Part shown: positions 1 to 44,287 of the stretch, in pieces
How positions within the stretch are numbered: position 1 is the stretch's first letter
Layout of the letters: each line of letters begins with the position of its first letter
Source: a virus
Strand: one strand, 5' to 3'
IMG/VR virus record: IMGVR_UViG_3300036785_000582
Location: 1 to 44,287 of that record
Length of the DNA stretch: 44,287 nucleotides
Translations under genes and position numbers: made by a program
The notes under the pieces: model-generated
Databases searched by the model: none
What the model saw: the letters and a program-made list of their open reading frames with translations, nothing else
Told to the model about the DNA's origin: nothing

Positions 1-126
1 CGATGGTCGCCGCCTGCGCCCCGGCGAGGACAGCCCGTCGTACGTTGGCGATGGAGTTGTTGTTGGAATTGTTGACGCCCATCGTGACACGGGTACTTTC
101 GTGCATCACGACTTGGTTGTAGATGC
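1..126. repeat. Terminal direct repeat (assembly overlap), left copy
   Basis: Bases 1-126 are identical to 44152-44277. The repeat lies inside the major capsid gene and keeps its reading frame when the ends are joined, so it is best read as the end overlap of a circular assembly, of about the size of a large assembly k-mer. It is not a convincing packaged terminal repeat. Confidence 0.95.
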
Positions 127-925
127 CGACGAACGACCCGCCTTCGAAGATGGGGTTGTTCTTCGACCCTTCCGAACCTTGCACCCTAGCCTTCTGGATA
201 TCCATCCATTGCCCCGGCGATGTCTGCTGGCGCAGTTGGTACGTCTGATTGGGGTGGATGAACATCACGAAGTATTCACCGCCCTTGTACTTGATCGGAC
301 GGATGGGCACGAGACCGCTGGCGACGCCCGCCCAATTCTGCTTGATGCGGGCCACGGCTTGGTCAATCGAGGAAAGGGTAAGCTGGTCCCCGGCGACCAG
401 GGCTTGGTCATTGGCGCGCCCGTTGATGTAGGCGATGTGATAGGCGTCTGCGCCGACCACGCCCTGCATCCCCGTGTAGCGCACGTCAGTCTGGGCCGTG
501 TTGCCGCACAGTTGATTGAAGAACCAAGTGTCGATGCGGTCGGCCCACCAGTCCTTAAGACCGTCCATCGCCTCCTGACGCACCGAGAACGGCACGCGCT
601 GTTCGGACATCTTGCCGCCCGAGCGTACAGCGTGACGAAGCTGGTCGATGATCAGGGTCGTCGCGTAGATTGACAGCGCCTCCTCATTCCCCTCCAGGGG
701 CGCGTCACCGGCGGTGCCGGGGCCGGTCAACTGAACACGGAGACCAATGGTCACCGTGTCACCGGCGGACTTGCTCATCTCGTCCTTCATGTAAACGACG
801 GAGTTCTTTTCATCGCTGCCGATGAAGCGATCCACGAAGGTTTCCCGCAGAGCTTCGATGAACAGCCGCTTCGCCCACAACTTCACCGCCATCGGGTGAT
901 TGGGGCCATAGGTAGTCTGCGTCAA
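1..925 (-). CDS. Major capsid protein, N4-gp56 family (N-terminal part, cut by window edge)
   Basis: Forms the icosahedral head shell. Joined across the circular ends with 43979-44151 it gives a 365-residue protein, a normal size for the N4-gp56 capsid family. I chose the TTG start at 925 because an AGGAG lies 8 nt upstream and because the resulting N-terminus (TQTTYG...) resembles the usual TTYG-type start of the family; the first ATG (892) would lose 11 residues. Family-like features are the N-terminal helix rich in Lys/Arg/Leu, a KSAGDTVTIGL strand, a DWWADRIDTWFFNQL helix and a GGEYFVMFIHPNQ strand. It is the last gene downstream of terminase, portal and scaffold-like genes, the usual head-gene order. 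The 3' end lies at the other end of the window. Confidence 0.9.
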   Translation of the reverse strand, partial: MTQTTYGPNHPMAVKLWAKRLFIEALRETFVDRFIGSDEKNSVVYMKDEMSKSAGDTVTIGLRVQLTGPGTAGDAPLEGNEEALSIYATTLIIDQLRHAVRSGGKMSEQRVPFSVRQEAMDGLKDWWADRIDTWFFNQLCGNTAQTDVRYTGMQGVVGADAYHIAYINGRANDQALVAGDQLTLSSIDQAVARIKQNWAGVASGLVPIRPIKYKGGEYFVMFIHPNQTYQLRQQTSPGQWMDIQKARVQGSEGSKNNPIFEGGSFVGIYNQVVMHESTRVTMGVNNSNNNSIANVRRAVLAGAQAATI

Positions 926-1149
926 GGGGTTTTCTCCTGCTGGCGCGGGTTAAAGGGGTTTCTCTCCATTGCGCCAGGAGAAGGCGAAAGCCCGTCACAG
1001 TCGGCTGCGCTGGCCCCCTGTATCGTGCGGGAGCATACGGGGTGCGTCCCTCGACCTATCCTTGGGGGCATCCTACGTGGGGTTAGCGACGCAGGCAGGC
1101 CGAGAGACGCCACAGGCGTATAGCAGGGTTTCGAGGGGGGCGCAAGCCC
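926..1149 (-). promoter_or_regulatory. Capsid-gene leader with hairpin over the ribosome site
   Basis: A 224-base gap without a credible gene precedes the capsid gene. Bases 971-981 can pair with 933-946 (7 bp plus 4 bp around a 3-nt bulge), which would fold part of the AGGAG ribosome site into a stem. The ribosome-site sequence is also imperfectly duplicated: AAGGGGTTTTCTCC at about 924 and AAGGGGTTTCTCTCC at about 953 on the plus strand. A role in setting capsid translation is inference. Confidence 0.35.
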
Positions 1150-2217
1150 CTAAAAGCCAGCGATCTCCCTAAAGCGGTCGTTCGAGCCTTTTCCCTGACC
1201 CAACTTCAGATAAGCGGCGAACTCATCATCGCTCATTTGGAGCAACGCCTCAGCGTTAAGCTGGGCGGCTCCGCCTGCGCCAGAGCCAGAAATACTCCTA
1301 GAAGCCTCTTGGCCAGCGTGAATACTGGCGACGATGGCGGCTGGATCGACCCGGCCATCGGCCGGGGGCAAGGTAGGGCGGGCGGCCACCGCTGGCGTGG
1401 GCGCTGCGGCGGGCTGGGCGGCAGGAACCGGGGCGGGCGCACCGGGGGCCGGGGCGGCATAGCCTCGGGCCTGGGCGAGCTTGTAAATGCTCTCCGCAGC
1501 CGGGATGCCGCGCTTCCAACTCTCGGCGGCGATGGAGCGCACTTCTTCAGTGAGTATCTGCCGCGCCTGCTCCGGCGTGTTGAACATGGTAAGCTCTCGC
1601 GCACGGCTGTTCACATAGTGGGCGCTGGCCTGGGCGTAGTCTGGCGTGTACTGCGTGAACATCGCCTCGTCTTGCGCCAGGGCGTTGTCCTTCGCTGTTG
1701 TCAGTGAAGTTTCATGCTGCCCCTGCTCGTAGGTCGTGATGCGCGAGTTGAGAGCCTCGAGATATTTCTCGGGCTCCTTGAGCATGTCGGGCATCTCGAA
1801 CGGTGCCGGGGCCTGCGCCGCCAGCACCGCGTTAGTCCTGGCTTGCAGAAGCTGAAGATTGCGCAGCGCCTCGGCTGTCTTAGCGCGTTCGGCGTGAAGC
1901 GCCGCATGGGGGACCATGCCGGGCGGTGGCGCCGGGGCGACGGGAGTGGCGCCTGCGGCTGGTGCGGCTGGTGCGGGCAGATCAGGAGCCTTGGCGACGA
2001 ACCGGCCTGTCTCAGGATCCTTAATCATCCTGATGGTGGTCGGCTCGATCACCGCCGCCGCACCCTCCGGTGCGGCGGCGGCCCCGTCGCGAAGGTCGAG
2101 CTCTAACTGACTAGGACCCTCCTCCGATGCTGGCGCGGCAGGCGCAGGTTCTTCCTCAATAGGCGTGCCTTCGCTTCGGAAGGTATCGAGTTCCTCTGGA
2201 GTGTAGGTGTCTGACAT
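1150..2217 (-). CDS. Putative scaffolding protein
   Basis: A 355-residue protein between portal and major capsid genes, the position of the internal scaffold in P22-like and N4-gp56-type phages. It is acidic at the N-terminus, has a long Ala/Pro-rich disordered stretch (roughly residues 20-110 and 245-295), a predicted helical middle (about 110-240) and a charged helical C-terminus, as expected of scaffold proteins, which share little sequence. The start is supported by AGGAGA just upstream. Function rests on position and composition, not on a recognised domain. Confidence 0.6.
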   Translation of the reverse strand: MSDTYTPEELDTFRSEGTPIEEEPAPAAPASEEGPSQLELDLRDGAAAAPEGAAAVIEPTTIRMIKDPETGRFVAKAPDLPAPAAPAAGATPVAPAPPPGMVPHAALHAERAKTAEALRNLQLLQARTNAVLAAQAPAPFEMPDMLKEPEKYLEALNSRITTYEQGQHETSLTTAKDNALAQDEAMFTQYTPDYAQASAHYVNSRARELTMFNTPEQARQILTEEVRSIAAESWKRGIPAAESIYKLAQARGYAAPAPGAPAPVPAAQPAAAPTPAVAARPTLPPADGRVDPAAIVASIHAGQEASRSISGSGAGGAAQLNAEALLQMSDDEFAAYLKLGQGKGSNDRFREIAGF

Positions 2218-2229
2218 GGTAGTCTCCTG

Positions 2230-4686
2230 TTATACACTCGGTGGCCCTTGCTGGCCTAAAGCGGTGACAGCGTTGATCTTGGCGGGGGTCATACGCTGCG
2301 CCTGGATAGGTGCGCCGTTCGGCATCATGGCCGAACCGCCATCCGACCGATGCATCATCTGTTGAAGAAGCTGTGATACAGTAGATAGACTTTGAGCCAA
2401 TCCAGGAATATCGATCCCAGCCCCAGGCGAACCTGCAGAACCATCTGCACCCGGAGCATCGGGTATGTTTGCTTCCGCAGCCTTGACAATAGCCATCGCC
2501 TGAGTGTTGAGTTGAGATGTTGCTCCTGTGAGTTCTGCAGCCAGACGCTGGGTCTCGGCGTTGTACGCCTCGACCGTGACCTTGCTGGCCTTGATGGACC
2601 GTTCGTCCTCGGCAGTCTTCTGGCCTTGCTCGGCCTGCACAAGGGCCTTCTGCATCTGTTGAAGGGCTTGTTCCGCTTGTTGAAGTTTCTGTTGTAGAAC
2701 TTGCGGGGGCAGCGTCTGGCCCATGCCAGCGGCATTCATTATCTCCTGTACGACTTGTTCAGGATATGGAGAGTATTTAAGCAGCGTGAACAACACGGGC
2801 GGCGGCAGCGGTATGCCGCTGCGAATTATCTCCAGGGTAAGGGACCACGTCATCTGCTTCTGGTCGGGCGTGGTCGGCGTCTGGTCAATAATCACGTCGA
2901 AGTGTTCGACGCTAGGATCTTTCATCAGAGGAATATACTTGTACTGACCTTGGTCTAAGATCCTAACGAGAGTGCCCTGCGGCAGCAATTGTATGAAGTG
3001 AAGCAGCAAGCGGCCCTGGACCTTGCGATACCGGCGCAAGGAGTCAAACATGGTGGCCAGAATAGTCATAGCACTCTGACGGCGCTGCATCTCAAGGGAC
3101 GCAGCCTGCTCGCGGTCGGCCTGCCCGAGCAACTCCAAGTTCACCCCGGTTACGTCGCGCAGGGCGGTAAGGGCAAACTGCATCAGTTCGCCGAGCCCTT
3201 GTGGGAGGGGCGGGGCCGTGCGCTCTTGTATCTTCTTTTTCTGCAAGCTGCCGGGCTTCACCCACACGATCTTGGTATTGTCGGCCCAGTCCTTCTCAGC
3301 CTTGCGCACGTTCACAAACGCGTCGGTCTCGGCCATGATGCCGCCCTTGGCGTTGGTGTTCATAATATGCATGGTCTGTGACATCCACTTGTTCGCCCAC
3401 ATCTGTGGATCGAACATGTCACGCATCAGTCCATAGAAGCAGCGGTGGGTGCGGTCGCGCTTCCCCGTCATGCACTTGAACTGAAACTCCTGCATCGCCA
3501 TTTTCTTGCGATCCAGCATGTCGGTGCCGAGGAACGCCTCGTAGTACACTTTCTTCTTAACGGTGGCGTGGGTGTAGCGCGGGGCCTGCGGCTGCGGCGG
3601 CGGGCCGGGGTCCTGCGGTGCGACAGGCAAGGGCGCGGCCGGATCGATGCTCCCATCGGCCAAGCCGCGCCCGTGGTCCATCAATGTTTGCTGGTGGGCG
3701 TCCATGGCTCGCCCGTGTGCCCGGACGGCTTTACTATAGGCGGCTTGGTTGGCTGTGTCCTGGGCGGAGATTGCATCGACCCTTTTCTTATATATCGCGA
3801 AGTCCGATGCCGATAGCTCCTGTAAATCCTGTGCCCCCTCCTCCGCGAGCAAGACCCAAGGTTCTCGGTCCCACCACTGGACCTGTACGACACGGACCTT
3901 TCGGCGGTTGCCGACGTCATTGAGTAGAGCTTCTCGGGTAGTGTCAGGATAATCGCGCTTATTCCCCAAACCACCGTCAACAGGCGTGTCCTCGTCTTCG
4001 AGCCAGCGCGCGTGAATAACCTGGGCGTTATACCGCCCATCGAAAAGAGCTTCTGCATCTTCAGACTCCATTAAGCGAATACGATAGATCACCTTGGCAT
4101 CTTCGTAGTTGGCGCGCATGGCGCTGACATCGACACCCATCTCAAGGGGGTCGATCCGACGCTCGGTAATCTTCCCTTTAGGCACGTCGTCATACAGCAT
4201 AGCGGTTTCAGTCCAGCCCTCGCCGCAAATCACATCATCCTTGAACGCCTCGCTCTCTTCATCCTCGGCGTGGCACTCGTCACGTATCCAGCGCCCGGCA
4301 GCGGTGTAACTCTCGTTTACGCCTGTCGCGCCTTGCACGCGCGGCAGATAAGCCACGGTCTGGCGGTTATTGACTTCCAAGCCGCAGACCGCCTCGATAA
4401 TCGGAGCGGCGCGATTGAAGGAAACGGCAGGGCGATTTTGCTCTTGCAGCTTGCGCATATCCTCTTCTGACCATTGATCGTTAGCCACGAAGTCATAGGC
4501 GCGCTTGGCTTCGATCCTCCAACTCCGACGATGCCGGTGCCCTTGCATGACCGCCCTCTTGAGGCGGGTATAGGCGGGAACTTGCTCATTGTCGCTCGGT
4601 CCTGTAACGAGGCCCGACCCAGCCTCACTGTCGCCCTTATCCCACATGGCAGGCAGGGAGCCGGTGTCATCGTAAATCATTGACAT
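2230..4686 (-). CDS. Portal protein, P22 gp1-like
   Basis: An 818-residue portal subunit, slightly longer than P22 gp1 (725). It forms the dodecameric ring at one capsid vertex through which DNA is packaged and ejected. The region AYDFVANDQWSEEDMRKLQ, followed by RPAVSFNRAAPIIEAVCGLEV, is typical of the P22-type portal family, as is the later segment around DVTGVNLELLGQ. A Pro/Gln-rich insertion lies near residues 340-370, and the C-terminus is a long Gln-rich coiled coil (about 660-720) that may form a barrel. It starts 1 nt after the terminase stop, indicating translational coupling. Confidence 0.92.
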   Translation of the reverse strand: MSMIYDDTGSLPAMWDKGDSEAGSGLVTGPSDNEQVPAYTRLKRAVMQGHRHRRSWRIEAKRAYDFVANDQWSEEDMRKLQEQNRPAVSFNRAAPIIEAVCGLEVNNRQTVAYLPRVQGATGVNESYTAAGRWIRDECHAEDEESEAFKDDVICGEGWTETAMLYDDVPKGKITERRIDPLEMGVDVSAMRANYEDAKVIYRIRLMESEDAEALFDGRYNAQVIHARWLEDEDTPVDGGLGNKRDYPDTTREALLNDVGNRRKVRVVQVQWWDREPWVLLAEEGAQDLQELSASDFAIYKKRVDAISAQDTANQAAYSKAVRAHGRAMDAHQQTLMDHGRGLADGSIDPAAPLPVAPQDPGPPPQPQAPRYTHATVKKKVYYEAFLGTDMLDRKKMAMQEFQFKCMTGKRDRTHRCFYGLMRDMFDPQMWANKWMSQTMHIMNTNAKGGIMAETDAFVNVRKAEKDWADNTKIVWVKPGSLQKKKIQERTAPPLPQGLGELMQFALTALRDVTGVNLELLGQADREQAASLEMQRRQSAMTILATMFDSLRRYRKVQGRLLLHFIQLLPQGTLVRILDQGQYKYIPLMKDPSVEHFDVIIDQTPTTPDQKQMTWSLTLEIIRSGIPLPPPVLFTLLKYSPYPEQVVQEIMNAAGMGQTLPPQVLQQKLQQAEQALQQMQKALVQAEQGQKTAEDERSIKASKVTVEAYNAETQRLAAELTGATSQLNTQAMAIVKAAEANIPDAPGADGSAGSPGAGIDIPGLAQSLSTVSQLLQQMMHRSDGGSAMMPNGAPIQAQRMTPAKINAVTALGQQGPPSV

Positions 4687-4687
4687 A

Positions 4688-6283
4688 TCATGCGCTCCAA
4701 GCCGTCAGACCCGTGTGGCCGCGATAGCGACCCGAGTACCGTCTATTATCGTTGTCTGCCATAGGCATCACTACATCAGGGAAGCCAAAGGTCAAGACGA
4801 AGCCATCGGCCAAGTCTGGGGACTTGCCCAGGCGATCTTTCGTATCCTGCTTGCTCTCCAACTTTATCTTTCCATTGGGTAGGTACGCGTATAGGATGTC
4901 ACGCAGTTCGTCAGTAATAGGAGACTCACGCGCTACACGGTTATCAAGCATGGCTATTATATCTTCGTCGTCATCTATATCCACCATGCTGCCCGCACGG
5001 GTATCCATGATCATGCTGGTGTTCAGGGCTTCGAACCACTTGCGCGCCCGCCAGAATATCTCATCACGGAAGCGTTGGTAGATGTCGTTGACACTGGCGC
5101 TCTCACTTACGTTGATCCCAATAATCTGACAATCGCCGAACAGGTCTTGCCCGGCCATCTCATTCAGCCTGTCCACGACGCCCGCGCCGACGCCGATGGC
5201 ATCAACACAGATCGCCGCCGGTTTTTCGTCCTCAGGCGTGTCGGCCCATATCTGGCGAACCCTTTCAGCAGTCTGCATGAGGTTGAGCCCACGCCACACC
5301 GTGGCCGGTTCCATGAGCATGCGCGAGCGACGCTTCACGAGACACGTCCGGTCATCGCCGAACCGCGACACGTCCAAGCCCCACACCGGGCGATACTGCT
5401 CGCAGCCCTCCACCCGACGCGTCAGCGCGCGGTCGAGCCAATCAGCCGGGATAAGCGTGGCGACGTCTTGTTCGGGGAACTCGCCCAGCACACGGACACG
5501 TATGTAGTCAGAATCTATGCCCCAGTCCTCTATCTGCTCCCTGATGCGGCGCTTGTTCGCCGAGGCCGCGTGCATGGCGTTGACCGTGAACTTCTTCCAA
5601 CGCCGGGCGAAGCGACCCCAACAGTCCGCGAAACGGCCTGTGCGGCGGGTCGGGTTGCCGAACACCAGCCAGAAGGCGTCGGGGTCGGACATCGCGCCCT
5701 CGCCGACTTCCCAGATAATGTCCGCGATATTCGACGCCTCGTCAAAGATCATGGCTTGACCACGCCCACCATTGTGCAGACCAGCGAACGCTTCCGAGTT
5801 ATGCTCGGACCACGGCGTGGCGTCGATCCGCCAAGTGTTGGTATGCTTGACGTGGTGAAAAGACGTAGCGTTATAAGAGAACCAATGCTGCGTGATGCAC
5901 CGGCTGTGCCACACCGCCAGTTCCCGCCACGTCTTGCGGATCAACTGCTCCTTGGTATTAGCCGTGACGACCCCGGCGAAGTGGGGTCTGGTCGACATCA
6001 GCCATAGCATGATTATCGCAATGATAGCGGACTTGCCCACGCCGTGCCCGGCCTTGGTGGCGTAGAAGAGAGGGTCGTCTGCCGTTTCTGGATTACCGCG
6101 CGTCAACGCCAACTCGTCGCGTATCGCCTGGAGCTCCTCAATCTGCCACTTGTCAAGGAACTTATTGAGAAGATCGGCCTGCCCCCAGGCGAACGCGTAC
6201 ACCGCGAACCCGTAAGGATCGAGGTAGAACGTCGCCATGTCATTGACGAGTTCTTCTTCGTAGTCTATGATCTCAGTAGACAC
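4688..6283 (-). CDS. Terminase large subunit
   Basis: The 531-residue packaging motor and nuclease. Visible motifs are Walker A AGHGVGKS (residues 77-84), Walker B MIFDE (177-181), and nuclease acidic residues in GLDVSRFGDD (D303) and CVDAIGVG (D360), with a final LADGF motif. The start is GTG at 6283, one base overlapping the upstream stop, with AGGTGA a few bases before it. It is directly coupled to the portal gene. The small-terminase-like gene is about 6 kb upstream at the head of the same arm rather than adjacent. Confidence 0.95.
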   Translation of the reverse strand: MSTEIIDYEEELVNDMATFYLDPYGFAVYAFAWGQADLLNKFLDKWQIEELQAIRDELALTRGNPETADDPLFYATKAGHGVGKSAIIAIIMLWLMSTRPHFAGVVTANTKEQLIRKTWRELAVWHSRCITQHWFSYNATSFHHVKHTNTWRIDATPWSEHNSEAFAGLHNGGRGQAMIFDEASNIADIIWEVGEGAMSDPDAFWLVFGNPTRRTGRFADCWGRFARRWKKFTVNAMHAASANKRRIREQIEDWGIDSDYIRVRVLGEFPEQDVATLIPADWLDRALTRRVEGCEQYRPVWGLDVSRFGDDRTCLVKRRSRMLMEPATVWRGLNLMQTAERVRQIWADTPEDEKPAAICVDAIGVGAGVVDRLNEMAGQDLFGDCQIIGINVSESASVNDIYQRFRDEIFWRARKWFEALNTSMIMDTRAGSMVDIDDDEDIIAMLDNRVARESPITDELRDILYAYLPNGKIKLESKQDTKDRLGKSPDLADGFVLTFGFPDVVMPMADNDNRRYSGRYRGHTGLTAWSA

Positions 6284-6570
6284 TAATTATCACCTATCGG
6301 CAACATCACCGTCACCTGCTTCGACCGGCCCAACGCCGTGACTGCATTGACATGCACCACGGCCTTCTCCCCACTGACGCCCCCCGCGAACCATATGATC
6401 ACCTGCGTGCCGTTCGAATAGTTGACGCTCTGAGCACTGAGGGATAACGACGTAGTCCCATCTATATCCACAGCGGCGCTCGACACCACGTCCCCATTAA
6501 GCCATAGGCCAAAGTCAAGCGTAAAATCGAGGAAATCATCTGGGTCCTTGTTGGGCCATTGCAGTGACAT
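6283..6570 (-). CDS. Small structural protein, fibre-tail adaptor-like
   Basis: 95 residues. The pattern KDPDDFLDFTLDFGLWLNGD followed by beta strands ending in GRSKQVTVMLPI resembles small all-beta phage proteins annotated as fibre-tail adaptors or Ig-like fibre proteins. It lies between fibre genes and the terminase and overlaps both neighbours by a single base, so it is translated as part of the virion operon. The assignment is from general pattern only. Confidence 0.55.
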   Translation of the reverse strand: MSLQWPNKDPDDFLDFTLDFGLWLNGDVVSSAAVDIDGTTSLSLSAQSVNYSNGTQVIIWFAGGVSGEKAVVHVNAVTALGRSKQVTVMLPIGDN

Positions 6571-6728
6571 CAGATAATCTCCATCGGCACGACCAACAGA
6601 CGGTCGTTATCGTCAGGCACGAAAGCAATCCGTTGAGGATACTCTTCCATGCCCGGCTTGACGTAGTCTGGCAAGTATTCACCAGACACCGTCAAGGGAA
6701 CTGTAGCGGGGGACGTGGTGGCGGTCAT
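6570..6728 (-). CDS. Small conserved-context protein, unknown function
   Basis: A 52-residue reading frame, MTATTSPATV... to ...LLVVPMEII, whose stop shares a base with the next start (TGATG). It has a Pro/Thr-rich N-terminus and an acidic stretch (FVPDDNDR). The tight junctions on both sides argue that it is real. I do not recognise a family. Confidence 0.6.
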   Translation of the reverse strand: MTATTSPATVPLTVSGEYLPDYVKPGMEEYPQRIAFVPDDNDRLLVVPMEII

Positions 6729-6731
6729 GGT

Positions 6732-6917
6732 CTAGAGCTTTGGCATGATTTGGGCTTCTCGGCCCAAATTCCTCGGCCCCGGCGCGGTCGGCGTCTTGGC
6801 CACAGCCATGGAATTATCCGTGGGCATGGTCTCGCGCTCAGTAGCGAGGTTCGTCCCACTATGCTCTAGCGGGGGCTTGCGAAAGTGGCTTCCGCCGTCG
6901 AATTGACGTCCAGCCAT
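6732..6917 (-). CDS. Small hydrophilic protein, unknown function
   Basis: 61 residues starting MAGRQFDGGSHF, with AAGGAGA directly upstream of the ATG at 6917, which rules out the longer upstream extension. The protein is polar, lacks membrane segments and resembles small virion-associated proteins only by context. It ends 3 nt before the following 52-residue gene. Confidence 0.6.
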   Translation of the reverse strand: MAGRQFDGGSHFRKPPLEHSGTNLATERETMPTDNSMAVAKTPTAPGPRNLGREAQIMPKL

Positions 6918-6928
6918 GATAGTTCTCC

Positions 6929-7489
6929 TTACTTGGGCTGCGCCGTGGGCGGCCCAGCGATAGGATGCGTGGGCTCCGGTACGGCGCTGGGTGGGTAGAT
7001 GGGATGATCGGGCTTCAACGACAGGTCGATGCAGACCCAGCGATAGCCGACGCCGACGATCCAGACGAAGGCTAGGATTTCGCCCGTGACGCTCGGCGGC
7101 AGCGGCGGCCACACCGCCCCCGGAGGAAGGGGAAGATCGTTGTCGGGATGCGCGCCATAGATCGGCAGATCATGGTTGGGGGCGATGGGCAGCGGCACGC
7201 CATACGCCGGATCCACCGGACGCGGCGGGGTCGGCCACACGCCAGGGCGCGTGGGAAGGTCATAGCCAGGGTCCACCGGGTAGGTCGGCGGCGCGATGGG
7301 GTGCGTGGGAACGCCCCCCGCCGCGATGGGCGGCATGATGGTGACCGGCGGCAGCGGAACGCCGTAGCCGGGGTCCACGGGACCTTCGACCCCGTAGCCG
7401 GGGTCCACTGGACCACCCGGCGCGATAGGATGCGCCGGGTGTCCCGGCTCAATGCCGGTGATGATCAGTGCGGGAGTGACTTCGCGCAT
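6929..7489 (-). CDS. Proline-rich repeat protein
   Basis: 186 residues from the ATG at 7489, preceded by AGGAGA. The first two thirds are low-complexity repeats built on PVDPGYGV and HPIAPG units (PVDPGYGV-type octamers recur at least four times), followed by one hydrophobic stretch (ILAFVWIVGVGYRWVCIDL, about residues 125-145) and a Pro-rich tail. It lies between the collagen-like fibre and small genes, so it is probably a virion accessory. The hydrophobic segment could be a single membrane span. No family recognised. Confidence 0.6.
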   Translation of the reverse strand: MREVTPALIITGIEPGHPAHPIAPGGPVDPGYGVEGPVDPGYGVPLPPVTIMPPIAAGGVPTHPIAPPTYPVDPGYDLPTRPGVWPTPPRPVDPAYGVPLPIAPNHDLPIYGAHPDNDLPLPPGAVWPPLPPSVTGEILAFVWIVGVGYRWVCIDLSLKPDHPIYPPSAVPEPTHPIAGPPTAQPK

Positions 7490-7505
7490 TGGTAGTTCTC
7501 CTAGG

Positions 7506-10457
7506 TTAAGCGAACACGATGAAGCTGAAGGCGCAGTCGGACGCCGCGCCATTGATACTCGTGACGACCTGGAAGGCCGTCGGGCTAGAAATGTTGACTA
7601 AGATGCCATGCGTTGAGGTTCCTCCTCCTTGACAGGTTGCCTGGACGATATAGGTGGTGTTGGCCATCCCTGGATTTAGGGTGACGTTGTACACGCCGAC
7701 CGAGGCGCGCGACACGCTGGCGTTGGTGATACTGTTCACGCCACCGCCCGACGTGATATTTCCCTTCGCGGCGTAGCCGCTGGGTCCCGCCTTGGCGTAC
7801 ATGCCCACGGGATAGTAAGACCCGGCGTTATTTCCGATCAGAATAACACCTTCGCCGGGGTTCAGGTTCGGAATGCCAGACCCGGCGATGCCGACCTGAC
7901 CCGTAGACCCATTGAATATGATGTAGGTACCCGCGCTCCCCCCGGCGTCGCCCGGCAGAAACACCGTACCGGGGTTGGCCATCCATATCATCTTGCCGGT
8001 ATATCCGGCGTTGGGGTAGCAGTCAGTAGTCGATACGATGAGCGGACCAGCCGTCATACCACGCTGAGATATCGTCGCCATATTCGCTGGGGCGGCCGAA
8101 GTATCAAACGCACTCACGTTTGGAACAGTGGCTGATCCCGTGACGTTCAAAGCGCCAACGGCCAATGAATTGATCGTGACAACGCCGCTGGCGCGGTTGA
8201 TCACCAGCGGCGTATCTATAGGACTGCCGCCCGCGTCGGCGTAGCGATATATCTGGAAGTTGCTCCCGGCGTTCGACCCGCCTTCGTTGCTATTATCGAT
8301 CCCTATCGTCCAGCGGTCTAGGTTACTGGTCCTGAACCGAATGAGTTTGAACTGCTGTCCTGGGCCGGTTATGTCTATCTCAGAGCCCGCCCCGGCGATG
8401 GTGAGAGTAGCCGTGATGGTCACAGGCTGGCTGAACGTCGCCGCGCCCGAGACAGTCAAGGCTTGACTGACCGTCAGCGCATTGCCGAGCGTCACGTTAC
8501 CCGTGAGCCGGTTGATGCTCAGCGGCGTGCCGATCTGCGTGCCGGTGTCCGTGTAGTTTAGTATCGAGAAATTAGACCCCGCGCCGGTTCCATCCTCGGC
8601 GACGCCGTTCATACCCAGCCACCAGCGGACGACGGCGTTCCGCTCAAACCACATGTTGGCGTTGTACGCCCCCGTGGGCGCAGCAAGGACAACATTATTG
8701 TTCTGCGCCTTGAACGTCGCCGTCGTCGCGAAGTTCATTGCACCTGGGAACGTGCCCGCGCCGATGTCTGCGGCGGTGTAGTTGAGAATGGCCTTCGTCT
8801 GACTGGCGTTCATCGGCTCCTGCGGCTGGTTGCCGCCGGAGGAGTTGGGGTTGCCGACGATGGACAGGGGCGGCAGGTTAATGACGCCGCTCGGCCCCTG
8901 CGGGCCGGTGGCCCCGGCGGGACCCTGGGCTCCCTGGGGACCTTGCGGGCCAGAGATGGCCCCCAGGTCCACCCACCCCGGCGCGGCGGCGACGGAAGAC
9001 ACATAGTCCCAAATATGGTTGTTGTTCAGGTACTCTAGGCCACTGCCGATCTGCATCTGATACGGCGCGGTCGGATAACCGCCGCCGAAGAAGCCAGTGG
9101 GTATGAGCCCGTTGACGGGGAGACCGCTCGGCAGCGACGTGAACGTCCCGACAATCGCCGTGCCCGCCGCGCCTTGCGGCCCCTGCGCGCCGGTAGGCCC
9201 TACGGGTCCTTCAGGTCCCGTGGGTCCCGTGAACCCAGGCGCGCCGTCGTCCCCGTCTGCCCCCTGTGGACCCTGAATGCCCTGCGGGCCAGGGATGCCG
9301 GTCGGCCCCTGCGGTCCCCCAGGACCCGTGTTCCCCACAGGTCCGGCCGGTCCGGCTGGACCTGCGGGTCCAGCGAGTTTTCCCAGGTTCTCCCACCCGG
9401 TCGGGCTCACGCCGACCCCGACGTACTCCATGACGTTCTGGGTCTGCCTGTCATACAGCGCCGTCCCCTGCTGCATCTGATACGGTGCGAGCGGGTAAGA
9501 ACCATCGTAGAAGCCGATGGGTATCGTCCCGCCGACCGGCAGCGTCGGCTGCGCAGCAGAGGAATACGAACCGACGATCTGCGTGCCGGTGCCGCCCTGC
9601 GGACCTTGCGGTCCGGCCGGGCCGAGCGGCCCCGTGGGGCCATTGTTCCCGGTAGCCCCTTGAGGGCCCTGCGGCCCCGTGGGACCCTGCGGTCCCGCGT
9701 TGCCGGTCGGCCCGGCGGGTCCCTGGGAGCCGGTGGGGCCGTTCTGCCCCTGCGGCCCGGCCTGCCCCTGCGGGCCTTGTGGCCCGGAGATCGCGCCTAA
9801 GTTGAGCCACCCCGTCACGATAGACGTGATGGACACGTACTCCCACACGACCTGCGTCGAGATCTGGTAGAGAGCCTGCCCGACCTGCATCTGGTAGGGT
9901 GTCAGGGGGTAGGTCCCGTCGAAGAAGCCGATGGGGATGTCACCATTGGCCGGGAGCCCTGCGGACGTGGAGTTGAAACTCCCCACGATAGAGGCGGCGG
10001 CCGCGCCCTGGTTGCCCTTCTGCCCGGCCGGTCCTGCCGGGCCGGTGAGGCCCGTGGGACCCGTGGGTCCCGCCTCTCCGGCTGCGCCGTCGGGGCCTGG
10101 GGGTCCCGAGGGACCGACCGGCCCCATCGGCCCGTCGTAGTTCCGTGTCTGGGCGACGATGGATAGGACCGCGTTGCCCGAGAGGTTTAAGGGGTTAGTG
10201 GAGGCGACGCCTTGGGATATAGATGCGGTGACGTTTCGCGTCAGAGTCTGCGCGGTCTGGTTGTAAACCCCCGAGCCCCACTCGGCGTTGCTCCCGTCCT
10301 CTATCAGGTAGAAGTAGGTGTGGCCGTCCGTGGCCCCAGCCATCGTGAAGTCTTGGTAGGCGAAGGAGTATTTGGGGCCGATGGCGAGCGTTCCCACGCC
10401 GGTGGTCGGGGTGAACGTGCGCACGCGGTCGAGCAGGAATTGGGCGGTGCTGGTCAT
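7506..10457 (-). CDS. Collagen-like tail fibre protein
   Basis: 983 residues. After an N-terminal domain of about 110 residues (start [12 protein letters not shown], likely particle attachment), four Gly-X-Y collagen blocks alternate with three related spacers of about 65 residues, each with a G-x-IVG-(S/T)-(F/Y) start, a PIGFFDG/PTGFFGG/PIGFYDG motif, a PYQMQ motif and a GW(L/E/V)(N/D)LG end. The C-terminal third contains two copies of a beta module ending in TPL-x-INR-x-(T/S)G-x-VT, then a receptor-binding-type tail. Collagen triplets in phage fibres form trimeric rods; this protein probably gives host recognition. The long G+C-rich repeats explain the many false reading frames here. Confidence 0.88.
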
Positions 10458-10465
10458 GGCGTGGG

Positions 10466-12013
10466 CTACCCCGTGAGGGAGTTAGAAGAAGTAAAGGGAC
10501 CGGCGAGGCCGAAGCTGTTGCCAGCCGAGCAACGGACCTGAAACGTGCCTGGAAGATCGGTCGCCTTGACCGTGTAGGTGGGCGACCCCGCGCCGGGGAT
10601 GGCGATGCCGTTCAAATACCACTGATAGTAGTAGGCGGTGGGGATATTGCTCCAGAAACCGGGGTCGACGAGCAGGATAGAACCGGCCACGGGCGGCGTG
10701 GGTCCGCAAGCGTAAGGCAAGACGTTGCACACCGGCTTCTGTGGCGTGGTGGCGACCTGAAGATCGTGGCTGGATATGGCCTGGGAGGCGACGTACAGAG
10801 TCTCAATGTAGCCATCGAGATTAAGCGCGCCGCCCCAGCCGCCGAACCTCTGGGTCGTGACGCCCACGGGGGGCGCGTACAAAGGGGAGGATTGCGGCGG
10901 CAGGCCCATCGTCGTGAACAACGCGTTGGGACCGTGGGCCGTGAACCCCATGATGCAGAAGCCGTTGACGACGCTGGTATTGGGGCCAGTGAAGGATAGA
11001 ACGTTGGCGGCGGCGACGTAGACGCTGATGGCGGCGTCGCCCTGGCTTGGAGCGTTTATCGAGAAGTCGATGGCGTTGTTGCCGACGTTCCCGTCGTTGA
11101 GGGAATGGAATAGACCGCCGGGGTTAGTGGTGGCGGCCGGGGCGACGACGCTGGTGAGTATGGTAACGTCAGGACCTGGGAGCAGACCGGGCGTGTTGAT
11201 GGTGTGACTGTCCTTCGGCCGCGTCACGGCGGCGGTAGTGGTGGGGATGTAGCTGGTGGGTCCGGACTGATTAGGCTGCTGGACCTCAAGCTGCCCTCCC
11301 CAGAACAAGATATCGCAGGCGTTGTCAGTGCCGGTGGTCCCTTGCAGGTAGATCGAGAAGCCGCCGCCGTTGGCGGTGGGGTCAGACGGGGCCGAAAACC
11401 AGAACCGCCGCCATAGCGGCGTCACAGTGAGCAGCGTGCGCTGGCGGTTCAGGACGTTTACGCTGAAACCCACCTTAAAGGACTGGGTGGTGTTGCTCTT
11501 CAGGTAGACCGAGATGATGTCGGTCTCGGCGGGCCGCGTCATGCCCTGCTGGATAAGCACATAGTTGGCCACCAGATTTGTGCCGCCGTTCAGCGTCATT
11601 TGAAACCGCTGAGCCGTGAGGGTCCCATCGGGGGCGGCGGCGAACGCCGGGGTGATGGTGGGAGGAGAGGCGGTGCCGTTGCCGCCCTTGCCCCAGTTGG
11701 CGGTGGTGACGTCCTGGCTCTGCAGGAGCAGGTTGGTGGCCGCCTCCTCCATGAGCAGGCCCCAGGTCGTGATGCGCGGGACGTTCTGAGCAAAGCTCAG
11801 AACCGTGCTGTTGTTGTTCTCCGCCGTACCCGGCCCGCCCGTGTACGCCCAGCCCGGGATGAGGGTGGGATCAGTGTAAGCCGTCCCGTTTAGAGAGTAG
11901 GATTTTTTGGTAAAATCAAGTGAGAGTATGGCGGGGGGCAATGGCTTCGTCAGCCCGCCGCCATAGAGTGCGGGCGTGGGCGCAGGCGGGAACCGAAGGG
12001 AGAGGTCGGGCAT
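10466..12013 (-). CDS. Fibre/spike protein with carbohydrate-binding-like fold
   Basis: 515 residues. The N-terminal part (PPAILSLDFTKKSYSLNGT, then RITTWGLLMEEAATNLLLQS) is the pattern of proteins annotated as phage head-spike-fibre domain proteins. The middle looks like a jelly-roll (residues about 100-260, ending in CDILFWGGQLE), followed by a LamG-like region. The C-terminus (from about 430) is Ig-like, with YYYQWYLNGIAIPGAG and YTVKATDLPGTFQVRCSA. It probably binds surface glycans. It starts next to the stop of the spike-base gene, consistent with assembly of both into the same appendage. Confidence 0.75.
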   Translation of the reverse strand: MPDLSLRFPPAPTPALYGGGLTKPLPPAILSLDFTKKSYSLNGTAYTDPTLIPGWAYTGGPGTAENNNSTVLSFAQNVPRITTWGLLMEEAATNLLLQSQDVTTANWGKGGNGTASPPTITPAFAAAPDGTLTAQRFQMTLNGGTNLVANYVLIQQGMTRPAETDIISVYLKSNTTQSFKVGFSVNVLNRQRTLLTVTPLWRRFWFSAPSDPTANGGGFSIYLQGTTGTDNACDILFWGGQLEVQQPNQSGPTSYIPTTTAAVTRPKDSHTINTPGLLPGPDVTILTSVVAPAATTNPGGLFHSLNDGNVGNNAIDFSINAPSQGDAAISVYVAAANVLSFTGPNTSVVNGFCIMGFTAHGPNALFTTMGLPPQSSPLYAPPVGVTTQRFGGWGGALNLDGYIETLYVASQAISSHDLQVATTPQKPVCNVLPYACGPTPPVAGSILLVDPGFWSNIPTAYYYQWYLNGIAIPGAGSPTYTVKATDLPGTFQVRCSAGNSFGLAGPFTSSNSLTG

Positions 12014-12016
12014 GGG

Positions 12017-12277
12017 TCATGCCCCGGCGAAGGCGACGATGCCGGTGGCCGCCGTGCCTGAGGCGCGCAATTGCGTGAACTGAATGGCGACGGTCGCCCC
12101 GAGGGGTACAGCGGGGAAGGTGACCAGCGCCGGGGGGTATGCGGGGGACCCCACTGTGCGCACGGTGACGTCTCCGGCGCTGCCGCCGACGTAGAACCCT
12201 ACCCCGTTCTGATTGACAGTGTCACTCGGGGATATCGGGAAGGCGTGGAGAGGGACCTGGGTCAGGTTGAAGGCCAT
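12017..12277 (-). CDS. Spike base protein, gene-transfer-agent Rcc01079-like
   Basis: 86 residues with the signature HAFPISPSDTVNQ, then YVGGSAGDVTVRT and a C-terminal LRASGTAATGIVAF. This is the pattern of the small spike-base proteins of Rhodobacter-type gene transfer agents and alphaproteobacterial phages, which anchor head spikes. It is followed immediately by the fibre gene. Its first 56 bases overlap the end of the small-terminase-like gene. Confidence 0.72.
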   Translation of the reverse strand: MAFNLTQVPLHAFPISPSDTVNQNGVGFYVGGSAGDVTVRTVGSPAYPPALVTFPAVPLGATVAIQFTQLRASGTAATGIVAFAGA

Positions 12278-12722
12278 TGCTTTGCATCCTCTGGCGGGCG
12301 GCTAATAGTCTATCCGCGAGATCAAGGGTGACTTTGACCTCGACCGGCTTGAACATGCCCAGGACCTTTCCTGAGAGTTCGAGCGCCTTGAGCTTGTCGG
12401 CCAGACCGACGCGCACGGTGGTCTCGTCCCCTATATGATTGCCCTGGCGGTCGTACATGCGCCGGTGGGTGGATGAGATAGACGCTATGGCGGCGAGTGA
12501 CTCCCGTGACGTAGCGGAGAGGTCGATGGTGGGGGACCCATCCTCGGCTACGCTGATGATGTCGGCGACATTGGACAGCGCCAGCCGGGTCAACTCCGTC
12601 TGAATATGCTCCGGCGTAGCTTCGCGAGAGGGTCCCTCTGCGTAGTACCTCACTTGCGGAGGCGCAGATGGGGGGAGAGGAATACGGGCGAGCTTGTTGG
12701 CCACGGGGGAAGGGTGTAGCAT
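12222..12722 (-). CDS. Small terminase-like protein lacking the DNA-binding N-terminus
   Basis: 166 residues from the ATG at 12722. The segment EATPEHIQTELTRLALSNVAD, then PTIDLSATSRESLAAIASIS and GLADKLKALELSGKVLGMFK, matches the C-terminal half of Terminase_2-type small subunits (oligomerisation and large-subunit contact). The usual N-terminal helix-turn-helix that binds packaging sites is missing. The open frame continues about 89 codons upstream, but that part is not HTH-like. No strong ribosome site is visible, so the start is uncertain. It heads the virion operon, far from the large subunit. Confidence 0.65.
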   Translation of the reverse strand: MLHPSPVANKLARIPLPPSAPPQVRYYAEGPSREATPEHIQTELTRLALSNVADIISVAEDGSPTIDLSATSRESLAAIASISSTHRRMYDRQGNHIGDETTVRVGLADKLKALELSGKVLGMFKPVEVKVTLDLADRLLAARQRMQSNGLQPDPGPSPRLPDIPE

Positions 12723-12987
12723 AGCCGTTCGAAGAATACAATGCAGAGAAAGTAAAAAGTGTGGGCGCGCGGGAGTCTGACTAGGGGGTGGGAGGGGGTA
12801 TACAGTACCCGGCAGCCCTGATACCCCCCCTATACTACCCCCACCCAGTAAAGTTATGGCAGCACAAAGTAATAATGTGGCAACGTCGAGTAAGGCACAG
12901 TACACACAAGGCAACAGCATGTTGTTTGCTTCGTGCAACGCGTGCGTGCGCAAGTGCGACAGGGTGTCGCACCTAGCAGCGGGCAGC

Positions 12988-13016
12988 AAAAAGCCCGCGC
13001 GGGTTACGCGCGGGCT
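12988..13016 (-). terminator. Intrinsic terminator after the 13039-13533 gene
   Basis: A perfect 10-bp G+C stem (12992-13001 with 13007-13016) and 5-nt loop is followed on the minus strand by TTTTT. It sits 22 nt after the stop of the leftward gene above and separates that gene from the virion operon. Confidence 0.85.
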
Positions 13017-13038
13017 AAGTGTAGGGCTAGGTTATGCG

Positions 13039-13533
13039 CTACGGTTTCGCGTGGGGCTCGAGTATTGCGTAGCCATCGCGCGTCGCATAACGAATATAGC
13101 CAGTATCGTAGGCGTTGGGGTTAGCACTCGCGAGGCGCTTAACCTGTTCGACCGTGCGCCAATTGCCCTCGGCGTCGGTAAACAAGTCGTACGTTGCTGC
13201 GGCTTTTGTGCCGGGCTTGTAGGGGTTGCCAGGGTAGCGCAGTGCACGAATGTAATGCTCGGCCTGCGGCAGCGCGCGAACATTGCGCGGCCGCCCATCG
13301 ATATATTTGGCCATGCCTTGCCCATAGTGGCGCTTGGCGGCGAAATCGTCGGGGCGGCCAACGCGGGCCAGCTTGCCCGTGGTGGGCTCGACAGGCTCGC
13401 CAGCGGGCTCGACAGCCTCGACAGGCTCGATGGTGGTGGTGGCGGCCAGCGCAGCCATCGCGGCCGCCTCGGCGACCTTGGCAGCAGCGGCCGCCTTAGC
13501 GGCATCGCGACGTTGTTTTGCAGTTTGCGACAT
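13039..13533 (-). CDS. NPY(K/R)P-domain protein, paralogue of 29372-30118
   Basis: 164 residues from the ATG at 13533, with AAGGTAA upstream. Residues 5-50 are an Ala/Glu/Pro-rich, probably disordered region. The C-terminal domain has NPYKPGTKAAATYDLF (103-118) and DTGYIRYATRDGYA (143-156), which align clearly with the C-terminal domain of the 248-residue protein encoded at 29372-30118 on the opposite arm. Similar NP-K/R-P-G...A...F/L boxes occur in small alphaproteobacterial phage and plasmid proteins of unknown function. It is a single-gene unit with its own terminator, facing the control region, so a regulatory or DNA-binding role is possible but unproven. Confidence 0.75.
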   Translation of the reverse strand: MSQTAKQRRDAAKAAAAAKVAEAAAMAALAATTTIEPVEAVEPAGEPVEPTTGKLARVGRPDDFAAKRHYGQGMAKYIDGRPRNVRALPQAEHYIRALRYPGNPYKPGTKAAATYDLFTDAEGNWRTVEQVKRLASANPNAYDTGYIRYATRDGYAILEPHAKP

Positions 13534-13746
13534 GTTACGAGTTACCTTGGGGGCCAAAATTGGCCCGGTAGGGTTAGGCCACATGGCCAAACCCCAATAG
13601 CAACATGGGGTTGCCGACCTCAGTTCGCAAGCCCCTAGGGTGCGCCAGATTGGCACACCCCCTGCAGAAAGCAACTTTGAGTAAGAAGATGAGCATAGAT
13701 GGCGTTCTCGAGAGCAGATTCGGACATATACTCCACTCTACAGAGC

Positions 13747-13788
13747 TCTTGAGAATAGATTCTGCTCTACTCAAATCTATTCTCAAGA
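13747..13788. repeat. 15-bp inverted repeat (hairpin)
   Basis: Bases 13747-13761 (TCTTGAGAATAGATT) are the exact reverse complement of 13774-13788, with a 12-nt loop. There is no T-run typical of a terminator. CTCTAC hexamers recur around it (about 13734, 13765, 13796, 13801). It could be an operator or origin element. Confidence 0.75.
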
Positions 13789-13859
13789 ACTCAGGCTCTA
13801 CTCTACGGATGGAAGTAGATCCCTCTCTAATCCTATTTGATGACTGGATTTGAGTTCTC

Positions 13860-13899
13860 TCTGCGAAGGGTGCCCCATTCTATCTGCGAAGGGTGCCCC
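13860..13899. repeat. 17-bp direct repeat pair
   Basis: TCTGCGAAGGGTGCCCC occurs at 13860-13876 and again at 13883-13899, a period of 23 bp, close to two helical turns. Two copies on one face of the helix suggest a protein-binding site. Confidence 0.85.
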
Positions 13900-13984
13900 T
13901 TCTCGAGACCTGATAACAGAGTACTGTCATCTACATATTCTCGACATATTGGTCTATCTCAGGTCTTCGGAACAGAATAGGCGG

Positions 13985-14285
13985 TTTGGCACAGTTTTTG
14001 CCGGGGGAGGTCATTGTATTTGCTGAGCTTTTTAGCTGTTTTGCCACGAAAGATACCATGAATATATTCTGTGCAAACATTCTGTACCAAATTAAGTTAT
14101 TGTTTTTATTATATAATTATATAGGATTGGCACAATACACAGAATAAATAGCGTAAAACTATGATACGTGCGCTATGCGGCGCATCGCGCGCGCGAAGTA
14201 AATTTGCACAGTTTTATTCTGCACGAAAAACCCAATATCTGCGAGCAAAAACAACGACTTAAGCCCACCAAAAAACTGTGCCAAA
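13985..14285. repeat. Long-range 15-bp inverted repeat containing TTGGCACA
   Basis: TTTGGCACAGTTTTT at 13985-13999 is the exact reverse complement of 14271-14285. The two arms flank the most A+T-rich part of the control region. The same core recurs singly elsewhere in the region. Confidence 0.85.
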
Positions 14286-14438
14286 TTATGTCTTTTATCC
14301 GAATCACACGTAAAGTTCGGATAGATTCGGAAAATGAGTTGCCATTTTGTACCAAATTTCCAACTTGCATTCCCCACGCAGAGCCCCCATTATACCTGTG
14401 CGCCGACCAAGGCGCGTAACAAAGAAAGTCCCGTTCTT

Positions 14439-15320
14439 ATGTTAACTCGTGACGATGTAGCCCAAATCATGGTCGAGGCCACACCAGGGTTAGTAGACGT
14501 ACTAGCAGATTTCTTCGAGGCCGCGATGCCCGACATAGCGGCGAAAGCCCTTAAGGAGTTGGCCCCCAGGGAGATCCACATAGTCTCCCCCCATAAGCCC
14601 ACCCACATAATCCACCGCGCCCACCACATGCTGGAATCTATGGTAACGGTGGTCAACGCCAACGTGGCTCCATTCTTCGTGGGGCCCGCAGGCTCGGGCA
14701 AGACCAAACTGGCCCGGCAATGCGCCATCGCATTGGACCTTCCATTTTACATGGCGGCCAGGGTCGACTCTAAATCTGAACTCGTCGGCTATAAAGACGG
14801 CTATGGTAAGTACCATAGCACGTCCTTCCGCAATGCCTACGAGCACGGCGGTATCTACCTCCTCGACGAGGTCACGGCGGGCGACCCCAGCGTCTTAACG
14901 GCGTTCAACGCCGCCGCGTCCAACGACCCCGGCGAAACCTACGACTTCCCCGATACCGCTGTCCCACGGCACGACGACTTTCGTCCCATCGCTGCCGACA
15001 ACACCTGGGGAACCGGGGCCGACCGCCTCTACGTCGGGCGCAACCAACTCGACGCTTCTACCATCGACCGCTTCGCGTTCTTTGAAATCGGCTACGACGA
15101 AAACCTGGAGCGCGAGATCGCCAATCACGACGAATGGGTGGACAGGGTGCAGCAAGTACGAAGAGCCGTCCAGCGCGAAACCCTGCGGGTCATCATAAGC
15201 CCGCGCGCCTCTATTATGGGTGCGAAGATGCTGAAAGCCGGTGTGCCCCAACACCTTGTAGAAACCGCCGTGCTGTTCAAGGGCATGGACAAGGCCAGCC
15301 GGGCGAGGGTCGAAAGATGA
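14439..15320 (+). CDS. MoxR-type AAA+ ATPase
   Basis: 293 residues from the ATG at 14439; an earlier in-frame ATG at 14334 lies in the AT-rich region and adds an unrelated tail. No clear ribosome site is visible for either. Walker A is GPAGSGKT (82-89) and Walker B IYLLDE (139-144), with an intervening LVGYKDGYGKY segment typical of MoxR/CbbQ proteins and a DASTIDRFAFFEIGY arginine-finger region. Such ATPases act as chaperones with a vWA-domain partner to remodel protein complexes. The next gene overlaps by 4 nt and encodes a vWA-like protein. It is the first gene of the rightward operon. Confidence 0.85.
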   Translation: MLTRDDVAQIMVEATPGLVDVLADFFEAAMPDIAAKALKELAPREIHIVSPHKPTHIIHRAHHMLESMVTVVNANVAPFFVGPAGSGKTKLARQCAIALDLPFYMAARVDSKSELVGYKDGYGKYHSTSFRNAYEHGGIYLLDEVTAGDPSVLTAFNAAASNDPGETYDFPDTAVPRHDDFRPIAADNTWGTGADRLYVGRNQLDASTIDRFAFFEIGYDENLEREIANHDEWVDRVQQVRRAVQRETLRVIISPRASIMGAKMLKAGVPQHLVETAVLFKGMDKASRARVER

Positions 15321-16123
15321 GAGTCGAACCCGATCTCATAATGGGCGAAGACATCCACGATGTCACGCAATGGCTCTCGCGCACCCCGCGCGCGTGGCGC
15401 TACGACTACTCCGAAAACGACGAGGATACATCCCACGGTTGGGATCTCAACGTCGGCTGGTCGGGGGCGCTGCTGTTGAGCGTCCTGGGCTGGCCCGAGG
15501 GTCGCGCCAAGATCGGCGAAGGGCTGGCCGACCTCCCCCAGGTCGAGCGCGCTCAACGTTATACGAAGTATGATGTGAGCGGCGACCGCCCCGATATCCA
15601 GCGCATGCTGGCGGGCGATCCCATGCACATGGTAAGCCGCCCGAAGAGGCGCGTCGAGCAGCCCATCACGACGATAGTCCTCAACATGGCTATGAACGTC
15701 AACGTAAGCTCTACAAGCTGCGTGAACCTGGGCGTGGCGATGGCCAGCATGATCGATGCGATTGAAAATCGCGGCCAGCGCGTCGAGCTCACAGTTGTGC
15801 ACAACTCTATGCTAAATAGCATAGAGGTGTGCACGGGCTGGGGTGTGAAGCAAGCGCGCGACCCTCTCGACTTAGATCAGTTGGCGTTCGCCATCGCCCA
15901 CCCGGCGTCTTTTCGCAGGATTGGCTTCGCCATGCGTGAGCGCACCGACCCCAGGCAGCAAGTGTCCTGGTACGGAAGCAGCATGGCGTTGTCCCCCACC
16001 ATGCGCGAGCGGCTGGGTCTCCCAACCGACGCCTTGGTCATCGACGCCCCCGATCTGTGGTACAAATGTTCAACCCCGGCCAGCGCGCGTGCCGCGCTCG
16101 CCGAGAAATTAGGAGTAGAGTAA
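15317..16123 (+). CDS. Degenerate vWA-like partner of the AAA+ ATPase
   Basis: 268 residues, starting at an ATGA overlap with the ATPase gene. An acidic N-terminal half (residues 1-110, with GWDLNVGWSGALLLSVLGWPEG) is followed by a Rossmann-like half starting TTIVLNMAMNVNVS (about 118), a helix (CVNLGVAMASMIDAIENRGQ) and a strand (RVELTVV). This is the order of a von Willebrand A domain, but the metal-binding DxSxS motif is absent. Related proteins are found next to MoxR ATPases in phages. The fold call is inference from pattern and position. Confidence 0.55.
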   Translation: MRVEPDLIMGEDIHDVTQWLSRTPRAWRYDYSENDEDTSHGWDLNVGWSGALLLSVLGWPEGRAKIGEGLADLPQVERAQRYTKYDVSGDRPDIQRMLAGDPMHMVSRPKRRVEQPITTIVLNMAMNVNVSSTSCVNLGVAMASMIDAIENRGQRVELTVVHNSMLNSIEVCTGWGVKQARDPLDLDQLAFAIAHPASFRRIGFAMRERTDPRQQVSWYGSSMALSPTMRERLGLPTDALVIDAPDLWYKCSTPASARAALAEKLGVE

Positions 16124-16282
16124 ATGCTTGGTGATCTCTTTGCGCTGTTTGTCCTGGTGTGGGTATTCGTCCTAATCCTAATGGCGAGCATTAAGATATA
16201 CAACAGCCAAATCGGGCGTTGGATCGTCGGTATGGTTATCATGCTGGTAATCATCACTGTTGTTGTGGAGTGCCACAGATGA
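16124..16282 (+). CDS. Small membrane protein with two predicted helices
   Basis: 52 residues, starting directly after the previous stop and ending in a 4-nt ATGA overlap with the next gene. Two hydrophobic segments (about residues 5-23 and 33-49) are separated by a short polar hinge (KIYNSQIGR). It is a possible holin-like or membrane-anchoring protein, but its place in the early operon does not specially favour lysis. Confidence 0.6.
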   Translation: MLGDLFALFVLVWVFVLILMASIKIYNSQIGRWIVGMVIMLVIITVVVECHR

Positions 16283-16734
16283 CCTTCGACCGCGAAGAAC
16301 TAAAGCGGCGCATGGTCGCCAGCGTCGCCAGTTCTCTGGCCGTGCGCGAGCCCCCTGCGCCCCCACCCGCGCCCGTGAAGCACACGCGGCCGCCCAGGCG
16401 ACCCCGCATACTCACGCCACCTACCGGCGACTTGCAGGAATATGTGCTCGGGCAGCGCGCCACGCTCACGCTCACCCAGCGTGAGTGGAAACACACCTAC
16501 CGCATCAGCCGACCACGGGATTACAACCCCGAGAACCCGATCAACTTCATCGGGGCCGAGCATCGGGGAATATACCAGTACATAGGACTTATTCGACCGC
16601 CGGGGCCGTTCATGTGGGGGCGCAAGTCCAAACTAAGCGCCAGCGACCCACGCGTGATATTGTTCGACCAATTCTATAGTGGTCTCATGGTCGGCGCGGT
16701 CGATCCTGACATTATCGTAGAACGAGGAACCTAA
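16279..16734 (+). CDS. Hypothetical protein with Pro-rich linker
   Basis: 151 residues from the ATG at 16279 (overlap with the membrane-protein gene). A charged N-terminal helix (residues 1-23) and a Pro/Arg-rich linker (24-50) precede a folded domain with YRISRPRDYNPENPINF and a DPRVILFDQFYSGL C-terminal region. I do not recognise a family. It is the last gene before the structured leader of the primase gene. Confidence 0.65.
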   Translation: MTFDREELKRRMVASVASSLAVREPPAPPPAPVKHTRPPRRPRILTPPTGDLQEYVLGQRATLTLTQREWKHTYRISRPRDYNPENPINFIGAEHRGIYQYIGLIRPPGPFMWGRKSKLSASDPRVILFDQFYSGLMVGAVDPDIIVERGT

Positions 16735-16759
16735 CGATTACAAGCACTTAGCTCCTATT

Positions 16760-16868
16760 GCCACCCTGGCCCGCATGGGCTAGGGTGGCCACCCCACGCG
16801 TTGCGGCCCTTCCCCTAGGTGTGTGTGGCTCTGCCATGCATCACCGTAGCGCGTGGGAACCTAGGGGA
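16760..16868 (+). promoter_or_regulatory. Structured leader of the primase-helicase gene
   Basis: Two RNA structures fill the 139-nt gap before the primase gene. Bases 16760-16772 pair with 16777-16789 (13 bp, one G-T, GCAT loop). Bases 16811-16820 (TCCCCTAGGT) pair exactly with 16859-16868, which contain the AGGGGA ribosome site 5 nt before the ATG. The second stem would hide the ribosome site, suggesting translational control; the first lacks a T-run, so it is a pause or processing site rather than a standard terminator. Confidence 0.55.
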
Positions 16869-16873
16869 GATTT

Positions 16874-18877
16874 ATGTCTAATGTTACGCCCATTCGCAGG
16901 CTGTGTGAATATGCAGTCGCCAAGCTGGCCACGTCGGGGCTGTCCCCCGCCCACGGCGACGCCTTGGGGCTGTACAGCGTCGCAGACGCGACCACCTTGC
17001 ACAAGCACTTCGCCCCCGTGCGGGCGTTGGTGATCCCCTACGACGATCACTTCTATCGAATACGCTACTTGGAGGACTTCCCTAAGTCGTTCAAGCAAAA
17101 GGACCGTGGCAAGTACGACCAGATCCCAGGATCGGGGGTGCGCGCCTACTTCCCCAAATCGGTGGATTGGGACACTGTGCGCGACGATGTGCGCGAGACG
17201 CTTATCATAACCGAGGGCGAGTTCAAGGCGGCCGCTGCGTGCGCCCGCGAATTCTATACAATCGGCCTGGGCGGTGTGAACAACTTCAAGACTAAAGACA
17301 CTGAGTTTCTACCCGAGCTTGAGGAGTTCACATGGCAAGACCGCGATGTGTTCATCGCCTATGACAGCGACGCCGCGACCAAGCCTCTGGTGGCGATGGC
17401 CACGACGCGCCTTGTGGAACAACTAAGAGCGCGTGGGGCGCGCGTGAGGGTGATGCGGCTGCCTAGCCGCACGGGAGCAAAGGTCGGGCTGGACGATTAT
17501 CTGCTCACGCACACCGACGAAGAACTCGCCGCACTTGCCGAAGAGGCGGACGAAGGCTACCCGCCAGAGTTTATACGCTTGAATGAAGAGGTAGTCTATG
17601 TCGGTTACATGGATCGTGTGATCGCCATCGCCGACCCTGCCGCGCCGCCCATGACGCCGCAAGCGTTCATGCATACCAGCGCGTGGGCGAGTAGAACCTA
17701 TAAGGTCCCGGCTGTGACCGGACGTGGCCAGCCGGTGTTCAAGGAAGCGTTCGCCGCTCCCGCATGGATGAAATGGCCGAACCGGCGCAACGTCGATAAG
17801 ATAGTCTACGAGCCGGGCCAGCCTCCCATCACCGACAAGTCTGTCAACGCATGGTCCGGTTGGGGTGTGGAGAGCACGAAAGGTGACGTACAACCCTGGC
17901 TGGACCTGACAAGGTTCGTGTTCGAAGGCGCAGAACCAGGTCATCTGGGGTGGTTCTACGATTGGTGCGCCTACCCGATCCAGCACCCCGGCGCGAAGCT
18001 GGCCCAGGCCGTTCTAGTCCATGGCGTAGCCACTGGAACAGGGAAAACGCTGATCGGAGTTATCCTAGGAGACATATACGGTGAGAACTACTCAGCCATT
18101 ACAGCGGCAGAGCTTAAGTCTGCCTTCAATGGCTGGGCGCGGCACAAGCAGTTCATCATGGGCGACGAGATCAGCAGTGGAGACAAGCGCAGCGAAAACG
18201 ACCGCATGAAATCTATGATAACCCAAGAGTCTATGATTGTCAATGTAAAGAACCAGCCGACGTACTCTATCCGTGACTGTATCAACTACTATTTCACAAG
18301 TAACCACCCCGATGCGCTCTTCTTAGAGAGCTTCGACCGGCGCATCTTCGTGCACGGCGTAATACATGACTTGCCGCAAGAGTCCGAGTTTTACCAGCGC
18401 GTAATCCAATGGCGTAACACAGACGGACCGTCAGCCCTGCGCCACTGGCTCGAAAGCCGAGATATAGACCCCAGTTTCAACCCTGGCGGGCATGCGCCGC
18501 GCACGGCGGCCCGCGAAGCGATGACGCTGGACAGCGCATCAGACTTAGGGCTGTGGTGTCTTAATCTCAAGGCGATGCCTGACGAGATGCTGGTGTTCGG
18601 CATACTCAAGCATCAGCGCGATATGTTCTCAGCACAAGAGCTACTCGACATCTATTGGCGCACCAACGATACCACACGTCGCGTGACAGCCAACGGCATG
18701 ACTCGCGCTTTGAAGAGCGCTGGGTTCCGACAAGTATATGGTGGGAAACCTGTGCGCGCCAACGACAAGCGTGACCGATATTTCGCCGTGCGCAACACAG
18801 ACAAATGGCTGAACCCATCAAGTAAGTTTAAGCAAGAAACATGGTTCCGCACCAACATAGAGTTGAAGCCCAAATGA
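16874..18877 (+). CDS. Primase-helicase (TOPRIM DUF3854 plus SF3 helicase)
   Basis: 667 residues. The N-terminal part has a TOPRIM-like domain: TLIITEGEFKAAAA (about 108-121), then DVFIAYDSDAAT (about 157-168) and GLDDYL. The C-terminal half is an SF3-type (D5/DUF5906-like) helicase with Walker A ATGTGKT (about 386-392), Walker B FIMGDE (about 426-431), sensor 1 YYFTSNHPDAL and arginine finger FDRRIFV. Such proteins prime and unwind the phage chromosome. The start is supported by AGGGGAGA upstream. It overlaps the DnaJ-like gene by 4 nt. Confidence 0.88.
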   Translation: MSNVTPIRRLCEYAVAKLATSGLSPAHGDALGLYSVADATTLHKHFAPVRALVIPYDDHFYRIRYLEDFPKSFKQKDRGKYDQIPGSGVRAYFPKSVDWDTVRDDVRETLIITEGEFKAAAACAREFYTIGLGGVNNFKTKDTEFLPELEEFTWQDRDVFIAYDSDAATKPLVAMATTRLVEQLRARGARVRVMRLPSRTGAKVGLDDYLLTHTDEELAALAEEADEGYPPEFIRLNEEVVYVGYMDRVIAIADPAAPPMTPQAFMHTSAWASRTYKVPAVTGRGQPVFKEAFAAPAWMKWPNRRNVDKIVYEPGQPPITDKSVNAWSGWGVESTKGDVQPWLDLTRFVFEGAEPGHLGWFYDWCAYPIQHPGAKLAQAVLVHGVATGTGKTLIGVILGDIYGENYSAITAAELKSAFNGWARHKQFIMGDEISSGDKRSENDRMKSMITQESMIVNVKNQPTYSIRDCINYYFTSNHPDALFLESFDRRIFVHGVIHDLPQESEFYQRVIQWRNTDGPSALRHWLESRDIDPSFNPGGHAPRTAAREAMTLDSASDLGLWCLNLKAMPDEMLVFGILKHQRDMFSAQELLDIYWRTNDTTRRVTANGMTRALKSAGFRQVYGGKPVRANDKRDRYFAVRNTDKWLNPSSKFKQETWFRTNIELKPK

Positions 18878-19176
18878 TCACACGTAATCGTGCTGAAGAA
18901 GCTGCCGAGTTTATGGATGTAAGTTTGGATAATCTATCCTACGGCGCGCTCAAGGTAGCCTATCACACCAATGCCAAGGTGCGGCATCCCGATACTACCG
19001 AAGGTTCCATAGATGCATGGCGTACTCTTAAGAAAGCTAATGAAGACTTGGCCGAGTGGTTGAGGCAGAACAAGCACGTCGAAGGCGCGTGTGAAGACTG
19101 CGGCGGCACCGGCAGGCTCGCAGGCAAGCCGGTGCGCTGGTGCCGCGCTTGCCTGGGGCGCGGGCGTGTGGCATAG
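18874..19176 (+). CDS. Miniature DnaJ-like co-chaperone
   Basis: 100 residues, starting at an ATGA overlap. It holds a shortened J-domain with the diagnostic HPD tripeptide (residues 38-40) after a LKVAYHTNAKVR helix, followed by helix III (AWRTLKKANEDLAEWL), and ends with two CxxCxGxG zinc-finger motifs, CEDCGGTG (73-80) and CRACLGRG (90-97), the signature of type I DnaJ. The Gly/Phe linker and substrate-binding domains are absent. HPD stimulates DnaK ATP hydrolysis; coupling to the primase-helicase gene suggests recruitment of host DnaK to replication complexes, by analogy with lambda P/DnaJ action. That role is inference. Confidence 0.8.
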   Translation: MITRNRAEEAAEFMDVSLDNLSYGALKVAYHTNAKVRHPDTTEGSIDAWRTLKKANEDLAEWLRQNKHVEGACEDCGGTGRLAGKPVRWCRACLGRGRVA

Positions 19177-19279
19177 TGGGGCTGCGGCCCCGTGGCCGCG
19201 CCTGTACTGAACTCTGCGCGTAACCCTCTGCCTCGCGTGGCCCTGCCATACGAGGACTTTTTGTAACAAGGAGCAAAGT

Positions 19280-19666
19280 ATGCCAGATAAGTTTCCAAAA
19301 TCGATGGGCGCGTGCGCCGACCTTCTGTACAAGTACAGAGAGGAGCGGCTTCAGGCCGACCGCGACGCGTCCGAGCTTAAAGCCCGCGAGCAACGCCTGA
19401 TCGACTACATCGTAGACAACCTCGACAAGGACAGCGGCGGCGCGGTGGGCAAGACCCACAAGGTCGAGGTTATCCGCGAGGAGAAGCCCACGGTCAAGGA
19501 TTGGCCGCTGATGTTCGCCTACATCGCCAAGAACAAAGCCTGGGACATGGTGCAGCGCAGGATAAACCCGGCGGCGCTCCAGGCCCGCATCGACGACGGC
19601 AAGACCATACCAGGGTGGGAGCCCTTCATGGTCGTCAAGGTCAGCTTAACCAAGAGGGGACGATAA
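19280..19666 (+). CDS. Hypothetical protein, N-terminal coiled coil
   Basis: 128 residues with AAGGAGC upstream of the ATG at 19280. The first 50 residues form a charged helix (YKYREERLQADRDASELKAREQRL), followed by a compact domain ending RRINPAALQARIDDGKTIPG and a Lys/Arg tail. The pattern is common in phage early regions, but I know of no assigned function. Its place between primase and putative ssDNA-binding genes suggests a replication or recombination accessory. Confidence 0.7.
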   Translation: MPDKFPKSMGACADLLYKYREERLQADRDASELKAREQRLIDYIVDNLDKDSGGAVGKTHKVEVIREEKPTVKDWPLMFAYIAKNKAWDMVQRRINPAALQARIDDGKTIPGWEPFMVVKVSLTKRGR

Positions 19667-19667
19667 C

Positions 19668-19883
19668 ATGAGCTTAGGTATAGATGCGCCGCCCGTTGCA
19701 GATGAGCATGAAGGTCTCGTGCTGATGACGTATCATCTAGCGATGGCGGCGACGTACTTTGAAGTTACGCCTGAGAACACCGACATTGTGAAGCAACATC
19801 TCGACGTTGCTCTCAATGACCTCGCCATCCCTGCCGCCCTGGCGTGGTTAGATAAAATGGAGGCGGCTTATCCTAAGGAGTAA
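19668..19883 (+). CDS. Small acidic hypothetical protein
   Basis: 71 residues, starting one base after the previous stop. It is acidic and mostly helical, with two helices (GLVLMTYHLAMAATYFEV and ALAWLDKMEAAY). No family recognised; operonic spacing supports it as a real gene. Confidence 0.65.
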   Translation: MSLGIDAPPVADEHEGLVLMTYHLAMAATYFEVTPENTDIVKQHLDVALNDLAIPAALAWLDKMEAAYPKE

Positions 19884-19889
19884 ACAGGA

Positions 19890-20210
19890 ATGCTCTGGTT
19901 CAAACACAAGACGACTGGTGTCGTGACATTGGCCAAGGCCGCGCCGAGCGAGGATTATCATCTCGCCCCGTTCGTGCGCCACAAGCTGACGAACGAAGTT
20001 CACCAGGACCCGACCGAGTCTCTGCACCACCACGACGACGATTGGGAGCCCTACCATGCCGCGAGCATGGGCCTGGACCCTCTCTCGTCCCTGACGACGT
20101 CCCTGGCCATCGACACGGCCATGATCGCGGCCAGTCAGCCCGACCCCACGCCCGCCTTCTCGGGCGGCGGTGGCGACGGTGGTGGGGGCGGCGCAACCCA
20201 GAACTGGTGA
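19890..20210 (+). CDS. Hypothetical protein with Gly-rich tail
   Basis: 106 residues, start preceded by AAGGAG overlapping the previous stop. A folded N-terminus (WFKHKTTGVVTLAK) is followed by a His/Asp-rich stretch (HHHDDDW, about 46-52) and a Gly-rich C-terminus ending in Trp. The His/Asp cluster could bind metal. Unknown function. Confidence 0.65.
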   Translation: MLWFKHKTTGVVTLAKAAPSEDYHLAPFVRHKLTNEVHQDPTESLHHHDDDWEPYHAASMGLDPLSSLTTSLAIDTAMIAASQPDPTPAFSGGGGDGGGGGATQNW

Positions 20211-20221
20211 GCCCTTGCGTT

Positions 20222-20246
20222 CCCAGCCTAGTGGTGCTAGGCTGGG
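20222..20246 (+). terminator. Intercistronic hairpin
   Basis: A perfect 10-bp stem (CCCAGCCTAG with CTAGGCTGGG) and 5-nt loop lies between stop 20210 and the next start 20277. No T-run follows, so it may act as an RNA-stability or processing element, or as a weak terminator. Confidence 0.55.
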
Positions 20247-20276
20247 GCGTTAGCCCGTAACCAAGGAGTATGTGAA

Positions 20277-21095
20277 ATGGCTAAAGAACCCGGCAAGGCC
20301 GTGGCCAATTGGGATGCGGAGCTTGCCAAGCAAGCTCAGGTCGCTACAGACCAGCAACGCGCCCTCGGCAGCGGCGGCAAGTTCTTTTCGATGCGCGCCG
20401 GGCAACTCACCTTCGACGGTGAGGCTCTGCCCGGCAACCAAGTGCCCGTCATCATTGTGGCGGACATTATTGAGAACTACTACTATGACAAGCCGTTCGA
20501 TCCGGACGTGCCCGCGAGCCCCATATGCTTCGCGTTCGCGCACAGCGAGAGCGAGCTTGAACCTCACGAAGCTGTGGACAACGACGCCTACTTCTCGCGG
20601 CAAAGCGAGACGTGCCGTGGCTGTCCACAGAATGAGTGGGGGTCTGCGCCCGTAGGCCGAGGCAAGGCATGCAAGAACAGCATGCGCCTCGCCATGATAC
20701 CGGCGGGTGAGTACAAGCCCCAAGGGAAGGGCCGCAACGCGGGCCTGGAACTGGAGCTCTACGACGACACCGACGACTTCGAGAAGGGCGACTTGGCCTA
20801 CATGAAGCTGCCGGTGATGTCTGTGCGGAACTACTCTACCTATGTGCGGGAACTGGCGAGCAATATGAAGCGCCCGCCGCACGGCGTCATCACCAACATC
20901 TCGGTGGTGCCCGACCCGCGCAGCCAGTTCAAGGTGGAGTTCGAGGTAATCGAAGAAGTGCCGAATGAGCTCATGCAGATCATCATGGCTCGGCACGCGA
21001 CGGCCGAAGCGGGGATCGACTTCCCCTATTCGCCGCCTATCGAGGATGAAGCGCCGAAGCCCGCGCCAAATCCAAAGTTGCGCCGCCGGGCGTAA
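20277..21095 (+). CDS. Putative single-stranded DNA-binding protein
   Basis: 272 residues with AAGGAG upstream. It has an N-terminal region with a KFFSMRAGQLTFDGE strand pair, a Cys-containing insertion (CRGCPQNEWGSAPVGRG, later KACKNSMR, roughly residues 112-132) that may bind zinc, beta strands, and an acidic/Pro-rich C-terminal tail. This layout (OB-like core with Cys-rich loop and acidic tail, next to primase and polymerase genes) fits phage ssDNA-binding proteins. Alternative: a recombination-associated protein of unknown role. Confidence 0.55.
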   Translation: MAKEPGKAVANWDAELAKQAQVATDQQRALGSGGKFFSMRAGQLTFDGEALPGNQVPVIIVADIIENYYYDKPFDPDVPASPICFAFAHSESELEPHEAVDNDAYFSRQSETCRGCPQNEWGSAPVGRGKACKNSMRLAMIPAGEYKPQGKGRNAGLELELYDDTDDFEKGDLAYMKLPVMSVRNYSTYVRELASNMKRPPHGVITNISVVPDPRSQFKVEFEVIEEVPNELMQIIMARHATAEAGIDFPYSPPIEDEAPKPAPNPKLRRRA

Positions 21096-21111
21096 CTTGC
21101 TACACTGCCCA

Positions 21112-21133
21112 GGCCCCCGGTTCGCCGGGGGCC
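21112..21133 (+). terminator. G+C-rich UUCG hairpin
   Basis: A 9-bp stem GGCCCCCGG/CCGGGGGCC closed by a TTCG tetraloop follows stop 21095. Such hairpins are very stable; without a T-run it is probably a partial terminator or 3'-end protector separating the two gene blocks. Confidence 0.6.
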
Positions 21134-21162
21134 TACCCTGTTCACATGTAAAGGTCAAACCA

Positions 21163-21528
21163 ATGAACTTAGCCGAAGCTCTCGAACAAGACGCCAGCGG
21201 GTGGTGCATTATCATGCCCACCGACACATCGCCGGATAATATAGAGTTCACCGAAGCCGAGACCGAACCCTCTCTCAAAGCTATGCAGGAGGCGGTCGGC
21301 GGCTACATCGAGCATATCACGCTCCGTTACATCGTCGTGGAAACCTATGACGGCGAAAATCTACGCGCCGACTTTGTCAAGCACCGCGAGGCCGATGGGC
21401 TCGTGGATGAGGAGGGCAAGCTCAAGGGCAAGCCCTACAATCCCCTCGGCACGGCGTGGTATGGGCGTGATGATGACGTCATCGTCGGCCCGCTTATGGT
21501 CATGCTCGGCGCGGCCCGAATGAAATGA
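21163..21528 (+). CDS. DUF3846-like protein
   Basis: 121 residues from the ATG at 21163 (AAAGG upstream). The features LKAMQEAVGGYIE (residues about 38-50), VDEEGKLKGKPYNPLGTAW and DDVIVGPLMVM follow the pattern of the DUF3846 family, small phage proteins of unknown role found near replication genes. It overlaps the next gene by 4 nt. Confidence 0.75.
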   Translation: MNLAEALEQDASGWCIIMPTDTSPDNIEFTEAETEPSLKAMQEAVGGYIEHITLRYIVVETYDGENLRADFVKHREADGLVDEEGKLKGKPYNPLGTAWYGRDDDVIVGPLMVMLGAARMK

Positions 21529-22508
21529 AGATGCTCGCCGATTTGCTGATAGCAAACCCGGTGATGCGTCTGGCCAAGGGCCGCACTATCGATAGTGCGG
21601 CCCTGGCCAAAGCCGCCCGGCGCGCCGAGCGTTACCTCCTCGATGAACGGACAACACGCATGATCGTGCGCGTGTCGAATAATCACCCGGCATTCATGCG
21701 CAAGCTGATGGACTTGGCGTGGCCCGCAGCCGAAGATGTATGGATAGAGTTCCCCAGCCACGCCATGCTGGACGAGCGCGCCAAGCTTCACATGAACTCT
21801 TTCGATTACGTCTTGCGCACGCCCAAGGCGCACACGGCGGCGCTCATAAGCACGTCGGGTGACGTGATGCACATCAACTGTATCGAACATGACGAGACGT
21901 GCCACGGTATATTCCCGTGGTTGCTGGGGTTCAAAGTCTTTAAAGAACGTCAAGACCAACCCATAGACGAATGTCTCGCCGTGTGGGGCTACACGCCAGA
22001 AGCCAAGCACCCTGAGATACTCCAGGGTTACGCCCTGCCCAGCGTTCACCCCGATACCATGAACGACGTAACCGGCATGGAAGAAATACGGGGAATACTC
22101 CTAAAGGAGCTTGCCGGGTTCGTGCGCCTCACCCTGGTCGCCCTGGCGCTGCTGTCGAGCCCAGCCACCCGCAAGGGGCCGCCCACGCGCCCACGGGGGC
22201 GCTTCGTGGCCCACGGTGGTACGCACCCTTACCACCCGCGCCAGTTCGTGGAACTCGCCCTGCCCAAAACGGTGCGGGACGCGCAGGCATACGTGGAACG
22301 CACGCTGGCCACGCATCACAAGCGCCTGCATGAAGTGCGGTCCCACTATCGTCATCTACTCTATCAGCCGAATGCGCCCGGCTGGGAGCCCATCGAAATC
22401 GAGGGGGAGAAACTCTGGCGCAAAGCCATCGCCAAGCATCTGCGCGGCAACCCAGACCTGGGCGTCGTGGAGCATGTGGGCGTACACGTGAAAGGACCAA
22501 GTCAATGA
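21525..22508 (+). CDS. Hypothetical protein, 327 residues
   Basis: Starts in the ATGA overlap with the DUF3846-like gene; a second ATG is two codons downstream. The N-terminal half has LAKAARRAERYLLDERTTRMIV and a DVWIEFPSHAMLDE segment; a hydrophobic stretch (FVRLTLVALALLSS, about 203-216) separates it from an Arg-rich half with PYHPRQFVELALPK and a TLATHHKRLHEVRSHYRH helix. The C-terminal pattern (HxRxH near the end) resembles phage proteins found in similar operons but without a known role. Function unknown. Confidence 0.7.
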   Translation: MKMLADLLIANPVMRLAKGRTIDSAALAKAARRAERYLLDERTTRMIVRVSNNHPAFMRKLMDLAWPAAEDVWIEFPSHAMLDERAKLHMNSFDYVLRTPKAHTAALISTSGDVMHINCIEHDETCHGIFPWLLGFKVFKERQDQPIDECLAVWGYTPEAKHPEILQGYALPSVHPDTMNDVTGMEEIRGILLKELAGFVRLTLVALALLSSPATRKGPPTRPRGRFVAHGGTHPYHPRQFVELALPKTVRDAQAYVERTLATHHKRLHEVRSHYRHLLYQPNAPGWEPIEIEGEKLWRKAIAKHLRGNPDLGVVEHVGVHVKGPSQ

Positions 22509-22921
22509 CGTTCAAGCCAACTATCTGTCTAGACTTCGACGGGGTTATTCATTCTTACTATACGCCGTGGACCAACCCTTGGACGATCCCCGACCCACCC
22601 GTGCACGGGGCGATGGCGGCGATTATCTACTATGTCGAGGAGGGGTTCGACGTGGCCATCTTCTCATCGCGAAGTAAGAGCTTGCGCGGCCGCGAGGCCA
22701 TGCGCGAGTGGCTGAAGAACGCCATGTACATCCACATGTCCACTAGACCGATGGTCAAGGGCCAGGATGACTACAACCCCAGCAAGATATTACGCCAGAT
22801 AAAATGGCCGTGGTTCAAGCCTAGCGCGATCATAACCATCGACGACCGCGCTATCTGCTTCGATGGCACATGGCCGACCGGCCCACAGATAAGGAGCTTC
22901 AAACCGTGGAACAAAAGGTGA
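22505..22921 (+). CDS. HAD-superfamily phosphatase
   Basis: 138 residues. Motif I is ICLDFDGVIH (nucleophile D10, acid D12), motif II FSSRS (S54), a conserved Lys lies near residue 100, and motif IV is IDDRAICFDGTW (D113/D114). The compact size without a large cap fits HAD proteins of the polynucleotide 3'-phosphatase or nucleotidase type, acting on DNA ends or nucleotides. It overlaps both neighbours, so translation is coupled. Confidence 0.82.
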   Translation: MTFKPTICLDFDGVIHSYYTPWTNPWTIPDPPVHGAMAAIIYYVEEGFDVAIFSSRSKSLRGREAMREWLKNAMYIHMSTRPMVKGQDDYNPSKILRQIKWPWFKPSAIITIDDRAICFDGTWPTGPQIRSFKPWNKR

Positions 22922-23196
22922 AGTCGAAGGCTCACGAGGCTTTCGGCCTCGAAGCCTGGAAGCGCGAACAGGCGCGACTAGAGAACTACGAGTACATGCG
23001 GGACAACCTCATGTCACTCGTAAAGAACTCGGGCCTATCGTTCGAAGATATCTACGACAGGTTCGGGCCGCACCCCCAAACACTGGAGGGGTGGTCGCGC
23101 AAGGATATTAGGCGTCCACAGTTCGGCAAGATGTGGGCCGTTCTACAGATCATTGGCAAGCGATTGGCAGATATCGAGGCACAAGGTGGGAACTAA
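22906..23196 (+). CDS. Helix-turn-helix protein
   Basis: I take the GTG start at 22906 because AAGGAG lies 9 nt upstream; the ATG at 22870 would extend it 12 residues into the HAD gene. The 96-residue protein carries a lambda-repressor-like HTH (LMSLVKNSGLSFEDIYDRFG, then PQTLEGWSRKD and a following helix). It is a plausible DNA-binding regulator of the early operon, although such domains in mid-operon phage genes may instead bind replication sites. Confidence 0.72.
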   Translation: MEQKVKSKAHEAFGLEAWKREQARLENYEYMRDNLMSLVKNSGLSFEDIYDRFGPHPQTLEGWSRKDIRRPQFGKMWAVLQIIGKRLADIEAQGGN

Positions 23197-23398
23197 GCTC
23201 AACCCAGGCGAGTATGACTGCTACGCCGCTGCTCTACCAGACGAGCCAATGTTCACGTTACTCGCCCGTGACGAGCGTGCGCCGAAGCTCATACGCCGAT
23301 GGGTGCGCAGGCGCGGCAAGAGTGACGCCAAGGCAGAGGAGGCCCTGCAATGCGCTGGCGATATGGAACGATGGCGCAAGTTGCATCCGGACGTATAG
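23186..23398 (+). CDS. Small basic phage protein
   Basis: 70 residues from the GTG at 23186 (GAGG upstream; 11-nt overlap with the HTH gene). The features PGEYDCYAAALPDEPMFTLL, RAPKLIRRW and a final ERWRKLH resemble small proteins seen in many phage early regions without a known role. Confidence 0.65.
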   Translation: MGTKLNPGEYDCYAAALPDEPMFTLLARDERAPKLIRRWVRRRGKSDAKAEEALQCAGDMERWRKLHPDV

Positions 23399-23437
23399 CG
23401 CGGTATACTAGGGTGTCGCAATCGAAAGGGAACACCT

Positions 23438-23629
23438 ATGTCTAGAATGGCATCTAGTTTGCCGGTACGCACCGACGCCGAAGACGAAAGCGATGCCATT
23501 GGCATCGTGATCGAGCATCTCGATACGTGCGTGCAAGCACTGGAGATGATAAACGATAAGAGGTACATAAGGCAGAGAATGGCCATACAAGATATTGTGT
23601 ACAGCTTAGACCAGAGTAAGCCTAACTAG
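23438..23629 (+). CDS. Small helical hypothetical protein
   Basis: 63 residues with AAAGGGA upstream of the ATG at 23438 and a stop abutting the polymerase start. It is mostly helical (AIGIVIEHLDTCVQALEMIND) and acidic. Unknown function. Confidence 0.65.
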   Translation: MSRMASSLPVRTDAEDESDAIGIVIEHLDTCVQALEMINDKRYIRQRMAIQDIVYSLDQSKPN

Positions 23630-25498
23630 ATGCGCACGCCTGCGGTCACGACGGTCGATTTCGAGACGATGCCGATACGGCCTCGCCCGGAGTACCCGCC
23701 CGTGCCCGTGGGCGTGAGCGTTCTCATGCCTAACGAAAGAAAGGCGCACTACTATGCTTGGGGACATCCTACCAAAAATAACTGCACAAAGCGAGACGCG
23801 GCTCGGGTGCTGCGAGATGTGTGGCATAGTGAAACCCCGCTGCTATTCCACCACGCTAAGTTTGACATTGCAGTGGCGGAAGCACATTTCGACCTGGACC
23901 CTCCACAGGTTGATCGTATCCACGATACCATGTTTCTACTGTTCCTCCACGACCCCCACGCCGCCGATCTCGCGCTCAAGCCATCTGCCGAGCGACTACT
24001 TGGCGAGCCTCCGGAAGAGCGTGACCGACTTAGAGAATGGATTCTCGCAAACCGATCAAGAGTACCTTTTAAGTTTACTCCAAAAGAGTGGGGATCGGCC
24101 ATCGCCTACGCCCCCGGAGACCTGACGGGCGAATATGCTAATGGGGATTGCACCCGCACCAGGGGGTTGTTCAAGCATCTATTCCCCATTATCGTTGAAC
24201 GAGGAATGCTGAATGCGTACCTACGCGAAAGGAAGCTGCTGCCGATTTTGCTCGAGAACGAGCGAGTGGGAATTAGAGTCGACGAGCCCGCACTTAGAGC
24301 AGACACCGCCCTGTACGACGCGGCGCTGGCGCAGGCTGACCTGTGGTTGCGGAAAAGACTCAAGGTTAGTAATCTTAATCTCGATAACGACGGAGAGCTT
24401 GCCGCCGCCCTTGCGAGCCAACAAGTTATCTCGGATGAAGCCTGGACACTCACAGCCACCGGGCGACGCAGTGTAAGCAAGACCAACCTGACGCCCGACA
24501 TGTTCAACGACGTGCGCGTCGCCCAGGTGCTGGGTTATAGGAATAGACTGACGACGTGCCTGAAGATGTTCATGCACCCTTGGCTGCGGCAAGTGGATGC
24601 GCGCGGCGAACCGTTCGTCAGCACTAACTGGAACCAAGTGCGCGGCACGGGTGGCGGCACCAGGACTGGACGTCCGTCCAGTAGCGACCCCAACTTCTTT
24701 AACATCAGCAAATCATGGGATAGAAATGACGACGGTTATGTTCATCCAGGTTTCTTGCGATATTTGCTCGCCCTACCCCTGGTGCGGAAATATCTTCTGC
24801 CCGATCGTGGTGAAACATGGTGCCACCGAGATTACAATGGTCAAGAGCTTAGAATATTCGGGCATTACGAAGACGGCTCGCTCATGCGAGACTACAACGC
24901 CAACCCCCGGCTAGATGTTCACGACCACGTTCGTCAGCTTATTGAGGATATAACTGGGAACGTGTTCGCGCGCCGACAGGTAAAGGTCGCCAATTTCAGG
25001 CGCATATACGGGGGCGGTGTGCCCGCCACAGCGGCGGGACTTGGGTGCAGCCTAGCCGAGGCCGCCCACTTGCTCGACGCCCACGGGCGCGCCCTGCCGG
25101 GCCTGCGCACGCTCACGAACCAGATAAAGAGCATGGCCGCCGCTGGCGAACCCATCGTCACCTGGGGCGGGCGTGAGTACTACTGCGAGCCGCCGGGCTA
25201 TTCGAAGAAACACGACCGGGTCATGAACAAAGACTACAAGCTGCTGAACTATCTCGTCCAAGGCAGCGCCGCCGAGGTAACGAAGGAAGCCATGATCGCC
25301 TATCACGCGCACCCTAAGAGGAGAGGTAGGTTCCTGGTCGCCGTGTACGACGAGATGAACATATCGGCGCGCAACGTGCGTAACGAGATGAAAGTGCTGG
25401 GCGAGTGCATGGAGGATATCGAAATGGACGTACCCATGCTGACCGATGGCAAGACAGGGCTCAATTGGGCCGAATTGGAGGAATATCATGGACGTTAG
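23630..25498 (+). CDS. DNA polymerase, family A
   Basis: The 622-residue replicative polymerase. It has a 3'-5' exonuclease domain (VDFETMP with D10/E12; LLFHHAKFDI; ANGDCTRTRGL), then thumb and palm/fingers: TGRPSSSDPNFFNIS, motif A HRDYNGQELRI, motif B RRQVKVANFRRIYGGG and motif C VYDEM (about 572-576). Motif C has Tyr where most Pol I enzymes have His (HDE). The size fits T7-like and related phage polymerases. It begins immediately after the previous stop. The hypermodification genes downstream imply that it must accept 5-hydroxymethyl-dUTP as substrate. Confidence 0.92.
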   Translation: MRTPAVTTVDFETMPIRPRPEYPPVPVGVSVLMPNERKAHYYAWGHPTKNNCTKRDAARVLRDVWHSETPLLFHHAKFDIAVAEAHFDLDPPQVDRIHDTMFLLFLHDPHAADLALKPSAERLLGEPPEERDRLREWILANRSRVPFKFTPKEWGSAIAYAPGDLTGEYANGDCTRTRGLFKHLFPIIVERGMLNAYLRERKLLPILLENERVGIRVDEPALRADTALYDAALAQADLWLRKRLKVSNLNLDNDGELAAALASQQVISDEAWTLTATGRRSVSKTNLTPDMFNDVRVAQVLGYRNRLTTCLKMFMHPWLRQVDARGEPFVSTNWNQVRGTGGGTRTGRPSSSDPNFFNISKSWDRNDDGYVHPGFLRYLLALPLVRKYLLPDRGETWCHRDYNGQELRIFGHYEDGSLMRDYNANPRLDVHDHVRQLIEDITGNVFARRQVKVANFRRIYGGGVPATAAGLGCSLAEAAHLLDAHGRALPGLRTLTNQIKSMAAAGEPIVTWGGREYYCEPPGYSKKHDRVMNKDYKLLNYLVQGSAAEVTKEAMIAYHAHPKRRGRFLVAVYDEMNISARNVRNEMKVLGECMEDIEMDVPMLTDGKTGLNWAELEEYHGR

Positions 25499-25697
25499 TG
25501 AAAAACTGGCTAAGGCGCTGGAGGAAGCGGGTCTGCCCGAGATGGCCGAGCGGGCGCGTAGGGATTACTACCACGATTTCAAGAGCCCTCTGGCCTTACC
25601 CGCCACGGTGCTCGCCATGGATCTGGAATTGGCGGGCACGCCTGCGGCGATGGCGGTGCGGAAGCGCCACGTCGAAGATGGGGAGTTCGATGCGTGA
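25488..25697 (+). CDS. Small helical hypothetical protein
   Basis: 69 residues from the ATG at 25488, preceded by GGAGG inside the polymerase 3' end (11-nt overlap). Three helices are likely (EKLAKALEEAGLPEMAERARR, ...ATVLAMDLELAG..., AMAVRKRHVEDG). Unknown function; it may accompany the polymerase. Confidence 0.65.
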   Translation: MDVSEKLAKALEEAGLPEMAERARRDYYHDFKSPLALPATVLAMDLELAGTPAAMAVRKRHVEDGEFDA

Positions 25698-25999
25698 CTA
25701 TCTACGTTGACGACGTTCGCCATCAGTACGGTCGCATGGTGATGTGTCACATGTGGGCCGACGACGTGGACGAACTTCACGCTGAGGCTAAGAAGCTGGG
25801 GCTGCGCCGGTCGTGGTTCCAGCAACCGCCCAAGGCGTCGTGGGAACACTACGATATCAGCCTGTCGATCAAAGCGAGAGCGATGGCGCGCGGGGCTGTA
25901 CTCACGGATAAATACGGCCCCGTTGAACACGTCGCGCGTCTGCGCGGCGACACCCGTAAGCTGGAGATGATAAAGCGATGCCGAGCCCTTCCCCGGTAA
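25694..25999 (+). CDS. DUF4031 protein
   Basis: 101 residues, GTG start at 25694 overlapping the previous stop (GTGA). IYVDDVRHQYGRM, a CHMWADDVDELHAEAKKLGL box and WEHYDIS followed by ARGAV are the hallmarks of DUF4031, a small family common in phages and bacteria with no assigned activity. Confidence 0.82.
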   Translation: MTIYVDDVRHQYGRMVMCHMWADDVDELHAEAKKLGLRRSWFQQPPKASWEHYDISLSIKARAMARGAVLTDKYGPVEHVARLRGDTRKLEMIKRCRALPR

Positions 26000-26652
26000 A
26001 GGCGTGGTCCTGGTCACGCTATAAGGCATATAAGGACTGCCCTGCGGCGTTCTACTACGACTTGCGGGCCACGGGGCCTAAGCCGCCGATGCCGCCCGCC
26101 ATGCAGCGCGGCGACACGATCCACCTGCTGGCTGAGAAGTACGCCAAGGGCGTGCTGAAAGCTGTTCCTGCAGAACTGGCGCGGTTCGACGCGCAGTTCA
26201 AGGAAGTGGTCAAGCTCAACCCCATTGTCGAGAAGGGGTGGGGGTTCAACCGACAGTGGGAGTACATCGACCAGCCGGATTGGTTCGGCCCCGCGACATG
26301 GTTCCGCATGAAGGCCGACCTTATGATCGTGTATGAGGATGACACAGCGGACCTTATCGACCACAAGACCGGGCAGATGTACGGCGACAACGAAGAGCAA
26401 GTGGAGCTGTTCGCCGTGGCGGGGTTCAACCGCTTTCCACATGTGCGCCATATCACGACGCGCCTGTGGTATCTCGACCTGGGCAAGGAAGTTGTCGAGG
26501 AGTTCAGCGAAAAGCAGTTGCCCGGTCTGATCGCCAAGTGGGAACGCAAGATCAAGCCGCTGTTCAACGACCGCAAGTTCGCTCCACTTCCATCGTGGCG
26601 CTGCGCCCGGTGCAACTGGAGCAAAGCCAATGGTGGACCATGCAAGTTCTAG
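25978..26652 (+). CDS. Cas4/RecB-like PD-(D/E)XK nuclease with predicted Fe-S cluster
   Basis: 224 residues. The nuclease core has RGDTIHLLAE (H49), KADLMIV (D114), LIDHKTG (D128, K130) and a helix with Q141. Four cysteines, C21 near the N-terminus and C209, C212, C222 at the C-terminus, match the 4Fe-4S arrangement of Cas4 and AddB-type exonucleases. There is no CRISPR array or cas gene here, so it is probably a phage recombination or DNA-degrading exonuclease. It overlaps the DUF4031 gene by 22 nt. Confidence 0.82.
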   Translation: MPSPSPVKAWSWSRYKAYKDCPAAFYYDLRATGPKPPMPPAMQRGDTIHLLAEKYAKGVLKAVPAELARFDAQFKEVVKLNPIVEKGWGFNRQWEYIDQPDWFGPATWFRMKADLMIVYEDDTADLIDHKTGQMYGDNEEQVELFAVAGFNRFPHVRHITTRLWYLDLGKEVVEEFSEKQLPGLIAKWERKIKPLFNDRKFAPLPSWRCARCNWSKANGGPCKF

Positions 26653-26834
26653 AGTCTGGCGCAATCATAAATATCTACTTGTACGCCAGCATTGTGTCGG
26701 TGGTGCTGACCACGCGAGGCGCGCACTTAGCCATAGACATGACCGACGACGAAGCCGTTGCCTTCTACCACGAACTACAGCGCAAGTTAACCCAGAAAGG
26801 ATTGTTCGATGCCCCACATGATGATAGATCTTGA
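26640..26834 (+). CDS. Small hypothetical protein between nuclease genes
   Basis: 64 residues from the ATG at 26640, overlapping the Cas4-like gene by 13 nt and the exonuclease gene by 26 nt. It has a hydrophobic strand (IINIYLYASIVSVVLTT) and an acidic helix (MTDDEAVAFYHELQRKL). The overlaps make it less certain than its neighbours, but without it a 157-nt gap would interrupt a tightly packed operon. Confidence 0.5.
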   Translation: MQVLESGAIINIYLYASIVSVVLTTRGAHLAIDMTDDEAVAFYHELQRKLTQKGLFDAPHDDRS

Positions 26835-27339
26835 AACCCTCGGGGTTATCCCCGGCTGCCCCATCCTGTCGGTCGGCGCGGTGATGTTCAATCCACGCTC
26901 GGGCGTGCTGGGCGATACCTTCTATGTCGTCGCCGACCAAGACCAAGCGGTGTACGGGTTCAAGTCTGAGCCGCGCACGCTCGAATGGTGGTCCAGGCAG
27001 AGCGAAGAAGCCCGCGCGGTCTTCGACTACCCGGCCCGTGTGTCGATAAAGGACATGCTGGCGCTGTTCAGTACGTGGTTCAAGGAACGTAATGACTCTA
27101 TCGTGTGGGGCAACGGCGGCGACTTCGACCCGCCCATCCTGGCCAAGGCGTACGCTATGGTCGGCTATCCCATTCCATGGATGCCCTACAACGTCCGGTG
27201 CTACCGCACGATTAAGAACCTACGTCCCGACGTAAAGATCAAGCGACACGGCAGTGAGCATAATGCGCTCGCTGACGCCATCGCGCAAGCCGTCCACCTA
27301 ATGGACATCGTGGAACAATCCACGTTAACTCTAGCATAG
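26809..27339 (+). CDS. DnaQ-fold 3'-5' exonuclease, Rv2179c-like
   Basis: 176 residues. MIDLETLG (D6 or D7 and E9), VWGNGGDFDPPIL (D105) and HNALADAIAQA (H151, D156) form the DEDDh active site. The TLEWWSRQSEEAR segment is characteristic of the Rv2179c-like 3'-5' exoribonuclease group used by many phages. It may act on RNA or ssDNA ends during replication. Confidence 0.85.
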   Translation: MPHMMIDLETLGVIPGCPILSVGAVMFNPRSGVLGDTFYVVADQDQAVYGFKSEPRTLEWWSRQSEEARAVFDYPARVSIKDMLALFSTWFKERNDSIVWGNGGDFDPPILAKAYAMVGYPIPWMPYNVRCYRTIKNLRPDVKIKRHGSEHNALADAIAQAVHLMDIVEQSTLTLA

Positions 27340-27349
27340 AGGGATACCC

Positions 27350-27658
27350 ATGTCGAAAGAAGTTAAAGGTCTGCCCGTGCCGGGCTACAAGCCGACGCAG
27401 TCGCAGGAAGCTATCCAGGCGGTCACAAAGATCAAGCACGCCGAAGAACGTGTGCTGCGGCTGATTGATGAGTTGGTCGAAGATGAAGATGAAGTTATTT
27501 CGCCGGACACGCGCTGGCTGTCTATTGCCCGCACCCACTTCCAAGAAGGCTTCATGGCGGCGTCGCGGGCTGTGTTCCAACCCGAGCGCATTGACGACCT
27601 ACCCGAGGATGCCGAAGAAATAGACCCCGAAGAAGACAATGAGGATCCGGAGGACTAG
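27350..27658 (+). CDS. Acb2/Tad1-type cyclic-nucleotide sponge (anti-CBASS/anti-Thoeris)
   Basis: 102 residues. The core (about 12-79) has GYKPTQSQEAIQAVTKIKHAE, a long helix, then DTRWLSIARTHFQEGFMAASRAV followed by QPE. This two-helix hairpin pattern, with its D-x-RW-x-x-IA-x-TH-x-Q-x-GFMA-x-x-RAV box, is that of the Acb2/Tad1 hairpin family. Acb2 proteins form oligomers that sequester cyclic di- and trinucleotides from CBASS; Tad1 binds cyclic-ADP-ribose-type signals of Thoeris. The acidic C-terminal tail (about 82-102) is an addition. A GGGATACCC stretch precedes the ATG. Ligand specificity cannot be read from the sequence. Confidence 0.82.
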   Translation: MSKEVKGLPVPGYKPTQSQEAIQAVTKIKHAEERVLRLIDELVEDEDEVISPDTRWLSIARTHFQEGFMAASRAVFQPERIDDLPEDAEEIDPEEDNEDPED

Positions 27659-28040
27659 GCGCGAACGTGAGCTAGTCGAGAACCCGGTTCGTCGCCGGGC
27701 GCTCGATGAGCTTGGTGTCCCCAGCGTGAAGCTGAGTTTTCGCGCTGGGGGCGGCACCAGCATGCCCGACGTTCTTTACTTCCTCCCTGGTGGCAAGCCC
27801 TTGCTTCACGAATACAAGTGGGGTACGCTCGACCCCGAGCCAAAGCAAGTTTACACACATCACTGGTTACGAGGACTAGGGTATGACGTCGAAGTCCACA
27901 ACAACGTCGAAGAAGCTCTACAAAGTATTCGCGCAGCCGTGGAAGCCTCACCCCTATATGAAAAAGGGAGTCAAGTGGCTCCTAGAACACGCGGCCGCAG
28001 GCTTGTTCTTAGACCCCGGTCTTGGAAAGACGAGTATTAG
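27639..28040 (+). CDS. VRR-NUC nuclease
   Basis: 133 residues, overlapping the sponge gene by 20 nt. The active site of the PD-(D/E)XK VRR-NUC fold is visible: GGTSMPDVLYF (D44), LLHEYKWG (E58, K60), Q70 in PKQVYTHHWL, and the closing GYDVEVHNNVEEALQSI. Stand-alone VRR-NUC proteins in phages act on structured DNA, for example Holliday junctions. The last 50 or so residues are read from DNA that also encodes the helicase N-terminus. Confidence 0.82.
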   Translation: MRIRRTRRERELVENPVRRRALDELGVPSVKLSFRAGGGTSMPDVLYFLPGGKPLLHEYKWGTLDPEPKQVYTHHWLRGLGYDVEVHNNVEEALQSIRAAVEASPLYEKGSQVAPRTRGRRLVLRPRSWKDEY

Positions 28041-29334
28041 TCTCGCGGCATTCTGTTTCCTGCTCAAGCGCGGAGTGGCGCGCAAGGCGCTGGTGATCGC
28101 CCCCATCCGAGCGGTGTACGACGTGTGGCCCGCCGAGGTAAAGAAGTGGTTGGACTTCAACCATTTGCGACTCGCCATCCTGCATGGGCCGCATAAGGAG
28201 GAAGCCCTGGCCAGCGACGCCGACATATACGTGATCAACCCCGAGGGCATTCCGTGGCTGCTCCAGGGCGGCCCGCGCGCGTGGCGGGCGCTGGGGTTCG
28301 ACACGCTTATCATAGACGAGTTGTCGAAGTGGAAGAACTCCCAGGGCGTGCGCTTCAAGCAATTCAAACATTATCTCGACACCTTCGACCGGCGCTGGGG
28401 GCTCACCGGGTCACCGGCGGCGAACGGTCTGCTCGACCTGTTCGGGCAGATGTACATGCTGGACCTGGGGCGCTCTCTCGGTCGGTATATCACGCACTAC
28501 CGGACAGCGTTCTTTACCAATCCCGACAAGATGGGCTGGAAGTGGGTGCCGATGGCGGGCGGCGCAAAGGAGGCAATCTATGAACGCATCAAGCCGGTGG
28601 CCCTACGCATGGAGGACAAGGACTATCTCGATTTACCGGAAATTGTACCCCTATGGGTCCCGCTTACCCTACCAGCAAAAGTGCGCAAAATCTACGACGC
28701 CCTCGAAGACGACCTTATCGCCCAGATTGAGTCAGGTGTCGTGGTGGCTGCTAACGCGGCTGCGGCGGGAACCAAACTATGGCAGATATGTAATGGCGGG
28801 CTTTATGTGGACGATGATATTGCAACAAAGATCACCGGCCGAACCGCGCGCACGACCCTTCATCTTCATAACGTCAAAACGGATTGGCTATCGGAACTTG
28901 TCGATGAGCTCCAAGGCGAGCCTCTCCTAGTGTGCTACCAGTTCGACCAAGACCTAGACCGGCTGCTGGCGCGCTTTCCCGACACGCCGGTGTTCGGGGC
29001 CAATCGGACCCTAAACACCCAGATACAGAACGAGTGGAACGACAACGAACTCCCGCTAGTGTTCGGCCAGCAGGACAGTATCGCCCACGCTCTTAATTTA
29101 CAAGGCGGCAGCGCCTGTCATATCGCCCACTATAGCCTGACGTGGAACCTCGAGACGTTCGACCAAGTGCTGCGGCGCATTAGAAGGCAAGGAAACACCA
29201 GCGCGCGGGTGTTCCAACACCTACCGTTCATGGTCGGCACCACCGACGAAGACAGACGCTTCGCCCTGCGACATAAAGCCTCGGGCCAGAAAGCTCTCCT
29301 CGATGCATTAAAAAAGCGCCGGGGTGTAAAATAA
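27883..29334 (+). CDS. SNF2-type DEAD/DEAH helicase
   Basis: 483 residues. Motif I is DPGLGKT (44-50), motif II IIDELS (143-148), motif III LTGSP (174-178), and motif VI QVLRRIRRQG (about 428-437), with PHPYMKKGVKWLLE at the N-terminus, as in phage SF2 helicases of the SNF2 group. It probably translocates on DNA during replication or recombination. The ATG at 27883 is the only start that keeps the family N-terminus, forcing a 158-nt out-of-frame overlap with the VRR-NUC gene. Confidence 0.9.
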   Translation: MTSKSTTTSKKLYKVFAQPWKPHPYMKKGVKWLLEHAAAGLFLDPGLGKTSISLAAFCFLLKRGVARKALVIAPIRAVYDVWPAEVKKWLDFNHLRLAILHGPHKEEALASDADIYVINPEGIPWLLQGGPRAWRALGFDTLIIDELSKWKNSQGVRFKQFKHYLDTFDRRWGLTGSPAANGLLDLFGQMYMLDLGRSLGRYITHYRTAFFTNPDKMGWKWVPMAGGAKEAIYERIKPVALRMEDKDYLDLPEIVPLWVPLTLPAKVRKIYDALEDDLIAQIESGVVVAANAAAAGTKLWQICNGGLYVDDDIATKITGRTARTTLHLHNVKTDWLSELVDELQGEPLLVCYQFDQDLDRLLARFPDTPVFGANRTLNTQIQNEWNDNELPLVFGQQDSIAHALNLQGGSACHIAHYSLTWNLETFDQVLRRIRRQGNTSARVFQHLPFMVGTTDEDRRFALRHKASGQKALLDALKKRRGVK

Positions 29335-29371
29335 CCCTTGCAACGCCCACAGAGTCAGGTAAGGTAGTCTG

Positions 29372-30118
29372 ATGCCCGCCATCCCAAAACCTCCGTTCGT
29401 AGTCCACGACACCGCCGCTTATGCGGGGAGTGGGCTAAAGGCGGCCAAGTATGTCATGACGCGCCGCGTCGATACGTTTCACGTCGGTGTCGGTTACTTT
29501 ATATCCAAGGGTAAGGTGGACATGCTCACGGTCCACGACCGCGATTTCGCATCACGGCGCTACGTCGTCACAACCGACGACGCCGAAAAGTTTGTCAGGG
29601 ACATGGTGTCCCTGGCGAAAACCAAGGGCGGCTCAACCGAGGCGTTCCTTTTACTAGGAGAAAAGAACATGGCTAAACTGTCCCGCAGGCAAGCCGCCGT
29701 CGCACCCGAGCCCGAGCCCGACGAGCCTGAAGAAGAAGCCCCCGCGCCTGCGCCCAAGGGTCGCCGGGGTCGGGTCGCGGCTGCGGCCCCCGAGCCCGAG
29801 CCCGAGCCCGAAGAAGCTCCGACGGCCAAGGCCAAGCGTGGAGCGGCCAAGGCTGTCCGCGCTGCCGCCAAGGTTGCGCCCGCACCCACCGCCAAGAAGG
29901 TGGTGGGCCGGTCGAACATCCCCGACACGGCCAAGATCAAGATCTTGACCAACAAGAAGGAGAACCCGTACCGTCCCGACACCAAGGCGGCGGCGACGTT
30001 CGACCTGATGGTCGAGAGCGCCACGGTCGGCGAATTTCGGGACAACGTGGATACCGACGAACACGATCCCGGTTATCTGCGCTACGCCAGCCGCGACGGC
30101 TACGTGGAGTTTGTCTAA
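29372..30118 (+). CDS. NPY(K/R)P-domain protein with possible internal start
   Basis: 248 residues. The N-terminal domain (1-95) is unrecognised, with HVGVGYFISKGKVDMLTVHD and a helix (DAEKFVRDMVSLAK). A Glu/Pro/Ala/Lys-rich linker (about 101-185) leads to the C-terminal domain NPYRPDTKAAATFDLM (198-213) and DPGYLRYASRDGYVEF, paralogous to the protein at 13039-13533. A strong AGGAG stands 8 nt before an in-frame ATG at 29669, which would give a 149-residue product with the same layout as the 164-residue paralogue. Two products from one gene are therefore likely. Confidence 0.75.
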   Translation: MPAIPKPPFVVHDTAAYAGSGLKAAKYVMTRRVDTFHVGVGYFISKGKVDMLTVHDRDFASRRYVVTTDDAEKFVRDMVSLAKTKGGSTEAFLLLGEKNMAKLSRRQAAVAPEPEPDEPEEEAPAPAPKGRRGRVAAAAPEPEPEPEEAPTAKAKRGAAKAVRAAAKVAPAPTAKKVVGRSNIPDTAKIKILTNKKENPYRPDTKAAATFDLMVESATVGEFRDNVDTDEHDPGYLRYASRDGYVEFV

Positions 30119-30126
30119 ACTCACAG

Positions 30127-30152
30127 CCCCCGGTCGCAAGGCCGGGGGTTTT
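30127..30152 (+). terminator. Intrinsic terminator with GNRA loop
   Basis: A 9-bp stem (30127-30135 with 30140-30148, one G-T pair) with a GCAA loop is followed by TTTT. It lies between stop 30118 and the hypermodification genes, so those genes may be partly uncoupled from the upstream operon. Confidence 0.8.
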
Positions 30153-30165
30153 CCTTGGGGATATT

Positions 30166-30909
30166 ATGAACGTATTGGAATTTGGCGACGCCAAGCTGGC
30201 GTTGCAAGACATAGACCCGTTGTACCGGGCGCTCAAGGAAATGAAGTGGCCCAGGCAGAAGCTGTGTGAATACACCCTGGCGTTCGTGAGCTTCGACCAC
30301 GCCGGGCTGGCGTGTTGGGTGTGCGAACATGACAACTTCTGGACTGGCATGACCAACGCCGCTGAGAATAAACTCAGGGGCGCGCCGCGCCGCTACTTCT
30401 TCCCCCGCGTCGCCACGCCCGCCGTGCGCACGCTACGCGACCGCTATGGGTCGGCGAAGACCGCGCTCGACGCCCTGGCAGGCCCCTACGCGCAGGCGGA
30501 GGCCCTGCTGCGCACATGGCCCCACTACGGCCCCACAGCCTGCTTCAAGCTCTGCGACATGGCCGAGCGGGTGTGCGGGGTCAATGTGGACTTCTCAATG
30601 GTGACACCCGAACAGCTTATGTCCAATAAGATGGTCACGAAGGGCGTCTATAAGGCGATGCACAGCCTGGGCGTGGATTCCCCCAACAGTTTGTTCAGGG
30701 CCATGCGCCGTCACCCGTGGCGCACCCTGGCCGGGCCGGGTTTCGACCGGCCCTTGAACATGCAGGAGTTTGAAACAATCTTATGCTACTACTCCCACGA
30801 CGATGGTAAGAACAAACACCTGCCCGGCATGGATATCGAGAACATTTGCGGGGAGCTATTCGGCTGGGGTAAGATAGCGGAGAGGTTGATCAAATGCATA
30901 CGGTCGTGA
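30166..30909 (+). CDS. Amino acid:DNA transferase-like protein (thymine pyrophosphorylase clade)
   Basis: 247 residues matching the ADDT/alpha-glutamyl-putrescinyl thymine pyrophosphorylase pattern: FW (58-59) and RRYFFPR (75-81), a YGPTACFKLCDMAERV helix (121-136), VDF, then EFETILCYYSH (201-211), KHLPGMDI (217-224) and a GWGKIAERL C-terminal helix. In characterised systems this family displaces pyrophosphate from pyrophosphoryl-5-hydroxymethyl-dU in DNA with an amino acid or polyamine. The kinase genes and a TS homologue directly downstream support this role. The substrate (glycine, glutamate, putrescine or other) cannot be told. It follows a terminator. Confidence 0.78.
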   Translation: MNVLEFGDAKLALQDIDPLYRALKEMKWPRQKLCEYTLAFVSFDHAGLACWVCEHDNFWTGMTNAAENKLRGAPRRYFFPRVATPAVRTLRDRYGSAKTALDALAGPYAQAEALLRTWPHYGPTACFKLCDMAERVCGVNVDFSMVTPEQLMSNKMVTKGVYKAMHSLGVDSPNSLFRAMRRHPWRTLAGPGFDRPLNMQEFETILCYYSHDDGKNKHLPGMDIENICGELFGWGKIAERLIKCIRS

Positions 30910-31532
30910 AAATAGCCGGTTGCAGCGGGTCGGGCAAGTCCGATATCATGCGCCACGTCATCGACTTGGCGAAGCTGCGTCCCTACGTCCCTTCTAAAAG
31001 CGTTAAAGTCGAAGCCTATATGGGAACCTACGAAGGCGCGCACGTAACAGTCCTGGGCAGCTACGTGAACCAGTGCGGCGGCATGGATGGCATCCAGGGC
31101 AAGGACATTCGCATCGACCTTATCCGCAAGTATGCGGGTGTTCCCAACTCTATAACCTTCATGGAGGGTCTCATCGTTGGCAAGTGCTATGGCGAGATTG
31201 GTAAGATAAGCGAGGAGGAGAACCAGATGGGGCGCTGGCTCTACGCATGGCTCGACACCCCGTTGGAGGTATGCATATCCCGTGTCATGCAGCGGCGCGT
31301 AGACAAGGGCAACCTGAAGCCCTTCGATCCCGAGCGCACGATGCTGCAGAACTGGAAGACTAGTTTCAGCGCCTACCGTCGCGCGGGCGAAGCGGGCCAT
31401 CCCCAACACCTTATAGACTGGCGGATGTCTTCGAAAGTCGCGGCTCGTAAACTCCTCGCAACAGCACTGGAAATGCACAATGCTCCTCGTAAAAGAGTTG
31501 AACGCGTTCATAAGAGAACGAGAGAAAATTAG
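30894..31532 (+). CDS. P-loop kinase, probable 5-hmdU (DNA) kinase component
   Basis: 212 residues. A P-loop GCSGSGKS (9-16) heads a nucleotide-kinase-like fold with EGLIVGKCYGEIG, WLDTPLEVCISRVMQRR (lid/Arg region) and a Lys/Arg-rich C-terminus. It overlaps the transferase gene by 16 nt and the helical-domain gene by 53 nt. In thymidine-hypermodifying phages a P-loop kinase phosphorylates 5-hydroxymethyl-dU in DNA; another option is a 5-hmdUMP kinase supplying the triphosphate pool. Context favours one of these two. Confidence 0.72.
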   Translation: MHTVVKIAGCSGSGKSDIMRHVIDLAKLRPYVPSKSVKVEAYMGTYEGAHVTVLGSYVNQCGGMDGIQGKDIRIDLIRKYAGVPNSITFMEGLIVGKCYGEIGKISEEENQMGRWLYAWLDTPLEVCISRVMQRRVDKGNLKPFDPERTMLQNWKTSFSAYRRAGEAGHPQHLIDWRMSSKVAARKLLATALEMHNAPRKRVERVHKRTREN

Positions 31533-32292
31533 AAAGCATCACGACAAGGGCGACCCCCGTCCATGGACCGAGGACCCCATACTCTCCACGTACAGGTTCT
31601 GTAACGTACACCGCGAAGATGACAAGGTCACCAAGTGGATCGCCAATCACTGGCGCGGCCCGCACGCCGAGGACGAAGACCTGTGGTTCGCCATGCTGGT
31701 CGCCCGGCTCACAAATCTCCCTACGACGATGACGGCCATCGGCTACCCGGTGCCGTTCACAGCCGAGTTGGTGCGCGGGCGCATGAAACGATTGCGGGAG
31801 ATGGGCGGCCGCGTGTTCAACCCAGCCTACCTCATAGGCACGCAAGGTACAGCAGGGGATAAGGTTGACTTTCTGGTCGACGTGGTATGGGCGAAGATGT
31901 GGGCGGCGCGCCGGGTCATTCGCCCCAGGATGGACGACAAGCTGCAAGACTTCGCTGACCGCCTGCTCCCATTCTTTGGCATGGGCACGTTCATCGTGGG
32001 CCAAATCATCGCCGATGTCAAATACGTTCTGCCCTTGCGCGCCGCCGCCGATTGGCGTAGTTTCGCCCTGTCGGGGCCGGGCTCGCGGCGCGGGTTGAAC
32101 CGCGTGATGGGCCGACCCCCCGCCACCGCATGGAAGGAAGACGTATGGCGTCGCGAGTTGGCGGCGCTGCATCGTAGCATCATACATGAGATGCACGCAC
32201 AGGACTTACAGAATTGCCTGTGCGAGTTTGACAAATACCAGCGTGTTCTTACAGGGGAGGGCACGCCGAAGCAGTTTTATAGGAGGGAATAA
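31480..32292 (+). CDS. 5-hmdU DNA kinase helical-domain (HMUDK_hel) protein
   Basis: 270 residues. FIREREKIRKHH (10-21), PWTEDPIL (28-35) and YRFCNVHREDDKVTKWI (38-54) are the signature of the helical domain associated with 5-hydroxymethyl-dU DNA kinases and related thymine-hypermodification proteins; later FFGMGTFIVGQIIADVKY and GPGSRRGLNRVMG support the match. No P-loop is present, so it probably works with the preceding P-loop kinase as a split enzyme, or is the base-recognition subunit. Its start lies inside the kinase gene, in a different frame. Confidence 0.75.
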   Translation: MLLVKELNAFIREREKIRKHHDKGDPRPWTEDPILSTYRFCNVHREDDKVTKWIANHWRGPHAEDEDLWFAMLVARLTNLPTTMTAIGYPVPFTAELVRGRMKRLREMGGRVFNPAYLIGTQGTAGDKVDFLVDVVWAKMWAARRVIRPRMDDKLQDFADRLLPFFGMGTFIVGQIIADVKYVLPLRAAADWRSFALSGPGSRRGLNRVMGRPPATAWKEDVWRRELAALHRSIIHEMHAQDLQNCLCEFDKYQRVLTGEGTPKQFYRRE

Positions 32293-32373
32293 GTGTGGCG
32301 GAGCATCGTTAACGCTATCTGGGCGTTGGCTGCCTTGGTTCTATTGATCGTTGTTTGGAGGTATACTGAATGA
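32293..32373 (+). CDS. 26-residue single-span membrane peptide
   Basis: A GTG start (32293) sits 5 nt after AGGAGGG and directly after the previous stop; the frame ends in an ATGA overlap with the TS-homologue gene. The product, starting VWRSIVNAIWALAAL, is one hydrophobic helix followed by WRYTE. The perfect ribosome site and both junctions argue for translation. It may couple translation of the next gene, or act at the membrane. Confidence 0.5.
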   Translation: MWRSIVNAIWALAALVLLIVVWRYTE

Positions 32374-33407
32374 GAAACATCGTCGCTGTCAGCGTCAACG
32401 ACGCCCTGGCCGAGGGGCTGGAGCATCTGTATTACTCGGGGTACAAGGAGGAGAGCCGCAACGGTCCTGTCCTTGTATCGGCCGAGCCCGTGTGCACGAC
32501 CTACCAATATCCGCAGAAGCGGGTGCTAATGAGCCCGATGCGCGACGCCAACCCGTTCTTTCATCTTATGGAGAGTCTGTGGATGCTGGCCGGTCGGTGC
32601 GACGTGGCCTGGATTTCACAGTACAACCAGCGGATCGCGTCGTACAGCGACGACGGTAAGTCGTTCCACGGAGCCTATGGCTACAGGTGGCGCAAGCACT
32701 TCGCCTATGACCAAATTGCTACCGTCATATGGGCGTTGAAGAAAGATCGCAACACCCGGCGGGCAGTGCTGGCCATGTGGGACGGCGCGCCCAACGTGGA
32801 CCTAGGCAGAGACAGCAAGGACATCCCATGTAACACTCACGCGTACTTCGACACCCTCGGCGGGGGCCTCAACATGACGGTGATGTGCCGGTCCAACGAC
32901 ATGTGGTGGGGCGCGCACGGAGCCAACGCCGTGCACTTCAGCTTCCTACTTGAGTACATGAGCGCCATGACCGGCCTGCCGATGGGTCATCTTCGTCAGT
33001 TCTCGAATAACTACCACCTGTATCTCGACGTGGTAGACACGCGCAAGCTGCCCGAGATCGCCGCCGATGTCATACATCACGATCCTTACACCGAGGGACT
33101 GGGCGGTTCGCGCTTTCACCAGAGGCGGGTGCTGCACCCCGGCCCAGCCTGGGTGTCCTTGGTCAACGACCCTGAAACCTTCCCTGTCGACTTGGCGGTG
33201 TTCATGGAAGAGCCAACCACCACGGACGTGTTCGAGAACAACCCGTTCTTCACCAAGGTCGCCGGGCCGATGGCGCGGGCATGGGCCGCCCATAAGGCCA
33301 AGGACTATGGACAGGCCCAGAACATGGTCGACTTGATTGTCTCCCAGGACTGGCGTAAAGCCTGTGGTGAGTGGATACAACGCCGGAGGGGACATGTCGC
33401 TGGATAA
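32370..33407 (+). CDS. Thymidylate synthase homologue, probable dUMP hydroxymethylase
   Basis: 345 residues. The catalytic cysteine is in DIPCNTHAYFD (C154), followed by NMTVMCRSNDMWWGAHGANAVHFS (dUMP-binding region, with R and N residues) and NNYHLYLD. RVLMSPMRDANPFFHLMESLWMLAGR is the typical N-terminal motif of phage TS/hydroxymethylase enzymes. These enzymes transfer a one-carbon unit from methylene-tetrahydrofolate to dUMP, giving dTMP or 5-hydroxymethyl-dUMP. Next to transferase and HMUDK genes, the hydroxymethylase activity is the more likely; sequence reading alone cannot exclude ordinary TS. Confidence 0.85.
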   Translation: MRNIVAVSVNDALAEGLEHLYYSGYKEESRNGPVLVSAEPVCTTYQYPQKRVLMSPMRDANPFFHLMESLWMLAGRCDVAWISQYNQRIASYSDDGKSFHGAYGYRWRKHFAYDQIATVIWALKKDRNTRRAVLAMWDGAPNVDLGRDSKDIPCNTHAYFDTLGGGLNMTVMCRSNDMWWGAHGANAVHFSFLLEYMSAMTGLPMGHLRQFSNNYHLYLDVVDTRKLPEIAADVIHHDPYTEGLGGSRFHQRRVLHPGPAWVSLVNDPETFPVDLAVFMEEPTTTDVFENNPFFTKVAGPMARAWAAHKAKDYGQAQNMVDLIVSQDWRKACGEWIQRRRGHVAG

Positions 33408-33921
33408 CAAACTGGACTTTATAGTGGCGGCCGGAGGCACCAAGCGTTATCACACATGGCCGCCGACCATCAAGACGCAAACCGTGGCCGAGCATTCCTG
33501 GCGCGTGGCCATGCTGGTCAATCTTGTCGGCCCATCGTTCGGCATGATGATCATGGGTGCGCTGGAACACGACATGGCCGAGTGCAAGGTGGGGGACCTG
33601 CCCGCGCCCGGCAAGCGCCAGCCGGGGTTCGACCGCGCCGGGTGGAACGCCATGGAGCATAGTGTCTTAGAACAGAACGGCTACGGCATCGCCACCAATC
33701 TTCTAAGCACTGAAGAACGGCGCATCGTCAAACTGTGTGACAACTGCGAGGGCGCTCTCTTTTGCATAGATGAGCGCATGCTAGGAAACCTGCGCATCTA
33801 CGAAGTGTTCGCCAACTTCAGGTCATATATTCCTGAAGTGTTGAATCCCAACCACATCCTCGAAGTCGAGCTTGTGGCCTACATCGATAGAAAATGGAGT
33901 GAAGCCAATGTCAGCAAATGA
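33394..33921 (+). CDS. HD-domain 5'-deoxynucleotidase, YfbR-like
   Basis: 175 residues from the ATG at 33394, preceded by GGAGGGG (14-nt overlap with the TS homologue). TVAEHSWRVAML (H34), then ALEHDMAE (H59, D60), and a KLCDNCEGALFC helix follow the YfbR/HD_3 pattern of enzymes that remove phosphate from deoxynucleoside monophosphates. Next to a dUMP-modifying enzyme, it may hydrolyse dTMP or dNMPs to favour the modified pool; that is inference. Confidence 0.8.
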   Translation: MSLDNKLDFIVAAGGTKRYHTWPPTIKTQTVAEHSWRVAMLVNLVGPSFGMMIMGALEHDMAECKVGDLPAPGKRQPGFDRAGWNAMEHSVLEQNGYGIATNLLSTEERRIVKLCDNCEGALFCIDERMLGNLRIYEVFANFRSYIPEVLNPNHILEVELVAYIDRKWSEANVSK

Positions 33922-34183
33922 TCATCAGGTCGGTGGCGACCACTATAAGGAAGTTCAATGGGCGGGCGAGTCCATCGAGCCTTGGGACGTTGTGCACATC
34001 TTCGGCCTGGGCTATCTCGACGGCAACGCCGTGCGGTATCTCCTGCGCTGGCGACGCAAGGGCAAGAGCGGCGTCATAGACTTGGCCAAGGCCGCTCACT
34101 ACATCGAGAAGCTTATCGAACAAGAGCGCGACAACGCCGAGATAAAAGAAGGTGCGCAGCGCCCGGCGCACGGCGAGGACTAA
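33908..34183 (+). CDS. DUF3310 protein
   Basis: 91 residues from the ATG at 33908 (GGAG upstream; 14-nt overlap). VGGDHYKEVQWAGES, PWDVVHIFGLGYLDGNAVRYL, LRWRRKGK and DLAKAAHYIEKLI are the complete DUF3310 signature, a small protein common in phage nucleotide-metabolism regions. It is the last gene of the rightward operon. Confidence 0.88.
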   Translation: MSANDHQVGGDHYKEVQWAGESIEPWDVVHIFGLGYLDGNAVRYLLRWRRKGKSGVIDLAKAAHYIEKLIEQERDNAEIKEGAQRPAHGED

Positions 34184-34214
34184 ACGAGCGTTGCCATAAC
34201 GAAGCCCCTCGGGC

Positions 34215-34325
34215 GGGGGTCGGTGGGGCTACCCTACCGCCCCCAGGCCCCGCGCCCGCCCAGGCCCGGCCCTGGCCCCGGCGCTGCGGCCCCTGGCAGC
34301 GGGGCGAGCCCCCCAACCGACCCCC
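34215..34325. terminator. G+C-rich inverted repeat between converging operons
   Basis: 34215-34230 (GGGGGTCGGTGGGGCT) is nearly the reverse complement of 34307-34325, with a 3-nt bulge. It lies between the rightward operon end (34183) and the leftward end (34341). It may act as a bidirectional terminator, although no strong T-run is seen. Confidence 0.45.
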
Positions 34326-34340
34326 ATAACAAGCCTAGCC

Positions 34341-34505
34341 TCAAAACTTGCCGAACAGATGCCCTAGGAAGGCGATCAGGCACAGCAGGGACAAGAGCCC
34401 GTAGCCGACCCGCTGGCCGCTCCAGGGACCTGGCGGCCCATACCAGCCGAAGCCGCTGTAAACGAGAAGCACGAACAAGACAAACGTCATCAGGTCGAGG
34501 GTCAC
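34341..34505 (-). CDS. Small membrane protein
   Basis: 54 residues from the GTG at 34505, chosen because AGGGAGA lies 8 nt upstream. Two hydrophobic helices (MTFVLFVLLVYSGFG and YGLLSLLCLIAFLGHLF) flank a polar, aromatic loop (WYGPPGPWSGQR). The layout recalls DUF3309-like small membrane proteins. As the last gene of the virion operon it is a candidate holin, but no endolysin is adjacent. Confidence 0.55.
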   Translation of the reverse strand: MTLDLMTFVLFVLLVYSGFGWYGPPGPWSGQRVGYGLLSLLCLIAFLGHLFGKF

Positions 34506-34516
34506 GATGTTCTCCC

Positions 34517-35344
34517 TTACAAGCATATCATCACATTTACGCTGACGTTCTTGGCCCTGGTCTCGGCCCCGAACCGGGGCGTGCCGTTGGTGCCGTCGGT
34601 TGTGATCTTAGTAACAGACTGCTGCGGCGGCGGTCCGGCGTTCTGGGCCGTGTAGCCGGTGCCGGTGCCGGGGCAATCCGCTGCGGTTGTTCCGTAGATG
34701 CTGCCTGCGGCGTTGTTCGCGCCCACGCCGGAGCGAACCGCGAACCCCTGCATCTCGTCGCCCTGGAGCGAACCAAGGGAACGGTTGTAGTCAATCTGAT
34801 TGGAGGGGTCGAACACTCGTAGGAACTGACCCTGCGCGTTGGGGACGGCCAGCGACCGATTGGCGCTCCAGTCGGCGATGGCGGTCGAGCCGCGCGACAC
34901 GGCGGTCGATCCACTGTACACCTGGAGAGAAGGGCAGTTCTGCCACAGCAGCGTGAATAGGTTCTGCGTAGAGTTGTCGGCAAAGCCGCTCGCGCCAGAT
35001 GAGGCGTTGCCGATGCTGTTCCCGTTGAGCATCACCCAGCCGGTCGGCGCGGTCACGGCGTAGGTCGTCTTGACATCGCCGGTCTGGAAGTAAGCGTTGG
35101 GATTTAACCCCGTGGGAATATTCAGCACCTTCTGCCACGCCGTCACATTCGCACCCGAGATGTTACTGGCGTCGATGGCGGCGACCATCGTGGAGTTGTC
35201 GAACTCGCTGAAAATCGCCGCCATGATGGTGCGGATAGAGTCATTAAGCTGCGCAGGGCTCATGCCCTCATACATGGGTATCCCAGGCTGGTTGGCATTC
35301 TCGTCGGGGTTGGCCGACCACTGGTCAATCGTGGCAAAAGTCAT
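34517..35344 (-). CDS. Tail collar-domain fibre protein
   Basis: 275 residues. An N-terminal attachment region (SPAQLNDSIRTIMAAI, about 29-44) is followed by a collar-type domain: GDVKTTYAVTAPTGWVMLNG (about 88-107), NLFTLLWQNCPSLQVY, and C-terminal RAKNVSVNVMICL. Such proteins are receptor-binding tips or short fibres. It begins in an ATGA overlap with the preceding internal-virion-protein gene. Confidence 0.72.
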   Translation of the reverse strand: MTFATIDQWSANPDENANQPGIPMYEGMSPAQLNDSIRTIMAAIFSEFDNSTMVAAIDASNISGANVTAWQKVLNIPTGLNPNAYFQTGDVKTTYAVTAPTGWVMLNGNSIGNASSGASGFADNSTQNLFTLLWQNCPSLQVYSGSTAVSRGSTAIADWSANRSLAVPNAQGQFLRVFDPSNQIDYNRSLGSLQGDEMQGFAVRSGVGANNAAGSIYGTTAADCPGTGTGYTAQNAGPPPQQSVTKITTDGTNGTPRFGAETRAKNVSVNVMICL

Positions 35345-37173
35345 TGGTACACTTCCTGCGTGGGAGCGGCGAGTTCTGCGGGCGTAGCGGGTTGGGCGCT
35401 GGTGACGCTGACACCGCCGTCGTGCGGCGGCTGGTTCTGCACCGCCGTGACGTCCAGCGATGCCTGAGTGGCGAGCTTCTGGGCGAGCGCCGTGGCGGGG
35501 GCGGTCTCGCCACCCTTGGCCAGAGCGTCGATGGCTTTCATGGTGACACTCAAGTCCTGCGACGTCAGCACCGGCACGGCGGCAGCGGCTTGATTGGCCC
35601 GCGCACCCGCCATCGCCACGTTGGCGGCGCTGCGCGCTACCCCTAGAGGATGAAACAAGTTCAAGTTCAAATCCGGCTTTGGCGGCGGCGTCAAATTCTC
35701 GGGTATGGGCGAACTTGGTATGACAGGCTTCTGAGCCTTAAGCTGGTCAAGAATGTTCCCGTGCGCGGCCAGCGCATCGGCGTCGGCCGCGCGGGCATCG
35801 ACGAGATCGCCGTAGTCTGGTATGCCCGCTTCTTTCGCGTCTATCTTAAGCTGTGCGCCATGCTTGTCAGCCAACGCCTGCGCTTCGTCCTTAGCCGGGC
35901 CTGGGGGCATCTTTGCCGCCCGCGCTTGCAGAGCTTGGTTAAGCTGATCATGCTGCGCCAAGGTCAAGGGATCGTCGGGCAACTGGTGATGCGGCATGCC
36001 TTTTGGCGGTGTCCCATACGCCCTGGCCACGTCATAGGCATCGGTCGCCTGCTGACGTATCGGCCCGAGAAGCTTCTGAGCAGGTTGATTATCTGTCAGC
36101 GCATGTGAGTAAGTATCAGTGGGTATCGGTGTGTTGAGCGGCTTACCCTTGTTATTTACCAGAATACCCTTCGGACTAGCCGTGGGCGTCGGCGCGGGCG
36201 GAGGTGTCGGCGGAGCCGCCGCAGCCGCCGCTCGGTCTGCATAAGCCTGACGCGCATCGCGCACCGCCGCCGCGCCCTTGGTTGTTCCCATCGCTGCGCC
36301 GAACACTTTCTTTACAGCAGCGGGATCAAACACGTCAGCAAGAGTGGTGCCCGGCGTCGCCAGCTTCGCCTTCAGCGCCGCGACGTCCGCGGGGTTCTTC
36401 AAATTAAACCCGGTGCGCTGCGCCACGGTCTTAATGGGTGTTGACGACCGAGGGTCTACTTGTGTCTTGACGCCCTCTACCGCAGGAGCAGCCCCACCTA
36501 GATCGCGGTATATCTGCCCCAGCTTCGGCGAGAAACGCTCGGCCACCGTGCCGATGGACTTATCGAGGGCGTCGGCGATCTTCTCACCAACCGTGTAGGT
36601 CGCACCCCCAAGTAGGAAAGGTGCGATGGGATTGCCGACCTTCCCCTCATTGCCGACGTTCTGCAGAGTTTCGTAACCCGCCGCCTGCGTCCCAGCGTTT
36701 ATGAATTTCTTAACTGCCGTCTTTATGCTGGGGGTCAAGGCTTCTAGTTCAGGGGCCAACCGTGACATACCCTCGACATAGGACTTCGCCGGACCCATGG
36801 ACGATCCCAGCGCCACACCGCCCACCGTGCCCGCCGACGCCCACCACGGATGCGCCCGATTATTTATCTCTTCTTGCTCCTTGACTTGCTTCATGCCTTC
36901 GCTGAACGATGGCGCTTTGCCGGTCCCCCAGCGTTCTGCACCCTCGGCGGCGTTAGACAGCCCAAAGTCATACTCGTTCATGAGACGTTTGAGCGCAGTA
37001 ACGGGGCCAGACTCTGCCGTAGGCTTAGGGGGCTCCTCCGGTGGCTTGGGCTCGCTGGCGGCGACCTTGGCGCTGATCGCCCGGTTTATGTCATCGTCGG
37101 TCGCGCCCGCAGGCACAGTTACAGTGTCCCGCCGACCCTTGTTACTATAGACTATGGTCCTGGGCTCAGGCAT
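35341..37173 (-). CDS. Large putative internal virion (ejection) protein
   Basis: 610 residues from the ATG at 37173. N-terminal MPEPRTIVYSNKGRRDTVTVP is followed by an amphipathic Gly/Ala-rich region (ASAGTVGGVALGSSMG, about 125-140), a second such segment (FLLGGATYTVGEKIADAL), and long Ala/Pro/Lys-rich helical stretches with a DQLNQALQARAAKM coiled coil. Size, lack of enzyme motifs and place after the tail genes fit proteins packaged in the head and ejected ahead of DNA. No homologue named with confidence. Confidence 0.6.
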   Translation of the reverse strand: MPEPRTIVYSNKGRRDTVTVPAGATDDDINRAISAKVAASEPKPPEEPPKPTAESGPVTALKRLMNEYDFGLSNAAEGAERWGTGKAPSFSEGMKQVKEQEEINNRAHPWWASAGTVGGVALGSSMGPAKSYVEGMSRLAPELEALTPSIKTAVKKFINAGTQAAGYETLQNVGNEGKVGNPIAPFLLGGATYTVGEKIADALDKSIGTVAERFSPKLGQIYRDLGGAAPAVEGVKTQVDPRSSTPIKTVAQRTGFNLKNPADVAALKAKLATPGTTLADVFDPAAVKKVFGAAMGTTKGAAAVRDARQAYADRAAAAAAPPTPPPAPTPTASPKGILVNNKGKPLNTPIPTDTYSHALTDNQPAQKLLGPIRQQATDAYDVARAYGTPPKGMPHHQLPDDPLTLAQHDQLNQALQARAAKMPPGPAKDEAQALADKHGAQLKIDAKEAGIPDYGDLVDARAADADALAAHGNILDQLKAQKPVIPSSPIPENLTPPPKPDLNLNLFHPLGVARSAANVAMAGARANQAAAAVPVLTSQDLSVTMKAIDALAKGGETAPATALAQKLATQASLDVTAVQNQPPHDGGVSVTSAQPATPAELAAPTQEVYQ

Positions 37174-38209
37174 TGGCGGGCACTCCCAGCAACGTCCGCA
37201 GCGCATTGGGCGGAGCCACGTCGTTCTGCGCCTGCGGCACCTGGAACGCGCCCGCCGCCCCCGTTGGCGCGGGCAACGGCGTGAGCCCACCGGCTGGCGT
37301 CGGCGGCGCTATGGGAGGATTGACCGTAGGCGCGGGAGTGGGGACATCAGGCCCAGGCGCGGCCTGGGCAGCGTGATGCGCGGCGATGACAGCGTGCGCG
37401 GCGGCGACGTGCGGTGGCAGAACCGCAGGCGCGGCAGCGGGCGCAGGCGTAGCGGGGGCCTTGATATATCCGTGAGACTTAGCTATAGTATCAAGGTCTC
37501 CTTCTATTTTAACGCCAGGAGGTAGCGCCGACGTTGTCGTGCCCATGCCCGGCTTCCACCTAGGAACTGTGAGAGGCAGCGGCTTGTCGTTCAATATGGC
37601 ATCTCTCTGGGCCACAGCCAGCAGACTACCTTGAGCTAGAGAACTTATATATTGCTGATTAACGGCGTCGCTGTTATATCCAGAAGGGGACATGCCCGCT
37701 TTTATCTGCGCAGCTTCAGTTCTGTTGCCCCCACGCGGCAGCACCGACAAGGCGGTGATGGTGCCCTCGGCTCCATTAAGCCTGCTGAATGCATCCACTT
37801 GCTCTTTTGTACGTGCATGAAGTAGGTCCTCAGCCCCGCCAATAAGAGTCTTTCCAAAGTTCCCCATTGACTCTGTGACACCATGATTTTCGTGACTTGG
37901 AGCGTCTGGAACACCGTAGCCGAAAAGCCTTGCTTCGTTAGGAGTCTTAAATCCTAAAAAACTGCTGTCCCGACTTGTGCGGTCAGCCCAATCGAGAACC
38001 TGAGGCGCGACGGCGGCTTTCGCCAAAATGCCGCCCACTACCGAAGTCTTGCCGAGCTTCTCAAGCATCGTATCGTACTTCTCGGCATATTCAGGATTTG
38101 AAATTCTAAAATTAGCCTCTTCTTTTTGGCTCATGGCCCGCCAACCCGTTTTCGGGTCGTGGATTATCAGTGTGCCGTCTTTAGGGTTAAATCCAGTTTT
38201 TTGGGGCAT
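37166..38209 (-). CDS. Putative internal virion protein
   Basis: 347 residues. The N-terminus (MPQKTGFNPKDGTLIIHDPKTGWRAMS) is folded and polar, followed by helices (EEANFRISNPEYAEKYDTMLEKLG) and a C-terminal third that is almost wholly Ala/Pro/His (about 250-340), probably disordered. It overlaps the next gene by 8 nt. Position among similar low-complexity proteins suggests an ejected virion protein; function unknown. Confidence 0.6.
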   Translation of the reverse strand: MPQKTGFNPKDGTLIIHDPKTGWRAMSQKEEANFRISNPEYAEKYDTMLEKLGKTSVVGGILAKAAVAPQVLDWADRTSRDSSFLGFKTPNEARLFGYGVPDAPSHENHGVTESMGNFGKTLIGGAEDLLHARTKEQVDAFSRLNGAEGTITALSVLPRGGNRTEAAQIKAGMSPSGYNSDAVNQQYISSLAQGSLLAVAQRDAILNDKPLPLTVPRWKPGMGTTTSALPPGVKIEGDLDTIAKSHGYIKAPATPAPAAAPAVLPPHVAAAHAVIAAHHAAQAAPGPDVPTPAPTVNPPIAPPTPAGGLTPLPAPTGAAGAFQVPQAQNDVAPPNALRTLLGVPANA

Positions 38210-38218
38210 TTCTATATC

Positions 38219-39220
38219 CTACGGTATGTCTGGACCGGGTTCAAAACTCGTCGGGAGTTTACCGCCTCTGCCCGCCATCGCAGCCGCCGTTGCTGCGGCA
38301 CGGAGCTGTGCTTTCTTCATCTCCCACTCGCCCTTTTCGTCGATGTCTGTTTTTTGATTTTCTTGCCCTTGCATGCTGGTCGCCACGCCACGCTGGGAAT
38401 CCATGGCTATGTCCCTTTGGTTCTCCGCTGCTTTAACGGCGGCTTTGGCGCGCATGATAGCCAAGGGATCTTTGCCCTTTTGAGCAGTCATTAAAGTTTC
38501 GTTCGCTGTTTCTAGATGATCGTTGGCCTGATTAAGAAGATCACTGGCCACACTGAGCATCGTCGGCGTATAGTGCTTGACCGTTATACTGCCATCGGGA
38601 TTTACCGTGCTGATATTATCCTTCTCATCCACGAAATCAGTCGGCCCCAAACTACTGATTACCTTTTGTTTCCTAACAGCGTCAACATTCTTAACAGCCG
38701 CGTCGGCACGCTCCATCGCTTCTTTACCGCCCAACTCGCCTGTCTCGGCCTTCGTCTTACCGACCAAAGCTTCTGCCTGCTGCGTATTCGCTACTTGCTG
38801 ACGATAAGCAAGATTAGCTTCCGCCAACTTATATCCATAGGCGCGGTGAGCATTACTCGCGCCCCAGATGCTATTACTCAGCACGCTGCCCCAGAAACTG
38901 TTGGGATTTTGTGTGAAGAAGTCATGCGCGGCCCCCATGACGCCGCGCCCCGGCTGAAGCGGTGGAGCGGGACCGCCCGCCACGGGCGCGGCTGCGGCTG
39001 GCGCTTGCACCGCGCCCACCTGTGCGCCGTTGACCGGCGACGCCGCGCCGACCGCCGCCGCCGGTCCATTGGGAAGGACCTGCGGCGTCCCGCCGAGCGC
39101 GGCGCTGGTCGCGAATGGACCCACCACGGGAGCCACCTGGGCGGGCGTCTGGGTCGGCTGTCCTGGTAGCGGCTGCGTCGCGCCGCTCATGTTATTGATC
39201 ACGTCTTGCAAGATGCCCAT
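38219..39220 (-). CDS. Putative internal virion protein with coiled coil
   Basis: 333 residues from the ATG at 39220, 1 nt after the upstream stop; a longer TTG start (39259) has no ribosome site. An Ala/Pro/Gly-rich N-terminus with FATSAALGGTPQVLPNG (about 38-54) is followed by a helical region (SNAHRAYGYKLAEANLAYRQ) and a long coiled coil (NDHLETANETLMTAQKGK onward). The GGTPQV box also occurs in the adjacent gene at 39222-39710. Likely virion protein. Confidence 0.6.
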   Translation of the reverse strand: MGILQDVINNMSGATQPLPGQPTQTPAQVAPVVGPFATSAALGGTPQVLPNGPAAAVGAASPVNGAQVGAVQAPAAAAPVAGGPAPPLQPGRGVMGAAHDFFTQNPNSFWGSVLSNSIWGASNAHRAYGYKLAEANLAYRQQVANTQQAEALVGKTKAETGELGGKEAMERADAAVKNVDAVRKQKVISSLGPTDFVDEKDNISTVNPDGSITVKHYTPTMLSVASDLLNQANDHLETANETLMTAQKGKDPLAIMRAKAAVKAAENQRDIAMDSQRGVATSMQGQENQKTDIDEKGEWEMKKAQLRAAATAAAMAGRGGKLPTSFEPGPDIP

Positions 39221-39221
39221 A

Positions 39222-39710
39222 TCAAGACCCTGTGGCGTAGGTGAGATTGGGGTTGTCAACGACGTTCGCGCCGGGGTTCGTCGCTTGGATTATCTGCTGT
39301 AGGATACTACTTGGTCCCGCCGCCGCCGTAGTCACACTGGCGGGCAGCGTCGGGCCGGTGCCGGGCGGGATAACCTGCGGTGTTCCACCCACAGCGGCAG
39401 GCGTGGCGAAGTTGGAAAATGGAGTAGGCGCTGATCCCGCTGCTGGCGTCATGGTCGGCGTGACTGGATTGCTGCTCCCTAGCGATGGGAACATAGAATT
39501 CGACAAGTCTGGCGTTGGCGAAATCACGCTGCTCTGGTTATACACCCCCTGCGCCGTGTTGGGACCACCAACCAGCGCACCCCCTGTCGAGAAAGGCATA
39601 AAGGAGTTCTTCGAACCGCCGATGGGCGCTGGCGCAGGCGACGTTCCCGTCGAGCCCGTCCCTGACGAATTACTGACAGCACCCAATATAGAATCTAATA
39701 TGTTGGCCAT
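39222..39710 (-). CDS. Putative virion protein sharing the GGTPQV box
   Basis: 162 residues from the ATG at 39710, 1 nt after the upstream stop. MANILDSILGAVSN begins a low-complexity Ser/Pro/Thr/Gly protein. FATPAAVGGTPQVIPPG (about 114-130) mirrors the box in the neighbouring gene, and a final helix SSILQQIIQATNPG recalls that neighbour's N-terminal ILQDVINNMSGA. The two genes appear to share duplicated segments. Confidence 0.6.
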   Translation of the reverse strand: MANILDSILGAVSNSSGTGSTGTSPAPAPIGGSKNSFMPFSTGGALVGGPNTAQGVYNQSSVISPTPDLSNSMFPSLGSSNPVTPTMTPAAGSAPTPFSNFATPAAVGGTPQVIPPGTGPTLPASVTTAAAGPSSILQQIIQATNPGANVVDNPNLTYATGS

Positions 39711-39711
39711 G

Positions 39712-40605
39712 TCATCCTGCCAAGATGCTTGGTGTGATAGAACCGACGCCCGTGCCACCACTCTGCGGCGTGAGCGCACCGCTGAGAATGCTGCCCAAGA
39801 TGCCGCCAGTCTGGGCGAGGCCCGTCGTCTCAGTCGACTGCTGAGAATTGGTGGTGCCGCCGAGCGCAGCAATCTGCGCTAGAATGTTCCCATAGTTCTG
39901 GTTGAGTTCATATGGGCGAAGAGTCTGCGCCGTACCTGCCGCAATCTGCGCCGCTGGCCCAGCCAACGATCCGGCAACGAGATTAGGCGTCTCGCCAATG
40001 GCGGTGGTGGTCGCGCCGACATTGGTATTGTAAGCATTGAGACCCAGCGCGTTCTCCGCATCGGTCATGCCCTTGGCCCCGTAGTAATCATTGAGGCCGC
40101 CGCCCGTGCGCTCCGCGCCGCCGAACGTCGAATTGACAGCTTGCAGAGCTTGGCTCCCCGTGGTCTTCATAATCGACGCGAGGTACGGGTTGGAATTTAT
40201 ATTGAGAAGCGAACCCCCAGCGATGTTCCCAGCCTCACCTGCGGCGGTGTTCAAGGCCGTGGTCGCGGGCGCGCCCGTGCCCGTGGCCGCGTTCAGCGCG
40301 CTGTAGCCCGCCTGCTCTGGCGCACTGATCTGCGGTGCGCCGCCGCCGTAGAGCGCCTGGGTCCCCGCGACATACTGATTGATTGGCCCCACGGTTGGCG
40401 CATAGGGCGTCTTGGTCGTGGTGGCGTTGGTATAAGACTGCTGCTTGGCCGGACCACCGAGAACCTCCTGGCCCAAGGCGCTCCCAAAGTTGAGCTGATT
40501 ATTCCCAACAGCGGGCGGCGCATAGGGGCTCGCCACCGGGGCTGGCGTCGGAATAGCCGGATTGGTGCCCGTCAGATTAGGATTGGGTAGGGGCGTGATG
40601 GCCAT
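39712..40605 (-). CDS. Putative internal virion protein, Ala/Gly/Asn-rich
   Basis: 297 residues, rich in Ala, Gly, Asn and Thr. GTQALYGGGAPQISAPEQAGYSAL, NPYLASIMKTTGSQALQAVNSTF and a C-terminal Gly-rich hydrophobic stretch (GLAQTGGILGSILSGAL) resemble membrane-active ejection proteins. RPYELNQNYGNILAQIAALGG is a likely helix. Function inferred from composition and neighbours. Confidence 0.6.
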   Translation of the reverse strand: MAITPLPNPNLTGTNPAIPTPAPVASPYAPPAVGNNQLNFGSALGQEVLGGPAKQQSYTNATTTKTPYAPTVGPINQYVAGTQALYGGGAPQISAPEQAGYSALNAATGTGAPATTALNTAAGEAGNIAGGSLLNINSNPYLASIMKTTGSQALQAVNSTFGGAERTGGGLNDYYGAKGMTDAENALGLNAYNTNVGATTTAIGETPNLVAGSLAGPAAQIAAGTAQTLRPYELNQNYGNILAQIAALGGTTNSQQSTETTGLAQTGGILGSILSGALTPQSGGTGVGSITPSILAG

Positions 40606-40612
40606 AGCACCC

Positions 40613-40948
40613 TCAATACTTTATGATCATCGGCGTCGCCGACTTGGGCAGTTGAAACACGGTGTTATTCCCGCCGTAGGTGTTTCTTATGGCGACGTAC
40701 AGCGCCGGATAATCACTGACATTCATGATCGCGCCATCCTCTGCCAGCCAGCCGGTCGGCGGCGCGACGCCCGCGTGCCACGGCATGCGCGCCCCCGTGG
40801 GCGGCAGCGCGCCGTTCACCTTAGCTGACCACTTGGTCAGTTCACCCATATGTTGCCGCGCCCATTGGTAGAAGCCAAGCGGGTTGGCGTCACCTTCCTT
40901 AAGCATGGTGAAAGCCGGATTGGGATTGGGGATCGGCGGCTTGCTCAT
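40613..40948 (-). CDS. Mini tail-collar-domain protein
   Basis: 111 residues. The C-terminal half is a collar-type domain: PPTGWLAEDGAIMNVSDYPAL, YVAIRNTYGGNN and FQLP. The N-terminal half is helical (GFYQWARQHMGELTKWSAKV). It starts in a 4-nt overlap with the tail-hub gene and may be a short fibre tip or adaptor. It is truncated relative to usual collar fibres. Confidence 0.7.
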   Translation of the reverse strand: MSKPPIPNPNPAFTMLKEGDANPLGFYQWARQHMGELTKWSAKVNGALPPTGARMPWHAGVAPPTGWLAEDGAIMNVSDYPALYVAIRNTYGGNNTVFQLPKSATPMIIKY

Positions 40949-42519
40949 CGCGAACCCTTACTCTTGCGCCATATATCCACGCCGATGGCATGCGACCACA
41001 CTGTCCCGACCGGCACATTGACCTTGAACTTCATATAGCGCGCGTCAGCCAAGATACTGTGCTCGCCTGTGATCTCTTGCACGATGGGCGTCGTATAGAC
41101 CTCGGTCTCGCCGATAAGCTGATCTCGCTGCGCCACCTGAACAGTTATCTGACTCGGCCCGGCGTCGATCTTAGGCCGGGCGCTGTTCACGAATATCCGC
41201 TGCCCATCGGGGCTCTCGCTTTCGGCAGTGATCATAACAGCGGCCATGTTGGGGCCGTCGAATGTCCCATAGTAGCCGTTGGGATCGAACCCTGCGGATA
41301 TGGTGCCGCCGTGGAGGTAAGACGGGTCGTCGAACGTGACGGGGTAGCCATTGTCGAGATTACCCTTCAAATCGTCAAGACTTTGACCGGGGTACATCGA
41401 CTGCACAAGAAACTGCAGATTAAAGATGGCGTGCGCCCACCTATCTTCTATATACGAATAGATCATAACCTCGGTGAGCGTACCATCCTTACCTGTAGGG
41501 AAAGCCCACCAGATAGTCTCAGTCATAGCGTCGATGGTGCTTATGATCTGGCTACGGTACTTATAGTTGAGCTTCCTAAAGAAGTATCGGTTGACGCGGT
41601 CCGACCCGATAGGCGTCGAATTGGTGCCGTTCCATACGAAGAAGCCATCCTCGGCGATGAAGTATTGTCGCGGCCCCAGATTAACGATCCCGCCGGTACA
41701 CATCGCCCCACGGTTTATCTCTGTGGTTGCTATGTCAAACACCGTGGGCAGCCCAGCATAGGACAACGTGCTGATGCTCTTGCGCTGAAACACCGTGCCG
41801 GTGATGCCCCAGCCTGTGATGCCCGTGACCGTGCCGCCCTCGGTCGGCATATCCTGAAAGTCCGACTGCGTGCCAGGGTCCGTCACCCACGGCTGTTCTA
41901 TGTTATCAAAGCCGGACCAACGTATCCTATTCGGGTAATACCCATCGCTCTCCTGGGTATTGCCGAGCATGAGAAAGTCGCCGACCCGCGCACCACAAGA
42001 CGCAACCGGCGGCCCGCCGCCCAACAACCGGAACGGCTCAATGCCGGTCATGTCACTTATCTGCGGCAACACCTGTGGGTGGATCGCCACGAGGTTCGTC
42101 CCGTAGGGAATAAAGCGCCACTGGTAGAGATTGTAAAGAATGTAGTCGGGGACAAACAGCGGCGTGAACCCGGTGGTCGTAGCCGCATAGAGACCCTGCG
42201 CCGTGCCCGCGTACAGACGCACATCGTCACGCGGCGTGTCCACCACGATAGCGCCGATGCACGGCGAGTTTAGTTTCAGGGCCGTGTTGCTCGGATTTAG
42301 ACTCTTAAACGGAACGTAGCCCTTGTTGTACGGGATGACATTAAGGGCCTCGACCGCACCCGCCACCTGACTAAACGTCAGTTGGTTGAATGCCGAGACA
42401 TTCAACTCCATAAGATCGGGCAACCACCAGCCAAACGTCAGCGGCGTCGGCGCTGCCGACGCCGCCGCCGGGTCCGTCATCATCATAGCCCGCACAGCTT
42501 GCTGGAAGCGTGTCACCAT
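40945..42519 (-). CDS. Tail hub / DNA-stabilisation protein, P22 gp10-like
   Basis: 524 residues. Repeated beta-rich segments with Asp/Gly turns (YAGTAQGLYAATTTGFTPLF, RIRWSGFDNIEQPW, YFIAEDGFFVWNGTNSTPIG, WWAFPTGKDGTLTEVMIYSY) are typical of the gp10-type packaged-DNA stabilisation/tail hub family, a beta-propeller-like protein that closes the portal channel. Position next to the gp4-like adaptor agrees with P22-type tail assembly. Confidence 0.72.
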   Translation of the reverse strand: MVTRFQQAVRAMMMTDPAAASAAPTPLTFGWWLPDLMELNVSAFNQLTFSQVAGAVEALNVIPYNKGYVPFKSLNPSNTALKLNSPCIGAIVVDTPRDDVRLYAGTAQGLYAATTTGFTPLFVPDYILYNLYQWRFIPYGTNLVAIHPQVLPQISDMTGIEPFRLLGGGPPVASCGARVGDFLMLGNTQESDGYYPNRIRWSGFDNIEQPWVTDPGTQSDFQDMPTEGGTVTGITGWGITGTVFQRKSISTLSYAGLPTVFDIATTEINRGAMCTGGIVNLGPRQYFIAEDGFFVWNGTNSTPIGSDRVNRYFFRKLNYKYRSQIISTIDAMTETIWWAFPTGKDGTLTEVMIYSYIEDRWAHAIFNLQFLVQSMYPGQSLDDLKGNLDNGYPVTFDDPSYLHGGTISAGFDPNGYYGTFDGPNMAAVMITAESESPDGQRIFVNSARPKIDAGPSQITVQVAQRDQLIGETEVYTTPIVQEITGEHSILADARYMKFKVNVPVGTVWSHAIGVDIWRKSKGSR

Positions 42520-43172
42520 TGGGTGCCGCTCAATTCGTCATTACCCGCGAAGCGAATGGTGGAGCGGTCGATGAGATCTTGCTTGTAGTCCTCCGCCTGG
42601 GCGTCGAAGATCGACGCCTCCTTAAAGTCCTTGATTACGTCGCGCAGAACATTGCGCTTGGCCAAGGCCCGGATGTACAACTCACCGTTCAGAAGCCAGT
42701 TATTGGTGTCGTTGTCATCCACAAGGAGCGTCAACCCCTTGTAGCCATCGACCGCGATCACATACACTTGGTCGGGGATAGGGTACAGCCGGATCATCTC
42801 GACCGTGCGCGCGTAGCGCCGGGGCGGCCCTATGATGACCGCCCCGCTACTCGTCCAGTCATTCATTATCTGGTTGTTGGTCGGGTAGATTTGTAATCTG
42901 GCGTTGGCGTTCGGCGTGCCCCCAGGCCCTGAGTTATACAGAAGATACATGGTGTCAATCTCGGACAACCCCATGTCGTCATACATCTCGGTGTTGTACA
43001 CTGTGTTGAAAGTATCGCCGCGCACTTCGTTGAAAAAGTAGCGGTCACCATCAGCCTCAGTGATGGCGTCGTTGATCGCGCTCTTTATCTCGTTGGTCAG
43101 GTTCGACCGGCGAAGCTCGGCGGCGATGCGCAACGTCTCCGACAAGAACGTCGGTGCGGCGGGCGTCCCCAT
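42513..43172 (-). CDS. Head-tail adaptor, P22 gp4-like
   Basis: 219 residues from the ATG at 43172, 1 nt after the upstream stop. An N-terminal helix (LTNEIKSAINDAITEAD), RYFFNE, YLLYNSG, LQIYPTNNQIMNDW and a C-terminal helical part (LYIRALAKRNVLRDVIKDF, then DAQAEDYKQDLI) follow the pattern of phage adaptor proteins that dock on the portal and accept the tail. Overlap with the hub gene is 7 nt. Confidence 0.72.
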   Translation of the reverse strand: MGTPAAPTFLSETLRIAAELRRSNLTNEIKSAINDAITEADGDRYFFNEVRGDTFNTVYNTEMYDDMGLSEIDTMYLLYNSGPGGTPNANARLQIYPTNNQIMNDWTSSGAVIIGPPRRYARTVEMIRLYPIPDQVYVIAVDGYKGLTLLVDDNDTNNWLLNGELYIRALAKRNVLRDVIKDFKEASIFDAQAEDYKQDLIDRSTIRFAGNDELSGTQW

Positions 43173-43173
43173 G

Positions 43174-43482
43174 TTACTTGGGCCTACGCCGCGCCGACGC
43201 CGAGTGATCGACCGGCGGCAGTTCATCTTCGCCTAGGTTGTTCGCTTCGATGACGCCTTCTTCTTCAAACTCTTTGAGCGACGTTGCCCACAATTCAGCA
43301 GTTTCAGGATAGTACCCGAACACCGGCTCGGTCATGGGGCCGTTGACACGGAACTCAACCATGATCAAGCCATACACTTGCCCACCGCTGATGGCGTCGG
43401 CCTGAAGCGCGTCGCGCATCTGTCGTGGATAACCCGACACGTCCACCACCGTGTACGCCGCTTGTTTGCTGGATGTCTTCAT
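43174..43482 (-). CDS. Small acidic virion-region protein
   Basis: 102 residues. YTVVDVSGYPRQMRDALQADA, GGQVYGLIMVEFRVNGP and a C-terminal acidic/basic tail. It lies just upstream of the head-tail adaptor gene. Possibly a head-completion protein; not recognised. Confidence 0.6.
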   Translation of the reverse strand: MKTSSKQAAYTVVDVSGYPRQMRDALQADAISGGQVYGLIMVEFRVNGPMTEPVFGYYPETAELWATSLKEFEEEGVIEANNLGEDELPPVDHSASARRRPK

Positions 43483-43501
43483 ATCTATCTCCTAAAAGGG
43501 T

Positions 43502-43536
43502 GGGGGCGGGCTGTGTTGTGTGAAAAACCCGCCCCC
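43502..43536 (-). terminator. Hairpin in the virion operon
   Basis: GGGGGCGGG (43502-43510) pairs exactly with 43528-43536 (9 bp, 17-nt loop). On the minus strand the stem is followed by ACCCTTTTAG. It may weaken read-through from capsid and decoration genes into tail genes. Confidence 0.5.
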
Positions 43537-43567
43537 TTAAGAGGGTTGCGACAGGAACGCTCCCCCC

Positions 43568-43966
43568 TTAACCGTCAATGTTCGGACAGAATTCTATCAC
43601 CACGTCGGCTTGCCCGAGCGTGGGCGCGCCGGTCACAGTAACGTACACGTCTTGGTCAGCAGTCGCGGCGACCTGTGCGCCGGTCTGCCACGCCACGGCC
43701 GCGACCGATCCAACCGCACCGGCGGCTTCCGCCGCGCCGACGATGTTGGTCCCGCCCGGCGTGGTGCCGACCGTGATGTGCGGCGTGGTGCCGTTGAACG
43801 CGACGTTGACGGCAACCGTCGCGCCAACGATGACCGCGCCCATCGGAAGACCATTGGGAAAAAGTACGCCGGTCGCCATGTTCGGCGTCGGCACGGAGGC
43901 GTCCACACGCTTGCGCAGAAAATCGGTCTGCTGCGAGACGTTGGACCGGGGTGTAGTCAAGGTCAT
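43568..43966 (-). CDS. Putative head decoration protein
   Basis: 132 residues with AAGGAG 8-9 nt before the ATG at 43966, immediately after the capsid gene. It is all-beta in look: GAVIVGATVAVNVAFNGTTP, ITVGTTPGGTNIVGAAEAAG, and a closing DVYVTVTGAPTLGQADVVIE strand pair. Small beta proteins next to the capsid gene are commonly head decoration or stabilisation proteins. Confidence 0.62.
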   Translation of the reverse strand: MTLTTPRSNVSQQTDFLRKRVDASVPTPNMATGVLFPNGLPMGAVIVGATVAVNVAFNGTTPHITVGTTPGGTNIVGAAEAAGAVGSVAAVAWQTGAQVAATADQDVYVTVTGAPTLGQADVVIEFCPNIDG

Positions 43967-43978
43967 GTGTGTTGCTCC

Positions 43979-44287
43979 TTACGGTTGCGGGCTGTAGGTC
44001 GGCATCACGAAGGTGCCGAAATCGTAGGCGTTGAAGGTGGTCTTCTTCATGCCGGCGATCAGGCCCGCGGACACGCCGAGTTGGTTGTTGTAGTCGAAGA
44101 GTTCTTCGACCCACTTCACCTTCTCGGGGGTGCCCTCGTCGCGGCCGGTGGCGATGGTCGCCGCCTGCGCCCCGGCGAGGACAGCCCGTCGTACGTTGGC
44201 GATGGAGTTGTTGTTGGAATTGTTGACGCCCATCGTGACACGGGTACTTTCGTGCATCACGACTTGGTTGTAGATGCACGAAAGTAC
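43979..44287 (-). CDS. Major capsid protein (C-terminal part, continues at 925-1)
   Basis: The C-terminal 57 codons plus stop lie at 44151-43979; bases 44152-44277 repeat the start of the window. The region reads HESTRVTMGVNNSNNNS, AQAATIATGRDEGTPEKVKW and EELFDYNNQLGVSAGLIAGMKK, ending YSPQP; the DYNNQLGVSAGLIAGMKK stretch is typical of the end of N4-gp56 capsid proteins. Bases 44278-44287 are artefactual and not part of the gene. Confidence 0.9.
   Translation of the reverse strand, partial: VLSCIYNQVVMHESTRVTMGVNNSNNNSIANVRRAVLAGAQAATIATGRDEGTPEKVKWVEELFDYNNQLGVSAGLIAGMKKTTFNAYDFGTFVMPTYSPQP
44152..44277. repeat. Terminal direct repeat (assembly overlap), right copy
   Basis: Identical to 1-126. 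Joining the copies restores one continuous capsid gene of 366 codons including the stop, which shows the molecule was circular in the assembly graph. Confidence 0.95.
44244..44287. repeat. Fold-back end: 14-bp inverted repeat at contig tip
   Basis: The last 14 bases (ATGCACGAAAGTAC) are the exact reverse complement of 44244-44257. In the intact sequence only GCATC/GATGC would pair here; the extra 10 bases look like a strand-switch at that 5-bp microhomology, an amplification or assembly artefact. Confidence 0.8.

Follow-up and report, generated by a model that had tools for sequence, protein, structure and literature searches.

A predicted thymidine-hypermodification island with a putatively exchangeable decorating cassette in an IMG/VR phage genome

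Which DNA base does a phage make when its genome carries an amino acid transferase, a DNA kinase, and a pyrimidine hydroxymethylase side by side? We address this question for positions 30166-33921 of IMGVR_UViG_3300036785_000582, a 44,287-nt metagenomic virus record analyzed at its full length and called the window below. The record carries a 126-bp end repeat; by this end overlap the genome looks near-complete. No close relative at the DNA level was found among 50,697 phage records. The island consists of 5 intact open reading frames (ORFs): an amino acid:DNA transferase homologue (AADT), a P-loop kinase, a HEL protein, a hydroxymethylase of the thymidylate synthase (TS) type, and an HD nucleotidase (Table 1). 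This order matches that of M6 and PaMx11 and recurs in Sonora, Pam3, and many IMG/VR contigs; because of this recurrence, the gene set is, on sequence grounds, far beyond chance. We consider it likely that the island makes hypermodified thymidine by way of phosphorylated 5-hydroxymethyl-dU (5-hmdU) and the AADT, as an exchangeable cassette on a HEL/hydroxymethylase/HD core. A preliminary description had proposed a thymidine-hypermodification island here, and the protein families, the synteny with M6 and PaMx11, and the intact active sites of kinase, HEL, and TS homologue bear it out. Its 4 consecutive overlapping genes hold in part: AADT and kinase overlap by 16 nt and kinase and HEL by 53 nt, but HEL and the TS homologue lie 77 nt apart, so not every neighboring pair overlaps. 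The TS and HD genes overlap by 14 nt.

Table 1. Predicted genes of the island and of the conserved locus around it.
Feature	Position	Strand	Length	Remarks
SNF2-type helicase	27883..29334	+		left anchor of conserved locus; PF00176 9e-15
Uncharacterised Pro/Ala/Glu-rich protein (UP)	29372..30118	+		helicase-to-cassette interval; no family match
AADT, amino acid:5-(phosphomethyl)dU-DNA transferase	30166..30909	+	247 aa	divergent clade; predicted from family
P-loop 5-hmdU DNA kinase	30894..31532	+	212 aa	Walker A GCSGSGKS; predicted from family
HEL (HMUDK_hel / aGPT-PPlase1)	31480..32292	+	270 aa	predicted base-flipping DNA-glycosylase-fold partner
TS-family dUMP 5-hydroxymethylase	32370..33407	+	345 aa	catalytic C154, uracil-type N186; predicted from family
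HD-domain nucleotidase	33394..33921	+	175 aa	HD_3 9e-9, YfbR-like 4e-8
DUF3310 protein	33872..34183	+		right anchor of conserved locus; PF11753 6e-5; also in L171, L172

The nucleotide-level enzymes are the most conventional part of the island. The TS homologue matches PF00303 (9e-20) and phrog_5131 (1.6e-105), an M6-type family that always adjoins modification genes. Its catalytic cysteine, already singled out in the preliminary description, is invariant across 210 homologues. Among solved structures, the pyrimidine hydroxymethylase MilA is the best match (7e-16), ahead of Escherichia coli TS (2e-9); Asn186 replaces the Asp of this CMP hydroxymethylase and is invariant wherever aligned, in kinase and glycosyltransferase loci alike. 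The HD nucleotidase reported downstream was likewise recovered, with both domain matches near 1e-8. Its ATG start at 33394 is preferred over TTG at 33337, and the gene is a constant neighbor in both kinase and glycosyltransferase loci; its predicted role is the removal of dTMP/dTTP or of a similar nucleotide. Its best solved relative is DatZ (6zpa, 9.5e-6), which suggested a 2-aminoadenine (Z) genome. We rejected this candidate: the annotated ORFs include no synthetase-type gene, and the HD gene is part of an M6-type neighborhood.

The kinase matches phrog_800 (2e-17), a family whose other members include M6 gp54 and PaMx11 gp49; its match to PF18748 (0.014) falls under the Pfam cut-off. The P-loop is intact, and every site conserved in 90% of 116 homologues is kept. 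The PHROG label, terminase small subunit, was rejected: a P-loop kinase family has been mislabelled via Yuavirus annotation.

Pyrophosphate chemistry is that of phiW-14 and SP10, and the preliminary description had invoked it for these families, with pyrophosphorylation of 5-hmdU followed by replacement of the pyrophosphate. For the window, a solved homologue favors phosphorylation. The closest solved relative of the AADT is PDB 8z2m (5e-17), and 8z2m/8z2n, from the PaMx11 homologue, are deposited as a 5-phosphomethyl-dU glycinyltransferase (entry title); by analogy, the leaving group in the window pathway is therefore probably phosphate, not pyrophosphate. Profile matches of the AADT are phrog_6364 (1e-30) and, under the Pfam cut-off, PF18724 (E 7e-4). 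Of 40 near-invariant family sites, 25 are kept (D15, D17, R75, R76, K128, D131, Q200, E201, and E203 among them) and 15 are changed. On the transferase tree, the AADT forms a long-branched clade with L161 alone, apart from those AADTs whose pathways include radical-SAM or FAD tailoring; L161 is untailored, like the window, and the two have GPT for GPW and CYYSH for CKWKS in common. Peptide patterns of the window AADT alone gave no IMG/VR match. Because of the 15 changed positions and the separate clade, neither glycine nor any other particular amino acid can be assumed as its substrate; with so many sites lost, its substrate, and even its activity, could differ from those of the family.

Does anything act on the base after the transferase? 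A six-frame search of the record with the tailoring families PF04055, PF01266, PF00291, and PF00583 gave no match, nor did homologue profiles of the tailoring enzymes; no radical-SAM, FAD-oxidoreductase, PLP, acetyltransferase, or TAGT homologue was found in the record. These searches uphold the earlier statement that PLP, radical-SAM, and acetyltransferase genes are missing. We also rejected the idea that a complete tailoring pathway lies in another part of the genome. Since tailoring homologues were not found in the record, we file the window as an untailored variant, neither an M6 nor a PaMx11 pathway. The final base is plausibly an untailored amino acid (or amine) adduct, although a tailoring enzyme of unfamiliar family could lie among the unannotated ORFs. 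The simple amino acid adduct proposed earlier thus stays plausible as a class, but it cannot be narrowed to one amino acid with so divergent an AADT.

The helical protein raises a broader question: does it belong to the kinase? HEL matches PF18723 at 2e-34, above the Pfam cut-off, with all near-invariant sites kept. The preliminary description had named profile searches of the transferase and this protein as the test of its reading; neither fell into an unrelated family, and the reading is not refuted. In fold comparison, the AlphaFold2 model of HEL (pLDDT 95) comes nearest to SsOgg, OGG1, AlkA, and the glycinyltransferase 8z2m/8z2n; the predicted fold resembles DNA glycosylases, with matches that are weak by E-value (0.05-0.7). 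Across 156 non-redundant HEL loci, the nearby writers are kinase/AADT only in 84, glycosyltransferase only in 58, and both in 2; the remainder is 12. In about 17 of the non-redundant HEL loci, a kinase occurs without an AADT. In these counts, TAGT and radical-SAM/SPASM had separate profiles, and kinase matches were taken regardless of overlap, since the extended HEL ORF reaches into the kinase gene of M6-like loci. As a separate observation, L237:3324-5060 encodes a fusion protein that links TAGT with radical-SAM/SPASM proteins. Writer type switches at least 20 times on the HEL tree, and the near-invariant residues are kept family-wide, glycosyltransferase loci included. Two podoviruses (P26218 and ctfPj964) have AADT-kinase-hydroxymethylase-HD without HEL. 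Given the glycosyltransferase pairings and these HEL-less podoviruses, HEL is, by its genomic distribution, not kinase-specific: the HMUDK-type assignment stands as a family match but not as a tie to kinases.

The closest relatives of the window illustrate the exchange. By portal protein, these are L171 (3300036785; 89% identical) and L172 (3300031912; 82%), which places all three phages in one genus. Both have a single GT-B glycosyltransferase where the window has AADT and kinase, and both retain helicase, UP, HEL, TS, HD, and DUF3310 in the order of the window; DNA homology flanks both sides and breaks off at AADT-kinase. Helicase identity is 89% to L171 and 80% to L172, and UP has syntenic homologues in both. 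The C-terminus of L161:3461-4252 also resembles that of UP. The predicted glycosyltransferase fold is GT-B, with matches that include T4 alpha-glucosyltransferase (AGT); from this model, L171 and L172 probably glycosylate 5-hmdU. A constant core that makes and presents 5-hmdU (HEL/hydroxymethylase/HD), combined with exchangeable decorating cassettes, is likely. Window and relatives are close phages that differ here almost only in the decorating cassette: a natural experiment on the purpose of decoration.

We envisage the following pathway from family membership. The TS homologue would convert dUMP to 5-hydroxymethyl-dUMP while the HD nucleotidase lowers competing thymidine nucleotides; the phage polymerase would then incorporate 5-hmdUTP. 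HEL would bind DNA and flip out or otherwise present 5-hmdU to the P-loop kinase, which would phosphorylate the 5-hydroxymethyl group. Finally, as in 8z2m, the AADT would displace the phosphate with an amino acid, yielding an N-linked amino acid thymidine. Because no tailoring gene was found, this amino acid (or amine) adduct is probably the final base. Thymine would be replaced in part by amino acid-bearing thymine, with resistance to host nucleases as the likely benefit; thymidine hypermodifications shape phage escape from restriction, nuclease, and DNA-sensing defenses.

Alternative readings of the chemistry concern the AADT and the TS homologue. The same pathway may end in N-alpha-glycinylthymidine, with the AADT an orthologue of the PaMx11/M6 glycine transferase that has lost its downstream enzymes. 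The nature of its best solved relative, and an island with the PaMx11 gene set except for the FAD oxidoreductase and the acetyltransferase, speak for this; its place outside the tailored-pathway transferases, the motif changes in common with L161, and the repeated untailored clades, among them that of phiW-14 (putrescine), which suggest other nucleophiles, make it a possible but doubtful outcome. It is quite unlikely that the AADT is inactive or otherwise employed and that the end product is 5-hmdU or its phosphorylated form. The 15 changed sites would fit, as would the HEL loci with a kinase but no AADT, in which 5-hmdU seems to be phosphorylated although no transferase is recognized. However, some of these changes also occur in L161, an independent phage, which points to a subfamily that is being maintained rather than to decay; the reading frame is unbroken and runs into that of the kinase, and the 9 residues named above persist. 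Still further from our reading, an ordinary TS amid remnants would explain a fold and catalytic Cys common to true thymidylate synthases, but the stronger MilA match, the phrog_5131 membership, and the intactness of all island genes render it highly improbable.

For HEL, we put even chances on a general 5-hmdU presenting factor, folded like a DNA glycosylase and used by unrelated decorating enzymes, such that close relatives exchange amino acid for sugar and many phages annotated as M6-like carry glycosylated thymidine. If HEL does serve kinases and glycosyltransferases alike, the family name and automatic annotation mislead, and sugar-thymidine would be expected in many phages now labelled M6-like. 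Alternatively, HEL could itself contribute to catalysis by the kinase, or act as a pyrophosphorylase, in line with its Pfam/InterPro names (HMUDK_hel, aGPT-PPlase1) and with the directly adjoining kinase in most kinase loci; HEL-glycosyltransferase loci would then be mixed pathways. We find this unlikely: the 58 glycosyltransferase loci have no kinase/AADT homologue nearby, only 2 loci have both, the near-invariant residues are kept in either setting, and in P26218 kinase and AADT occur without HEL. Because P26218 is otherwise alike in AADT-kinase-TS-HD, the presenting role would not be universal.

Comparison with known systems places the window. PaMx11 encodes gp46 glycinyltransferase/PUGT, gp47 FAD oxidoreductase, gp48 acetyltransferase, gp49 kinase, gp50 HEL, gp51 hydroxymethylase, and gp52 HD. 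The window has AADT, kinase, HEL, hydroxymethylase, and HD in identical order, but lacks the FAD oxidoreductase and acetyltransferase, and its AADT is only ~27-30% identical, 247 vs 292 aa, and changed at near-invariant sites. The M6 pathway (gp51-gp59) yields 5-(2-aminoethyl)dU; its AADT, kinase, HEL, TS, and HD homologues recur in the same order, whereas the PLP enzyme gp52, radical-SAM gp53, and Nmad5 gp56 have no counterpart in the window. Rhodoferax phage P26218 and podovirus ctfPj964 are small podoviruses with helicase-AADT-kinase-TS-HD in which tailoring genes were not found. They differ in the missing HEL and in an AADT from another untailored clade, and their portal, terminase, and polymerase have no detectable similarity to those of the window.

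Brevibacterium phage LuckyBarnes (gp38-gp41) carries TS, HEL, and 2 TAGT glycosyltransferases as direct neighbors, without kinase or AADT, and offers a cultured test case for the HEL-glycosyltransferase question. Pelagiphage regions with TS, aG/PT-PPlase1, and glucosyltransferase (PMC9599517) resemble LuckyBarnes in having TS and HEL beside TAGT-type glycosyltransferases, and differ from the window in having no kinase or AADT. Their co-location was already noted in 2022, and was taken there for M6-like hypermodification rather than for an alternative writer (PMC9599517). By its predicted gene content, the window is a fresh variant within the already known M6/PaMx11 kind of thymidine-hypermodification island.

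The modification island of this phage encodes an amino acid:DNA transferase (AADT), a kinase, an HMUDK_hel / aG/PT-PPlase1 protein (HEL; PF18723), a thymidylate-synthase-family dUMP hydroxymethylase (TS), and an HD-domain nucleotidase (HD), and in its close relatives the first two genes are exchanged for another. By portal gene, two close relatives are 89% and 82% identical. The metagenomes that hold these two also yielded L171 and L172, whose hydroxymethylases are the most similar ones (65% and 60%, respectively), a common origin suggesting that the portal and hydroxymethylase contigs of each metagenome belong to one phage. Both contigs carry, in order, helicase, UP (a low-complexity protein gene), X, HEL, TS, HD, and DUF3310, and neither has an AADT or a kinase (tblastn E > 0.3). 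L171 DNA is 80% similar to the window up to approximately 29,755 and 73% similar from 31,555 onward, and the stretch in between has no similarity except one 41-bp piece in UP. X is a single gene of approximately 350 aa with no relative in Pfam, PHROG, or PDB at the sequence level. Its predicted structure, a confident one (pLDDT 79, pTM 0.81) although built on seven sequences only, is that of a GT-B glycosyltransferase; the fold matches with E < 1e-6 are glycosyltransferases, including the T4 DNA alpha-glucosyltransferase (1xv5 and 1ya6).

The surveyed loci were fetched with AADT, HEL, and TS; the sample is enriched for window relatives, and its proportions differ from those in nature. Previously unassigned HEL neighbors are TAGT glycosyltransferases (PF20691, E as low as 4e-27) or members of other GT-B-like families, among them GTB7, placed by a weak match (Glyco_transf_4, 0.046), and GTB6, assigned by our reading of its sequence. 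After removal of redundancy at 80% identity, 156 HELs remained: 84 have only kinase/AADT nearby, 58 have only a glycosyltransferase, 2 have both, and 12 have neither (several of these at contig ends); this exclusivity has a Fisher p of 4e-28 with kinship ignored. The HEL tree, where the window clusters with L171 and L172 (support 100), requires at least 20 changes between the two states, and well-supported branches force 12 to 14 gains or losses of each. A radical-SAM gene lies close by in about a quarter of glycosyltransferase-type loci. The product of the mixed L042 cluster is possibly an amino-acid-sugar thymidine; for the kinase loci in which no AADT is recognized, the end product may be phosphorylated 5-hmdU, or an unrecognized transferase may be present.

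Coordinates of the island and of loci from the survey
Feature	Location	Remark
AADT-kinase-HEL-TS-HD island	window 30166-33921	
Kinase	window 30894-31532	
UP	window 29372-30118	Pro/Ala/Glu-rich; helicase on one side, decorating cassette on the other; L171, L172, L161 have similar proteins of low complexity, C-terminus conserved, at this position
Terminal stretch	window 44152-44287	15-bp inverted repeat (GTACTTTCGTGCATC)
X, putative new GT-B glycosyltransferase family	L171:5121-6173; L172:2879-3877	in place of AADT + kinase; relatives in L243, L149, L096, L097, L122
AADT-kinase-TS-HD	L256:9773-12780	cultured podovirus, Rhodoferax phage P26218; no HEL or tailoring genes
AADT, kinase, HEL + TAGT, radical-SAM/SPASM + TS-HD	L042:6998-13779	one cluster
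TAGT-radical-SAM/SPASM fusion	L237:3324-5060	adjoins HEL and TS
Kinase-HEL-TS-HD, no AADT recognized	L092:6225-6989	approximately 17 non-redundant loci, including L133, L124, L136, L101

Is HEL a catalytic subunit of these systems or an accessory one? Its predicted structure (pLDDT 95) resembles the HhH DNA glycosylases SsOgg, OGG1, and AlkA, as well as the glycinyltransferase 8z2m. The E-values are weak (0.05 to 0.7), yet the best matches reach probabilities of up to 1.0. HEL may flip bases. It is not indispensable, because it is absent from P26218 (whole genome searched) and ctfPj964 (region searched), though both have AADT, kinase, TS, and HD, and from ctUhy936 (region searched), which has TAGT, TS, and HD. 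An accessory factor with a presenting or a site-choosing role fits better than a catalytic subunit. P26218 lends itself well to nucleoside analysis.

That these families hypermodify thymidine is established, reportedly by work of Lee and colleagues (2018 and 2022); here, the modification may serve to protect the phage DNA. What the present data show is the content and order of the genes, their conserved sites, the folds, the swap, and the exclusivity of the two cassettes; each enzymatic step, the base flipping by HEL, the adduct, and the protection are inferred. Conserved sites, kept in at least 90% of homologues, are present in the window kinase (12/12), HEL (27/27), and TS (60/61), whose catalytic cysteine is C154, as the preliminary description had named. 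TS N186, the uracil-recognizing Asn, aligns with Asn of E. coli TS and Asp of the CMP hydroxymethylase MilA, the residue that discriminates uracil from cytosine; all aligned homologues have Asn, in kinase and glycosyltransferase loci alike. The kinase matches PF18748 weakly (0.014) and shares phrog_800 with M6 gp54 and PaMx11 gp49. The "terminase small subunit" label of phrog_800, a 5-hmdU kinase family, is a mislabel, propagated in PHROGs and many Pseudomonas and Bordetella phage records.

The closest solved protein to the window AADT is PDB 8z2m/8z2n, deposited as 5-phosphomethyl-2'-deoxyuridine glycinyltransferase (gp46/PUGT of PaMx11). By this title, the kinase of the nearest characterized system would yield a phosphate monoester, and the transferase would swap phosphate for glycine; the pyrophosphate step first proposed is thus a poorer fit to this lineage. 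That step does fit phiW-14 and SP10. The window AADT has 15 of 40 near-invariant sites changed, and its sole near relative (42% to 43% identity, clade support 99 to 100) is in L161, an AADT-kinase-HEL-TS-HD phage contig in which no tailoring-enzyme homologue was found. The window record, searched in six frames, gave no match to profiles for radical-SAM, FAD-oxidoreductase (DAO), PLP (PALP), acetyltransferase, or TAGT proteins, bearing out the earlier reading, in which no PLP, radical-SAM, or acetyltransferase tailoring genes were seen. Profiles built here from known tailoring enzymes found nothing in the record, and ten early genes on the forward strand, mostly unannotated, gave no such match in Pfam scans. 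A tailoring enzyme of an unfamiliar family is possible. Several deep clades consist of untailored AADTs and lie apart from most clades whose members have radical-SAM or FAD partners; phiW-14, whose adduct is putrescine, belongs to one of these untailored clades and P26218 to another. Such enzymes would tend to join the final group directly, and glycine is probably just one candidate for the window.

The window is an entire IMG/VR virus record of 44,287 bp (59.8% G+C). An exact second copy of the first 126 bp occupies 44,152-44,277, followed by 10 more bases, which spoil the exact end repeat and account for the IMG/VR label "linear". This is as expected of a complete genome of approximately 44.15 kb that would be circularly permuted or terminally repeated; the repeat may be a k-mer-size assembler overlap, and closure is implied either way. 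The forward block at 12.8-34.2 kb includes genes for replication (AAA ATPase, primase, DNA polymerase I, exonucleases, and SNF2 helicase); portal, terminase, and tail protein genes lie in reverse blocks. None of 50,697 phage records is a DNA relative.

Thymidine hypermodification in M6, ViI, and phiW-14 has been summarized (PMC6449724), and in pelagiphages TS, HEL, and HD are co-located with a glucosyltransferase, an arrangement interpreted there as M6-like (PMC9599517). The literature searched contains no description of HEL as common to kinase and glycosyltransferase systems; other papers may have one. The terminase is approximately 37% identical to that of the podovirus-like Pseudomonas phage AF, and therefore, by packaging genes, the window phage falls outside Mesyanzhinovviridae. 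With the members M6 and PaMx11 of that family, it has modification genes in common: the order of its five genes is that of PaMx11 gp46 and gp49-gp52, and of M6 gp51, gp54, gp55, gp58, and gp59, once the tailoring genes of those phages are removed.
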